Below, piece by piece: positions 1 through 64,000 of a stretch of DNA of 64,000 nt. The first letter of the stretch is position 1, and each line of letters starts with the position of its first letter. The stretch spans positions 285,390-349,389 of the forward strand of contig NZ_MSCP01000003.1 in assembly GCF_002954715.1 (NCBI RefSeq), in the 5' to 3' direction. The DNA comes from Aliivibrio sifiae (GTDB lineage: Bacteria; Pseudomonadota; Gammaproteobacteria; Enterobacterales; Vibrionaceae). A program made the position numbers and the translations under genes. The notes under the pieces are model-generated. The model saw only the letters and a list, made by a program, of their open reading frames with translations, did no database searches and was not told where the DNA came from.

Positions 1-1113
1 CACACTTCTGGTGGTAATGGCCGTCGACTGGTTGTCGATATTGGCGGTGCAAGTACTGAACTGATTATTGGTGACGGTTTTGAAGCACAAGCACTCACAA
101 GTCTAAAGATGGGTTGTGTCACTTGGCTTGAAGGCTATTTTAAAGACCGTGCATTAACTCAAAAAAACTTTGATGCGGCAATTACTGGCGCAAAAGAGAC
201 TTTAGCTCCTATCTTACAGCAGTACACCAACCTTGGTTGGCAGACTTGTGTTGGAGCTAGCGGCACGGTTCAAGCTTTGCAAGAAATTATGTTGGCGCAA
301 GGCATGGATGAGGTGATTACCTTAACCAAGCTTAAGCGCCTTCAAAAGCAAGCAATGCAATACGAACATTTAGAAGAATTAGATATTGATGGGCTAACCC
401 TAGAACGCGCCTTAGTGTTCCCAAGTGGTTTATCCATTCTTATCGCTATATTTGAATTACTAAATATCGATTCAATGACATTGGCTGGTGGCGCTCTACG
501 TGAGGGGCTATGTTACGGTATGATCGAAGCACTTCAGCACGATGAAGTATGTCAACGTACGATTTGTAGCATACAAAAACGCTATCAACTAGATTTCGAC
601 TACGCTCAACAAGTTACTGATTTAGCAGAACAGCTTGCTATACAATGTGGTTCGGAATGGTTAATAGAACCTCAAGCTCTGCCGTTATTAAAAACAGCAA
701 CTCAGCTGCATGAATTGGGAATGTGTATTGATTATAAAAAAGCAGGTGAACACTCAGCTTACTTAATTAATGCATTAGATTTACCCGGCTACACGCGCGC
801 GCAAAAACACCTACTAGGTGAACTACTTCGCCGCTACCGTGAGCAGTTCTCAGCTATGCCGACTCAACACGCGGTGTCTGATTTATCAGCCCAACGCATG
901 TTACGAATCCTGCGTTTAGCCCTTATCTTAACGCATCGTCGCGATGTGTCTTTGGCTCCAGTTGTGACTCTATCTGAAAAAGACGATGTATTATCATTAT
1001 CTATTAATAAGAAATGGTTAGCAGCAAACCCTCTAACTAGAGCGGAGTTGGAAATTGAAGCAGATAAGCAAACGAATATTGGTTGGGATTTGGTTATAGA
1101 GCCAAGAAACTAG
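1..1113 (+). CDS. gppA: Guanosine pentaphosphate / exopolyphosphate phosphatase GppA, 5' end missing
   Basis: The reading frame is open from base 1, so the gene starts outside the window; about 370 C-terminal residues are present, against roughly 494 in E. coli GppA. The phosphate-binding signature DIGGASTEL is encoded at about 40-66 and is followed by GCVTWLE, a [10 protein letters not shown] block and [10 protein letters not shown], all characteristic of the Ppx/GppA family. The sequence is closer to my memory of GppA than of Ppx, including the ERALVFPSG segment. The family converts pppGpp to ppGpp and hydrolyses polyphosphate, acting in the stringent response. The TAG stop at 1111-1113 is followed by a hairpin terminator at about 1204. 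The GppA rather than Ppx assignment is by sequence resemblance. Confidence 0.92.
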
Positions 1114-1161
1114 AACGCTTCGCTTCTATAAGAGCAAACTCAAGAGCTAGATTGGTACTAA

Positions 1162-1196
1162 ATTCAGGATTCAGGATTCAGGATTCAGGATTCAGG
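1162..1196. repeat. Five perfect tandem copies of the heptamer ATTCAGG
   Basis: Five uninterrupted 7-bp units lie between gppA and its terminator. The region is non-coding. A short perfect array like this is a likely site of slippage and so of strain-to-strain length variation (inference). Confidence 0.9.
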
Positions 1197-1203
1197 AAAA
1201 ATA

Positions 1204-1240
1204 AAAGCATGATGATTAACTAAAATCATCATGCTTTTTT
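1204..1240 (+). terminator. Rho-independent terminator after gppA
   Basis: A 14-bp stem (AAAGCATGATGATT with its complement) closes a 6-base loop and is followed by a T-run. The A-rich left flank means it could also serve minus-strand transcripts leaving hemB. Confidence 0.85.
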
Positions 1241-1284
1241 GTTTTTTGAATAAAGAACTTACAGCATTCAAAATTCTTACTTTT

Positions 1285-1372
1285 ATAGTTTCTAGTTAGC
1301 GCAGCATATAGTCTCTAGTTAATACCAAAGCTACCCCTTGAAACCTTTAAGCGAAGCGATCTGAACCTTACT
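1285..1372. repeat. Dispersed intergenic repeat, inverted relative to the copy near 4245-4310
   Basis: This stretch contains CTAGTTAGCGCAGC and, further on, CCTTTAAGCGAAGCGATCTGAA. The first block recurs in direct orientation near 3568 and 4590. The second recurs as a reverse complement near 4246-4275. A related piece (AACGCTTCGCTTCTATAAGAGC, about 1115-1136) is the reverse complement of 3537-3556. These read as fragments of a small intergenic repeat family surrounding the hemB/tatD/csrB block. Confidence 0.6.
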
Positions 1373-1373
1373 C

Positions 1374-2405
<1,032 letters not shown>

Positions 2406-2522
2406 TTATGATGCAATCAATATATACCCATCGCCTTTTGAATCCAAATTTTCTTAGAGATCTGATTTTTACGATTAACTTGGTATGATAGAAAATATAA
2501 TTTTAATAAAAGAGCCTTAAAT

Positions 2523-3284
2523 ATGATTGATACCCACGCTCACATATATGCGAAAGAATTTGATGAAGACCGAGATTTAGTGGTTCAGCGCGCCTTAGCA
2601 CAAGGTATTGATCAAATTTTATTACCAAATATCGATTTAGAATCTATCGAACCAATGCTTCAAACCGAAGCTGCCTACCCTAATATTTGTCGCTCAATGA
2701 TGGGATTACACCCTTGCTATGTAAATGCAGATGTTAAGCAAACCCTAGCAACAATCCACTCTTGGTTTGAGAAACACAACTTCATTGCGGTAGGTGAAAT
2801 AGGTATTGACCTATACTGGGACAAAACCTTTAAAGCTGAACAAGAGATGGCTTTTATCACCCAATTAAACTGGGCAAAAGAGATGAAACTGCCTGTTGTT
2901 ATCCATACTCGTGATTCTATTGAAGAAACATTAACCCTGCTTAAGCAAGAGCAAGATGGCTCATTATCAGGCACTTTCCATTGCTTTGGTGGTTCTGTTG
3001 ACGAAGCGAAAGCAATTAATGATTTAGGCTTTCATCTTGGTTTAGGCGGCGTTTCTACCTTTAAGAATGGTGGTATGGATAAAATAATCCCTCATCTTAA
3101 TATGGATTACTTAATTCTAGAGACCGATTGCCCATATTTAGCCCCTGTACCTCATCGTGGTAAACGTAATGAGCCAGCGTATACGCAATTAGTTGCTCAA
3201 CGTGTAGCTGACTTACGTGAGATAAGTTTAGCGGATGTGGATGCGATTACGACGGCGAATGCGAAAAGACTTTTTGGGATTTAA
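2523..3284 (+). CDS. tatD: TatD-family metal-dependent hydrolase / DNase
   Basis: This 253-residue TIM-barrel metallohydrolase has every TatD metal ligand visible: DTHAH (H5, H7), GEIGID (E92), VIHTRD (H128), FHCFGG (H153) and ETDCPYLAP (D202). Family members are 3'-5' exonucleases or phosphodiesterases implicated in DNA quality control. The N-terminus (MIDTHAHIY...MGLHPCYV) differs from classic E. coli TatD and is more like YcfH- or Bacteroidetes-type members, so the symbol denotes the family rather than strict orthology. It is not part of the tat operon here, which lies 2 kb away on the other strand beyond the csrB repeats. Confidence 0.9.
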   Translation: MIDTHAHIYAKEFDEDRDLVVQRALAQGIDQILLPNIDLESIEPMLQTEAAYPNICRSMMGLHPCYVNADVKQTLATIHSWFEKHNFIAVGEIGIDLYWDKTFKAEQEMAFITQLNWAKEMKLPVVIHTRDSIEETLTLLKQEQDGSLSGTFHCFGGSVDEAKAINDLGFHLGLGGVSTFKNGGMDKIIPHLNMDYLILETDCPYLAPVPHRGKRNEPAYTQLVAQRVADLREISLADVDAITTANAKRLFGI

Positions 3285-3322
3285 GAGAGAAAAATAGAGT
3301 TCAGAATTAAACCCTGCATTCA

Positions 3323-3497
3323 CAACCCCTCCTAGCCTCCCCTTATATCGACATTGGTGATCACATAAGATATTTACTCAAGGGGAGGAACTGTCTTGTG
3401 ATCGCTGAAATAACCACACCACAGAAGGTTCTCCTCCCTTTACCTATGAATTACTGGGAGCAATAATATCAATACAAGGGGGAGTTAGAGGGGGTTG
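3323..3497. repeat. MITE-like palindromic element, copy A
   Basis: The element is about 175 bp and has imperfect terminal inverted repeats of about 26 bp. The left end begins CAACCCCTCCTAGCCTCCCC; the complement of the right end begins CAACCCCCTCTAACTCCCCC. It has no coding capacity. A second copy lies at 4347-4520. It could be a non-autonomous transposable element or a large palindromic intergenic repeat; no clear target-site duplication was recognised. Confidence 0.7.
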
Positions 3498-3606
3498 TTG
3501 ATACCATATTTCATCAAGATTCTGAATCAGATTTTGCTCTTATAGAAGCGAAGCGGTCTAGCCTCTAGTTAGCGCAGCGTATAGGTTTTTACTTTGCTCT
3601 AAACAA

Positions 3607-3638
3607 GAAAAACCCCGGTAGACTCTCGTCCAACGGGG
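3607..3638 (-). terminator. csrB: Terminator of csrB copy A
   Basis: A CCCCG/CGGGG stem with an inner GAC/GTC helix is followed on the minus strand by a T-run. Confidence 0.9.
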
Positions 3639-4029
3639 TTATAACTTTACTCGCAGCAATCCGGCTACTAATGGTGCTCCATGCATCAAATCCTTGATAG
3701 TATACTGATTCCTTCAGTGCATTCCTTTCTCGCTATCCTAGCGGTGTCCTTGATCTTATCCTGATCCGTTAACAATCCGTAGTTAACTCTCTTCACTTGT
3801 TCCTTGAGCGGTGTCCCTTACATCATCCTGATGTGCAATCCATTTTCCTCAATCCTAGAGGTGTCCATCGTCTTTCCTTAGTAGCAACCATCCTAGTTAC
3901 TATTGCGTCCATTCAATGTCCATTTTGCTATCCGTGCCGATTACTAATCCTAAGTAACCGAGTGCCTCATCCTGAAGCGTACCAAATCCTTGGCTAGTTC
4001 CTGTTCCGTGTCAGCATCCTTCCGACACC
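3607..4029 (-). ncRNA. csrB: CsrB-family CsrA-sequestering sRNA, copy A
   Basis: Read on the minus strand, this is a chain of short hairpins with GGA in almost every loop (for example CATCA-GGA-like-TGATG and CGCTA-GGA-TAGCG). I count about 29 GGA trinucleotides before the terminator. The 3' segment GTAGCCGGATTGCTGCGA closely resembles the corresponding end of E. coli CsrB. It ends in a strong terminator at 3607-3638. The predicted 5' end at about 4028-4029 lies just after a promoter (TTGCTG, 16 bp, TAATCT). CsrB RNAs titrate the translational regulator CsrA and are activated by the GacA/VarA response regulator. V. fischeri is known to have two such RNAs; which name applies to which copy is not decided here. 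Confidence 0.93.
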
Positions 4030-4063
4030 AATAAGATTACGCTTTTCATTATTTTCAGCAATA
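4030..4063 (-). promoter_or_regulatory. csrB: Promoter of csrB copy A
   Basis: On the minus strand TTGCTG and TAATCT are separated by 16 bp, about 6 bases before the predicted RNA start. The same two hexamers and spacing recur upstream of copy B although the spacer sequence differs. Confidence 0.65.
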
Positions 4064-4193
4064 GACTAAATTCAAACTTTTGCAAAAAGAATTATCCTAC
4101 TTTCAATAGTAAAATTAAAAAATATACATATCAATAACTTAACTAGTAATTAGTTCAATTTAGACATGAATAAAGCGAAAATGCGCACTTGTT

Positions 4194-4211
4194 TGTGAGA
4201 GATCTCGCACA
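4194..4211. promoter_or_regulatory. GacA/UvrY (VarA)-type upstream box of csrB copy A
   Basis: The 18-bp near-palindrome TGTGAGAGATCTCGCACA fits the GacA consensus TGTAAG-N6-CTTACA in spacing and symmetry. It sits about 170 bp upstream of the RNA start, similar to the far-upstream activator sites of enteric csr RNAs. It is conserved in both repeat units although the DNA between it and the promoter has diverged, which implies selection. Confidence 0.75.
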
Positions 4212-4346
4212 CGGGTAATGGGGTTTTGGGAATAAGGATTCAGATCGCTACGCTTAAAGGTTTCAAGAGTGAGCGTGGTAAGTGATAAATACAACTAGAA
4301 ACTATAAGATCAAGACAAAATACGGAGCAATTAACACCTGTATTCA

Positions 4347-4520
4347 CAACCCCTCCTAGCCGCCCCTTATATCGACATTGGTGATCACATGAGATATTTA
4401 CTCAAGGGGAGGAACTGTATTGCGAGCGCTAAAATATCCGCACCAAAGAAGGTTCTCCCCCTTTATCTATGAATTCCTGAGAGCGATAATATCAATATAA
4501 GGGGGAGTTAGAGGGGGTTG
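4347..4520. repeat. MITE-like palindromic element, copy B
   Basis: This is the second copy of the element at 3323-3497, with the same imperfect terminal inverted repeats and scattered point differences. Confidence 0.7.
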
Positions 4521-4628
4521 CTGACACCATAATCTATTAAATTCAGAATCAACTCTCGCTCTTATAAAAGCGAAGCGTTCTAGCCTCTAGTTAGCGTAGC
4601 GTATAGGCTTTTACTTTACCCCAAACAA

Positions 4629-4660
4629 GAAAAACCCCGCTAGACTCTCGTCTAACGGGG
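4629..4660 (-). terminator. csrB: Terminator of csrB copy B
   Basis: A CCCCG/CGGGG stem with an inner TAGAC/GTCTA helix and TCTC loop is followed by a T-run on the minus strand. Confidence 0.9.
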
Positions 4661-5051
4661 TTATAACTTTACTCGCAGCAATCCGGCTACTAATGGTGCT
4701 CCATGCATCAAATCCTTGATAGTATACTGATTCCTTCAGTGCATTCCTTTCTCGCTATCCTAGCGGTGTCCTTGATCTTATCCTGATCCGTTAACAGTCC
4801 GTAGTTAACTCTCTTCGCTTGTTCCTTGAGCGGTGTCCGTTACATCATCCTGATGTGCAGTCCATTTACCTCAATCCTAGAGGTGTCCATTGTCTTTCCT
4901 TAGTAGTAACCATCCTAGTTACTATTGCGTCCATTCAATGTCCATTTCGCTATCCGTGCCGATTACTAATCCTAAGTAACCGAGTGCCTCATCCTGAAGC
5001 GTACCAAATCCTTGGCTAGTTCCTGTTCCGTGTCAGCATCCTTCCGACACC
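4629..5051 (-). ncRNA. csrB: CsrB-family CsrA-sequestering sRNA, copy B
   Basis: This is a near-identical duplicate of copy A with the same predicted length (about 423 nt), hairpin chain and GGA loops. Differences are scattered single bases. Several fall in loops or improve pairing: the stem read here as TAGTAAC/GTTACTA is perfect, whereas copy A has a mismatch. In the terminator an A-T pair replaces a mismatch present in copy A. Possession of its own promoter, terminator and GacA-type box indicates an independently transcribed gene. Confidence 0.93.
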
Positions 5052-5085
5052 ATTGAGATTACGCCTTTCACCTATTTCAGCAATA
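5052..5085 (-). promoter_or_regulatory. csrB: Promoter of csrB copy B
   Basis: TTGCTG, 16 bp, then TAATCT on the minus strand, identical hexamers and spacing to copy A. Confidence 0.65.
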
Positions 5086-5215
5086 GACTAAATCCTAATT
5101 TTTGCAAAAAAAAATATACGTTATTTACCACGAAAAACAAAAGTATTAAATTTCAACAAGTTAACTAAAAACCGATAATTTTCGACTACAAATAAAGCGC
5201 CAAATCTCACTAACT

Positions 5216-5233
5216 TGTAAGAGATCTCGCACA
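5216..5233. promoter_or_regulatory. GacA/UvrY (VarA)-type upstream box of csrB copy B
   Basis: TGTAAGAGATCTCGCACA has one perfect TGTAAG half-site. It lies at the same distance from the RNA start as the box of copy A. Confidence 0.78.
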
Positions 5234-5350
5234 CGGCTTTTCCATTTTATCTCTACTATCTCTCATGCCTTAAAAATCTAACCGTGATACTGATCACTCT
5301 ATAGCCGAATAAAATAAAATAACGCCCTATTTATGGCTTAAAAAAGAATA

Positions 5351-5380
5351 AAAAAAAGCGCTGATATAGTATCAGCGCTT
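5351..5380 (-). terminator. Terminator of the tatABC transcript
   Basis: AAGCGCTGAT pairs with ATCAGCGCTT. On the minus strand the hairpin runs into a T-tract about 25 bases after the tatC stop. Confidence 0.88.
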
Positions 5381-5405
5381 TCAATTTTATTTATTCTAAC
5401 AAGTA

Positions 5406-6161
5406 TTATGCTTCGTCTTTTTCCATGTCATCTTCATTTTCTTCCCTTACATAAAAACGAGAGAAGAACAAACCGAACTCAAACAGAATACACATAGGTA
5501 CTGCAAGTAGGGTTTGAGAAATAATGTCTGGCGGTGTTAGCATCATACCCACAACAAACGCACCGACAACAATGTATGGACGTTTTTGCTTTAAGGTTTC
5601 AGGTGTTGTTGCTCCTGTCCAACATAATAAAATGATGGCGACGGGAATTTCAAACGCGATACCAAAGGCAAGGAATAAAGCTAAAACAAAATCAAGATAA
5701 CTGGCGATATCCGTAGCAACTTGAACGCCTTCCGGTGCAATGTTTGTAAAAAAGCTAAACACTAACGGAAAAACGATAAAGTAAGCGAAAGAAACGCCTG
5801 CATAAAACAACATTGAGCTTGAGAACAATAACGGCATGATCAGTTTCTTTTCATGCTTATACAGTCCAGGAGCTACAAATGCCCATACTTGATAAAGAAT
5901 CACTGGAACAGCGACAAATATCGATGCCACCAAAGTCAGCTTTATAGGCGTGAAAAATGGTGACGCGACATCAGTTGCTATCATCGTTGCACCGGCTGGT
6001 AATCTTTCTACCAACGGCGCTGATAAGAACTCATAAATGTCATTAGCAAACCAGACCAGACCTAAAAACACCACGATTACGGCAATTAATGCCTTTAATA
6101 GACGGTTTCTTAGCTCTAATAGGTGAGTTAACAACGGCTGAGAGTGTTCAACTGATGACAT
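5406..6161 (-). CDS. tatC: Sec-independent protein translocase subunit TatC
   Basis: TatC is the polytopic inner-membrane core of the twin-arginine translocase and binds the RR signal peptide. The 251-residue protein (E. coli 258) shows the family pattern: an N-terminal [12 protein letters not shown] helix start, the periplasmic stretch [21 protein letters not shown] before the third helix, and six hydrophobic segments. The C-terminus is acidic ([11 protein letters not shown]). It is last in tatA-tatB-tatC, 2 bases after tatB, and followed by a terminator, so the three are co-transcribed. Confidence 0.97.
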
Positions 6162-6163
6162 AA

Positions 6164-6541
6164 TTACTCTGCTTTTGTTTTAGAAGTTGAATCAGATGTT
6201 ACCGGCGTTTCTGTATCTACTTTTGGAGTATCTACAGTTTCTTCTGGTTTTGCATATGGGCGAGTGACATCAGCTGCCGCTTGCTTTAACTCTTCTACTG
6301 ATTTTTTAAGATCAGGCGCTAAGTCTTCCATATTCATCTGTTCTGCTTTACGCAAATTTTCTTGTAACTCTTGTATCTTCAGCTCTTGTGTCAGCTCATC
6401 TTTGACGTTATTCGCCATGCTTTTTGCTGCCCCAACAAACTGAGCCACAGAGCGGATCGCTTTTGGTAAACGTTCCGGTCCTAATACAACGAGTCCAACA
6501 ACAGAGATCAGTATCAGTTCCCAAAAACCGATATCAAACAC
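6164..6541 (-). CDS. tatB: Twin-arginine translocase subunit TatB
   Basis: TatB pairs with TatC in the substrate receptor complex. The start [26 protein letters not shown] gives one N-terminal membrane helix (about residues 4-21), the GPERLP hinge and then an amphipathic helix, all diagnostic. At 125 residues it is shorter than E. coli TatB (171) because the unstructured C-terminal tail is short. The tail is rich in Thr, Ser and Glu. It sits 3 bases after tatA and 2 bases before tatC. Confidence 0.96.
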
Positions 6542-6544
6542 GTG

Positions 6545-6796
6545 TTATGCCTGCTCTTTGTCGTTTTGCTTTTGTTTTTCTACTGTCTCTGCTTCTTTTT
6601 TCTCTAAGTTTTGAGGAGCAACAAAATCAGCGTCTTTTTTCGCATCTTTTGCTGTATCTTCTTCACTTATCGCTTTTTTAAAGCCTTTAACTGCAGAACC
6701 CAAATCACTGCCTACACCGCGTAATTTTTTCGTACCAAATAACAGAACGATAATTACTGCAATAATAAGAAGTTGCCAAATACTAATACCACCCAT
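6545..6796 (-). CDS. tatA: Twin-arginine translocase subunit TatA
   Basis: TatA forms the oligomeric pore element of the Tat system. The 83-residue protein begins [20 protein letters not shown], a single membrane helix. [14 protein letters not shown] follows (the FG hinge and amphipathic helix). The C-terminal half is charged. It is the first gene of tatABC, about 50 bases after ubiB on the same strand, so it may share the ubi transcript. Confidence 0.96.
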
Positions 6797-6850
6797 GCTT
6801 GTTTCCTCAGCGTGTTAGGGTTAAAAAATTGCTAATCAGAATAACGCTTA

Positions 6851-8482
6851 TCAACGATATGCTCGCCAGCTTAATAGCCAAAACGTGATTCCTGTAGCAG
6901 CACTAATTGATGCTAACGCAGTAATGTTACTGGTTAATAACACCGCAGAACAAATCAGCAGAGTTGCTCCAACATTAAATAGGAATTGTCCTTTCGCTTG
7001 TTGACGCTTACTTTGACGATAACCTGCGTAGAGTTTATCCATTCGTTGATTGAGAACTTTGCCCTGGCGCAAACTGTCATAAACTAAATCTGGTAGTTCT
7101 GGCAATTTTTCAGCCCAAAATGGCGCTTTCTCACTCAAAGCAGTCACGAAGGCTGCCGGTCCAATTTGTTTTGCCATCCACGTTTCTAAAAACGGTTTGG
7201 CGGTTGCCCATAGATCCAGTTGAGGGTACAGCTGTCGCCCTAATCCTTCTACGTACAACAATGTTTTTTGCAATAGAACCAATTGCGGTTGCACTTCCAT
7301 ATTAAAACGACGTGCTGTATTAAATAAATTCAATAATACATGCCCAAAAGATATCTCACCTAATGGCTTTGCAAATATTGGCTCACATACCATGCGGATC
7401 GCAAATTCAAATTCTTCGACATTAGTGTCCGCCGGAACCCAACCTGAATCAACATGTAATTGTGCGACTTTACGATAATCACTATTAAAAAAGCCTAATA
7501 AATTTTCAGCTAAATAGCGCTTATCTTCTTTATTGAGTGTTCCAACAATACCACAATCTAATCCAATCCATTGTGGATTATCTGGATTATCTGGATTTAC
7601 AAACACGTTCCCTGGGTGCATGTCCGCATGAAAAAAGCTATCTCTAAACACTTGAGTAAAGAAAACAGACACACCACGTTCCGCTAATAGCTTCATGTTG
7701 GTGTTATTTCTTTCTAATTGTTCAATATCAGAAACTTGAATACCATAGATACGCTCAGACACCATCAAGTTTTCAGAGCTTAAATCTAAAATAACTTCTG
7801 GTACATACAACTCTTCACTGCCTTCAAAATTACGGCGCAGCTGCATTGCATTACTGGCTTCTCTTCTTAAGTCTAGTTCATCAAGTAAGGTTTTTTCGTA
7901 TTCTTCAATAACTTCAACAGGCTTTAAACGACGAGCTTCTGGAATGTGTTGCTCAACTAACCCTGCCATTCGATACATTAATCGAATATCAGCTTCAATA
8001 ACTGGACGAATATCAGGACGAATAATCTTAAGTACTATTTCTCGGCCTGACTCTTTTAGCTTTGCTGTATGTACTTGAGCAATAGAGGCAGAGGCTAAAG
8101 GAATAATATCAAACTCAGTAAACCAATTTTCTAATGGCCCACCCAGTGCAATTTCCATTTGATCTTTAGCTAATTGGCCATCAAATGGAGCGACTTGATC
8201 TTGCAGTAATGCCAGTTGATCGGCTAAATGAGGAGGAAAAAGGTCACGACGAGTTGACATCATTTGACCAAATTTAATCCATACAGGTCCTAACTCTTGT
8301 AGCGCCAAACGTAAGCGTTCACCTAATGGTTTCTCTGGATATTTATTTTTTATCCAGAAAAGCCCTCGACGTAAACGCTTTGGTAGTTGAGTTAACGCGT
8401 GATCAGGCAGCAGTTCATCTAATCCATACTCAAGCTGAACCTTGGTGATGTGATATAAACGCTTTAGCTCTGATGGTGTCAT
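6851..8482 (-). CDS. ubiB: Ubiquinone biosynthesis ATPase/kinase-like protein UbiB
   Basis: UbiB is an atypical ADCK/ABC1-family protein needed for coenzyme Q synthesis, tethered to the inner membrane. The 543 residues include the family KxGQ motif (IKFGQMMS, K70), the Ala-rich loop [16 protein letters not shown] and the GLDCGIVG metal-binding loop. Two hydrophobic segments follow from about residue 500 ([17 protein letters not shown]). It overlaps ubiJ by 4 bases, which implies translational coupling in ubiE-ubiJ-ubiB, the same order as in E. coli. Confidence 0.97.
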
Positions 8483-9102
8483 GCGCGCTCCATTGGATAA
8501 GCATTCAATAATCGCGTTAAACGAACATCAAGATCCGCAAGTTGAGTATCAACATCAGAAACTTGATCACAAAAATGCGCAATTTCTAACGGCGCTGGTG
8601 CAATTTTCCATTCTTCAGTTAACACTTCTGCCGCGTGACGTGTTTGACGAGAAATTTGTTTCTTTACCCAACACGCACTGTTTTTTACACCACTCACTAA
8701 AGTATGAGCAACAATATCACCAGTATATTGGGAAAGTTTCTCTTCCACATCCGGTTTAAGCTCAGTTAATAACGCAGAGAATTGTTGTGCGAGGTTAAGA
8801 TCACCTTCAAGCACCAACTTATCTTGTTTTATTAATTGAGTTATGTTGTTTTTCTCACGCAGTTGCGGCAAAACAGAAAGGTTTAAAGCAAGGTAGCAAT
8901 CGACCTCACCTTCAAACTTTGACAGGATATCTACTTGCTGCTGACTAAAAATAAAATACAAATCTTTGTTCACTTCATTTAAATGAACATGAATGATTTT
9001 TTCTTTTAACCTAAGCAGCGCAGCTTTGCTATCAGGTGATTCTTTTAACAGAGTATTTAACCCTGTTTCCATTACGCCTGTTACAAACGGTTCTAATGGC
9101 AT
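8479..9102 (-). CDS. ubiJ: Ubiquinone biosynthesis accessory factor UbiJ (SCP2 domain)
   Basis: UbiJ is a lipid-binding SCP2-type protein that with UbiK organises the soluble Ubi complex. The 207-residue protein (E. coli 201) has the N-terminal SCP2-like part ([23 protein letters not shown] split over residues ~37-60) and an amphipathic C-terminal region ending in a leucine-rich helix. Position between ubiE and ubiB with a 4-base overlap into ubiB supports the assignment, since the sequence itself is poorly conserved. Confidence 0.9.
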
Positions 9103-9113
9103 TATTTTATCCT

Positions 9114-9878
9114 TTAAAACTTATAGCCACGGTGCAACGCAACGATACCACCAGTAAGGTTGTAATAGTTTGCTTGCTCAAAACCAGCGTCTTCCATCAT
9201 GCTTTTCAGTGTTTCTTGATCTGGGTGCATACGGATAGATTCAGCTAAATAACGGTAGCTATCTGCATCGTTCGCGATTAACTCACCCATTTTAGGTAAT
9301 AAATGGAAAGAGTATGCATCGTAGATTTTTGATAGTGGTTCAAGAACTGGCTTGGAGAATTCTAAAACTAACAAACGACCACCCGGTTTTAATACGCGGA
9401 ACATCGAACGTAATGCTTTATCTTTATCTGTAACATTACGAAGACCAAAGCTGATAGTAATACAATCGAAATGATTATCAGGGAATGGCAGCTCTTCAGC
9501 ATTTGCTTGTACGTAGTTTACGTTACCAACAATACCCATATCACGCAGTTTATCACGACCAACATTCAACATTGAGTTGTTGATATCAGCTAGGATAACT
9601 TGACCTTTTTCACCGACAATACGAGAAAACTTAGCGGTTAAGTCACCAGTACCGCCGGCTAAATCAAGAACTTTATGGCCAGGACGTACGCCACTGCAAT
9701 CAATAGTGAATCGTTTCCAAACACGATGTACACCACCAGACATAAGGTCATTCATGATGTCGTATTTTGCAGCTACAGAGTGAAATACTTCTGCAACTTT
9801 CGCGACTTTTTCATCTTTCGCGACTGTAGTGAAGCCAAAGTGCGTTGTTTCTTCAGCAATGTTCATCTTGTCCGTCAT
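9114..9878 (-). CDS. ubiE: Ubiquinone/menaquinone C-methyltransferase UbiE
   Basis: UbiE is the SAM-dependent C-methylase shared by ubiquinone and menaquinone synthesis. The 254-residue protein carries the UbiE signatures [17 protein letters not shown] and [11 protein letters not shown] (SAM motif I, residues 71-81), then [14 protein letters not shown] and [17 protein letters not shown]. It is the first gene of ubiE-ubiJ-ubiB, 11 bases ahead of ubiJ. The AGAGGAC sequence upstream of the ATG is a good ribosome site. rmuC ends 57 bases upstream on the same strand. Confidence 0.98.
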
Positions 9879-9934
9879 TTTTCGTCCTCTAGAGATTGTT
9901 CGCTGAATCCCTACACTCTGAATTCAACAGCGCT

Positions 9935-11455
9935 CTAGTCTACTTTATCCAACCCATTATCACCAAGTGTTTGCATCGTATCTGCTTCAAAAGATTGTTC
10001 AATAAGACGACGATTTATATCTCGCTTTACCTCAACACCCAATTCTTTAAAGCTTTCAGCCTGACGAATAATGTTGCCACGCCCTGTTGCTAATTTATTC
10101 ATTGCACCTTGATAGCTTTGATTCGCTTTATCTAACGCACCTCCGACGGCTTCCATATCATCGACAAATAAACGCATTTTGTCGTATAACTTACTGGCAC
10201 GATCGGCGATGATTTTTGCGTTCTGATTTTGTCTTTCATTACGCCATAAATTACTGATGGTTCTTAGCGCTACAAGTAACGTCGTTGGACTTACGATGAT
10301 AATATTTTGCTCCATCGCGTCCGAAATTAATGATGGATCGGCTTCAATTGCAACTTGGAATGCCGGCTCTACAGGAATAAACATTAATACATAATCTAAA
10401 CTGCGTAAGCCATTTAATTTGTGGTAATCCTTTTTACTTAATCCACGTAAATGCGCACGAATAGCCATTAAGTGTTCATCAAGTGCTTGCTCTTTTTGAT
10501 TAAAGTCATCGCTATTAAAAAATCGCTCATACGCAACCAAGGTCATTTTTGAATCAACCACGACATCTTTCTCATCAGGTAAGTGAACAATCACATCGGG
10601 ATAAAAACGTTTGCCATCTTCATCATCCATACTGACTTGAGTGTCGTATTCATGACCTTCTCGTAAGCCTGATTCTTGTAAAACTCGCGCAAGAACAACT
10701 TCACCCCAATTGCCTTGTTGTTTATTGTCACCTTTTAGCGCGTTGGTCAGGTTTACCGCCTCCTGTGTCATTCGCTCATTAAGTTGCTGTAAGCTTCGAA
10801 TTTCATGAACTAAGGTGTGGCGTTCTTTCGCCTCAAAACCAAAACTATCATTAACCTGTCTTTTAAATCCTTCTAACTGCTCTTTCAATGGTGACAGCAA
10901 ACCTTCTAAACTAATTTTGTTCTGCTCATCGACCGTTTTGGTTTTTTGTTCAAACAGCTGGTTAGCTAAATTTTCAAATTGTTGTTTTAAGCGTAGTTCA
11001 GCACGCTCTAATAATTCCATTTTTTCTAAACTGGCTTTGCGCTCTTCTTCATGACGAGCTTCCTGCTCTCGTAATTCAGCTTCGATATTTGAGTTTGCTT
11101 GGCGAGAAAACTCCAGTTGCTGTGTAAGAAATTCTTTTTCTTTTTGAATTGCTTCAAAATAACGAAGTTTTTCCATCGCTGCCATTAAACGGCCATGTGA
11201 TTGCTTTTGTTCTTGCGCTAACTGATCTCTTTCACCATCTAACTCATCGAGTTCTGTTTGCTGTTTTTCTAATTGCTGGGTTAATTGGCTCAATTGATTA
11301 TTGTTGAGTTTTTTTTCTGATTCTAATTCATGCTCTAACAACGCTAATTCTTGCTGATTTCGGCTATTAGCCAACACATGAGCGACAGCATAAGCAATGC
11401 TTGCTCCAACAAAACCAAACAATAAATGGCCACCAAATTGATTCAAAAATTCCAT
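9935..11455 (-). CDS. rmuC: DNA recombination protein RmuC
   Basis: RmuC limits inversions and other rearrangements at short repeats and is predicted to be a PD-(D/E)XK-type nuclease. The 506-residue protein has an N-terminal membrane anchor (about residues 8-28, FGGHLLFGFVGASIAYAVA). A long Gln/Glu-rich coiled coil spans about 35-210. The conserved C-terminal catalytic region includes GNWGEVVLARVLQESGL, YPDVIVHLPDEKDVVVDSK and FIPVEPAF. It precedes ubiE on the same strand and is divergent from the DMT transporter. Confidence 0.95.
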   Translation of the reverse strand: MEFLNQFGGHLLFGFVGASIAYAVAHVLANSRNQQELALLEHELESEKKLNNNQLSQLTQQLEKQQTELDELDGERDQLAQEQKQSHGRLMAAMEKLRYFEAIQKEKEFLTQQLEFSRQANSNIEAELREQEARHEEERKASLEKMELLERAELRLKQQFENLANQLFEQKTKTVDEQNKISLEGLLSPLKEQLEGFKRQVNDSFGFEAKERHTLVHEIRSLQQLNERMTQEAVNLTNALKGDNKQQGNWGEVVLARVLQESGLREGHEYDTQVSMDDEDGKRFYPDVIVHLPDEKDVVVDSKMTLVAYERFFNSDDFNQKEQALDEHLMAIRAHLRGLSKKDYHKLNGLRSLDYVLMFIPVEPAFQVAIEADPSLISDAMEQNIIIVSPTTLLVALRTISNLWRNERQNQNAKIIADRASKLYDKMRLFVDDMEAVGGALDKANQSYQGAMNKLATGRGNIIRQAESFKELGVEVKRDINRRLIEQSFEADTMQTLGDNGLDKVD

Positions 11456-11582
11456 AACTCACTCAATACAAAAACTTATTCTTATAGGATATTTTGATAC
11501 TGGATAAATGTCCAGTTAACACTATTTTACAAGCACAGGTAAACTCCTGCCTTAAATGGATTTCTAATTGAGAATAATAACA

Positions 11583-12491
11583 ATGAACGAACGTCGCGCT
11601 TTAGGATTTGGCATCGCTGCGGTTCTATTATGGTCAACCGTCGCCACCGCTTTTAAAATTACATTGGAGTTCTTTACCCCAACTCAAATGCTGACAATTG
11701 CTAGTGCAGTATCTATCCTTGCTTTAGTTGCTGTTGCTGCCTACCAAAAAACATTATCTAAACTCGTTGATACTTTTGTTGCCAACCCTTTGTATTACAT
11801 TTTACTTGGCGCAATTAACCCTCTTGCTTATTACTTGGTGTTATTTAAATCTTATGATTTATTACCCGCATCTCAAGCTCAGCCTCTAAATTACAGCTGG
11901 GCAATAACACTCACATTAATGGCTGCGGTTTTTCTTGGTCAAAAAATCAGAAAACAAGATTGGATTGCTTGTGTGTTGGGTTATTTAGGTGTGATAGTGA
12001 TTGCAACCAAAGGTAACGTCTTGGCGCTAGAGTTTGATAGCCCACTAGGCGTGGGGTTAGCGTTGTTTTCAACACTGCTTTGGGCTGGGTATTGGATACT
12101 GAACACCAAGAATAAAGCGGACCCAATTTTAGGATTACTGCTCGGTTTCTTAGTCGCGCTTCCAGTAGCAATAGGTTTAAGTTTTTATGAAGGTGCTCCT
12201 TGGGCTCATATCCCAATGAGTGGTTGGTTGGCCGTGTCTTATGTTGGGCTATTTGAAATGGGGATCACCTTTGTTTTATGGCTATCTGCATTACGTTTAA
12301 CTCAGAATACCGCCCGTATTAGTAACCTGATTTTTGCTTCTCCTTTTATTTCTTTATTACTACTCGCGAATATTATCGGTGAAGAAATACATCCATCAAC
12401 TCTAATTGGTTTAATTATGATTGTATGTGGATTATTGATACAGCAATTCTACGGTAAGAAAAAGGAACAAGCAGAGATTGCTAAGAGTTAA
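11583..12491 (+). CDS. DMT-superfamily (EamA) transporter
   Basis: About 302 residues with ten hydrophobic segments in two EamA repeats identify a drug/metabolite-type inner-membrane exporter. The substrate cannot be read from the sequence. I choose the ATG at 11583, preceded by GAGAATAA. An in-frame TTG at 11568 would add five residues (MRIIT) and lacks a better ribosome site. The gene stands alone, divergent from rmuC and closed by a bidirectional terminator shared with the convergent small gene. Confidence 0.85.
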   Translation: MNERRALGFGIAAVLLWSTVATAFKITLEFFTPTQMLTIASAVSILALVAVAAYQKTLSKLVDTFVANPLYYILLGAINPLAYYLVLFKSYDLLPASQAQPLNYSWAITLTLMAAVFLGQKIRKQDWIACVLGYLGVIVIATKGNVLALEFDSPLGVGLALFSTLLWAGYWILNTKNKADPILGLLLGFLVALPVAIGLSFYEGAPWAHIPMSGWLAVSYVGLFEMGITFVLWLSALRLTQNTARISNLIFASPFISLLLLANIIGEEIHPSTLIGLIMIVCGLLIQQFYGKKKEQAEIAKS

Positions 12492-12520
12492 TACTCATCC
12501 CTAACCAAATTTTAAATATA

Positions 12521-12553
12521 AAAAAAGCAGCGATCATTCGCTGCTTTTTTTAT
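12521..12553. terminator. Bidirectional terminator between the DMT gene and the H-NS-like gene
   Basis: A long stem (AAAAAAGCAGCGA with its complement) with a TCAT loop and A/T flanks on both sides serves both convergent genes. Confidence 0.9.
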
Positions 12554-12567
12554 TTATACCGCTATAG

Positions 12568-12852
12568 TTATTTACCTGCTAGATAAGCTTGGAAGTCTTC
12601 TAAAGAAACTCCTTCTTTCGCCATCTCTTCAGCTAATTTCTTTGTCGTTTCGCCTTTGCGCTCTTCAATTACCACTTGAAATTGGTAAATAAGATCACGC
12701 AATGTAGGAACAGACACTTGGCGCGCAGCACTTCTTACGCGCTCTTGACTTTGGTTTCCTAACTCAGATAAAAGTTTACCAAACATTAATTTTTCTGGTG
12801 ACTCTTCCATCTGCTCTAGAACACGAGCCATTTCAATAATAGACATCGACAT
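12568..12852 (-). CDS. Short protein resembling the H-NS N-terminal oligomerisation domain
   Basis: This 94-residue, highly helical, charged protein aligns by eye to H-NS/VicH residues ~10-75. SAARQVSVPTLRDL corresponds to the H-NS R..AR..TLE.LEE helix, FQVVIEERKGE to L.VVV.ER+.E, and MAKEGVSLEDFQAYLAGK to IAADGIDPAELLAAL. The C-terminal DNA-binding domain with its QGR loop is absent and the protein ends where the H-NS linker begins. It could form mixed oligomers with full-length H-NS, as truncated H-NS derivatives do (inference). It has its own terminator and an AAGG ribosome site about 11 bases from the ATG. The relationship is by visual similarity, not a search. Confidence 0.6.
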   Translation of the reverse strand: MSMSIIEMARVLEQMEESPEKLMFGKLLSELGNQSQERVRSAARQVSVPTLRDLIYQFQVVIEERKGETTKKLAEEMAKEGVSLEDFQAYLAGK

Positions 12853-12970
12853 TGCGTGTTTTGCCTTTCAGTTGTCAATATTAGTAATAATGCTGAATAT
12901 ACACTGAAAGTCGCATTAACTGAATATATTAAGGAACAATATTGTTCCTTTTCTGTTCAATTTATAGGAA

Positions 12971-14200
12971 TTACTTCTCAGTAATGCCTGAATGCCAACG
13001 TTGGCCTGTTTTTGTTAATAGGATCAGCAAGCCTGGGATAAGAAGCCACATCATTAGTGCTAAGAGTTGTGCAGAAGGGAGTGCTAATCTTTGCATTGTG
13101 CCAACAATGACGCCTGCACCACTCATTTGAAATAACCCTAATAATGCAGCAGCAGTACCAGCTCTATCACCAAAAGGTGCTAATGCTTTACCTGCCGCCG
13201 AACCCAGTACCCATGCGAAGCCTACTGACGAGAAGAAAATCGGGACCATAAACGCCCAAGCTTGCTGAATATGTTGGAAACTAAGCATTAATCCGCCAGC
13301 GATAACCAGTACGCTTAAGCCGAATAATAATGCCTTTTTCGTTCCGAATCTGACCATGAATTTAGGTGCAGCAAAACAAGCCATAATATTAAGTACGGCA
13401 TTAACTGCAAACCAATTGGTAAACTCTTGCATCGTTAATCCAAGCTTATCAATAAGAAGCACTGGTGCTGATGTCACATAAGCTAAAATAACGCCCATTG
13501 CTAACATACATAACGTTGCGTGAAATAAAAAAGTGGGATGTTGCAGTACTGACCAATAACGAGATGGACTGATTAAGCGCCCTGTTTGTACCGTGTTTTT
13601 TGGCTTTGTTTCTTTATAATTAATTGCAATTAATGCCAAGCTCACTAGTGCGAAACCCGCCATAAAACTAAAGTTTGAACGCCAGCCAAAATGAATCGTT
13701 AAGTAGCTACCTAAAATTGGGGCTAAAGCAGGAATAAAACAAATTGCACCATTAAGATAACTAATCATTCGGCCACTTTTCTCAGCACCAAATGAATCAC
13801 GAACGGAAGCAAATGCAGCGACTGACGTAGCACAGGCACCAAAGCCTTGTAATAAACGGGCAATTAATAGCATTTCCATTTCTTGAGCAGAATAAGCAAG
13901 TGCCGCACTCAATCCATAAATAACAATGCCGGTTAATGCAATTGGACGGCGACCATAGCGATCTGCCAACGGGCCTGCAAATAACTGTCCAAGGCCCATG
14001 CTAAACATGAACCACGTAATAGTATCTTGACCTAAGGTTGAAGCGACTTGAAACTCACTAACCATCATAGGTAAAGCAGGAAGATAAATATCAATAGCAA
14101 GAGGACTAAATAAAACCAAAACAACCATCAGAGCGATGATTTTTTTATCAGATGGTTGCGTAAGCGGTGTTGCTGGTTGAACTGAAGCTGGCGTGTGCAT
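12971..14200 (-). CDS. Bcr/CflA-family MFS multidrug efflux transporter
   Basis: The 409-residue inner-membrane protein has 12 hydrophobic segments. Loop motif A of drug:H+ antiporters appears as GPLADRYGRRPIALTG, and FSPLAIDIYLPALPMM is the N-terminal signature of the Bcr/CflA group. It probably exports a drug or metabolite in exchange for protons; the substrate is not predictable. The ATG is preceded by AGGAGTT, a strong ribosome site. It is divergent from a LysR-type gene 97 bases away, the usual arrangement for a regulator and its target. Confidence 0.9.
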   Translation of the reverse strand: MHTPASVQPATPLTQPSDKKIIALMVVLVLFSPLAIDIYLPALPMMVSEFQVASTLGQDTITWFMFSMGLGQLFAGPLADRYGRRPIALTGIVIYGLSAALAYSAQEMEMLLIARLLQGFGACATSVAAFASVRDSFGAEKSGRMISYLNGAICFIPALAPILGSYLTIHFGWRSNFSFMAGFALVSLALIAINYKETKPKNTVQTGRLISPSRYWSVLQHPTFLFHATLCMLAMGVILAYVTSAPVLLIDKLGLTMQEFTNWFAVNAVLNIMACFAAPKFMVRFGTKKALLFGLSVLVIAGGLMLSFQHIQQAWAFMVPIFFSSVGFAWVLGSAAGKALAPFGDRAGTAAALLGLFQMSGAGVIVGTMQRLALPSAQLLALMMWLLIPGLLILLTKTGQRWHSGITEK

Positions 14201-14297
14201 GTGTAACTCCTAAAATAGTTCGAGGAGTGTACTCAATTAGAGATATGAACAGAAATGGTTTATATTCAGATCTAACATTCTAATTTGGAATATCTCT

Positions 14298-15263
14298 ATG
14301 TTCTTTGAAAAGTTAGCTAAAATTGACCTCAACTTGCTTTTAACTCTGCACTTATTACTAGAAGAAAAAAGCGTAACGCGCGCATCTCAACGTCTATGCT
14401 TGAGTCAATCAGCTGTCAGTAAGAACTTAGCTAAATTACGAGAGCAATTTAATGACCCCCTATTTACTCGTACCGCTTATGGCCTACAGCCCACGGCGAA
14501 AGCACGTAACCTACAAGGGCAACTGCATACGCTATTAAGTCATTTAGAAACCATTACAGAAGCCTCTAGCTTTGAACCTCAGCACAGCCACTATCGATTC
14601 CGATTAGGGTTAGTAGAAAGTACCTATCCATTATTGCTGCCACACTTCATGTCTTACATTTTAAATAAAGCCCCTAATGTCATGTTAGATACGCATCCTT
14701 GGGATATGACGACCTTAAAGAAATTGCAATCAGGTGAAATGGATATTGGTATTACGGGAAAGGATTTGGACCCCAAATACGCAAATATCACCATGCAAAT
14801 GCCAGCAGATATACGAGGAAAAGAGATCTATCGAGACAGCCAGATGTGCTTAGTTCGTCCAGAACATCCAGTATTAACTCAAGAATGGACATTAGAGACT
14901 TACCTTCAACAACGTCATGTTCAAGTGCGTTGTGATGGTAAAGATCAGTGGTTACTTGATTATAAGCTGGCAGACCGAGGACTTGAGCGAAGCATTGGAA
15001 TTATCGTCCCTGATTTTAATAGTGCAGCGAGTTTATGTACCCATACTGACTTAATATTTACTGCCCCTAGCCACTTCATTAAGTTAATAGCAAAGCAACT
15101 TAATTTGGTCGTCTTACCTTTGCCTACTGATTTGCCGCAAATGGCTTACACCCTTTTCTGGCATCAGCAAAAAGAGAATGATGCTGCAAATTGCTGGCTG
15201 CGCAATACCATAATTAATCACTGTAAAGATTTATCAGCATCAACAATTGCAGATGCGGGATAA
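14298..15263 (+). CDS. LysR-family transcriptional regulator, divergent from the MFS pump
   Basis: This 321-residue protein has the LysR winged-helix domain at residues ~8-66 (LNLLLTLHLLLEEKSVTRAS, then SQSAVSKNLAKLREQFNDPLF) followed by a periplasmic-binding-protein-like effector domain. Divergent position suggests it controls the neighbouring Bcr/CflA transporter and itself from the shared 97-bp interval (inference). The effector is unknown. Confidence 0.9.
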   Translation: MFFEKLAKIDLNLLLTLHLLLEEKSVTRASQRLCLSQSAVSKNLAKLREQFNDPLFTRTAYGLQPTAKARNLQGQLHTLLSHLETITEASSFEPQHSHYRFRLGLVESTYPLLLPHFMSYILNKAPNVMLDTHPWDMTTLKKLQSGEMDIGITGKDLDPKYANITMQMPADIRGKEIYRDSQMCLVRPEHPVLTQEWTLETYLQQRHVQVRCDGKDQWLLDYKLADRGLERSIGIIVPDFNSAASLCTHTDLIFTAPSHFIKLIAKQLNLVVLPLPTDLPQMAYTLFWHQQKENDAANCWLRNTIINHCKDLSASTIADAG

Positions 15264-15343
15264 AAGCGCTAGGTTATAACTCGAATAATAATCCCGCTTT
15301 CTGCCTCGCCATATACGGACAGAACATTAATAAGGATACTCAG

Positions 15344-17137
15344 ATGCACCCACAGACTTCTCAACGCATTGAGCAACTTCGCTCATGGCTTGTTAAACAA
15401 GATTTTGACGCTCTTATCATTCCACATGAAGATGAGTTTTTAGGCGAGTACATTCCTGAACATAATGAACGTTTATTATGGGCAACAGGATTTACAGGCT
15501 CTGCAGGTGCAGCGGTAATCACCAAAGATAAAGCCGCGATTTTTGTTGATGGTCGTTATACTGTTCAAGTTCGAAAACAAGTTCCAGCGGATGTGTTTGA
15601 GTACCGCCATTTACATGAAGAACCATTATTAGAATGGATTAAAGATACTCTCGCTGCCAATTCAAAAGTCGCTGTTGATCCTAGAATGCATACTGCACAA
15701 TGGTTAAAAAATGCAACGATAACGGTTGATGGTTTTGTTTCCTTAGAAACGATTACAAGTAACCCTATTGACCTTTCTTGGGCAAACCGTCCAGAAGTAA
15801 AAGTGTCAGATGTTCGTTTAATGCCTATTGATCTAGTTGGCCAATCAAGCACAGATAAGCGCAATGAAATAGCCAAAGAAGTTGCAAAGAAAAATGCGGA
15901 TGCCGCACTATTGACACAATTAGATTCTATTTGTTGGTTGTTGAACGTTCGTGGTTTAGACGTATCTCGTTTGCCAGTGCTATTATCTCACGCCATTATT
16001 CATGCCGATGAAACTGTCGATTTCTTCTTAGATCCAACTCGACTGCCTTCTGACTTTAATCAACATGTTGGTCAAGGTGTTAGAGTACATAAACCTGAAG
16101 CCCTAAAATCAATTCTAGAATCACTTACGGGTAAAAAAGTATTGGTTGATTCTGCAACGTCAAACGCGTGGATATCATTAGTACTTTCAGATGCTAGAGC
16201 CACGATTATAGAAGCGTCTGATCCATGTTTATTACCAAAAGCCGCTAAAAATGACACTGAAAAAGCAGGCATGAAAGCGTGTCATATTCGTGATGGTGCA
16301 GCAATGGTGAAGTTTTTAACGTGGTTTGATGCAGAAATCGAAGCGGGTAATTTACATGACGAAGCGGTTCTAGCTGATAAACTTCAAGGCTTCCGTGAAG
16401 AAGATGAAACATTAGCTGATTTAAGTTTTGATACTATCTCAGCGGCTGCAGGCAACGCCGCAATGTGCCACTATAATCATGAAAACCAACCTGAACCAGG
16501 CAAGCTACAAATGAACAGCTTATACCTTGTTGATTCAGGCGGTCAGTATCCAGATGGGACAACAGACATCACTCGAACTCTTGCGGTTGGTACTCCAAGT
16601 GATGATATTAAACAGCAGTTTACTTTAGTTTTAAAAGGTCACATTGGTTTAGCTTCTGCTCGTTTCCCTAAAGGTACATGTGGTCATCAATTAGATATTC
16701 TTGCTCGTCAACATTTATGGGCTCAAGGCTATGATTATGATCATGGTACTGGTCATGGTGTTGGTCACTTCTTAAGTGTTCACGAAGGCCCACAACGCAT
16801 TGCTAAAGTCGTCAATAATACGGCTTTACTTCCTGGTATGGTGCTATCAAACGAACCTGGCTATTACCGTGCTGACGAGTTTGGTATTCGTATCGAAAAT
16901 TTAGAATTAGTAGTAGAGATTGAAACTAAAGGCGATTTCTCTGTACTTGGTTTTGAATCATTAACTCGTTGCCCTATTGATAAACGTTTAATCAATGTTG
17001 ATATGCTAAACCGTCCAGAACTTGCTTGGTTAAACAATTACCATCAAAAAGTATGGGATGAAGTAAGTCCGTTAGTTGATTGTGACGTGAAAGAATGGCT
17101 AAAAAAAGCAACAGTAGAATTAAGCTACGAAAGTTAA
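15344..17137 (+). CDS. Xaa-Pro aminopeptidase, long (XPNPEP1-like) M24B form
   Basis: This metallopeptidase removes an N-terminal residue preceding proline. At 597 residues it is longer than E. coli PepP (441) and has the three-domain layout of the eukaryotic-type cytosolic enzyme: two creatinase-like N-terminal domains and a C-terminal pita-bread domain. Dinuclear metal ligands are visible as D397 and D408 in the LVDSGGQYPDGTTDITRT block, the His of TGHGVGHFLSVHE, the Glu of LSNEPGYY and the Glu of GIRIENLE. AAGGATACTCAG precedes the ATG as ribosome site. It is monocistronic and convergent with the thi operon. Confidence 0.92.
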   Translation: MHPQTSQRIEQLRSWLVKQDFDALIIPHEDEFLGEYIPEHNERLLWATGFTGSAGAAVITKDKAAIFVDGRYTVQVRKQVPADVFEYRHLHEEPLLEWIKDTLAANSKVAVDPRMHTAQWLKNATITVDGFVSLETITSNPIDLSWANRPEVKVSDVRLMPIDLVGQSSTDKRNEIAKEVAKKNADAALLTQLDSICWLLNVRGLDVSRLPVLLSHAIIHADETVDFFLDPTRLPSDFNQHVGQGVRVHKPEALKSILESLTGKKVLVDSATSNAWISLVLSDARATIIEASDPCLLPKAAKNDTEKAGMKACHIRDGAAMVKFLTWFDAEIEAGNLHDEAVLADKLQGFREEDETLADLSFDTISAAAGNAAMCHYNHENQPEPGKLQMNSLYLVDSGGQYPDGTTDITRTLAVGTPSDDIKQQFTLVLKGHIGLASARFPKGTCGHQLDILARQHLWAQGYDYDHGTGHGVGHFLSVHEGPQRIAKVVNNTALLPGMVLSNEPGYYRADEFGIRIENLELVVEIETKGDFSVLGFESLTRCPIDKRLINVDMLNRPELAWLNNYHQKVWDEVSPLVDCDVKEWLKKATVELSYES

Positions 17138-17162
17138 TTAATTTAAGCCAGTAATTAGAAAT

Positions 17163-17190
17163 AAATGCCACGAATTAACGTGGCATTTTT
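17163..17190. terminator. Terminator between the aminopeptidase gene and thiH
   Basis: AAATGCCACG pairs with CGTGGCATTT around an AATTAA loop, followed by a T-run on the plus strand. Confidence 0.88.
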
Positions 17191-17207
17191 GTATTTACTT
17201 TTAAATA

Positions 17208-17223
17208 AGTTTCACGTGAAACA
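17208..17223. other. parS-like site 1
   Basis: AGTTTCACGTGAAACA matches 15 of 16 positions of the ParB-binding consensus TGTTTCACGTGAAACA. It lies between the convergent thiH and aminopeptidase genes. Confidence 0.75.
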
Positions 17224-17244
17224 CTAAATTATCATGATAACGAT

Positions 17245-18357
17245 CTATCCCGAATAACCTCGCTCCCAATCTTTCCAAACGGGTTCAAATCCCCTTGCTT
17301 TAACCGCTTGTGCAACCGCAAATGCTGGTCGTTCATCGCTAATCGAAAATTGTTCTAGTTCTTCATCATCATTAGCATAACCACCCGGTTGAGTTTTCGA
17401 TGCCGCAGATAGTGATGTTATGCCCAATGACGATACATTATCTCGGAAATATTCAGACTCACGAGTTGATAATGAAAGCTCAACTTCAGAGTTTAATAAT
17501 CGATAAGCACAAATGAGTTGTACAAGTTGTTTATCACTCATGATTGATTTGGGTTGCAAAGCCCCTTCACATGGACGTAAGCGAGGAAACGAAATGGAAT
17601 ATCTTGTTTGCCAATAAGTACGCTCAAGATAATCTAAATGTGCAGCAACATAAAAACAATCCGTTCGCCACTCCTCCAAACCAATTAACGCCCCTATGCC
17701 AATTTTATCAACCCCCGCTTTAGCTAATCTATCCGGAGTTTCTAACCGATAGTTAAAATCAGTTTTATTACCTCGAAGATGGTGCTCAGCATAGGTCGAT
17801 GGATGGTAAGTTTCTTGATACACCATCACTGCATCTAAACCCAAGGTTTTCAGTTCAGTGTATTCAATCTGGTCAAGCGGTTGAACTTCCATCGCTACAT
17901 AATTAAAACTACGTTTTATTTGTGGCAGTGTTTTACGAAAATAACTCATCCCAACTTTAGTTTCATGTTCTCCAGTAACTAAAAGCACACTGTCAAAATT
18001 CATCGCTTTTATCGCATCAATCTCATTAGCTATTTCATCTTGATTCAGTGTTTTTCGTTTAATACGGTTTTCCATCGAGAACCCACAATACGAACATGCA
18101 TTCGCACACAAATTCGAAAGATAAAGAGGAATATAAAATCCCATAGTATAACCAAATCGTTGTCGAGTAAGTCGAGCTGACTCTTCAGCCATTAGCTCTA
18201 AATACGCTTCAGCTGAGGGCGAAATTAATGCTTTGAAATCTTCTAAATTACGCTTTGGTTTATTTAGAGCCCTTTCTACATCTTGTGCTGTTTTACTATA
18301 GATTGAGAGTTTCACCTCGTCCCAATTCAGGTTTTTCCATTCATTGGTAAATGTCAT
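17245..18357 (-). CDS. thiH: 2-iminoacetate synthase ThiH (radical SAM tyrosine lyase)
   Basis: ThiH cleaves tyrosine to p-cresol and dehydroglycine, which feeds the thiazole of thiamine. The 370-residue protein has the radical-SAM cluster motif CX3CX2C in LCANACSYCGFS, and GALIGLEEWRTD and SFPRLRPCEG further on as in the ThiH/BioB group. It is the last gene of thiC-E-F-S-G-H. An AAGGAAAG ribosome site precedes the ATG, 21 bases after thiG. Confidence 0.97.
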   Translation of the reverse strand: MTFTNEWKNLNWDEVKLSIYSKTAQDVERALNKPKRNLEDFKALISPSAEAYLELMAEESARLTRQRFGYTMGFYIPLYLSNLCANACSYCGFSMENRIKRKTLNQDEIANEIDAIKAMNFDSVLLVTGEHETKVGMSYFRKTLPQIKRSFNYVAMEVQPLDQIEYTELKTLGLDAVMVYQETYHPSTYAEHHLRGNKTDFNYRLETPDRLAKAGVDKIGIGALIGLEEWRTDCFYVAAHLDYLERTYWQTRYSISFPRLRPCEGALQPKSIMSDKQLVQLICAYRLLNSEVELSLSTRESEYFRDNVSSLGITSLSAASKTQPGGYANDDEELEQFSISDERPAFAVAQAVKARGFEPVWKDWERGYSG

Positions 18358-18378
18358 AGTCTTTCCTTAAATGGGCTG

Positions 18379-19149
18379 CTAATCCAAAAATGCCGTTAAC
18401 GGACTCGATGCTACCGCTTGAGAACTCACAGACGCCAAACCATTTTCATACGCTAATCGTCCAGACTGAACAGATAATTTAAATGCTGTTGCCATTGCTA
18501 CTGGGTTCCTCGCAGCGGCAATTGCGGTATTCACCAACACAGCATCAGCACCAAGTTCCATTGCAAAAACTGCATGAGATGGCGCACCAATCCCAGCATC
18601 AACCACAACAGGCACTCTCGCCTGATCGATAATAATCTCTAAAAAATCACGACTCACAATCCCTTTATTTGAACCAATAGGTGCTCCTAATGGCATTACT
18701 GCAGCACAACCTACTTCTTCTAATCGCTTACACAAAACCGGATCAGCGTGACAATAAGGCAATACAATAAACCCTTGTCGAACGAGTTCTTCCGCTGCTT
18801 TTAACGTCTCTATTGGATCTGGCATTAAGTATTTTGGATCAGGGTGAATTTCTAATTTAAGCCAATTAGTTTGCAATGCTTCTCTAGCTAACTGAGCCGC
18901 AAAAATTGCTTCTCGAGCATTCTTGGCACCAGATGTATTAGGCAATAAATTAATACCAGCATTAACAATTGGCTTCAAAATATCATCTTCCGGATTACTT
19001 ACATCCACTCGCTTTAATGCCATTGTTGCTAGCTCTGAACCCGATTCAATTAATGCCTGTTGCATTATTGATGAATTAGGAAATTTTCCCGTTCCTGTAA
19101 ACAAACGAGATGAAAATGATTTATTTCCGATAATCAGTGGTTGTGTCAT
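18379..19149 (-). CDS. thiG: Thiazole synthase ThiG
   Basis: ThiG is a TIM-barrel enzyme that assembles the thiazole phosphate from deoxyxylulose-5-phosphate, dehydroglycine and ThiS thiocarboxylate. I place the start at the ATG at 19149, giving 256 residues beginning [18 protein letters not shown] ribosome site lies just upstream, within the last codons of thiS. A longer frame reaching 19245 overlaps thiS and adds 32 non-family residues. Motifs include TGTGKFPN, the catalytic-lysine strand ATMALKRVD and [12 protein letters not shown]. Confidence 0.96.
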
Positions 19150-19150
19150 A

Positions 19151-19363
19151 TCAGCCTCCAGCAATGGCTTGGAATAAAGAGATTGATTCACCGTCAGATA
19201 AACCACGTTGTTGCCATTCATTTCTCGGAACAATTTGTTGATCAATAGCTAAAGCACATCCTTTAGTCTCTATTTGCTGTTGAGATAAAAATACGAGTAA
19301 CGTGAGGTTTTTTTCTACTCGGTACTTCACACCATTTAATTCAATACTCATTAAATTATTCAC
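19151..19363 (-). CDS. thiS: Sulfur carrier protein ThiS
   Basis: ThiS is a 70-residue ubiquitin-fold protein ending in the required Gly-Gly (FQAIAGG). ThiF adenylates this end, which becomes the thiocarboxylate sulfur donor for thiazole. It overlaps the end of thiF by 4 bases, and the thiG ATG follows directly after its stop, so the three are translationally coupled. Confidence 0.96.
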
Positions 19364-20202
19364 TGACCAATACTCTCTCTTTTATTATGTGTTTCACGTG
19401 AAACATCCTGCAAATCACTTAATGACCCACATACAGGACAGCTATGATCTTTAGGGATATGAATTACAGACCATGCCAGTGTTCTTCCATCAAATTGATG
19501 AAGTGAATTCCATGTCATCCATTCTGGTTGAGTTAAATATTTAAGCGTTTCTAACGCTTGTAAATTACCAATAATGCCAACTACTGGGCCTATAATGCCA
19601 AAAGACTGACAATTTTGATTTTGCGGACTTTGAGTGAATGGAAATAAACAGTGGTAACAAGCCGACTGCTTTTCTTCAATAGCTGGTTGATTCGAAAACA
19701 GCATTAACTGCCCTTGCCACCCAATTGCCGCCCCAGAAATAAGTGGAACCTTTTGCTTAACACAAGCTAAATTTATCTCATGGCGAGTGGTTAAATTGTC
19801 AGTACAATCCAAAACGACATCGACTTGATTAATAAAACGAGATAACTCAGGTTCAGTTAAATGATGATTAATAACTTCAACATTCACTTGGCTATTTAGC
19901 TCTTTTATTTGTTGGGCCATCGCTATAGCTTTATTTTGTTTAAGGTTTGATTTACGAAAAACAACCTGTCTTTGCAGATTACTGAGGTCAAGATTATCTC
20001 CATCTGCAATAATTAACGTACCGATACCAGCGGCAGATAGATACATCCCAACCGCAGAACCAAGTCCGCCACAACCAATCATCAACACAGTACTATTTCT
20101 TAGTAACAACTGTCCTTTGTCGGCAATATCAGGCAACATAATTTGACGACTGTAGCGTAAGAAATCTTGGTCATTAAGACTTTCCATTAATAGATTACTC
20201 AT
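19360..20202 (-). CDS. thiF: ThiS adenylyltransferase ThiF
   Basis: ThiF is an E1-like enzyme that adenylates the ThiS C-terminus. The 280 residues show the nucleotide-binding GCGGLGSAVGMYL, the SNLQRQVVF segment, DCTDNLTTRHEIN and zinc-binding cysteine pairs (CYHC, CPVC). At its C-terminus the codons for VSRET are formed by a perfect parS sequence (19390-19405), so the end of this gene is constrained by a second function. It starts with ATG (MSNLLMES) a few bases past the thiE stop. Confidence 0.95.
   Translation of the reverse strand: MSNLLMESLNDQDFLRYSRQIMLPDIADKGQLLLRNSTVLMIGCGGLGSAVGMYLSAAGIGTLIIADGDNLDLSNLQRQVVFRKSNLKQNKAIAMAQQIKELNSQVNVEVINHHLTEPELSRFINQVDVVLDCTDNLTTRHEINLACVKQKVPLISGAAIGWQGQLMLFSNQPAIEEKQSACYHCLFPFTQSPQNQNCQSFGIIGPVVGIIGNLQALETLKYLTQPEWMTWNSLHQFDGRTLAWSVIHIPKDHSCPVCGSLSDLQDVSRETHNKRESIGQ
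19390..19405. other. parS-like site 2 (perfect match), inside thiF
   Basis: TGTTTCACGTGAAACA matches the consensus at all 16 positions, embedded in the thiF reading frame where it encodes VSRET. Confidence 0.9.
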
Positions 20203-20205
20203 CCA

Positions 20206-20874
20206 TCACCCCAACGTTTTTGTCTGGCTTTCTATTTTTAGTTCTGCTCTTGGTTGAGCCAAAATAGAATTAAATTGAGCAAGCGTATCTTCTACGTTAT
20301 CAGCTTGAGTAATGGCACGAACTACAGCAATACTATCTACACCGGTTTGCCATACCGCTTCAGCAACAGATAGATCAATTCCACCAATGGCAACTGTTGG
20401 TGTATCACCTGCGAGTTTTTGATTATTTGCCAAATTCTCTAAACCTTGAGGTTGAGATGGCATATCTTTTGTTGGTGTAGGGAAAACATGTCCCAAAGCT
20501 AAGTAACTTGGGTTAAGCGCTTTTACTTTAAGTAATTCATTATCATCATGAGTAGATAAACCTAAACAAATACCAGCATCTGATATTGCCTGCAAATCTG
20601 CTATCTCTATGTCTTCTTGTCCAAGATGGATACCAAAGGCTTGGTGTTTTATTGCTAATTCCCAGTAATCATTAATGAATACTTGTGCGTTATAGTAGCG
20701 ACCAAATTCTATTGCCTTTATTATCTGTAGTTCTAAATCGGGTTGCTCTGCATCTTTAATACGTAACTGAACCGTCTGCACTCCCAACTTTAATAACGCT
20801 TCAATCCATAACACGTCATCAACAACTGGGTATAACCCAAACTTATTTTTATCTATTGAAGGAAACGAATACAT
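20206..20874 (-). CDS. thiE: Thiamine-phosphate synthase ThiE
   Basis: ThiE couples HMP pyrophosphate with thiazole phosphate to make thiamine phosphate. The 222-residue TIM-barrel protein has VQLRIKD (pyrophosphate-binding Arg/Lys region), [36 protein letters not shown] and VAIGGID, the canonical series. A GGAGAT ribosome site precedes the ATG. It is second in thiCEFSGH, with a perfect parS palindrome in the short thiC-thiE gap. Confidence 0.96.
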
Positions 20875-20892
20875 ACTGCTATCTCCAAACGG

Positions 20893-20908
20893 TGTTTCAC
20901 GTGAAACA
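20893..20908. other. parS-like site 3 (perfect match), between thiC and thiE
   Basis: TGTTTCACGTGAAACA matches 16/16, and the palindrome extends to 20 bp (20891-20910). It sits inside the thi transcript but outside coding sequence, about 20 bases ahead of the thiE start. Confidence 0.92.
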
Positions 20909-20958
20909 CCGATATTAATAAATACGATTTAACCGTAATGATAAAAAATCACAGAGTC

Positions 20959-22956
<1,998 letters not shown>

Positions 22957-23093
22957 TTAGTATAAAATTAAAGTGTGATTATAAGTTTTTATTACCTACA
23001 TTGGTGTTATTTTCAATAGCAATAAATTCAAATGAATCGATTATCTATCAAACAATCCCACAATTTCTTTATATCTAAGATGTAAATGATCTC

Positions 23094-23187
23094 TTGTTCC
23101 CTTCGCAGGTATTAGCCTAATCAGGTTCTACGGATCCCGCAATGCGGTCTCAGCTCGTACTTTAAAAAGTACTAAGCACTCCGACAA
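23094..23187 (-). promoter_or_regulatory. TPP (THI-box) riboswitch controlling thiCEFSGH
   Basis: On the minus strand the conserved elements appear in order: CGGAGTGC, CTGAGA, GGATCC, GAACCTGAT and GCGAAGGGA, with P1 closed by CTTGT/ACAAG. These are the THI-box hallmarks. The 3' end lies about 200 bases before the thiC start. No unambiguous terminator was recognised in the intervening AT-rich leader, so attenuation versus translational control is not settled. Upstream (23194-23220) is a hairpin with TTCAGTTTT arms. The remaining 23221-23435 shows no gene that I can see. Confidence 0.95.
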
Positions 23188-23435
23188 GTTTCTTTCAGTT
23201 TTCTTTGGTGAAAAACTGAACTCTATCGGAGTATAAAGAAAGTAAATTAAAATTGAAACGGAGATTTAATCTGGTTGGTGGAGTTTGTGAGTAACCGCAT
23301 ATTGTGCTTTGTATATAACAACTCATATTGAGCCTTGTGTGCTTCGTAGCAAAAAAACACCTTTGCATCCGCAGCTCTTACACCATCAAATACAATGTTC
23401 TTTTTTTGGAGAAGCACATTAGGTTCTAATCTACA

Positions 23436-23451
23436 TGTTTCACGTGAAACT
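23436..23451. other. parS-like site 4, overlapping the clc stop codon
   Basis: TGTTTCACGTGAAACT matches 15/16. It overlaps the TAG stop of the fluoride antiporter gene at 23450-23452. Confidence 0.78.
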
Positions 23452-24829
23452 ACTTATCACCTTTGATTAATTTTTTAACCAAGTGCTTTAATGAAGAGGA
23501 GTTATACTCACGATATGAACCAATTTTATTCGAACCATCATGATCACGACCATGCTCTAACGTTTTAGAAACAGCAACGCGCTGAGAGGAATAAATTCCA
23601 GTATGGCCACTGAAGTAATATGCGGTATAACACGCTAACGCAAAGTAAGGTAAATAATCAGCACCAAACAATTCAACCCCCATAATAGTACACGCTAACG
23701 GTGTATTAGTTGCTGCAGCAAACACAGCCAAGAAGCCTAATGCAGCAAATAAATCAACTGGCGCACCCATCACCCAAGCTAAGAAATTACCTAGTGTTGC
23801 TCCAACAAAAAATAAAGGAGTAACTTCACCACCTTTATAACCAGCAGCTAATGTAATGGCGGTAAGCAATAGTTTTAAAATCCAACTATACCACTCAGCA
23901 CCACCTGCACTAAACGCGGAAGTAATACTCACACCACCGTCTCGACTTGGATATACCCCAATACCAATGTAATCATAATTACCGATAAGCTGAGTGATAC
24001 CAATCACCATCAAACCACCAACAACAACGATCAAATATGGGTTTTTAAGCGTTGCGTTAAACAAATCTTTGAAGCCATGAGTTAACTCACCAAATAGATA
24101 ACCCGCTAAACCGAATGCGATCGCCGCGACAATAACCTTAGCCATGAGTACTAAATCAATATCTACAGTATGACCAAATAAAGTCGTAACTTGATCAAAA
24201 CTAATTAAGTAATGTGTATGATGAGCACCCCATGCAGAGGCCACAACATTCGCCAAAATGGCTGCGAGCAAAGCTGGAATAATTGCATTGAATTTAATTC
24301 GACCAATAAAGAGAACTTCAAGCGCAAAAATAGCTCCAGTAAATGGAGTACCAAAAATAGACGCAAATCCTGCAGCAACACCCGCGGTTAACATCATTCT
24401 TCGGTCATCTTCAGATAACTTAAATACTCTTGATAACCAATCTGTTGTTGCACCGCCAATCTGAACAGCTGTTCCTTCGCGCCCAGCAGAACCACCAAAA
24501 AGATGAGTAATGACTGTAGTGATAAGAACTAAAGGTCCCATTCGAACGGGAACCCCTTCACCAGCCTGATTTATCTCATCCATGATCAAATTATTACCTC
24601 CCGCAGAGTTCTTACCCCAGTTACGGTAACTGTAGACAATCACTAATCCAGCAAGAGGTAAAAGGTAAATTAACCAAGGGTTGTTGATCCGAGTCTGAGT
24701 TGCTTCACTGAGCAACCATAGAAAGAAGGCATTAAATGAACCAACAAGCAAAGCAACCGGAAGTACAAGTAAAGACCAACGGAATACTTGAAAAAGGTTT
24801 TGAAAATTTCGATTTAAAGGATGTGCCAT
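23450..24829 (-). CDS. CLC-F type fluoride/proton antiporter
   Basis: This 459-residue CLC-family membrane protein departs from chloride-type CLCs at the selectivity positions. The usual GKEGP becomes GREGT (gating E118, Thr instead of Pro), and the GSGIP serine region reads GNNLIMDEI with Met at about 83. These substitutions are reported for the fluoride-exporting CLC-F clade. A fluoride riboswitch directly upstream gives independent support. The role is expelling fluoride from the cytoplasm in exchange for protons. Common automatic names such as voltage-gated chloride channel or EriC would be misleading. The stop codon overlaps a parS-like sequence. The ribosome site before the ATG is weak. 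Confidence 0.88.
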
Positions 24830-24961
24830 GAATATCTATCTTTTAATAATGGTTAATCAAAAGGATAGACTATCTTAGAAGAGAAGAGAAATAACAAACA
24901 ACTCTACTATAGACGGATCTATCCCAATAGAATCAGAATAATCTGATCAGGATACGCTACA

Positions 24962-25016
24962 GTAGGAATCATTATCTCTAAATTAGAGCGGTTAAAGGTG
25001 GAAATCCATCACCTGA
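24962..25016 (-). promoter_or_regulatory. Fluoride riboswitch (crcB motif)
   Basis: On the minus strand the aptamer reads GGTGATGG, loop, TTCCACC (P1), then TTTAACCGCT, a CTCTA/TAGAG hairpin, and ATAATGATTCCTAC. This matches the crcB-motif pattern GG.GAUGG..UUCC.CC..UAACCGC....UGAU..CUCCUAC with few deviations. It lies about 130 bases upstream of the CLC-F gene. The leader in between holds small hairpins (for example ATCAGATTATTCTGAT) but no clear terminator, so the expression platform is uncertain. Confidence 0.9.
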
Positions 25017-25077
25017 GATCGACGATAACACCAATCAATGAGAGAAATGCTACTCCTATCATTTATAAATGGCAAAT

Positions 25078-25107
25078 AAAAGGCGCTTAATTATTTAAGC
25101 GCCTTTT
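25078..25107 (-). terminator. Terminator after the 64-residue orphan gene
   Basis: A strong stem, AAAAGGCGCTTAA with its complement, is followed on the minus strand by A/T-rich sequence, 17 bases beyond the stop of the small gene. The stem is flanked by A and T runs, so it can work in both directions. Confidence 0.85.
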
Positions 25108-25123
25108 ATCATTTAGTAAATAC

Positions 25124-25318
25124 TTACCAAGTCAGCACTGGAGTGTAACCACTCACCGCGTTAACCATCTTAGTATTTACGCTTTCGAATCCTTTCCAAA
25201 GTTTTTTTATTACCGCTGTTTTTTTCTTTCTTGATTGCTGTTTGCCATACATTTCTTCGTTTAGCATATTCTTTGCAGCAATTTGACCAAGATATACAGC
25301 ACCTAAATCGTAATTCAT
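25124..25318 (-). CDS. Hypothetical small basic protein, 64 residues
   Basis: I do not recognise this protein. It starts MNYDLGAVYLGQIAAKNM, has a basic centre (QQSRKKKTAVIKK) and ends in a mildly hydrophobic tail (VSGYTPVLTW), with no membrane helix or signal peptide. Evidence that it is a gene: an ATG, an AAGG ribosome site about 9 bases upstream, and a strong terminator right after the stop, so the unit is self-contained. It lies between the M16 protease and the fluoride module on the same strand. Confidence 0.65.
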   Translation of the reverse strand: MNYDLGAVYLGQIAAKNMLNEEMYGKQQSRKKKTAVIKKLWKGFESVNTKMVNAVSGYTPVLTW

Positions 25319-25420
25319 TGTTATAAAACCTTAGAGATTAATTAAGCAGCGAATTGTACTGCTTACTCTCTAAAAAACAAGATCTAGATCACGTTTTTTA
25401 TTTGATAATAAAATAGAAAA

Positions 25421-28177
25421 TTATCGAATAACTGGTGTTGCTAAGTATGTAGACTTACGAACACCTTCCCCAAATGTACTTTGAATTAACGCTGTCATCT
25501 CCTGAGAATGTATAGAATCAGCCGTCTTTTGAATATTCAATAGCGCATCAATTCCATAACCATGTATTGTATATCTCGTAAATAACCAAGCTTGTTGTGA
25601 TGAGTTATTTTTCATTGGAGACAAATCAACTACTAACTGTTTTGCAGCAGAACGGGTTTCCTCCTCAGACACTCCTTTTAATAAATCAGTAATCACTTTA
25701 TCTATCGCCGATCCAATAAGCTCTGCATTTTTAGGGTCGACTTGAGCACCAACGATCCAATTACTTCGTAATTCACCATCAGAGTTTATGATTTCAGCAT
25801 AAGGAGCATAATCTAAGCTCAACTCTTCACGTACATAAGACATCAAACGTTTAGAAACAATACGCTGCAGCATATCTTCCATAAACAAAGATTTCGCTGA
25901 TTGGTTCTCATCAGCCTTATTCGCAATAAAATGAGCGATATAGTGGCTGTTGTTCTCGGTATTAACTGCCATTGTAAAGCTAGGCTTAAATGATTCTTTG
26001 TAACTAGCGGCATAGTTAACAGATTTAGAATTAGCTAATTGGATACTCGCAACATACTGACGTAATAACGGTTTTAACTCTGTGGGTTTAAGATCAGCAA
26101 CAATCACTAATTGATAATTTCTATTCTGTTGGAATAATAATTGATGAACTTGTTTTATTTGTTCATCAGTGACATCAACCACCCCATCACCTTCCAGTAA
26201 TCGATGACTGCTCGTTACTACATACGTATTGTGATTAATCGCTTGAGTAAATTTACCTAATGGTGTTTCTAGGTATGCACTCCTATTTTGATTAAACTCC
26301 TGTTTTACGGCTTTAAGCTGATCATTATCGACTTTTATCTCAGACATCAATGTTGATAAAACAGCAAAACTTTCGGCAACCCCTTCTCTATCGGTGAGAA
26401 CTTCAATGCCATGATGAGTAAAATTAATATATGGATAAAGCTCAATATCATTACGTCTTAGATGTGCATCTAACTGAGACCCAGTAAGATCGCCTAATCC
26501 ACTGCGACTAACAACAGGGATCGCAATGTTTGCTGCCGGAATTAGATTTGGAGTTAATGCCGCCATTCCACCTTTGCTCGCTAACGAGATACTGATGTCA
26601 TCCCCAGAGTTTGTATCTCTTAAATACAGAACATTAATGCCATTATCTAACGTCCAACTTGTTAAGTTTCTTTCGCTCGATATCAACGCTTCTGAAAGAA
26701 TACTTCCGGACATAGCAGGAACTGGGAAAGCAGAGGTTACATTATTAAGTAAAGGCTTATTACCCTGCTTGTTATACAGAGCTCTTAATTCAGGAATTCT
26801 TAGTTTAGTAGCATCAATGCTTTCACTCGCATCTAAACCAATACCAAATTGGTAAGAGCTTGAGAGAAAGTCATGCATATGTTGATTAACAACCGTAAGC
26901 TCTACCATAGAGATAAAAGCTTCCAAGCTTTCTTTATAGTCTAAAATAGACTGACTTGGTTGCTGGTTAACGATATTCATTGATTTATTTTCTGCATGAT
27001 CAACAGCGTTTAAATCGTCTTGGTTTTTACCAATATTATCTAATTCATATTGATAATATTTTACGATGTCTTTTAACTCATTAGCCGTTACACCATGATC
27101 ACGTAAAGAAGCCAACACCTCTAAAAATTGCTTTTCGCTTTGATCTCTATAACGTGCCGGAAACGATACTGAAGAAATGGAGTAGCGACTGTCTGAAACA
27201 AAATATTCCGTCGAATAAATCCACTGTGCAGGCATCGCTGCATCTAAAAATGCAGCATTCATTCTTTGTTTAATTAATTCTTGAGAAATATAATCTAACC
27301 AAAGTTGGTGTTGTTTTTCTCTACTTTGAACATTCGAATTTCCACGATCAATAATCATATTAATACTTGGAGCTTCGCCACCCGCAATATAGCCAATAAA
27401 ATCAGAGGTATTTAACACCTCTTTTTCCATTGCCGTTACCATGGTTGTCCCTTCTTCCCATGAAGAGAAATGTGTTTTAACGAGCTCAGTCGCTTGTGCT
27501 AAAGTAACATCTCCCGTAATCACTATTTCTGTTAATTGCGGTTGATACCATTTATTATAAAATTCTCTTAATGTTTCTGAAGACGCAGAAAGAACAGATT
27601 CTTTATTACCAAGAGGATCATAAGCATCATATGAATTATTAGTCATATGCTCATAAAACTGTGTCGATATATCCTTCTCTTCAGACCGAGAGTATCTAAA
27701 CTCACCAAGAATAACGTCTTTCTCTTTCTCAACTTCTTTAGAGGAAAGCTCGATACCATCCCCAATATCTCGCATCCAAGTAAGTGCATTATTTAATTCA
27801 CTATTATTGGGCAGATCGAGTTTATAAACGGTTTCCTCATAAGAAGTATACGCATTAATATCAGCTGCGAAGCTGAGCCCTGCATTTTCAAATAAAGAAA
27901 TAACATCATTTTGAGAAAAATGTTCACTTCCATTAAACGCCATATGCTCAACAAAATGCGCATATCCTTTTTGATCTTGTCTTTCTTGGAATGAACCAGA
28001 GTGAATAATCAGCCTAACAGAGACCTCTTTTTCAGTATCTGGATAGATATGATAACGAAGCCCATTATCAAGTTGTTCGCTGACCCAATTAGGATCTGCT
28101 TTTATTGGTGTAACGGAGTGAGTTGCGCAGCCTGTAACGAATAAAGAAAAAGCTATTGGTAACCAATAAGTTTTCAT
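25421..28177 (-). CDS. M16-family zinc metalloprotease, lipoprotein
   Basis: This 918-residue pitrilysin/insulinase-type protease has the inverted zinc motif HXXEH as HFVEH (H74, E77, H78) and the downstream KEKDVILGEF region that supplies the third ligand. The N-terminus is a lipoprotein signal with lipobox VTGC, predicting lipid attachment at C17 and location in the periplasm. The second half is the catalytically inactive M16 repeat expected in a two-domain protein, as in E. coli PqqL-like proteins. Substrates are unknown; peptide degradation or nutrient acquisition is plausible. No partner gene is adjacent. Confidence 0.9.
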   Translation of the reverse strand: MKTYWLPIAFSLFVTGCATHSVTPIKADPNWVSEQLDNGLRYHIYPDTEKEVSVRLIIHSGSFQERQDQKGYAHFVEHMAFNGSEHFSQNDVISLFENAGLSFAADINAYTSYEETVYKLDLPNNSELNNALTWMRDIGDGIELSSKEVEKEKDVILGEFRYSRSEEKDISTQFYEHMTNNSYDAYDPLGNKESVLSASSETLREFYNKWYQPQLTEIVITGDVTLAQATELVKTHFSSWEEGTTMVTAMEKEVLNTSDFIGYIAGGEAPSINMIIDRGNSNVQSREKQHQLWLDYISQELIKQRMNAAFLDAAMPAQWIYSTEYFVSDSRYSISSVSFPARYRDQSEKQFLEVLASLRDHGVTANELKDIVKYYQYELDNIGKNQDDLNAVDHAENKSMNIVNQQPSQSILDYKESLEAFISMVELTVVNQHMHDFLSSSYQFGIGLDASESIDATKLRIPELRALYNKQGNKPLLNNVTSAFPVPAMSGSILSEALISSERNLTSWTLDNGINVLYLRDTNSGDDISISLASKGGMAALTPNLIPAANIAIPVVSRSGLGDLTGSQLDAHLRRNDIELYPYINFTHHGIEVLTDREGVAESFAVLSTLMSEIKVDNDQLKAVKQEFNQNRSAYLETPLGKFTQAINHNTYVVTSSHRLLEGDGVVDVTDEQIKQVHQLLFQQNRNYQLVIVADLKPTELKPLLRQYVASIQLANSKSVNYAASYKESFKPSFTMAVNTENNSHYIAHFIANKADENQSAKSLFMEDMLQRIVSKRLMSYVREELSLDYAPYAEIINSDGELRSNWIVGAQVDPKNAELIGSAIDKVITDLLKGVSEEETRSAAKQLVVDLSPMKNNSSQQAWLFTRYTIHGYGIDALLNIQKTADSIHSQEMTALIQSTFGEGVRKSTYLATPVIR

Positions 28178-28360
28178 AATACATCCTAGTAATTATATTT
28201 ATATTTTATAAGATTATGATCTAAATATAAATTATGTATAAATGCAAGGGCATTAAGTAAATGATTATTATTCTCAGTGTTTTTTTTGTTACTTGCGAAA
28301 TTCACCACACTTTTCTAAACCGAAAATAGCCCAAAAATCATATTTTTTAAATTTCAGACA

Positions 28361-28994
28361 GCAAAAAGGTTCATATCTTTCGATATAAGCCTTCTCTAAA
28401 TATGGCAGGGATGGAGAGATTCGAACTCCCAACACGCGCGTTCTTATGGTGGGGGGAATCCGCGGCTCTTTTCTCAAACTGTAGATAGCAAAAAGGCTCA
28501 TACCTTTCGATACAAGCCTTCTCTAAATATGGCAAGGGTGGAGAGATTCGAACTCCCAGCACGCGTGTTCTTATGGTGGGGGGAATCCGCGGCTCTTTTC
28601 TCAAACTACAAATAGCAAAAAGGCTCATACCTTCCGATACAAGCCTTCTCTAAATATGGCAAAGCTAGAGTAGTTCGAACTCCCAACACGCGTGTTCTTA
28701 TGGTGGGGGGAATCCGCGGCTCTTTTCTCAAACTACAAATAGCAAAAAGGCTCATACCTTCCGATACAAGCCTTCTCTAAATATGGTAGGGGTGGAGAGA
28801 TTCGAACTCCCAGCACGCGTGTTCTTATAGTGGGGGAATCCGCGGCTCTTTTCTCAAACCACAGATAGCAAAAAGGCTCATATCTTTCGATATGAGCCTT
28901 CTCTAAATATGGCAAAGCTAGAGTAGTTCTAACTCCCAACACACGTGTTCTTATGGTGGGGGGAATCCGCGGATCTTTTCTCAAACTACAAATA
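28361..28994 (-). repeat. Five tandem 127-bp repeats derived from the tRNA-Trp 3' half plus terminator
   Basis: Repeat starts (plus coordinates of the GCAAAAAGG motif) are 28361, 28488, 28615, 28742 and 28868; a sixth at 28995 belongs to the intact tRNA gene. Spacing is 127, 127, 127, 126 and 127. Each unit, read on the minus strand, has a tRNA-Trp fragment (GAGC, GCGGATTCC, then GTGTTGGGAGTTCGAA and the acceptor end with CCA). A foreign segment of about 17 bp (CCCCACCATAAGAACAC) replaces part of the anticodon region. The tRNA terminator hairpin follows. Units 3 and 5 have decayed T-arms (GAGTAGTTC form). The array sits directly downstream of tRNA-Trp, like the rtT repeats after E. coli tyrT. 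Confidence 0.92.
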
Positions 28995-29030
28995 GCAAAA
29001 AGGCTCATATCTTTCGATATGAGCCTTCTC
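28995..29030 (-). terminator. Terminator of tRNA-Trp
   Basis: AAGGCTCATATC, GAAA tetraloop, GATATGAGCCTT, then TTTGC on the minus strand. The same hairpin is repeated in each downstream unit with G-U or compensating changes. Confidence 0.85.
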
Positions 29031-29036
29031 TAAATA

Positions 29037-29113
29037 TGGCAGGGGTGGAGAGATTCGAACTCCCAACACGCGGATTTGGAATCCGCTGCTCTGCCAGTTG
29101 GAGCTACACCCCT
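29037..29113 (-). tRNA. tRNA-Trp (anticodon CCA)
   Basis: On the minus strand the gene runs from AGGGGTGTAGCTC to CTCCACCCCTGCCA with an encoded CCA end. The anticodon stem GCGGA/TCCGC encloses TTCCAAA, giving anticodon CCA. The T-arm is GGGAGTTCGAATCTC. The acceptor stem AGGGGTG/CACCCCT is complete. It is close to E. coli tRNA-Trp. It lies downstream of hemG on the same strand, where enteric bacteria have an rRNA operon. Confidence 0.96.
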
Positions 29114-29231
29114 GTTGTGCGTGCTATTGTAATGACTTCCAAAATAAAATCCACACTTTGAACGCTAAAAATATGAATCTAAACTAAAAATTCTACATCT
29201 ATCGCACTATTTTACTGAAAACGAATAGAAT

Positions 29232-29756
29232 TTAACCGAGTTTTATCTTATCAACAAATTGATCTACTCGTTTCCAGTTCGTATATTCAACTTCTTTCGT
29301 CGGATCGGTCTCTCCACCTGTCATTTTCATGATCAGTTGAATCATAAATCGATCAAAAAAGTTATAGCGTGGGTAAAACAATGCACCAGCAAAGGTATCT
29401 TGTAACTCAGGGACCCAAGGTGACTTTAATAAGAACTTCTTAAAATACGCACTGGTTTCTGGAGTATCTTTCCCCTCTTTTCGAGCTGTCAGGTTCACAA
29501 TAAAAAATGAAGCCTTTGCTTGCTCTAAAGCAATTTGATGCTGAGCGATAAATTGATACAGCTTTTTATTCAAATGACCGTAACGAATAGAAGCACCAAT
29601 CACAACACGATCATAATCTGAAAACGATACCGTTACCGGTTGGTGTAAATCGACTAACTGACAATCAACATCACTGCCTAGCTTCGTCGCAATGTAATCT
29701 AATATTTTAATCGTTTGACCTTCACGGCTTGAGTGAAGAAGTAATACTCTTTCCAC
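29232..29756 (-). CDS. hemG: Menaquinone-dependent protoporphyrinogen IX dehydrogenase HemG
   Basis: HemG is a flavodoxin-like FMN protein that oxidises protoporphyrinogen IX to protoporphyrin IX using quinone as acceptor. At 174 residues it is close to E. coli HemG (181). It starts with the phosphate-binding loop LLLHSSREGQTIKI and has the characteristic GKDTPETSAYFKKFL long-loop segment. The start codon is GTG, supported by AGAGGT upstream. Gene order yigZ-trkH-hemG is the same as in enterics, and trkH-hemG are likely co-transcribed with a 32-base gap. Confidence 0.95.
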   Translation of the reverse strand: MERVLLLHSSREGQTIKILDYIATKLGSDVDCQLVDLHQPVTVSFSDYDRVVIGASIRYGHLNKKLYQFIAQHQIALEQAKASFFIVNLTARKEGKDTPETSAYFKKFLLKSPWVPELQDTFAGALFYPRYNFFDRFMIQLIMKMTGGETDPTKEVEYTNWKRVDQFVDKIKLG

Positions 29757-29788
29757 AGTAACCTCTTAAATCTTTTCAATACTAAAAA

Positions 29789-31246
29789 CTAACTACGCCA
29801 AAACGTCGGCGTGAATAAAATAAGTAACGTAAATACTTCCAAACGCCCAAATAACATAGAAATAATTAAAATCCATTTTGCAGAGTCATTCACCTCGCCA
29901 AAATGCACCGCAACCTCACCCAGACCAGGACCTAAGTTATTTAGTGTCGCAGCAACCGCAGAAAAAGCGGTTAATTCATCAATGCCGGTCGCGATTAATG
30001 CCAGCATACAAATAACAAATACCAACGCATAAGCAGAGAAGAACCCCCACACCGCATCAACAACTCGTTGAGGTAATGCCTTTGTACCAATCTTGATCGT
30101 AAAAATAGCTCTTGGGTGGATAAGACGCTTTAGTTCACGCATACCCTGCAGAGAAAGTAACAATATACGGATAACCTTCATCCCGCCACCTGTTGATCCT
30201 GCACAGCCACCAATAAAGGAAGAAAACAGTAATAAAACAGGTAAGAATAATGGCCACTCAGAAAAACTGGTTGTCGTAAAACCTGCCGTCGTTGAAATTG
30301 ATACCGTTTGGAACAAAGCTTGATCTGCCGCTGCGCCAATTGAATCGTAAGTACTGTGCTTTAATAACAACAAGAAAGTAACTAAAAACAGTAATACTTG
30401 GATAAAAATAAACGCTCTAAACTCGGGGTCTTTCCAATAATATTTAGGATGAACGCCGCCTGAGGCGAATGCAGCAAAGTGCAATGAAAAATTACAGGCA
30501 GAGATAAGTAAAAAGACCACAGTTATAGCGTTAATTATAGGGCTATTAAAGTGTCCCATACTTGCATCATGAGTAGAAAACCCACCAATAGCAATGGTTG
30601 AGAAACTATGAGAAATAGCATCAAACCAGTCCATTCCTGCGGCCCAAAACGCTAAAGTACAAGCGATAGTTAACGTTAGGTAGATATACCAAAGCACCTT
30701 TGCCGTTTCCGCTATTCTTGGTGTCATCTTTGAATCTTTTACTGGCCCAGGGATCTCCGCACGATAAAGCTGCATACCACCGATACCTAGCACTGGAAGG
30801 ATCGCGACGGCTAAAACAATAATACCCATACCGCCAAACCATTGAAGAAGTTGACGATAAAATAGAATAGCTTTTGGCAAATGGTCTAACCCCGTAAGAA
30901 CGGTCGCCCCTGTTGTCGTTAACCCAGAAAATGATTCAAAAAAGGCATTGGTTACCGATATATCAGGAGAGCCAGAAAGCAAGAATGGTAATGCACCCGC
31001 ACTGCCGATTACCATCCAAAATAGAACAACAATAAGGAAGCCATCACGAGATTTTAATTCTTGTTTATGCTGACGATTAGGAAACCAAAGTGCACCGCCT
31101 CCAGCTAACAATAAGAAAAAGGTAATAACAAACGGCACACCCGCACCATCACGATAAATAAACGCGACAAGAGCCGGAGCCAACATGAAAAAACTAAAAA
31201 CCGCGAGTAAAGTACCCACGATTCGAATAATTGAACGAAACTGCAT
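29789..31246 (-). CDS. trkH: Trk potassium uptake system membrane subunit TrkH
   Basis: TrkH is the K+-translocating subunit that works with the NAD-binding TrkA. The 485-residue protein (E. coli 483) has the four membrane-pore-membrane repeats with selectivity glycines visible, for example GLTTTGATVLTG, SFSTIAIGGFSTHDAS, STTAGFTTTSFSEWP and AATLNNLGPGL. It lies between yigZ and hemG, all minus strand. Confidence 0.97.
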   Translation of the reverse strand: MQFRSIIRIVGTLLAVFSFFMLAPALVAFIYRDGAGVPFVITFFLLLAGGGALWFPNRQHKQELKSRDGFLIVVLFWMVIGSAGALPFLLSGSPDISVTNAFFESFSGLTTTGATVLTGLDHLPKAILFYRQLLQWFGGMGIIVLAVAILPVLGIGGMQLYRAEIPGPVKDSKMTPRIAETAKVLWYIYLTLTIACTLAFWAAGMDWFDAISHSFSTIAIGGFSTHDASMGHFNSPIINAITVVFLLISACNFSLHFAAFASGGVHPKYYWKDPEFRAFIFIQVLLFLVTFLLLLKHSTYDSIGAAADQALFQTVSISTTAGFTTTSFSEWPLFLPVLLLFSSFIGGCAGSTGGGMKVIRILLLSLQGMRELKRLIHPRAIFTIKIGTKALPQRVVDAVWGFFSAYALVFVICMLALIATGIDELTAFSAVAATLNNLGPGLGEVAVHFGEVNDSAKWILIISMLFGRLEVFTLLILFTPTFWRS

Positions 31247-31299
31247 GATTTATTGAACGCTTCGCGTCACTCACATCCTAATGGTTTATATGAATTGAA

Positions 31300-31914
31300 T
31301 TACTCTGTTGGGAATTCAATTTTGGCACCGCTTTTATTAATCACCGCGGTTTTAAATTCAGTAATGACACGTTTCTCTAGTTCTAATGTCATTACAACCT
31401 TATCACTATAATCCGCTGCCACCTGTTGTCCTTCATATTGGTGCAGTAATGTTTCGACCAAACTCACTAAGTTATAGTCACAATGCAAAATAATATGAGC
31501 TGTAATGCGTTTTTCTTCTGTTTCTATCAATTTAAGAGCTTGCTGAACTCCACCACCATACGCTTTAACAAGCCCCCCCGTTCCTAGCTTGATCCCACCA
31601 GAGTAACGAGTCACCACTGCGGTGATTTCCCCAATACCACTGCCACTTAGTTGAGCAAGTATTGGTTTACCAGCAGTACCAGAGGGTTCACCATCATCAC
31701 TGAAGCCCCATTTCATAGAATCTTCAGGTCTTCCGGCAACAAAGCCCCAACAATTATGCCTAGCATCAGAATGCTTAACTTTTATTTCTGCCACAAACGC
31801 TTTGGCTTCATCAATCGATGCTGTTCTAGCAAGATAAGTAATAAAGACGCTTTTTTTTATCTCTTCTTCAAATACCGCCATCGCTTTTGGGACTGGATAT
31901 GGCTGATCACTCAT
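31300..31914 (-). CDS. yigZ: YigZ / IMPACT-family protein (UPF0029)
   Basis: This 204-residue conserved protein has the UPF0029 signature region: HNCWGFVAG, DDGEPSGTAGKPIL, ITAVVTRYSGGIKLGTGGLVKAYGG. The family consists of an IMPACT N-terminal domain and a small ferredoxin-like C-terminal domain. Its biochemical role is not established. It precedes trkH with a 53-base gap and is divergent from fadB. Confidence 0.93.
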   Translation of the reverse strand: MSDQPYPVPKAMAVFEEEIKKSVFITYLARTASIDEAKAFVAEIKVKHSDARHNCWGFVAGRPEDSMKWGFSDDGEPSGTAGKPILAQLSGSGIGEITAVVTRYSGGIKLGTGGLVKAYGGGVQQALKLIETEEKRITAHIILHCDYNLVSLVETLLHQYEGQQVAADYSDKVVMTLELEKRVITEFKTAVINKSGAKIEFPTE

Positions 31915-32091
31915 AGACTACACTGATACTAAAAACGGAACCTTAAAGTGTATCACTTCTAATGACATTTACGCTTTCCATCCTGATATTTATTCACCAA
32001 CCGAAGAAAGTAAATTTGTGATCAACCAAGATAAACGTAAATAAAATGTTAAATTTAATTTGATATCTGTTTACTTTAGCACCACTATTAA

Positions 32092-32104
32092 CTGGTCAAA
32101 CCAG
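32092..32104. promoter_or_regulatory. Probable FadR operator upstream of fadBA
   Basis: CTGGTCAAACCAG is a 5-bp inverted repeat with the CTGGT/ACCAG arms and spacing of FadR sites. It lies 54 bases before the fadB start, in the 243-bp divergent yigZ-fadB interval. FadR represses fad genes and is released by long-chain acyl-CoA. A half-site ATCTGGTTCTT follows at about 32130. Confidence 0.65.
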
Positions 32105-32157
32105 ATTATTATAATAACGAATACTCGGATCTGGTTCTTATTTCATGGAGATAGAAA

Positions 32158-35515
<3,358 letters not shown>

Positions 35516-35540
35516 AAAAAATTTCTAAACCGTAAAAACT

Positions 35541-35570
35541 AAAAAAGTCGCCTTCTTGGGCGACTTTTTT
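35541..35570 (+). terminator. Terminator of fadBA
   Basis: AAAAAAGTCGCC pairs with GGCGACTTTTTT around a TTCTTG loop, 25 bases after the fadA stop. Confidence 0.9.
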
Positions 35571-35606
35571 CGAGTTGATACCTAATTTGGTATCGCTTTT
35601 ATCATC

Positions 35607-35681
35607 TTATTTTTTAGAGATGATTTTTGTATCACGCGCTTGGTGGAACCAAAAACGCTTTCTGCCTGTTGATTTAGACAT
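35607..35681 (-). CDS. Very short basic ORF, 24 residues
   Basis: The frame encodes MSKSTGRKRFWFHQARDTKI followed by ISKK. It is preceded by a very good ribosome site (AAGGATAT, 5 bases before the ATG) and ends TAA. The peptide is strongly basic and aromatic in the middle, like a ribosomal or nucleic-acid-binding peptide. I do not recognise it. The surrounding 35682-36225 is AT-rich and contains no other convincing gene. The fadBA terminator directly downstream could end its transcript too. Confidence 0.55.
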   Translation of the reverse strand: MSKSTGRKRFWFHQARDTKIISKK

Positions 35682-36148
35682 GAGATATCCTTCTTAACTT
35701 TAGTATAAACATGCATCAATACGATGCGCTTGTTTAGCCTGAGAAGAGATATTTATCTTATGTAATTTATACATAGAGAAGTTGTACGTTCTTTACCTCA
35801 TCAATCTATTTTTCAGTAGAACAATAGATAGCCCGATAACGATATCAGGTATAAAGCCAACGCATTTTCACAACTTCGATAGCACACGGTCATATTACAT
35901 TATAAATAGATCCAGTTAGGCTTATTCGTTGCTAACGATCTGCTGAAATGTTCAATTATTAATAATTGGAAAAGTGAAATGAAACACGGAGATAATAGCT
36001 TTTTCGAAGATATTTTTCTGAGGGTTTGACTTGTACTTATTGCTTGTATTAATAACTCTATACATCAGAGCAAGGATGCAAAATAGCATGATCCAATAAA
36101 AAGTAAAGATCTTATTTGCTCTTTTTAAAATTTTTTTTACTAAAGGAT

Positions 36149-36167
36149 CTATGCACAAAATGCATAG
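36149..36167. promoter_or_regulatory. Inverted repeat upstream of acuI, possible operator 1
   Basis: CTATGCA, 5 bases, TGCATAG is a perfect 7-bp palindrome about 107 bases before the acuI start. No regulator is identified. Confidence 0.35.
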
Positions 36168-36225
36168 CTTTCATGTTTAAGTATCATTTTTTTTCTAAAA
36201 AAACCTCCCCTATACTTAATCCATC

Positions 36226-36246
36226 AATCAAATGTTGAATTTGATT
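36226..36246. promoter_or_regulatory. Inverted repeat just upstream of acuI, possible operator 2
   Basis: AATCAAAT, GTTGA, ATTTGATT is a perfect 8-bp palindrome 27 bases before the start codon and just after a possible -10 (TATACT at about 36211). It would be well placed for repression. It could equally be an mRNA hairpin. Confidence 0.4.
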
Positions 36247-36273
36247 CTCTATTTAATTTCATTGGAGTTTATT

Positions 36274-37254
36274 ATGTTTAAAGCACTCGTTTTGAATCAA
36301 GAAGAAAGAAATACAATTGCTGCTGTTACTGAGATCGATGAATCTCAACTTCCTGAAGGTAACGTAAAAATTAATGTTAGCTATTCTTCTTTAAACTACA
36401 AAGATGGCTTAGCGATTACAGGTAAAGGGCGCATTGTTCGTAACTTCCCTATGGTACCTGGTATTGATTTAGCTGGCGTGGTATCTCAATCTGATGACGC
36501 TCGTTACCAAGCAGGTGATGAAGTTGTTCTTACTGGTTGGGGTGTTGGCGAAGGTCACTGGGGCGGAATGGCTGAAAAAGCGAGCCTAAACGGTGACTGG
36601 TTAGTCCCTATGCCAAAAGGCTTAGATGCTAAAAAAGTAATGGCTATTGGTACTGCTGGCTTCACTGCGATGCTGTGTGTTCAAGCCATTGTTGATGCAG
36701 GCATTAAGCCAGAAGATGGAGAGATCCTAGTAACGGGTGCAAGTGGTGGTGTAGGCAGCGTATCAATCACGCTTCTTAACCAACTTGGTTATAAAGTTGC
36801 AGCGGTAACTGGTCGATCTTCTTCAAATGGTGAGCTGCTTAAATCATTAGGCGCATCACGTATTGTTGAGCGTAGCGAACTAGAAGAACCAGCAAAACCA
36901 TTAGAAAAACAATTATGGGCTGGCGCAATTGATACTGTTGGTAGCAAAGTATTAGCTAAAGTATTAGCACAAATTGATTACAACGGTGCAGTCGCAATGT
37001 GTGGCCTTGCTGGTGGTTTTGATTTACCAACTACGGTAATGCCATTCATTTTACGTAATGTACGTTTACAAGGTGTTGACTCTGTTATGTGCCCTCGTGA
37101 AAAACGCATCAAAGCATGGGAACAACTAGCTGAGCTTCTGCCTGAGTCGTTCTATGCTCAAGCAACAAAAGAAGTGGCATTAGATGATGCGATTCAAGCA
37201 GCAGAAGACATTACCAACGGTCAAATCACGGGCCGTGTAGTTATCAAAATTTAG
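36274..37254 (+). CDS. acuI: Acrylyl-CoA reductase (NADPH) AcuI / YhdH family
   Basis: This 326-residue zinc-free medium-chain reductase has the quinone-oxidoreductase fold. AcuI/YhdH enzymes reduce acrylyl-CoA to propionyl-CoA and protect against acrylate toxicity, relevant to DMSP breakdown in marine bacteria. Visible features: SYSSLNYKDGLAITGKG, VPGIDLAGVV, GWGVGEGHWGG and the NADPH loop GASGGVGS. I use the ATG at 36274 with GGAG upstream; an earlier in-frame ATG at 36232 adds 14 hydrophobic residues without a ribosome site. It is a single gene closed by a terminator. Confidence 0.9.
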   Translation: MFKALVLNQEERNTIAAVTEIDESQLPEGNVKINVSYSSLNYKDGLAITGKGRIVRNFPMVPGIDLAGVVSQSDDARYQAGDEVVLTGWGVGEGHWGGMAEKASLNGDWLVPMPKGLDAKKVMAIGTAGFTAMLCVQAIVDAGIKPEDGEILVTGASGGVGSVSITLLNQLGYKVAAVTGRSSSNGELLKSLGASRIVERSELEEPAKPLEKQLWAGAIDTVGSKVLAKVLAQIDYNGAVAMCGLAGGFDLPTTVMPFILRNVRLQGVDSVMCPREKRIKAWEQLAELLPESFYAQATKEVALDDAIQAAEDITNGQITGRVVIKI

Positions 37255-37325
37255 TCTTACTAGCTAAAAGGATTTAATGCTGAGCCCTACCTAGCTTAGC
37301 GTTAATGTGAAAACATCAGTAAACC

Positions 37326-37351
37326 AAGGCAGCTTAATCGCTGCCTTTTTT
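37326..37351. terminator. Terminator between acuI and the LysR gene
   Basis: AAGGCAGC, TTAATC loop, GCTGCCTT then T-run on the plus strand. Confidence 0.85.
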
Positions 37352-37362
37352 ATTCCCTAATA

Positions 37363-38304
37363 TTAAACAAACCCTATATCTTCGATACGCTTTTCAATTA
37401 ACTTACCGCACTCTTCTTTTACTACGCGTCGAAGCCACGTTTGTGCTGGTGAAGAGTCACAACGAGAGTGCCAAATTAAAGAATAATCAAACGGGGTAAA
37501 CTCAAACGGTAAGGGTTTAATTACTAAATCATAACGATCGGCCATTAAGTAAGCGAGATCCGCAGGAACAGTAATCACTAATGGCATTTTATCGACGATC
37601 GCTAATGCCGCTTCTAAATGATATGCCCTCAAGACTTGTCTTCTCTCTCTTTGTCCTAATAACGCATTATCCAATAATGCTTTTACACCATCACTAATAG
37701 CAATCATGGCGTGAGGTAATGATAAATAATCATCTAAGCTTAAACGAACGCCAGAAAGCGGATGATTTTTAGAAAGTAAACACAGCACCCCGACTTGCCC
37801 TAATACTTCTTGTTTCAATGGAGAAACAGAGCCAATAGGACGACAGATAGCCATATCTACTTTTTCTGTACTTAGTTGTTTAAACAAATTCTCATGGTTT
37901 AGAGAAGTAAATTCCAAGGAGATATTCGGCGCTTGTTCATAAATCTTAGGTAACGCATAAGGTAAAATGGTTTGCATTGCGTAGTCAGTGGTTGCAATCA
38001 AAAAATGTTGATCGCAATGCATCGGGGTAAAATCACTTGGAGTAAGTAATTGACGAAGTGACTCTAATGGTTGATTAATTTGAGCATTAATCTCCAATGC
38101 TTTTTGTGTAGGAACTAAATGCTGCCCCTGACGAGTAAATAATGGGTCACCAAGTAAGTCACGTAATCGACCTAATACACGACTCATTGCCGACTGACTT
38201 AAACTCAATCGGATCGCAGCTTGGCTTACACTGTTTTCTTCTAATAATACTTTTAAGGCAATGAGTAAATTTAAATCACGACGATAAACTTCTTCGAGTT
38301 CCAT
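37363..38304 (-). CDS. LysR-family transcriptional regulator
   Basis: The 313-residue protein has the LysR helix-turn-helix at residues ~8-66 (LNLLIALKVLLEENSVSQAA, SQSAMSRVLGRLRDLLGDPLF) and a substrate-binding-like effector domain. It is convergent with acuI and has no divergent partner, so the target is not evident. The palindromes upstream of acuI are candidates only. Confidence 0.88.
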   Translation of the reverse strand: MELEEVYRRDLNLLIALKVLLEENSVSQAAIRLSLSQSAMSRVLGRLRDLLGDPLFTRQGQHLVPTQKALEINAQINQPLESLRQLLTPSDFTPMHCDQHFLIATTDYAMQTILPYALPKIYEQAPNISLEFTSLNHENLFKQLSTEKVDMAICRPIGSVSPLKQEVLGQVGVLCLLSKNHPLSGVRLSLDDYLSLPHAMIAISDGVKALLDNALLGQRERRQVLRAYHLEAALAIVDKMPLVITVPADLAYLMADRYDLVIKPLPFEFTPFDYSLIWHSRCDSSPAQTWLRRVVKEECGKLIEKRIEDIGFV

Positions 38305-38469
38305 TATCTAAACCTATGTCTGAAATAACCGAATGGTTGAACCATTAGTTTAACGGTTTTTAAGATAAAAAAAATCCCGCAATTTATTCACTTCTTAGTT
38401 TGGGATTAAGAATGATAAAGAGACGGGAAAGTTAAAGTGTGTGTTATTTTTTATTGTATTAATTCTGAG

Positions 38470-38661
38470 TTAGTAATCTTGCTCTTCTGCTGCTTCACTT
38501 TCTGACCATGTTTTTAGTTCGATAGTAAGCGCAACCATAACGGAGGCAAGGCTAATTAAAGGGAAAAGATTAATATTTTCTGGTGTGCGCAGCACTAGCG
38601 AGCAAATCGTAACAAAACAAAGAACACAATAAATAGTTAAACGATCTATTTGAGTAAGCAT
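38470..38661 (-). CDS. Small membrane protein, 63 residues, two predicted helices
   Basis: I do not recognise this protein. Two hydrophobic segments are visible (about residues 8-24 TIYCVLCFVTICSLVL and 30-46 INLFPLISLASVMVALT), with an acidic C-terminus (SESEAAEEQDY). AAGGAT lies 9 bases upstream of the ATG, which supports translation. It sits alone between a LysR gene and tusA. Confidence 0.68.
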   Translation of the reverse strand: MLTQIDRLTIYCVLCFVTICSLVLRTPENINLFPLISLASVMVALTIELKTWSESEAAEEQDY

Positions 38662-38847
38662 AATAGCGATCCTTCTATTACTTTCTTTCTATAACCAAAA
38701 ACATTTAAAACAATACGTTAACCATCCAATGTTAATGTGTTGTTAATAAGCAAATTACTCTCTTTTCAGTTCTTTGCCAATGTGTATTGATTATTTTTTT
38801 TACAGCAGTATGATCTTGGTCGCCTTTAATTGTAAAGAGATACAACA

Positions 38848-39099
38848 ATGACCATCAACTTTGATACAGCAACCCAAACACTAGAAGCGGAAGGATTACG
38901 CTGCCCTGAGCCTGTCATGATGGTTAGAAAAACAATCCGACAGATGCAAGATGGCGAGACTTTGCTAATTAAAGCCGATGACCCATCAACAACTCGTGAC
39001 ATCCCAAGTTTTTGTCGCTTTATGGATCATGAGCTACTTGCAGAAGACACCGATACTCTCCCTTACCGATTTTTAATTCGTAAAGGGCTTCCAGCTTAA
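38848..39099 (+). CDS. tusA: Sulfur carrier protein TusA
   Basis: TusA accepts persulfide sulfur from IscS and passes it to TusBCD for 2-thiolation of tRNA wobble uridine. The 83-residue protein (E. coli 81) has the family motif [12 protein letters not shown] with the catalytic C19, and [16 protein letters not shown] later. It is monocistronic with a terminator directly after. Confidence 0.97.
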
Positions 39100-39105
39100 A
39101 ATGAT

Positions 39106-39130
39106 AAAGGCGACCAATGTGGTCGCCTTT
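39106..39130. terminator. Terminator after tusA
   Basis: AAAGGCGACC, AATGT loop, GGTCGCCTTT. The A/T flanks allow use from both strands. Confidence 0.85.
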
Positions 39131-39157
39131 ATTCTATTTTTCATTATGAACAGACAG

Positions 39158-39418
39158 CTATTGAGTTTGTGTACTGATATCTCGAATTTGTTTCTGAATA
39201 CTTTCTATTTCGTGCTGCAAATTACGCATTTCTTTTTTCATTGGTAATACATAATGAACCCGGACCCAAGCATCAACAGAAAGTCCTGTTGTTACAATGG
39301 CTCCAACCACCATGGGTACCCACATATCTGTTAATACCATACCCAATAAATTCAGTGCTAATGCTACAGTAAATAAGTAACACTGGCTTTGCGGTGAGAT
39401 AGCTAAAAAACGAGTCAT
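39158..39418 (-). CDS. Small inner-membrane protein with C-terminal coiled coil, 86 residues
   Basis: I do not recognise this protein. Two hydrophobic helices (about residues 13-30 and 33-52) are followed by a charged, heptad-like tail (MKKEMRNLQHEIESIQKQI), so a cytoplasmic coiled coil is likely. A GGAGC ribosome site 5 bases before the ATG supports expression. It is convergent with tusA. Confidence 0.7.
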   Translation of the reverse strand: MTRFLAISPQSQCYLFTVALALNLLGMVLTDMWVPMVVGAIVTTGLSVDAWVRVHYVLPMKKEMRNLQHEIESIQKQIRDISTQTQ

Positions 39419-39568
39419 GATAAGCTCCTATCCTTTAAGAAACATCTACCAATACAACTATTCTAGCTATAGATTATCACCTCTACATCAAAACCTATGT
39501 GTCTAGTATCACACTCTTATTCTGATATTATGAAACTTTGATGACATAATAAATCCCGATTGAAAGTG

Positions 39569-41191
39569 CTATTCTCCGGTATACACAACCATCACTTTAT
39601 CGGTATCATTTTTACGTATAAAAGCATAATAAGGTTCTTGTTTAATAACCTGACTCTCACCTTGTGAAATAGAGGAATGATTACCTCTAAAAGTAAGTAA
39701 CTTCTTCCAGTGAGCTGATAATGTCCAATTTTGTCCCGTCATTTCATCCCAATTCATCATGCTATATAAATTTCCGGCTTTAGCACTTTCATCGCCATAC
39801 CACACAGATAAACCACCTTTAGACAATAATAAGGCTGATGCCGCATCACGGTATTGAACATAATTCGCTGAACTTAGTTCTGGCTTTTTATCTTTACCAA
39901 ACCACGTTAATGCTGATAAATGATTTTCTTCTGACGTATCAAGTTGATGATTTAACGACGCAAGGCACTGCTTTTCAATTGAATGCATTTGAGGAATAAA
40001 ATAATTATTATTTTTTAAATCAATCACTGCAAATGAAGAGCCTTCAAGTGCTTTGTATTGATTGTTCTTTTTCCACGCATCAAAGACTTTGCTGCCGCTC
40101 TGTTCCAATAGTTTTGTTAGTTGTGGCGTAGATTGAGACAACACAATCCCATCAATACCAAATTTAGTAACCCAGGCTGTTATCCATTCAGAGAGTAATT
40201 CATTTTTATTTCCGCTAACCTGAAGAACCGCTGTCGTTGGTTTATTAGTAAAGAATCTTGGTGTCGTTACATCAACAGAACCATTAAACCAAGCTTCTGA
40301 CCACCACTGTGGTATCTCACCTTTTTCATTTTTAAAATCATCAAGATAATTTGTCAGGTTTTGACCGTCTTTAGGTTGCCACTCACTCCAGTAACTCGGA
40401 AGATTGTTTTCTGAACTTGGCTTAATTCCAAATTGTTGTAAATCCGATAAACTTGGTTGAGATGGCGCAGTATCCACACTCCACACCACTCTCATTCCTA
40501 ATTGATGAGCTAAATCGACGAAGGTTTGCATTTCTTGCTCACTACCCATGTTGGTATCGAGTTGAGTCCAATCTAACGTTGCACCACCTGCATATGGGTA
40601 TTCTGGTGTATTACCATCTTTACTCGGAATCCAACCATGAATTTGCTCTAACGGTGTCGAAAGCCAAAGAACATCAACTCCCAATTCAGCTAAATAATCT
40701 AGCTTTTGGGTTAATCCTGCAATATCCCCTCCATTAAAGCCTTGTTCTGCACTTTGACGGCCGTAACTGTGGTCGTTCCAACTATTACCGTTATAAAAAC
40801 GATCAGTAGCAATATGGTAAAATGTGGCACTCTGCCATTGGAAATCAACCTTCTCTGTTGTTGATTCCGATACTGCTCTTGATTCTAATAATAGTAAACC
40901 ACCACTATGACGACTTGGCGTTAACGTTATTTGTCCATTTTTTACCTGAGCAATATTACCAGTATAGGCATCAGTAACTACCTCTCCTTCTGACCACAGA
41001 TCAGAAACGGTCACTGTAACAGACTGTATTCCTAGTGAAGGGCATATTGTCTCTTTATCAGTCGTTGAGGTCGATGAAATAGGCTCATTGGTGGTTGGGG
41101 TATTTGAATTATCCGTAGATAGTAATGAGGTACTTTGACACCCAACCATAAGAGAAAGAGAGATAAGCGTTGCACACACAGATAATTTCAT
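39569..41191 (-). CDS. MalS-like alpha-amylase-family lipoprotein lacking GH13 catalytic residues
   Basis: A 540-residue protein with lipobox LMVGC (lipidated C18), so periplasmic and membrane-anchored. It aligns through its length with E. coli periplasmic amylase MalS: FYHIATDRFYNGNSWNDHSYGR, GGDIAGLTQKLDYL, STPLEQIHGW, YGDES and MMNWDEMTGQNW. The GH13 active-site residues are gone. Region I DVVMNH reads SVDTAP (about 238-243). The nucleophile block GFRVD reads GIVLS (S352). The acid/base strand GEAW has become VIDLK, and the third-Asp region SSHD reads TWFG. It is probably a non-hydrolytic glucan-binding or structural protein. The intact frame argues against a decaying pseudogene. Confidence 0.85.
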   Translation of the reverse strand: MKLSVCATLISLSLMVGCQSTSLLSTDNSNTPTTNEPISSTSTTDKETICPSLGIQSVTVTVSDLWSEGEVVTDAYTGNIAQVKNGQITLTPSRHSGGLLLLESRAVSESTTEKVDFQWQSATFYHIATDRFYNGNSWNDHSYGRQSAEQGFNGGDIAGLTQKLDYLAELGVDVLWLSTPLEQIHGWIPSKDGNTPEYPYAGGATLDWTQLDTNMGSEQEMQTFVDLAHQLGMRVVWSVDTAPSQPSLSDLQQFGIKPSSENNLPSYWSEWQPKDGQNLTNYLDDFKNEKGEIPQWWSEAWFNGSVDVTTPRFFTNKPTTAVLQVSGNKNELLSEWITAWVTKFGIDGIVLSQSTPQLTKLLEQSGSKVFDAWKKNNQYKALEGSSFAVIDLKNNNYFIPQMHSIEKQCLASLNHQLDTSEENHLSALTWFGKDKKPELSSANYVQYRDAASALLLSKGGLSVWYGDESAKAGNLYSMMNWDEMTGQNWTLSAHWKKLLTFRGNHSSISQGESQVIKQEPYYAFIRKNDTDKVMVVYTGE

Positions 41192-41290
41192 CGAAATCAG
41201 CAGCCTAATATAAAGAGAAGAGTGTCAATTGTAGTCACTGTTCTCTATATAATTAACCTCTAATTTTCGAAAACACGATATTTAGACAAA

Positions 41291-41317
41291 AAAATACCCC
41301 GCCAGAGCGAGGTATTT
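41291..41317 (-). terminator. Terminator of glyQS
   Basis: AATACC.CGC pairs with GCG.GGTATT around a 4-base loop, followed by a T-run on the minus strand, 19 bases after glyS. Confidence 0.85.
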
Positions 41318-41335
41318 CATCAGATATATGAATTT

Positions 41336-43417
41336 CTATTTTTGAAGAAGAGAAATATCAGCAATATCTAAGAATAAATTACGTAGCTTATTCAGTAAGG
41401 TTAAACGGTTAAGCTTAAGCGCTTCATCATCAGCCATAACCATAACACCATCAAAGAAGGCATCAACAGGCTCACGTAGCTCAGCTAGGCGGCTTAATGC
41501 TTCTTGATAATTACCAGCAATAAATACTGGTTCTAGTGCTTCAGCTAGGATCTCAACTTTCTCTGCCAATACTTTCTCTGCATCTTCTTGAAGAAGAGCC
41601 AGATCGATTTCTTGAGCCAGTTCACCATCGAATTTCGCAAGGATATTACCTACACGCTTATTCGCAGCCGCTAGAGATTCAGCAGCGTCTAGTTCACGGA
41701 AGTGAGATACCGCTTTCACTCGCTTATCAAAATCAGCAGGCTTAGTAGGGCGACGAGCTAGTACCGCTTGGATGATGTCCACACTGAAGCCTTCATCTTG
41801 GTACCATGCACGGAAACGACCTAGCATGAAATCAATTACGTCAGTGTCTACGTTTGCATTCGTTAGCTTCGTTGTACCATCTTCTAGAGCAAATAAAGAT
41901 TGTGCTTTAGCCACTAGATCAACTAGGTCTAAATTGTAATCTTTTTCAACGATGATACGTAGGATACCAAGAGCTGCACGACGTAGTGCAAATGGATCAG
42001 AACCTTTTGGTGCTTGACCAATACCGAAGATACCTACAAGCGTATCTAACTTATCAGCCATTGCTACTGATGCAGATACGTCAGTACTTGGTAGATCATC
42101 ACCAGCGAAACGAGGCATGTATTGCTCGTAAAGTGCTAGTGCAACTTGTGCATCTTCACCATCGTGAGTTGCATAGTGCATACCCATAACACCTTGTGTA
42201 TCTGTAAATTCAAATACCATTGATGTCATTAAGTCACATTTAGCAAGTAGACCTGCACGTTGAGATTTCTCAACATCCGCACCAATTTGCTCTGCGATGT
42301 AACCAGCAAGCTCAGTAATACGGTCTGTTTTGTCTTTGATTGTACCCAATTGCTTCTGGAAGATAGCTTGCTCTAGTTCTGGCAGACGGTCGATAAGCGG
42401 ACGCTTACGGTCTGTATTGAAGAAGAACTCAGCATCAGCAAGACGCGGACGAACCACTTTCTCATTACCTTCGATAATGTGACGAGGCTCTTTAGATTCG
42501 ATGTTAGTAACAAAGATGAAGTTAGGAAGTAGGTTCTTCTCTTGATCATATACTGGGAAGTACTTTTGATCGCCCTTCATTGTGTAAACTAGCGCTTCTG
42601 AAGGAACGTTTAAGAACTCTTGCTCGAACTTAGCTGTTAATACAACAGGCCATTCAACCAAAGACGTTACTTCTTCAACTAACTCGTCTTCTAGATCCGC
42701 TGTACCACCAACTTCTTGAGCTGCTTTTTGAGCATCAGCAAGGATGATCGCTTTACGCGCATCGTAGTCAGCCATTACTTTACCGCGCTCTTCTAAGATC
42801 GCAGGGTATTGGTCAGCAGAATCAATCGTAAACTCGCTTTCACCCATGAAACGGTGACCACGGATAGTGCGAGCAGAAGCAACACCTAGGATAGAGCCTT
42901 CAACTAATTCATCACCCAATAGGATAGTCAGTGTTTTTACTGGACGAATAAATTGAATGTCTGAGTTACCCCAACGCATTGCTTTAGGAATTGGTAAGCC
43001 AGCAAGTGCTTTTGCTGCTAATTCAACAACAAGCTCTTGTACCGGTTGACCTTTAACAGCTTCTTTATGAAGTAACCATTCGCCTTTGTCTGTTTTTAGA
43101 CGCTCAGCTTGCTCAACCGTAATACCATTACCACGAGCCCAACCTTGAGCTGCTTTGGTTGGATTACCGTCAGCATCAAATGCAGACGCGATAGCTGGAC
43201 CACGTTTCTCAACGATTTTATCCGCTTGACCTTCATCTAATTCAGCCACTTTAAGCGCTAAACGACGAGGAGTTGCGTACCATTTAATACCTTGGTGTGC
43301 TAAATCCGCCGCTTTAAGGCCTGCTTCAAAATTAGCAGCAAACGCTTCAGCTAATGAACGAAGTGCTTTTGGTGGAAGCTCTTCAGTACCTAATTCGATT
43401 AGAAAATTCTTCGCCAT
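41336..43417 (-). CDS. glyS: Glycyl-tRNA synthetase beta subunit GlyS
   Basis: GlyS is the beta chain of the bacterial alpha2beta2 glycyl-tRNA synthetase and carries tRNA recognition and the C-terminal anticodon-binding domain. The 693 residues (E. coli 689) open with the family signature [28 protein letters not shown] and the [20 protein letters not shown] block follow. It is 2 bases after glyQ and co-transcribed with it. Confidence 0.98.
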
Positions 43418-43419
43418 GA

Positions 43420-44352
43420 TTACTTCTCCTCAGTTGCTGTCGGTTTATTAGAACGACACATAGGGAAGCCTAGCGCTTCACGTGATGCATAGTATGCTTC
43501 TGCAACCGATTTAGTTAGGTTACGAATACGAAGAATATAACGCTGACGCTCTGTTACAGAGATAGCTTTACGAGCATCTAACAGGTTGAATGCATGACCT
43601 GCTTTTAGAATGCGCTCGTACGCTGGAAGAGGTAGCGGCTTTTCAAGCTCAAGCAATTCTTTACACTCTTTTTCACACTGATCGAAGAATCCAAATAGGA
43701 AATCAACATCGGCGTGTTCAAAGTTGTAAGTCGATTGCTCTACTTCATTTTGGTGGAAAATATCACCATAAGTAACCACACCTTGAGGACCATGGTTCCA
43801 AACAAGATCGTAAACCGAATCTACTTCTTGGATGTACATAGCAAGACGTTCGATACCGTAAGTGATTTCACCAGTAACAGGTTTACACTCAAGACCACCA
43901 ACTTGTTGGAAGTAAGTAAATTGCGTTACTTCCATGCCGTTTAGCCAGATTTCCCAGCCTAGACCCCAAGCGCCCAATGTTGGGTTTTCCCAGTTGTCTT
44001 CTACGAAACGAATATCATGAACAAGAGGATCGATACCAAGCACTTCTAAAGAACCTAAGTACAGCTCTTGAATGTTATCTGGAGAAGGCTTTAACGCTAC
44101 CTGAAATTGATAGTAGTGCTGCAGACGGTTTGGGTTCTCACCATAACGGCCATCCGTAGGACGACGAGATGGTTGAACATAAGCGGTAGCCATTGGCTCT
44201 GGGCCAAGTGCACGCAGACATGTCATTGGATGAGATGTACCCGCACCCACTTCCATATCTAGTGGCTGTACAATTGTACAACCTTGTTGTGCCCAATAAT
44301 CCTGCAGCGCGAGGATCATTCCCTGGAAGGTTTTGATATCGTATTTTTGCAT
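43420..44352 (-). CDS. glyQ: Glycyl-tRNA synthetase alpha subunit GlyQ
   Basis: GlyQ is the catalytic class II alpha chain that activates glycine. The 310-residue protein includes the signature [17 protein letters not shown], then [35 protein letters not shown] and [19 protein letters not shown]. It is the first gene of glyQS. The 218-bp gap upstream separates it from divergent avtA. Confidence 0.98.
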
Positions 44353-44570
44353 AATTTAATTCGCGCGATGGTTGATAAATATAACCAAGAAGTATACCTC
44401 GCTGACCCCTTTGGGAGTAGCAAAAATAAGCACTTTATGAAAATTCACTTTGAGTTTACGGCCTAAGCAATGAAATAAGGGCCTATCTTGGCTCTTTATC
44501 TCTGTTTGGTGTTGAGGTATGTTGTTAAAACAATCAATACATCCACTCTCTAATTATCACGGTAGTCGTA

Positions 44571-45818
44571 ATGAAGTTTACTCAATTTGGCGAAAAATTT
44601 ACTCGTTACAGCGGGATCACCCAATTAATGGATGATCTAAATGATGGCCTACGCACCCCTGGCGCAATCATGCTCGGTGGTGGTAACCCAGCTGGCATTC
44701 CCGCCATGCTCGACTACTTTAAAAATGCCTCACAAAAGATGCTCGATTCAGGTGAATTAGTGGCAGCAATGGCTAACTATGATGGCCCACAAGGCAAAGA
44801 CAGCTTTGTAAAAGCATTAGCTAACTTACTTAAAGAGACTTACGGCTGGGATATCAGCTCTAAAAACATCAGCCTAACCAATGGCTCTCAAAGTGCATTC
44901 TTTAGCTTATTCAATTTATTAGCAGGTACTTATGCTGATGGTTCTAAAAAGAAAATTTTATTGCCTCTCGCACCTGAATACATTGGCTATGCCGATTCTG
45001 AATTAGAAGTAGATAGTTTTATCTCTTACCGCCCAGAGATTGAATTACTCGACAACGGTTTGTTTAAATACCATGTCGATTTTAGTCAGCTTAAAGTTGA
45101 TGACTCGGTTGGCGCTATCTGTATTTCTCGCCCGACTAACCCAACAGGCAACGTGATCACCGACGATGAAGTGATTAAGCTTGATAAACTGGCGCGTGAA
45201 AATAATATCCCATTAATTCTCGATAATGCTTATGGTACCCCTTTTCCGAATATTATCTTTGAAGAAGTCACGCCATTTTGGAATGAAAATACCATTCTTT
45301 GCATGAGCCTTTCTAAATTAGGTTTACCGGGCTTACGCTGTGGCATCGTGATTGCCAATGAGAAAATGACAGAGGCGATGACCAACCTAAATGGCATTAT
45401 CAGCCTTGCACCAGGAAGCATGGGACCAGCATTAGGCCTGCACATGATTGAGTCTGGTGATTTATTGCGTTTAAGTGAAGACGTAATACAGCCGTTCTAC
45501 CGTCATAAATCTCAAGCCGCGGTTAAGATGCTACAAACGGCGATTACTGAACCTCGTTTTCGTATTCATAAACCTGAAGGCGCGATTTTCTTGTGGCTAT
45601 GGTTTGATGGGCTGCCAATCACCACGATGGAACTGTACAGACGCTTGAAAGCGCGTGGCGTATTAATTGTTCCGGGAGAGTATTTCTTTATCGGCCAAGA
45701 CGACAGTTGGGATCATGCTCACCAATGCTTACGCATGAACTACGTACAAGATGAAGCCATGATGCAAAAAGGCATCGATATTATTGCAGAAGAAGTACTG
45801 AAGGCGTATTCAGAGTAG
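44571..45818 (+). CDS. avtA: Valine-pyruvate aminotransferase AvtA
   Basis: AvtA is a PLP enzyme exchanging amino groups between valine/alanine and the corresponding keto acids. The 415-residue protein (E. coli 417) is similar along its length: DLNDGLRTPGAIMLGGGNPA, NYDGPQGK, TNGSQSAFFSLFNL, SRPTNPTGNVI, and the PLP lysine K249 in CMSLSKLGLPG. KPEGAIFLWLWF and LKARGVLIVPG are also family segments. It is a single gene, divergent from glyQ. Confidence 0.96.
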   Translation: MKFTQFGEKFTRYSGITQLMDDLNDGLRTPGAIMLGGGNPAGIPAMLDYFKNASQKMLDSGELVAAMANYDGPQGKDSFVKALANLLKETYGWDISSKNISLTNGSQSAFFSLFNLLAGTYADGSKKKILLPLAPEYIGYADSELEVDSFISYRPEIELLDNGLFKYHVDFSQLKVDDSVGAICISRPTNPTGNVITDDEVIKLDKLARENNIPLILDNAYGTPFPNIIFEEVTPFWNENTILCMSLSKLGLPGLRCGIVIANEKMTEAMTNLNGIISLAPGSMGPALGLHMIESGDLLRLSEDVIQPFYRHKSQAAVKMLQTAITEPRFRIHKPEGAIFLWLWFDGLPITTMELYRRLKARGVLIVPGEYFFIGQDDSWDHAHQCLRMNYVQDEAMMQKGIDIIAEEVLKAYSE

Positions 45819-46007
45819 ATAAAAAGCGGTGAGTTGTGGTACTCATGATTCATTGCTTTTGTAATTAACTCAAATAATGGTTTGTTGCTTTGGAATCAGC
45901 AATTCTGTTTGTCATCGCTAAATGAACCACTCCTACAAATGCCATCTATTGATGATGGAAAAGCAATAATCCATTAATTCATAGCTCAGCGAATAGCAGA
46001 CACAAAA

Positions 46008-46028
46008 AAGGCGCTATCACAGCGCCTT
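46008..46028. terminator. Terminator between avtA and ibpA
   Basis: AAGGCGCT, ATCAC loop, AGCGCCTT, with a preceding A-run that reads as a T-run on the minus strand. It mainly serves ibpA. The region 45819-46007 shows nothing else recognisable. Confidence 0.8.
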
Positions 46029-46064
46029 CATTTCAAATCTTTACCAATATTTACCAATCTACGA

Positions 46065-46499
46065 TTAGCTTTCCAGTAAATTATTGCCGTTAATCGCAAT
46101 CTTACGTGGTTGCATCGCTTCTGGAATTTCACGTTCTAAATCAACATGCAGCAAACCATTTTCCATGGTTGCGCCCACCACTTTCACGTAATCCGCTAAT
46201 TGGAATTTACGCTCAAAATTACGCTCTGCAATACCTTGATATAAATAGGTTTTAGTTTCATCAGCATCAGGACGTTCACCACGCACAATCAGCATATTTT
46301 CATGTTGAGTTAAATCGATTTGTTCTTCAGCAAAACCCGCCACCGCCATGGTTATACGGTAGTTATGTTCTGATTTTTGTTCGATGTTGTACGGAGGGTA
46401 ACCGCCATTTGTTTTTGCCGTGTTATTTTCCATTAGATTGAAAAGACGATCAAAACCAATTGCTGAACGGTACAGTGGAGTGAAATCTACATTACGCAT
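46065..46499 (-). CDS. ibpA: Small heat-shock protein IbpA
   Basis: IbpA is an alpha-crystallin-domain holdase that binds unfolded proteins and hands them to ClpB/DnaK. I use the ATG at 46499 ([20 protein letters not shown]), which matches E. coli IbpA; an upstream in-frame start at 46535 adds 12 unrelated residues. The 144-residue protein retains [46 protein letters not shown] and the C-terminal I-A-I motif. An AAGGAT ribosome site is buried in a predicted hairpin. Only one ibp gene is present here. Confidence 0.95.
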
Positions 46500-46502
46500 A
46501 AT

Positions 46503-46550
46503 ACTATCCTTTACTTTAAGCAATAGTGAGGACAACTACCCCGAACTTGG
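46503..46550 (-). promoter_or_regulatory. ROSE-like RNA thermometer in the ibpA leader
   Basis: On the minus strand ACTATTGCTT pairs with AAGGATAGT across a 6-base loop (46503-46527), sequestering the Shine-Dalgarno. The TTGCT opposite AAGGA arrangement, with a G opposite G, is the ROSE signature of small heat-shock genes. A second helix GGAC...GTCC lies just 5' of it. Melting at high temperature would free the ribosome site (established for ROSE, inferred here). Confidence 0.6.
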
Positions 46551-46755
46551 GTCCTTAGTTGACTCTATCAAATTATAAGACTTTCCATTTTGGACAAGTC
46601 ATTTTCAGAAGACCCTATCGGCATCCTCTTCATAACTAGATATGTGGCTCAGTGATTTTACTTTCAAGAGATACTGGCTATTTATTTTTCGATTTAAACC
46701 AAAAATACCGCTAACCCTCTGAACAATAAATAAAAATAAACCCCAAATTCCAGAC

Positions 46756-46784
46756 AAAAAAAAGCACCGCCAACAGCAGTGCTT
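46756..46784 (-). terminator. Probable terminator of the gyrB transcript
   Basis: AAGCAC pairs with GTGCTT, followed by eight T on the minus strand, about 140 bases beyond gyrB. The stem centre is imperfect. The interval 46550-46755 has no gene that I accept. Confidence 0.65.
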
Positions 46785-46823
46785 CTTAATTTTCAACTTA
46801 GCATTTATGATTCTAGATGAAGT

Positions 46824-46903
46824 CAGTTCGTTCTAATTCAAGAAGAAGGCGCGGAGCTTATGAACATAAGTGAGCACCTTCGACGCAGAAGTAGGACTAA
46901 CTG
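46824..46903. repeat. 80-bp imperfect palindrome downstream of gyrB
   Basis: Two 39-bp arms meet at a 2-bp centre (CTTATG-AA-CATAAG). The arms begin CAGTTCGTTCTA and, on the other strand, CAGTTAGTCCTA, with matches scattered along the full length. The sequence is non-coding and lies within the gyrB 3' tail before its terminator. It looks like a palindromic repetitive element. Confidence 0.65.
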
Positions 46904-46924
46904 GCAAAATATAGAATTAAAAAT

Positions 46925-49345
<2,421 letters not shown>

Positions 49346-49359
49346 TTACTCTCGCGTTT

Positions 49360-50439
49360 TTATCCTTGGGCTATTTTGCCATGTTCTATCTCAAACATCT
49401 TGCTTTCTTCATCATGCATATCTGCAATCTGTTCAGCAGTTATTGAACTGATAAACACCTGTGCCTTTGTCTGTTTCAAATATTGAGCCAGCAATTGGCG
49501 ACGGTGACTATCCAATTCAGAAGCAAAATCGTCTATTAAATAGATGCACTGCTTTCCTGTTGCTTCCGTTAAATGTTGTCCTTGCGCTAATCGTAACGCA
49601 CATACCATCAACTTAAGTTGACCACGAGACAACACATCTTCAACAGGAGTGCCTGCAACTTTAATTCGTAAGTCGGCTTTATTTGGGCCGCCGACGGTAT
49701 AACCCAGCTGTTTATCTCGCTCAAAATTTCGTTTAAGCAATTCCGCGTAAGGAGTATCTTTCTCCCAACCTCGGTAGTATGACAGCTTTATGTCGAATTC
49801 TGGTAAGAATGCCTGACATATTTGTTGAGTTGCTTCAGATATGTGATTGATATAATCCACTCGCCACTGATCGATTTTCTCAGCTAGCAGTGCAAGTTCC
49901 AAATCCCAGTAACTCAACTCTCGATAACTTTGTGCCGTTTTTAATAACGCATTACGCTGCTTAGTCAGTCGCTTCACCCTGCTCCATGCATCATAAAATG
50001 CAGGTTCCACGTGAAACACCCCCCAATCAATAAATGCTCGGCGAAATTTAGGGCCGTCGGTAACTAATTCAAACCCTTCAGGGTGAATCAATTGAAGTGG
50101 TAAAACCTTGGCTAATTGTGCCAGTTTTTGTCCACTTTCTCCGCCTATTTTTACCTCAGTTGTGCCATCTCTCTGTTTATTTATGCCTATTGGCAATTCA
50201 AACTGCTCTGGCGTGGTAAATCGACCATGAATAAAAAGCTCGTCACAGTCATTTCGAATAATTCGACCTGTTAACGAGCTTTTGAAAGAACGCCCGTGCC
50301 CGAGCAAATAAATAGCTTCAAGGACACTGGTTTTCCCACTACCATTAGGACCGATAACAAAATTAAACCCTGTAGATAATTGAATATCACATGAGTTAAT
50401 GTTGCGAAAATCATTAATGATTAAACGTGATAATGGCAT
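49360..50439 (-). CDS. recF: DNA replication and repair protein RecF
   Basis: RecF is an SMC-like ATPase that loads RecA at gaps with RecO and RecR. The 359-residue protein (E. coli 357) has Walker [16 protein letters not shown] at about 30, the ABC signature [18 protein letters not shown] and Walker [12 protein letters not shown]. It lies between dnaN and gyrB with short gaps. Its middle contains a parS-like sequence at 50003-50018. Confidence 0.98.
50003..50018. other. parS-like site 6, inside recF
   Basis: GGTTCCACGTGAAACA fits TGTTNCACGTGAAACA at 15 of 16 positions. It is embedded in the recF coding sequence (GVFHVEP) 3 kb from dnaA. Confidence 0.6.
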
Positions 50440-50454
50440 GTTTTATTGTTGTCT

Positions 50455-51555
50455 TTATAGACGAATAGGCATAACAACATATTGTGCTTCATCATTCGCA
50501 CAATCTTCCACTAACGCACTCGCGTTCGCGGTTGTCATTGAAATACGTACACGCTCACACTTCAATGTATTTAATACATCCAATACGTAACTAACGTTAA
50601 ACCCAATCTCTATATCGTCGCCTTGGAAATCTACATCTAAGATCTCTTCTGCTTCTTCTTGCTCTGGGTTATTAGCAGTAATACGCATTTGGTTATTCGC
50701 TAAATTAACACGAACACCACGGAATTTTTCATTCGATAGAATAGCGGCACGCGCAAATGCTTGACGCAATTCATCACAGTCCGCTTCTAATGTTTTGTTG
50801 CTGCTCTGCGGCATTACACGGCGATAATCAGGGAAACGGCCATCAACAAGTTTGGAAGTGAACACAAAATTATTTACTTCAGCACGTACATTTGAATTAC
50901 CAAACTGTAAAGTAACACTCTGATCCGGCGAGTCAAGAAGACGAACAAGCTCTTGAATACCTTTGCGTGGCATGATCACTTGTTGTTCAGGTAGTTCAGA
51001 TTCAACTGGCATATTACATACTGCCATTCGGTGACCATCGGTTGCTACAGAACGGAAGATATTACCTTGAGTTTCGAACATCATACCATTGAGATAATAA
51101 CGAACATCTTGGTTCGCCATAGAAAACTGTGTACTTTCTATTAGCTTACGCAGTTGAGCTTGAGATAACGTGATCTCTACTTCACTCTGCCAGCCTTCAA
51201 TATTTGGAAAATCATTCGCAGGTAAAGTCGCTAATGTAAATCGACTACGACCAGAACGTACTAAAACACGATCGCCTTCTAATGCGATAGTAATGTTGGC
51301 GCTATCAGGAAGACCACGACAGATATCAAGAAACTTACGAGAAGGAACCGTAATAGTACCGGCTTCAAAATCTCCTTCTAACGTAATTTTACTGATCAAT
51401 TCTACTTCTAAATCGGTTGCAGTCATAGACAACTGACCATTTTCTACCTGAAGTAAAATATTGCCTAAAATTGGCAATGATGGACGGCCCCCAAGGGCAC
51501 CAGATACTTGTTGCAGTGGCTTTAACAACAGACTGCGTTCAATAGAAAATTTCAT
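50455..51555 (-). CDS. dnaN: DNA polymerase III sliding clamp, beta subunit
   Basis: DnaN is the ring-shaped processivity clamp. Its 366 residues equal E. coli DnaN in length. It begins MKFSIERSLLLKPLQQVSGALGGRP and ends with the conserved YVVMPIRL near the clamp-binding pocket. The interior TVPSRKFLDICRGLP and ATDGHRMAVCNMP are also typical. It follows dnaA by 31 bases. Confidence 0.99.
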   Translation of the reverse strand: MKFSIERSLLLKPLQQVSGALGGRPSLPILGNILLQVENGQLSMTATDLEVELISKITLEGDFEAGTITVPSRKFLDICRGLPDSANITIALEGDRVLVRSGRSRFTLATLPANDFPNIEGWQSEVEITLSQAQLRKLIESTQFSMANQDVRYYLNGMMFETQGNIFRSVATDGHRMAVCNMPVESELPEQQVIMPRKGIQELVRLLDSPDQSVTLQFGNSNVRAEVNNFVFTSKLVDGRFPDYRRVMPQSSNKTLEADCDELRQAFARAAILSNEKFRGVRVNLANNQMRITANNPEQEEAEEILDVDFQGDDIEIGFNVSYVLDVLNTLKCERVRISMTTANASALVEDCANDEAQYVVMPIRL

Positions 51556-51586
51556 AATACTCGTTTATTTAAAAGTAGATAATGAC

Positions 51587-52996
51587 TTACGATGATAACG
51601 TTCGAATCAAGTTAGAGTAGTCTTCTTTTATATCATGACTCTCTTCACGAAGCTGAGCTATTTTACGACAAGCGTGAAGTACAGTTGTATGGTCTCGACC
51701 ACCAAACGCATCACCGATCTCAGGTAAACTATGGTTAGTTAACTCTTTTGACAGTGCCATTGCAAGTTGACGTGGGCGAGCAACCGAGCGAGAACGGCGT
51801 TTAGATAATAAATCTGCCATTTTAATCTTGTAGTATTCCGCTACGGTTTTTTGAATATTATCAATCGTCACGAGCTTTTCTTGCAGTGCTAGCAAATCTC
51901 TCAGTGCTTCTCGCACAAAATCAATCGTAATCGCACGACCAGTAAAGTTTGCATTAGCTATAACTCGGTTAAGTGCACCTTCTAATTCACGTACATTTGA
52001 ACGTAAACGTTTTGCAATAAAAAAAGCAACTTCATCAGCTAGGTGAATCTGATGATCTTCTGCTTTCTTCATCAAGATAGCAACCCGAGTTTCTAATTCT
52101 GGCGGCTCAATCGCAACGGTAAGACCCCAACCAAAACGAGACTTAAGGCGATCTTCTACGCCATTAATCTCTCTTGGGTATTTATCCGACGTTAGAATGA
52201 TTTGCTGATTACCTTCTAATAATGCATTAAAGGTATGAAAGAACTCTTCCTGAGAACGCTCTTTATTAGCAAAGAATTGAATATCATCGATAAGCAAAGC
52301 ATCAACACTACGATAATAACGTTTAAATTCTTCAATCGCGTTATTTTGTAGCGCTTTAACCATATCTTGAACAAAACGTTCGGAATGCATATATACAACT
52401 TTAGCATCTGGTTTACGTTCAAGAATCGCATTACCTACGGCTTGCAATAAATGGGTTTTACCTAAGCCAGTTCCACCATATAAGAAAAGTGGGTTATATG
52501 CCGTTCCTGGATTATCAGAAACCTGACGAGCAGCGGCTAAACCAAGTTGGTTTGATTTACCTTCTACAAAGTTAGTAAATTTATGCTTAGGGTTAACGTT
52601 AGAGCGATGATTTAAATCAGCAGAAACCGGTTCTGAACTCTGGGATTCCCATGGTTTATTTACTGATTGTCGAGCTTGAAGTTGTGCAGGTGCTGAGGTT
52701 GAAGCAGCAACATCCGCAGCCGTTCTTTTAGGCGCTGGTGCAGCAGATACAGGTTTACTTCCCACTTCAAAGCGTAATGTAGGTACATCACTACCACAGA
52801 ACTCATTTAATAATGAGTTAATGCTATTTAGGTACTTATCACGAACCCAATCCAACACGAAACGGTTCGGCGCAAATAGCGTAAGGGTATTGTCATTTAA
52901 TTCAGCTTGCAGTGGTCTAACCCACATGCTGAATTCTGCGGAAGGTAATTCTTCTTGAAGGCGCTGTAAACACTGCAGCCAAAGCGATGAAGACAC
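51587..52996 (-). CDS. dnaA: Chromosomal replication initiator protein DnaA
   Basis: DnaA binds DnaA boxes in oriC and opens the origin in its ATP form. I choose the GTG at 52996 ([20 protein letters not shown]), which fits the known N-terminus of the family; a GTG 12 bases further upstream is possible. The 469-residue protein has domain I (1-80), a variable Ala/Pro linker, and AAA+ Walker [12 protein letters not shown]. Walker B is LLIDDIQFF and the domain IV DNA-binding signature is [19 protein letters not shown]. First gene of dnaA-dnaN-recF-gyrB. Confidence 0.98.
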
Positions 52997-53034
52997 GGAC
53001 AACCCCACTCATAATTATTTTAAAAGGTTGTCGA

Positions 53035-53160
53035 TTTTATACTGTGGATAACTATTGTGCCAGTGTTAGATCGATGATCCAGTGAATAAGATCGAAGTTA
53101 TTCACACCGATCACGCTTTTTTACCTAGATCAACACACTTTTTACCTTAGTTATACCCAC
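53035..53160 (-). promoter_or_regulatory. dnaA promoter region with DnaA boxes
   Basis: A perfect DnaA box TGTGGATAA lies at 53043-53051 and a TTATTCACA variant at 53098-53106, with several GATC sites between. Boxes in this position are the basis of dnaA autoregulation in enteric bacteria. The interval 53009-53290 has no gene that I accept. Confidence 0.7.
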
Positions 53161-53290
53161 ATTAATCAACAATGATTGAAAAACAGACTTTTATTGAGCA
53201 TTTGGTTATTACACATAACCATCGGGTATTTAGAGATGAATCGCAAAAAAAGTATGATGATCTCACTGATGAATAATGGGAGTATCAATC

Positions 53291-54043
53291 ATGAAATGGA
53301 CAAAGAATATCCTTACTGGATTAGCGTTAACTTTAGCAGCAACACAGTTTGCTCAAGCAGCCACTGAAGTAAAAGTAGGGATGTCTGGTCGTTATTTCCC
53401 ATTTACCTTTGCTAAGCAGGATAAATTACAAGGTTTTGAAGTTGATTTGTGGGATGAAATTGGTCGTCGTAATGATTACAACGTAGAGTACGTTACAGCG
53501 AGCTTCTCTGGCCTATTTGGTTTATTAGAAACCGGTCGTATTGATACAATTTCAAATCAAATAACAAAAACAGAAGCACGCGAAGCAAAGTATCTTTTTG
53601 CTGATCCTTATGTTGTTGATGGTGCTCAAATTACCGTTCGTAAAGGTAACGATAGCATTAAAAGTATTGATGACTTAGCAGGAAAAACCGTTGCGGTGAA
53701 TTTAGGATCGAACTTTGAGAAATTACTAAGAGATAATGATAAATCAGGCCAAATTAACATCAAAACTTACGATACTGGTATCGAACATGATGTCGCTTTA
53801 GGTCGCTCTGATGCATTTGTGATGGATCGTTTATCTGCGGCACAATTAATCAAAAAGTCAGGTTTACCACTACAATTAGCAGGTGAACCGTTTGAAACGA
53901 TCGAAAATGCATGGCCTTTTGTTAAAAATGAGAAAGGACAAAAACTTCAGAAAGAAGTGAACAAAGCCCTCTCTGAAATGCGTGCAGATGGCACATTAGC
54001 AAAAATATCTCAAAAATGGTTTGATGCTGACGTAACAAAATAA
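53291..54043 (+). CDS. Amino-acid (cystine-type) ABC transporter substrate-binding protein
   Basis: This periplasmic solute-binding protein of family 3 has 250 residues. I start at the ATG at 53291, preceded by GGGAG. The signal peptide MKWTKNILTGLALTLAATQF ends around the AQA/ATE junction. Features: GMSGRYFPFTF, LQGFEVDLWDEIG, DTISNQITKTEAR, and an ending LAKISQKWFDADVTK similar to E. coli cystine-binding TcyJ/FliY. Cystine specificity is by resemblance only. Permease and ATPase genes follow on the same strand. Confidence 0.85.
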   Translation: MKWTKNILTGLALTLAATQFAQAATEVKVGMSGRYFPFTFAKQDKLQGFEVDLWDEIGRRNDYNVEYVTASFSGLFGLLETGRIDTISNQITKTEAREAKYLFADPYVVDGAQITVRKGNDSIKSIDDLAGKTVAVNLGSNFEKLLRDNDKSGQINIKTYDTGIEHDVALGRSDAFVMDRLSAAQLIKKSGLPLQLAGEPFETIENAWPFVKNEKGQKLQKEVNKALSEMRADGTLAKISQKWFDADVTK

Positions 54044-54087
54044 TCTGTTACTTATGTTAAGTAAGCGTTCACTCAGATAGAACGATC

Positions 54088-54116
54088 AAAACCCACTATC
54101 AACTCTAGTGGGTTTT
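54088..54116 (+). terminator. Terminator/attenuator between binding-protein and permease genes
   Basis: AAAACCCACTA pairs with TAGTGGGTTTT. Partial termination here would keep the binding protein in excess over the membrane subunits (inference). Confidence 0.75.
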
Positions 54117-54195
54117 GTGTTTATTGCTTATCTCATTTATTTCATTGACACTAACAACAGTCACTTTTCTTCATACGAATACATAGAGAGACATC

Positions 54196-54867
54196 ATGGG
54201 ATTTGATTTTACGTATATGATTGAGCTCTTACCTATACTATTTAAGTATTTAGGTACGACACTAGAAATGGCAATATGGGGATTATTCTTCGCATTAGCT
54301 CTCGCGTTAGTACTTGCTAACTTAAGAGTATTTAAAGTCCCTGTATTGGATCAACTCAGCCAGCTTTACATCAGTTTCTTTCGTGGAACACCATTGCTTG
54401 TTCAGTTATTCCTTCTTTATTATGGCCTACCGCAAGTGTTTCCAATTTTTGTTGGGTTGGATGCATTCAGTGCTGCCGTTATCGGGTTAACACTTCATTT
54501 TGCAGCTTATATGGCTGAAAGTATTCGTGCAGCTATTATTGGTGTCGATCGCAGCCAAATGGAAGCGAGCTTGTCTATCGGTATGACAACTTCCCAAGCA
54601 ATGCGTCGTATTATTCTACCTCAAGCAACTCGCGTGGCTTTACCTTCATTAATGAATTACTTTATCGATATGATCAAGTCGACTTCTTTGGCCTTTACAC
54701 TTGGTGTATCTGAAATAATGGCGAAAGCTCAAATGGAAGCCTCTTCCAGCTTTAAGTTCTTTGAAGCCTTTTTAGCCGTAGCGCTAATCTATTGGGGTGT
54801 TGTCGTTATTCTTACCCGAGTACAAACTTGGGCTGAAACTAAACTTAATAAGGCCTATGTACGATGA
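54196..54867 (+). CDS. Amino-acid ABC transporter permease
   Basis: The 223-residue inner-membrane protein of the HisMQ family has five hydrophobic segments. The coupling-helix EAA motif reads EASLSIGMTTSQAMRRIILPQATRVALP (positions ~116-143), and SFFRGTPLLVQLFLLYYGLP near residue 55 is the polar-amino-acid subfamily signature. It overlaps the ATPase gene by 4 bases, so the two are translationally coupled. Confidence 0.92.
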   Translation: MGFDFTYMIELLPILFKYLGTTLEMAIWGLFFALALALVLANLRVFKVPVLDQLSQLYISFFRGTPLLVQLFLLYYGLPQVFPIFVGLDAFSAAVIGLTLHFAAYMAESIRAAIIGVDRSQMEASLSIGMTTSQAMRRIILPQATRVALPSLMNYFIDMIKSTSLAFTLGVSEIMAKAQMEASSSFKFFEAFLAVALIYWGVVVILTRVQTWAETKLNKAYVR

Positions 54868-55601
54868 TAAAAATTACCAACCTACATAAAAGCTTTGGTG
54901 AGACTGACGTTCTCTCAGGTATTGACCTTACCATTAATAAAGGTGAGATAATTGCCGTCATAGGATCTAGTGGCACAGGCAAATCCACATTACTAAGATG
55001 CGTTAATTTTCTTGAAACAGCCGACAAAGGAACTATCAGTATTGATGATGTCAGCGTTGATGCTGAAAAAAATACCAAGGCAGAAATATTAGCGTTACGA
55101 CGAAAAACAGGCTTTATCTTCCAAAATTATGCCTTATTCTCTCATTTAACCGCACGACAGAATATTGCTGAAGGCTTAATAACTGTCCACAAGTGGAATA
55201 AGGCAGAAGCACTCAAACGATCTCAACAAATATTAGATGATATTGGTCTTGGTGATAAAGGAGATAGTTACCCTGCAGCCCTCTCTGGTGGCCAGCAACA
55301 GCGTGTAGGCATTGGTAGAGCAATGGCATTAGAAGCTGAGCTATTATTGTTTGATGAACCCACGTCAGCACTGGATCCAGAATGGGTAAATGAAGTATTG
55401 AGTTTAATGAAAAAACTCGCTACTCAACATCAAACCATGTTAGTAGTTACCCATGAGATGCAATTTGCTAAAGAAGTCGCCGATAGAGTTATCTATATGG
55501 CTGATGGAAAGATCGTAGAACAAGGAACGCCTGAACAAATTTTTGGTTATCCACAGGATCCAAAATTACAGAAATTCTTAAATCAAGTTGGGATCGCATA
55601 A
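54864..55601 (+). CDS. Amino-acid ABC transporter ATP-binding protein
   Basis: The 245-residue ATPase has Walker A GSSGTGKSTLLR at about 34, the Q-loop FQNYALFSHLTA, signature LSGGQQQRVGIGRAMALE, Walker B LLLFDEPTSALD and H-loop VTHEM. The closest pattern is the cystine/polar amino-acid group (YecC/TcyN). It completes a three-gene transporter set between dnaA and rpmH, an arrangement I also recall from V. cholerae. Confidence 0.93.
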   Translation: MIKITNLHKSFGETDVLSGIDLTINKGEIIAVIGSSGTGKSTLLRCVNFLETADKGTISIDDVSVDAEKNTKAEILALRRKTGFIFQNYALFSHLTARQNIAEGLITVHKWNKAEALKRSQQILDDIGLGDKGDSYPAALSGGQQQRVGIGRAMALEAELLLFDEPTSALDPEWVNEVLSLMKKLATQHQTMLVVTHEMQFAKEVADRVIYMADGKIVEQGTPEQIFGYPQDPKLQKFLNQVGIA

Positions 55602-55607
55602 AGATCC

Positions 55608-55635
55608 TTGCGCTCTCGCTCACAAAACGTATAAT
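55608..55635 (+). promoter_or_regulatory. rpmH promoter 1
   Basis: TTGCGC, 16 bp, TATAAT: a perfect -10 and partial -35, about 150 bases before rpmH. The leader then folds a GCCTCT/AGAGGC hairpin (55699-55716). Confidence 0.65.
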
Positions 55636-55666
55636 TCATCGTCCGGAAAATACGTGGAACCTCTTA

Positions 55667-55695
55667 TTGACTATTTTTCTGTCAATGATTACAAT
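55667..55695 (+). promoter_or_regulatory. rpmH promoter 2
   Basis: TTGACT, 17 bp, TACAAT: near-consensus sigma-70 hexamers with ideal spacing, about 90 bases before rpmH. Confidence 0.65.
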
Positions 55696-55785
55696 TCCGC
55701 CTCTTTGTTGAGAGGCGTCGGAATGTACGTCCCACGCCGGGTTTAATTAAACCTAATAACTACTGATCAGTAATAAGGTAATACC

Positions 55786-55920
55786 ATGAAACGCACTTTC
55801 CAACCTTCAGTTCTTAAGCGTAAACGTTCTCACGGCTTCCGTGCTCGTATGGCAACTAAGAACGGTCGTAACACAATCAACGCTCGTCGTGCTAAAGGCC
55901 GTAAGCGTCTATCTAAGTAA
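55786..55920 (+). CDS. rpmH: 50S ribosomal protein L34
   Basis: The 44-residue protein begins [20 protein letters not shown] and ends GRKRLSK, essentially invariant for bL34. It is first in rpmH-rnpA-yidD-yidC. Two promoters and a leader hairpin lie upstream. Confidence 0.99.
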
Positions 55921-55936
55921 TCAATAGATTATTTTG

Positions 55937-56290
55937 ATGAATTACGACTTCTCTCGGGAGTTACGCTTGTTAACTCCCGAGGATTACAAATCAGTTTTCA
56001 AGCAAGCTCACCGAGCCGGCTCACCTCACTTCACCATTCTTGCCAGAGAAAATTCACTATCACACCCTCGTTTAGGTCTTGCTGTTCCTAAGAAGCAAAT
56101 TAAAACTGCTGTTGGTCGCAATAAGTTTAAACGTATAACTCGTGAAAGTTTCCGCAATAAGCAACATTCATTACCTGCGAAAGACTTTGTGGTTATCGCT
56201 AAAAAGAGTGCTCAAGAATTGAGTAACGAAGACTTTAACAAGCTACTAGATAAATTATGGCATCGCCTGTCTCGCCCTTCTCGTGGATAG
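55937..56290 (+). CDS. rnpA: Ribonuclease P protein component
   Basis: RnpA is the basic protein cofactor of RNase P, which matures tRNA 5' ends. The 117-residue protein (E. coli 119) has [40 protein letters not shown] (the RNR-type core motif) and ITRESFR. I use ATG at 55937; a TTG immediately before it is an alternative start that adds one residue. It overlaps yidD by 34 bases. Confidence 0.97.
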
Positions 56291-56514
56291 CAATCGGTCT
56301 AATCCGTTTTTATCAACTCGTCATCAGTCCAATGATTGGACCTCGCTGTCGATTTACTCCAACGTGTTCGCATTATGCAATTGACGCACTAAAGTCACAC
56401 GGTTTAGTAAAAGGGTGTTGGCTAACTGGCAAACGTCTATTAAAATGTCATCCTTTGAATGATGGGGGCTATGACCCCGTCCCACCCAAGCAGCATAAAG
56501 ACAGAGAACAATAA
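56257..56514 (+). CDS. yidD: Membrane protein insertion efficiency factor YidD
   Basis: YidD is a small membrane-associated protein assisting YidC-dependent insertion. The 85-residue protein has the diagnostic block [20 protein letters not shown] with the conserved cysteine and [12 protein letters not shown], then GGYDPVP. It overlaps the end of rnpA, as is usual, and lies 2 bases before yidC. Confidence 0.97.
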
Positions 56515-56516
56515 CG

Positions 56517-58142
56517 ATGGATACCCAACGTAATATTCTGTTGCTAGCACTGGCTTTAGTTTCTTTTTTACTTTTCCAACAATGGCAAGTAGAAACTAAT
56601 CCGCAGCAACCAGCTACAGTTAGTACCGTTCAACAAACTCACACGAATGGTGATGTTCCAACTTCTTCGACAGCAAACAGTGATACACCAGCGGATTCAG
56701 CACAGTCTGACAAGCTGATTACAATCACAACTGATGTGCTTACTTTAAAAGTAGATACGTTGGGTGGTGACATCATTGAATCTGTTCTTAATAAATACGA
56801 TGCAGAATTAGACTCTAAAGCAAAATTCGTTCTTCTTAGAAACGATGCTGATCATAGCTATATTGCTCAAAGTGGTTTAATCGGTCCTCAAGGCATCGAT
56901 TCAAACACGGGTCGTGCACAATTTACAGCGCAAAAAACAGATTATGTTTTAGCGGATGGCCAAAACGAATTACGTGTTCCGTTAACATTAGTGAAAGATG
57001 GTATTACTTATACTAAAACACTAGTGCTTAAACGTGACAGCTACGCTATTGATGTTGATTACACGGTTGATAACCAATCTTCAGCACCAGCAACAGTAGA
57101 AATGTACGCAAACTTAAAGCAAAACTTATTGGATGACGGTGGCAGCTTAACAATGCCTACGTACCGTGGTGGTGCTTACTCTACTGAAGATACACGCTAT
57201 AAAAAATACAGCTTTGACGACATGGAAGATAAGAACTTATCTATCGACATGACAAATGGTCAAGGTTGGGCGGGTATGCTACAACATTACTTCGCATCAG
57301 CTTGGATCCCACGTAACGTGAATAATGCAACACTGACTTCACGTGTTGCTGGCGATTACGGTTACATTGGCGTTCGTATGCCTTCAGTAACAATCCCTGC
57401 AGGCCAAGAAGCAACGCTTACAGCAACGCTTTGGACAGGTCCAAAACTTCAACCAGAAATGGCTGCAACTGCTAAATACTTAGATTTAAGTGTTGATTAC
57501 GGTTGGTTATGGTTCATTGCATCTCCTCTTCACAAACTACTGTCTTTCATTCACGGTATTGTTGGGAACTGGGGTCTAGCGATCATGTTCTTAACGTTCA
57601 TCGTTCGTGGTGCAATGTACCCACTAACGAAAGCACAATACACATCAATGGCTAAAATGCGCATGCTTCAACCTAAGTTGGCAGCAATGCGCGAGCGCAT
57701 CGGCGATGACCGTCAGCGTATGAGCCAAGAAATGATGGAGCTTTATAAGAAAGAAAAAGTAAACCCACTAGGTGGCTGTTTACCAATCGTTCTTCAAATG
57801 CCGATCTTCATTTCTCTGTACTGGGCACTAATGGAATCAGTTGAACTTCGTCATTCTCCATTCTTTGGTTGGATCACGGATTTATCAGCACAAGACCCAT
57901 ACTACATCCTGCCATTACTAATGGGTGCTAGTATGTTCTTAATCCAGAAGATGAGCCCTACGACAGTAACGGATCCAATGCAACAGAAGATCATGACATT
58001 CATGCCTGTAATGTTCACGGTATTCTTCTTATGGTTCCCAGCTGGCTTAGTTCTTTACTGGTTAGTATCAAACATCGTAACGCTAATTCAGCAAACTCTG
58101 ATTTATCGTGCACTTGAGAAAAAAGGCTTACATTCTAAGTAA
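56517..58142 (+). CDS. yidC: Membrane protein insertase YidC
   Basis: YidC is an inner-membrane insertase acting alone or with SecYEG. The 541-residue protein (E. coli 548) begins with a transmembrane helix ([18 protein letters not shown]). The large periplasmic beta-sandwich domain spans about 55-330. The five-helix core carries [15 protein letters not shown] and [25 protein letters not shown]. It is the end of the rpmH operon, followed by a terminator. Confidence 0.99.
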
Positions 58143-58165
58143 GTTGAATTTCTAAAGAAATAAAC

Positions 58166-58191
58166 AAAAGGCGGCCATTGGTCGCCTTTTT
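58166..58191 (+). terminator. Terminator after yidC
   Basis: AAAAGGCG.C pairs with G.CGCCTTTT, with T-run, 25 bases after yidC. Confidence 0.85.
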
Positions 58192-58240
58192 TGTTTTATC
58201 GGCTTACAATATGCTCAAGCAATAGACATTAAGAATAATC

Positions 58241-59608
58241 ATGACATTACATACAGACACTATCGTTGCGCAAGCAACAGCCCCTGGCCGAGGCGGCGTA
58301 GGCATCATTCGAGTATCAGGTCCTAAAGCTCAACAAGTCGCTCTAGAAGTGGTAGGAAAGACGCTTAAACCTCGTTACGCAGAATACACCCCATTTAAAG
58401 ATGAAAGCGGTATAGAGCTTGATCAAGGTATTGCGCTTTATTTCCCAAACCCACATTCATTTACTGGTGAAGATGTTCTAGAACTTCAAGGTCATGGTGG
58501 CCCTGTAGTCATGGATATGCTGATTAAACGCATTCTAAAAATAGATGGCATTCGTACTGCACGCCCAGGTGAGTTTTCAGAAAGAGCCTTCTTAAATGAT
58601 AAAATGGATTTAGCTCAAGCAGAAGCCATTGCCGATTTAATTGATGCAAGTTCTGAAGAAGCGGCTAAATCAGCGCTAAATTCATTACAAGGCGTTTTTT
58701 CAAACAAGATAAACACCTTAGTTGAGTCACTTATTTATTTACGAATTTATGTTGAAGCCGCCATTGATTTCCCAGAAGAAGAGATCGATTTTCTTGCAGA
58801 CGGTAAAGTCAGTGGTGATTTACAAGGGATCATTGACAACCTAAACGCTGTTCGTAAAGAAGCGAACCAAGGTGCGATCATGCGTGAAGGCATGAAAGTA
58901 GTAATAGCCGGTCGTCCTAATGCAGGGAAATCAAGCCTACTAAATGCTTTATCGGGCAAAGACAGCGCAATAGTTACTGATATAGCAGGAACCACACGTG
59001 ACGTACTCAGAGAGCACATTCATATTGATGGTATGCCTTTACATATCATTGATACAGCCGGTCTTCGTGAAGCCTCTGATGAAGTAGAACGCATTGGTAT
59101 TGAACGAGCTTGGGAAGAAATAGCACAAGCTGATCGCGTTTTATTTATGGTTGATGGCACAACAACAGATGCAACCGACCCTAAAGTAATCTGGCCAGAA
59201 TTTCTTGATCGTCTTCCTAAAAATATGGGAATGACAGTGATCCGCAATAAAGCAGATCAAACAGGTGAAGAGCTTGGTATTTGCCACGTAAATGATCCTA
59301 CTCTTATCCGCTTATCAGCCAAAACAGGCGAAGGTGTTGATGCACTGCGTACTCACTTAAAAGAGTGTATGGGCTTTTCAGGTAACCAAGAAGGTGGCTT
59401 TATGGCTCGTAGACGCCATTTAGAAGCACTAGAAAAGGCCTCTCAACACCTAGATATAGGCCAGCAACAACTTGAAGGTTATATGGCTGGTGAAATTCTT
59501 GCTGAAGAACTGAGAATAGCACAGCAACACCTGAGTGAAATTACAGGTGAATTTACTTCTGATGACCTGCTAGGACGTATATTTACTTCTTTCTGTATTG
59601 GTAAATAA
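58241..59608 (+). CDS. mnmE: tRNA modification GTPase MnmE
   Basis: MnmE forms the 5-carboxymethylaminomethyl wobble-uridine modification complex with MnmG. The 455-residue protein has an N-terminal formyl-THF-binding domain ([14 protein letters not shown]), G1 [14 protein letters not shown] near 222, the G2/G3 motifs GTTRDV and DTAGLREA, G4 NKAD, and the C-terminal catalytic FCIGK. Its partner mnmG lies just across oriC. Confidence 0.98.
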
Positions 59609-59628
59609 CACTAAATAATACAAACAAT

Positions 59629-59653
59629 AATGGGCTATTACAGCCCATTTTTT
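59629..59653 (+). terminator. Terminator between mnmE and mioC
   Basis: AATGGGCT pairs with AGCCCATT and is followed by a T-run. Confidence 0.8.
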
Positions 59654-59666
59654 ATAGGAAAAATTC

Positions 59667-60101
59667 ATGAAAAATGCATCAATCATTACAGGTAGCACCC
59701 TAGGAGGTGCTGAATATGTTGGCGATCATATCGCTGATTTATTAGAGGAAATGGACTTTACAACCGATATCCATAATCAACCTAATTTAGACGAAATAGA
59801 CAACAGTAGCCTTTGGATTTTAGTCGTATCTACTCATGGTGCGGGAGACTACCCAGACAACATCAAGCCTTTCATTCAGCAGCTCACCGACAACAACACA
59901 AGCATCTCAAAAGTAAAGTTTGCAATAGTTGCCATTGGTGATTCAAATTACGACACTTTCTGTGCTGCTGGTAAATCACTGCAAAACACCCTTCTAGAAT
60001 TAGGCGCAACTGAAAAATTTCCACTTTTAGAAATAGATGTAACCCAACATAGTATCCCTGAAGAGCCGGCAGAATTGTGGCTAAAAGAATATATTTGTTA
60101 A
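59667..60101 (+). CDS. mioC: Flavodoxin-like protein MioC
   Basis: MioC is a short-chain FMN flavodoxin flanking oriC; in E. coli its transcription towards oriC affects initiation. The 144-residue protein (E. coli 147) has the phosphate loop region GSTLGGAEYVGDHIADLLE, STHGAGDYPDN and GDSNYDTFCAAG. TAGGA precedes the ATG. The conserved order mioC-oriC-mnmG locates the replication origin. Confidence 0.95.
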   Translation: MKNASIITGSTLGGAEYVGDHIADLLEEMDFTTDIHNQPNLDEIDNSSLWILVVSTHGAGDYPDNIKPFIQQLTDNNTSISKVKFAIVAIGDSNYDTFCAAGKSLQNTLLELGATEKFPLLEIDVTQHSIPEEPAELWLKEYIC

Positions 60102-60524
60102 TAATTCATTTATGATCATGATGAAAAGTTATTAAATAGAAAACATCTACGATGTGGATAACTATAGAAAGATCCAGTGATCAAGTTATAGTTATCCATT
60201 GAATAAGATCCATTGCCCTACCCCCCTGTGGATAACAAGCTCTTTTATCCTCAAGCCATCCGATCGAAGATCAAAGAAAAGTAACAACTTTGGATCGATC
60301 CAAAGTATATGATCCAATTGATCATTTAGCACTTATCCACAGAGATCGGCGATCTATATAATAGATCTAATAAGAGATCTCTTTAAAAGATCTTAAATAT
60401 ATTAAGCGATCTTTCTTTTTTGAACTTCGTCACTTTTTCATTTCTTTCCAAGCTAGAAAAAGGGTAAAATAGATCTCTTAAGTTAAATTCTTCTAACTCT
60501 TTTCATTACACCTAAGGTCGAATC
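60102..60524. other. Chromosomal origin of replication oriC
   Basis: Between mioC and mnmG lies 423 bp of non-coding DNA. Perfect DnaA boxes are at 60153-60161 and 60227-60235 (TGTGGATAA) and 60333-60341 (TTATCCACA); near-matches are at 60192-60200 and 60245-60253. I count 17 GATC sites. An AT-rich zone from about 60350 to 60420 holds repeated GATCT-containing segments, including GATCTTTCTTTTT, one mismatch from the E. coli unwinding 13-mer GATCTNTTNTTTT. The unwinding element therefore lies on the mnmG side, as in E. coli. Confidence 0.95.
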
Positions 60525-62414
60525 ATGTTTTACCAAGAAAACTTTGATGTCATTGTTATTGGCGGTGGTCATGCTGGTACTGAAGCAGCACTTGCTGCGG
60601 CAAGAACAGGACAAAAAACACTTCTCCTCACTCATAACATTGACACATTAGGTCAAATGTCGTGTAACCCAGCGATTGGTGGGATCGGCAAGGGCCATTT
60701 GGTAAAAGAAGTGGATGCCTTAGGTGGATTAATGGCACAAGCCATTGATCACGGTGGTATTCAATTTAGAACACTAAATGCTTCAAAAGGTCCTGCAGTA
60801 CGAGCAACACGTGCTCAAGCTGATAGAGCATTGTATAAAGCATTCGTTCGTTCAGTATTAGAAAACCAACCAAACTTGACCCTATTTCAACAAGCCGTAG
60901 ATGATTTGATCATTGAAAATGATAAAGTTATCGGCGCAGTTACTCAGATGGGCCTTAAATTCCGTGCTAAATCAGTTGTATTAACCGCTGGAACCTTTTT
61001 AGGGGGTCAGATACATATTGGCATGGAAAACTTCTCTGGAGGCCGCGCAGGAGATCCTTCTTCGATCACTTTAGCGCAACGTTTACGAGATCGTCCATTT
61101 AGGATCGGCCGCTTAAAAACAGGAACCCCACCTCGTATTGATGCTCGTACTGTTGATTTTTCAGTACTAGAAGCACAACCAGGTGATAATCCAACACCAG
61201 TATTTTCATTCTTAGGTAATCGTCAACAGCATCCTACGCAGGTTAATTGTTTCATTACTCATACCAATGAAAAAACACATGATGTTATTCGTAAGAACCT
61301 TGATCGTAGTCCAATGTATGCGGGTGTCATTGAAGGTATTGGCCCACGTTACTGCCCTTCAATTGAAGATAAAGTAATGCGCTTTGCAGATAAAGACAGT
61401 CACCAAATCTTTATTGAACCAGAGGGGCTAACTACGCACGAGTTATACCCAAATGGTATTTCTACAAGCTTACCATTTGATGTTCAATTACAAATTGTTC
61501 AATCAATGAAAGGCTTCGAAAATGCACACATCGTACGTCCTGGTTACGCAATTGAGTACGATTTCTTTGATCCTCGTGATTTAAAATCAACGTATGAAAC
61601 TAAGTTTATTGAAGGTTTATTCTTTGCTGGTCAAATCAACGGTACAACTGGATATGAAGAAGCCGCTGCTCAAGGTTTGATGGCTGGTTTGAATGCTAGT
61701 TTATTTGCTCAAGGCAAAGAAGGTTGGAGTCCACGTCGTGATGAAGCGTACATGGGAGTTTTAATTGATGATTTATCAACTCTTGGAACAAAAGAACCTT
61801 ACCGTATGTTTACTTCACGCGCTGAATATCGTTTATCTTTACGCGAAGATAATGCAGATTTACGTTTAACTGAACAAGGTCGTGCTCTTGGTTTAGTTGA
61901 CGACATTCGTTGGGCTCGCTTTAGTGAAAAAGTAGAAAATATTGAAAAAGAAAATCAACGATTAAAAGATATTTGGATTAATCCAAAATCTGAAAATATT
62001 GATCAAGTAAATTCGATCTTAAAAACCCCGATCGTTCGTGAAGCTAATGGTGAGGATCTTCTTCGTCGTCCAGAAGTTACTTACAACTCTTTAGTATCAC
62101 TTGAAAACTTTGGTCCAGCGATTGAAGATCTACAAGCAGCAGAGCAAGTTGAAATTCAAGTTAAATATGCAGGTTATATTCAACGTCAGCGAGATGAAAT
62201 TGAAAAATCATTACGCCACGAAAATACAAAACTGCCATTAGATTTGGATTACAGCAAAGTAAAAGGCCTTTCAAATGAAGTGGTTGCTAAGTTAAGCGAC
62301 GCAAAACCAGAAACTCTTGGTATTGCTTCTCGTATTTCTGGTATTACTCCAGCTGCGATTTCAATTTTATTGGTTCATTTAAAGAAACACGGTTTATTAA
62401 AAAAAGGTGAGTAA
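60525..62414 (+). CDS. mnmG: tRNA uridine-5-carboxymethylaminomethyl modification enzyme MnmG (GidA)
   Basis: MnmG is the FAD- and NADH-dependent partner of MnmE. The 629-residue protein (same as E. coli) has the FAD motif [17 protein letters not shown] at about 13. [33 protein letters not shown] and [21 protein letters not shown] are the family signatures. Its stop region overlaps the beginning of rsmG signals. Confidence 0.99.
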
Positions 62415-62415
62415 T

Positions 62416-63048
62416 GTGACCGATTTATCTCAACAATTCGATCGTTTGATTGCTCAAACTGATTTAACTGTCTCTGAATTGCAAAAAGAACAGTTACTTG
62501 GTTATGTAGCTCTACTTCACAAGTGGAATAAAGCGTATAACTTAACCTCAGTAAGAAACCCAAGTGAAATGGTTATTAAACATATCTTGGATAGTATCGT
62601 TGTTAGTCCAAAGCTATCAGGTCAACGTTTTATTGATGTTGGTACAGGACCTGGTTTACCAGGTATTCCATTAGCTATCATGAACCCTGATAAATCATTT
62701 ACACTGTTAGATAGCTTAGGAAAACGAATTCGTTTTATTAAACAAGTTATTCATGAGTTAAAAATTAACAATGTCACACCAATTCAAAGTCGTGTTGAAG
62801 AGTTTCAACCAGAAGAAAAGTTTGATGCAGTCCTAAGTCGTGCGTTTGCATCAATGACAGACATGGTGAATTGGTGTCATCATCTACCTAAAGAAGAAGA
62901 TGGTGTATTTTTGGCATTAAAAGGGATCTATTCAGAAGATGAAGCAAATGATCTTCCTGAGTGGTGTTCGGTCAGAGATGTAGCGACATTAATCGTTCCG
63001 GAGTTAGAAGGTGAAAGACATTTAGTCACCTTAACCGGAAAAAAATAA
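62416..63048 (+). CDS. rsmG: 16S rRNA (guanine-527-N7) methyltransferase RsmG
   Basis: RsmG methylates G527 of 16S rRNA. The sequence has the SAM-binding [27 protein letters not shown] and [18 protein letters not shown] typical of GidB/RsmG. I choose the GTG at 62416 (about 210 residues), spaced correctly from AAGGTGAG, which overlaps the mnmG end. A GTG at 62407 would add three residues. It is co-transcribed with mnmG and parAB. Confidence 0.95.
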
Positions 63049-63065
63049 TGGAATAAGAGGTTAGT

Positions 63066-63866
63066 GTGGGAAAAGTTATCTCTATTGCGAACCAGAAAGG
63101 TGGCGTAGGTAAAACAACAACAGCGGTGAATCTTGCCGCTTCTATGGCAGCAACACATCGAAAAGTTCTACTTATTGACTTAGACGCGCAAGGTAATGCG
63201 ACGATGGCCAGTGGGGTTGATAAATACGATGTAGATGCTACTGCTTATGAGTTGTTGGTTGACGAAGTGCCTTTTGAAAAGGTTGTGATAGAGGAAACAT
63301 CTGGAGGCTATGACTTAATAGCAGCAAATGGTGATATTACTGCTGCTGAGATTAAGTTAATGGAAGTTTTTGCGCGAGAAGTTCGCTTGCGCAACATGAT
63401 CTACCCAATTCGTGGTAACTATGATTTCATCTTTATTGATTGCCCTCCCGCTCTAAATCTCCTTACAATTAACGCCATGGCAGCATCTGATTCTGTATTA
63501 GTTCCTATGCAGTGTGAATATTATGCACTAGAGGGACTTACCGCTTTAATTGATACTATTGGTAAATTAGCCGCTGTAGTGAATGCTGATTTAAAGATCG
63601 AAGGGTTATTAAGAACCATGTTCGATCCTCGCAATCGCTTAGCTAATGATGTATCGGATCAACTAAAAAAACATTTCGGAGACAAAGTGTATCGTACTGT
63701 CATTCCTCGAAATGTGCGTTTAGCAGAAGCGCCAAGTCATGGTAAACCTGCAATGTATTATGATAAATACTCAAATGGTGCAAAAGCATATTTAGCTCTT
63801 GCCGGAGAGATAATTCGCCGTGACGAAGTGGAAAAAGAAAGGGAAACAGAAATTCATGGGAAATAA
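63066..63866 (+). CDS. parA: Chromosome partitioning ATPase ParA (Soj)
   Basis: ParA is a deviant-Walker ATPase that moves ParB-parS complexes and separates replicated origins. The 266-residue protein has the deviant Walker A KGGVGKTTTAVNLA at about 11, DLDAQGNA and FIDCPPALNLLTINAM. The start is GTG with AGAGG upstream. The last 11 bases overlap the start of parB, showing translational coupling. Confidence 0.97.
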   Translation: MGKVISIANQKGGVGKTTTAVNLAASMAATHRKVLLIDLDAQGNATMASGVDKYDVDATAYELLVDEVPFEKVVIEETSGGYDLIAANGDITAAEIKLMEVFAREVRLRNMIYPIRGNYDFIFIDCPPALNLLTINAMAASDSVLVPMQCEYYALEGLTALIDTIGKLAAVVNADLKIEGLLRTMFDPRNRLANDVSDQLKKHFGDKVYRTVIPRNVRLAEAPSHGKPAMYYDKYSNGAKAYLALAGEIIRRDEVEKERETEIHGK

Positions 63867-64000
63867 ACGTGGTTTAGGTAAAGGATTAGATGCCCTATTA
63901 GCAACAAGTTCACTGGCTCGTGAAAAGCAAGTTGCAGCAGAACAAAGTGAATCTATTTCAAAAGAAACTCAATTGGTTGAGCTGGGTATCCATCAACTGA
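63856..64000 (+). CDS. parB: Chromosome partitioning protein ParB (Spo0J), 3' end missing
   Basis: The first 48 codons are present: MGNKRGLGKGLDALLATSSL followed by an acidic/glutamine-rich linker up to ELGIHQL, the beginning of the ParB/Spo0J core. The N-terminal GLGKGLDALL box contacts ParA. The gene runs off the window. Candidate binding sites (parS) for this protein occur elsewhere in the window. Confidence 0.95.
   Translation, partial: MGNKRGLGKGLDALLATSSLAREKQVAAEQSESISKETQLVELGIHQL

Follow-up and report, generated by a model that had tools for sequence, protein, structure and literature searches.

The csrB pair and its signals

The window, a stretch of 64,000 nucleotides, sits in contig C3 of an Aliivibrio sifiae genome of 4.74 Mb and 8 contigs (G000). 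It contains two csrB-type RNA genes arranged in series on the minus strand, between two genes which we take to be tatC and tatD. Throughout this work, the gene on the tatC side is named copy A and the one on the tatD side copy B. The features of the locus are the following.

2523..3284, plus strand: open reading frame, presumably a tatD-type gene, downstream flank of the pair
3305..3520, no strand given: palindromic repeat element after copy B
3602..4029, minus strand: CsrB-type RNA copy B, 428 nt with 30 GGA, putative start set by conservation
3611..3640, minus strand: terminator hairpin of copy B, seen in the fold with one stem mismatch and absent from the scan list
4129..4141, plus strand: IHF-like site belonging to copy B, with no mismatch to the IHF consensus WATCAANNNNTTR, 52 bp past the box
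4194..4211, minus strand: GacA/UvrY-type box of copy B, TGTGCGAGATCTCTCACA, from a pattern search of window and genome
4329..4541, no strand given: palindromic repeat element after copy A
4624..5051, minus strand: CsrB-type RNA copy A, 428 nt with 28 GGA, putative start set by conservation
4633..4662, minus strand: intrinsic terminator of copy A, from the terminator scan
5151..5163, plus strand: place in copy A equivalent to the IHF-like site, one mismatch to the consensus
5216..5233, minus strand: GacA/UvrY-type box of copy A, TGTGCGAGATCTCTTACA, from the same pattern search
5406..6161, minus strand: open reading frame, presumably tatC, upstream flank of the pair

A first-pass annotation had proposed a tandem csrB-type pair on the minus strand, and the Rfam CsrB covariance model RF00018 (gathering score 71) matched both copies on that strand above threshold, copy B at 3602-3918 with 95.1 bits (E 3.2e-24) and copy A at 4624-4940 with 94.9 bits (E 3.6e-24). 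These results confirm that the pair is real and that its members are well supported as CsrB genes. A third csrB gene of this genome is located on contig C1 (88.8 bits). With the conserved start and the last base of the T run as limits, each RNA is 428 nt long and not about 423 nt as first annotated. The GGA motifs exceed those of 2000 single-base shuffles, where means of 11.3 and 11.6 and maxima of 21 and 20 were obtained for copies A and B, respectively. The earlier count of about 29 GGA loops agrees with the number of motifs but not of loops, since roughly half of them (15 in copy A, 16 in copy B) fall in predicted hairpin loops in one minimum-energy fold each. A coding explanation for positions 3285-5405 was dropped, as no open reading frame of at least 80 amino acids is listed there. 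Elsewhere in the window, minus-strand matches were found to a TPP riboswitch (23081-23193, 73.2 bits) and to a fluoride riboswitch (24956-25022, 51 bits).

The form of the GacA/UvrY/VarA box searched here is the one printed in the part of PMC6262261 available to us. Both boxes were found exactly where they had been annotated, each ending 164 bp before the start of its RNA. With up to 3 mismatches, 0.15 matches would be expected in the window and 4 were found, at 2 places on both strands; with up to 2 mismatches the whole genome has 3 box places, all at csrB genes; the pattern read backwards, used as a control, gave 0 matches in the whole genome. The same genome contains one CsrA match and a single protein that passes the UvrY/GacA model, with 433 bits against a cut-off of 280.

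A promoter and a terminator had also been assigned to each copy. A sigma-70 scan returned 4 sites versus 5.3 in shuffles, that is, a number at chance, so the putative promoters rest on a conserved block and not on the consensus: from -61 to -2, nine pairs show mean identities of 81% between copies A and B and 98% among copies B. The terminator of copy A was recovered by the scan, whereas that of copy B was only seen as a mismatched hairpin in the fold. Finally, the description of a diverged control DNA between alike boxes, promoter blocks and RNAs was borne out, identity between the two window copies being 97.7% for the RNA and 60.4% for the region that begins 60 bp ahead of the box and ends at the RNA start. 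The two copies are spaced by 1022-1024 bp, as expected from the proposed 1.02-kb direct duplication, but with these identities the repeat is a broken one.

Distribution of the pair and of the IHF-like site in the genus

We searched 14 genomes of the genus and found csrB in 13 of them; G069, an assembly of 790 contigs, gave no match. Among the 13 csrB-bearing genomes, the tatC-tatD place holds a pair in nine and a single copy in four (G024, G053, G061 and G049). In G049, tatD adjoins the single csrB, and the 5-kb stretch showed no tatC. One of the pair-bearing genomes, G065, is A. salmonicida LFI1238, as its contig C6 (4327 bases) is 100% identical to plasmid NC_011316.1 over 4000 bases; it has one adjacent csrB pair, located at tatC-tatD. 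A. finisterrensis LMG 23869 (G296), in the same genus group, shows csrB match places as in the pair-bearing G010. In 78 named loci (L036-L113, one of them from a MAG labelled Aliivibrio), no csrB was found near tatC within the fetched stretch, using a profile trained on a mixed-strand set which still recovered the known Aliivibrio copies.

Two of the copies are shortened, copy A of A. salmonicida (311 nt, L149 2320-2630) and copy B of G029 (378 nt, L141 2137-2514). Their existence, together with the mismatched terminator of copy B in the window that was missed by the scan, would be expected if one copy were dead or decaying and the pair had no dosage meaning. However, both window copies are full length and carry a box and their GGA content, the block upstream of the start is conserved between copies A and B and even more among copies B, and the shortened copies themselves retain their boxes and 19 and 25 GGA motifs, respectively. 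We regard the decay of one copy as improbable.

A perfect IHF-like site located 52-53 bp past the box is present in all nine copies B and in all four single copies. None of the nine copies A has it, and seven of them show a site with one mismatch at 51-52 bp. Among the csrB1 copies, only 1 of 12, that of the window genome, has a perfect site. For these and for the trees and control-region identities, 12 of 13 csrB1 loci were used, L154 of G029 being excluded because only the 3' part of the RNA matched. When these stretches are shuffled, 1.7 to 6% of the shuffles contain a perfect site, and since the copies B are related, their nine sites are not nine independent observations. In E. coli, the target of UvrY is an inverted repeat of 18 nt located far upstream, and csrB requires IHF while csrC does not (PMC4682653). 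The split between copies A and B might hint at a different tuning of the two genes.

Evolution of the RNAs and of their control regions

Control regions are more alike by position than by genome. Mean identities are 84.0% among copies B (77.5-94.5% across nine genomes), 73.0% among copies A and 67.6% for A against B; for the two control regions of one genome the average is 58.7 to 67.1%, depending on the stretch aligned. Within-genome pairs were no closer than others, as 17,262 of 20,000 permutations reached values as high. In the control-region tree, the nine copies B form one clade with support of 100/99, and holding together the two copies of one genome was rejected in all five genomes tried (p-AU 2.4e-7 to 0.015); these five of the nine are the same for which within-genome pairs were tried in the RNA tree. 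One clade of copies A was weakly rejected (p-AU 0.0374), so that control regions follow position cleanly for B only. In three of four genomes, the single copy is at roughly the same distance from the control regions of A and of B. Read as lineages, the control regions would be older and position-specific, B cleanly so and A not. As a separate observation, loci L137 (window genome) and L147 (G057) have identical TatC and near-identical control regions of copy A (tips 0 and 0.006), with larger differences in TatD (98%) and in the control regions of copy B (tips 0.07 and 0.13), a contrast that looks like a recombination border inside the locus.

These data bear on the possibility that the pair arose by a recent tandem duplication of 1.02 kb, here or in each species, followed by fast divergence of unconstrained control DNA. 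The regular spacing and the likeness of about 98% between the RNAs are in line with it, and the A. salmonicida pair is read as a recent duplication in PMC6262261, on the part of its text available to us. Nevertheless, copies B of different genomes are more alike in their control regions than copies A and B of the same genome, the pairing of control regions within genomes was rejected in every genome tried, and the palindromic element after copy A of the window is 95% like that of copy A in G034 versus 90% like the element after copy B in its own genome. On the control-region identities and tree tests we rejected a simple recent duplication, which we consider very improbable, the least likely of the alternatives weighed here. 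One simple duplication private to the window genome did not stand either, with the pair present in nine genomes and their B control regions in one well-supported clade.

The palindromic element was considered as a freshly duplicated partner of csrB and rejected on the same identities: its two window copies resemble copies from other genomes at least as closely as they resemble each other. It is about 200 bp long, and 23 matching pieces, including the two of the window and some half-elements, were found in the genome: 21 on the 387-kb contig C3, 2 on C1 (2.5 Mb) and none on C2. They are dense at 119-130 kb and 205-220 kb of C3, where the open reading frames at 204-222 kb are presumably ordinary housekeeping genes.

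The RNAs behave differently from the control regions. In the nine pairs, copies A and B of the same genome are on average 97.9% alike, versus 96.7% (A-A), 96.4% (B-B) and 96.4% (A-B) between genomes. When copies B were dealt among genomes, the observed RNA identity was reached in 1 of 20,000 permutations (3 of 20,000 with another seed). The figure was 32 of 5040 without the genomes of the two shortened copies, 2 of 5040 without one of each close pair and 2 of 120 when both reductions were applied. The excess of likeness is strongest at RNA positions 238-356, with 99.4 to 100% within and 95.2 to 97.3% between genomes, and upstream of the RNA start an excess within genomes is absent. In four of the nine genomes, the nearest partner of copy A is the copy B of another genome: copy B of G010 is nearest to the copies A of the window genome, G039 and G057, and that of G044 to copy A of A. 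salmonicida. Homogenisation would therefore be incomplete, or some RNA might have moved between species.

A second genus was included in the comparison. Two or three csrB genes in series were found in all seven named Photobacterium genomes searched (P. lipolyticum, P. profundum, P. obscurum, P. ganghwense, P. jeanii, P. arenosum and P. kishitanii). Group g8 was taken as Photobacterium because it shares its csrB match places with named genomes, and six of the seven correspond to g8 genomes with boxed copies (G022, G130, G149, G140, G017 and G032). Among the matches listed, 35 g8 arrays were picked by hand; searched with a strand-correct profile, they comprise 92 boxed copies. Counting gaps, the best within-genome RNA pair is at least 95% alike in 18 of the 35, 87 to 92% in six, 74% with a large indel in one and below 70% in ten. 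For the 18 twin pairs, identity over the first 150 bp beyond the box is 29-54%, single-base shuffles giving means of 32-39%; contrary to the pattern, copies 2 and 3 of G096 are 77% alike in control DNA and 89% in RNA. Of the 35 genomes, 16 were further grouped by hand into four sets. Mean control-region identity in these is 57 to 83% for copies at the same position and 44 to 49% for copies at different positions, and the RNAs of one genome are more alike than those of different genomes in three sets and equally alike in the other. With three of the four sets and twin pairs in 18 of the 35 arrays, the pattern recurs in a second genus, although not in every array.

Some g8 arrays (L177, L201, L202 and L203) have three genes, with outer RNAs 96-100% alike and a middle one of a different lineage. 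A perfect IHF-like site is present in 20 of the 92 Photobacterium copies versus 2% of single-base shuffles, 9 of these 20 being minus-strand sites 53 bp beyond the box. Since twin copies were not cleanly split by it, an IHF rule for Photobacterium was abandoned. Eight g8 copies, for example the third copies of G102, G114, G056 and G126, show a second geometry, in which a perfect site lies on the other strand, 65-66 bp beyond the box.

In the RNA tree of Aliivibrio, one clade of copies B was rejected (p-AU 0.0045), as was one clade of copies A (p-AU 0.0107). Out of five within-genome pairs tried, four were joined in the best tree, two of them with strong support, and the fifth was not joined and not rejected (p-AU 0.164). 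When csrB1 rows were added, G019 and G029 were the only genomes with a supported within-genome pair. The RNA alignment has 42 informative columns, and 13 of 30 inner branches are open and 9 starred. With so few differences, part of the pattern could be imitated by purifying selection with recurrent changes at identical positions, and an old duplication without gene conversion, under strong selection on the RNA and with an uninformative RNA tree, has to be weighed. Against this stand the rejection of one B clade for the RNA, the concentrated excess of identity at positions 238-356, and the same within-genome excess in Photobacterium, in three of the four sets and not in the fourth. We judge this explanation unlikely, though it is the strongest of the rivals.

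Thus, the likeness of the RNAs within genomes combined with a single clade of B control regions suggests an older duplication, common to at least nine species, with gene conversion acting over the transcribed part. If so, the recent duplication published for A. salmonicida is probably wrong.

It had also been proposed that the tandem arrangement allows loss or gain of copies by recombination. The single copy of G049 has an A-type flank before the box, as judged by eye, and a terminator letter found in six of nine copies B and in no copy A, a combination that recombination between A and B inside the RNA would produce. On the other hand, its IHF-like site is perfect, unlike that of copies A, and its control region (mean 68.7% like A, 65.4% like B) was placed in neither group in the tree. 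Loss or gain by recombination is thus possible, with this one copy pointing thinly towards it.

Proposed regulation and comparison with known systems

On the basis of these patterns and of homologous systems, the following scheme is proposed. At each gene, active GacA/UvrY would bind the 18-bp box, whose centre lies about 173 bp before the RNA start, and IHF would probably bend the intervening DNA so that GacA reaches RNA polymerase. The 428-nt RNA, once transcribed, would expose many GGA motifs, bind CsrA and lift its repression, as in the homologues. Gene conversion would keep the two RNA bodies of a genome alike while the two control regions diverge, copy B keeping a consensus IHF site and copy A a site with one mismatch. 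Given this difference, the two copies would most likely supply one and the same RNA, each with a tuning of its own; that they answer one GacA signal with differing IHF dependence is the least certain step. As a whole, an old shared duplication with conversion of the RNA and separately tuned GacA-driven switches acting on CsrA appears likely to us, and the interpretation of the pair in the first-pass annotation is supported. More tentatively, and with somewhat less than even confidence, tandem csrB arrays of Vibrionaceae may in general be one RNA with several privately tuned switches feeding one CsrA sponge.

If this is true, selection and gene conversion hold one RNA species per genome while control regions follow lineages of their own, and an array could sum separate inputs, here those of two promoters that answer one GacA signal, one of them IHF-strong and the other IHF-weak. 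Trees made from CsrB RNA alone would then misdate duplications, old ones appearing recent. Why bacteria keep several copies of a sponge RNA is a question raised in PMC6262261, and in PMC4211561 for sibling RNAs in general. Homogenised RNAs next to separate control regions would offer a testable answer, namely that copies are retained for their switches and not for differences in RNA.

Since the adjacent csrB2 and csrB3 of A. salmonicida are already in print (PMC6262261), the tandem arrangement itself is known, and what is new here is how the pair evolves, with homogenised RNAs and separate control regions. Among the matches listed in a literature search with subscription journals mostly outside its reach, no title or abstract opening dealt with concerted evolution or gene conversion in csrB, and neither term is used in the portions of PMC6262261 and PMC4211561 examined. 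In the literature searched, the A. salmonicida pair was met in PMC6262261 only, whose available text names an adjacent third copy for this species alone and bases the recent duplication on an RNA tree. The window pair resembles csrB2/csrB3 in being adjacent CsrB genes at a tatC-tatD place, presumably the published one. It differs from the published case in being common to nine genomes, with a likeness that better fits homogenisation, and its copy A is full length whereas that of A. salmonicida has 311 nt. In V. fischeri, CsrB1 and CsrB2 are RNAs of the same type, both activated by GacA (PMC4573307), and account for 19% and 37%, respectively, of the sRNA reads listed for vesicles (PMC7665748). 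Judging from the Aliivibrio synteny groups in the part of PMC6262261 at hand, CsrB2 is probably the counterpart at tatC-tatD.

The Photobacterium arrays are like the window pair in having csrB genes in series and unlike it in that many hold a divergent further copy. In E. coli, csrB and csrC are separate genes and not a near-identical tandem pair. They share with the window pair a far-upstream 18-nt UvrY site and IHF dependence in one of the two (PMC4682653). A further parallel in arrangement is that of rsmX-1 and rsmX-2 of Pseudomonas brassicacearum, tandem GacA-driven RNAs that titrate RsmA/E and arose by duplication, which differ from the csrB pair in being about 110 nt long and 75% alike (PMC7911923).
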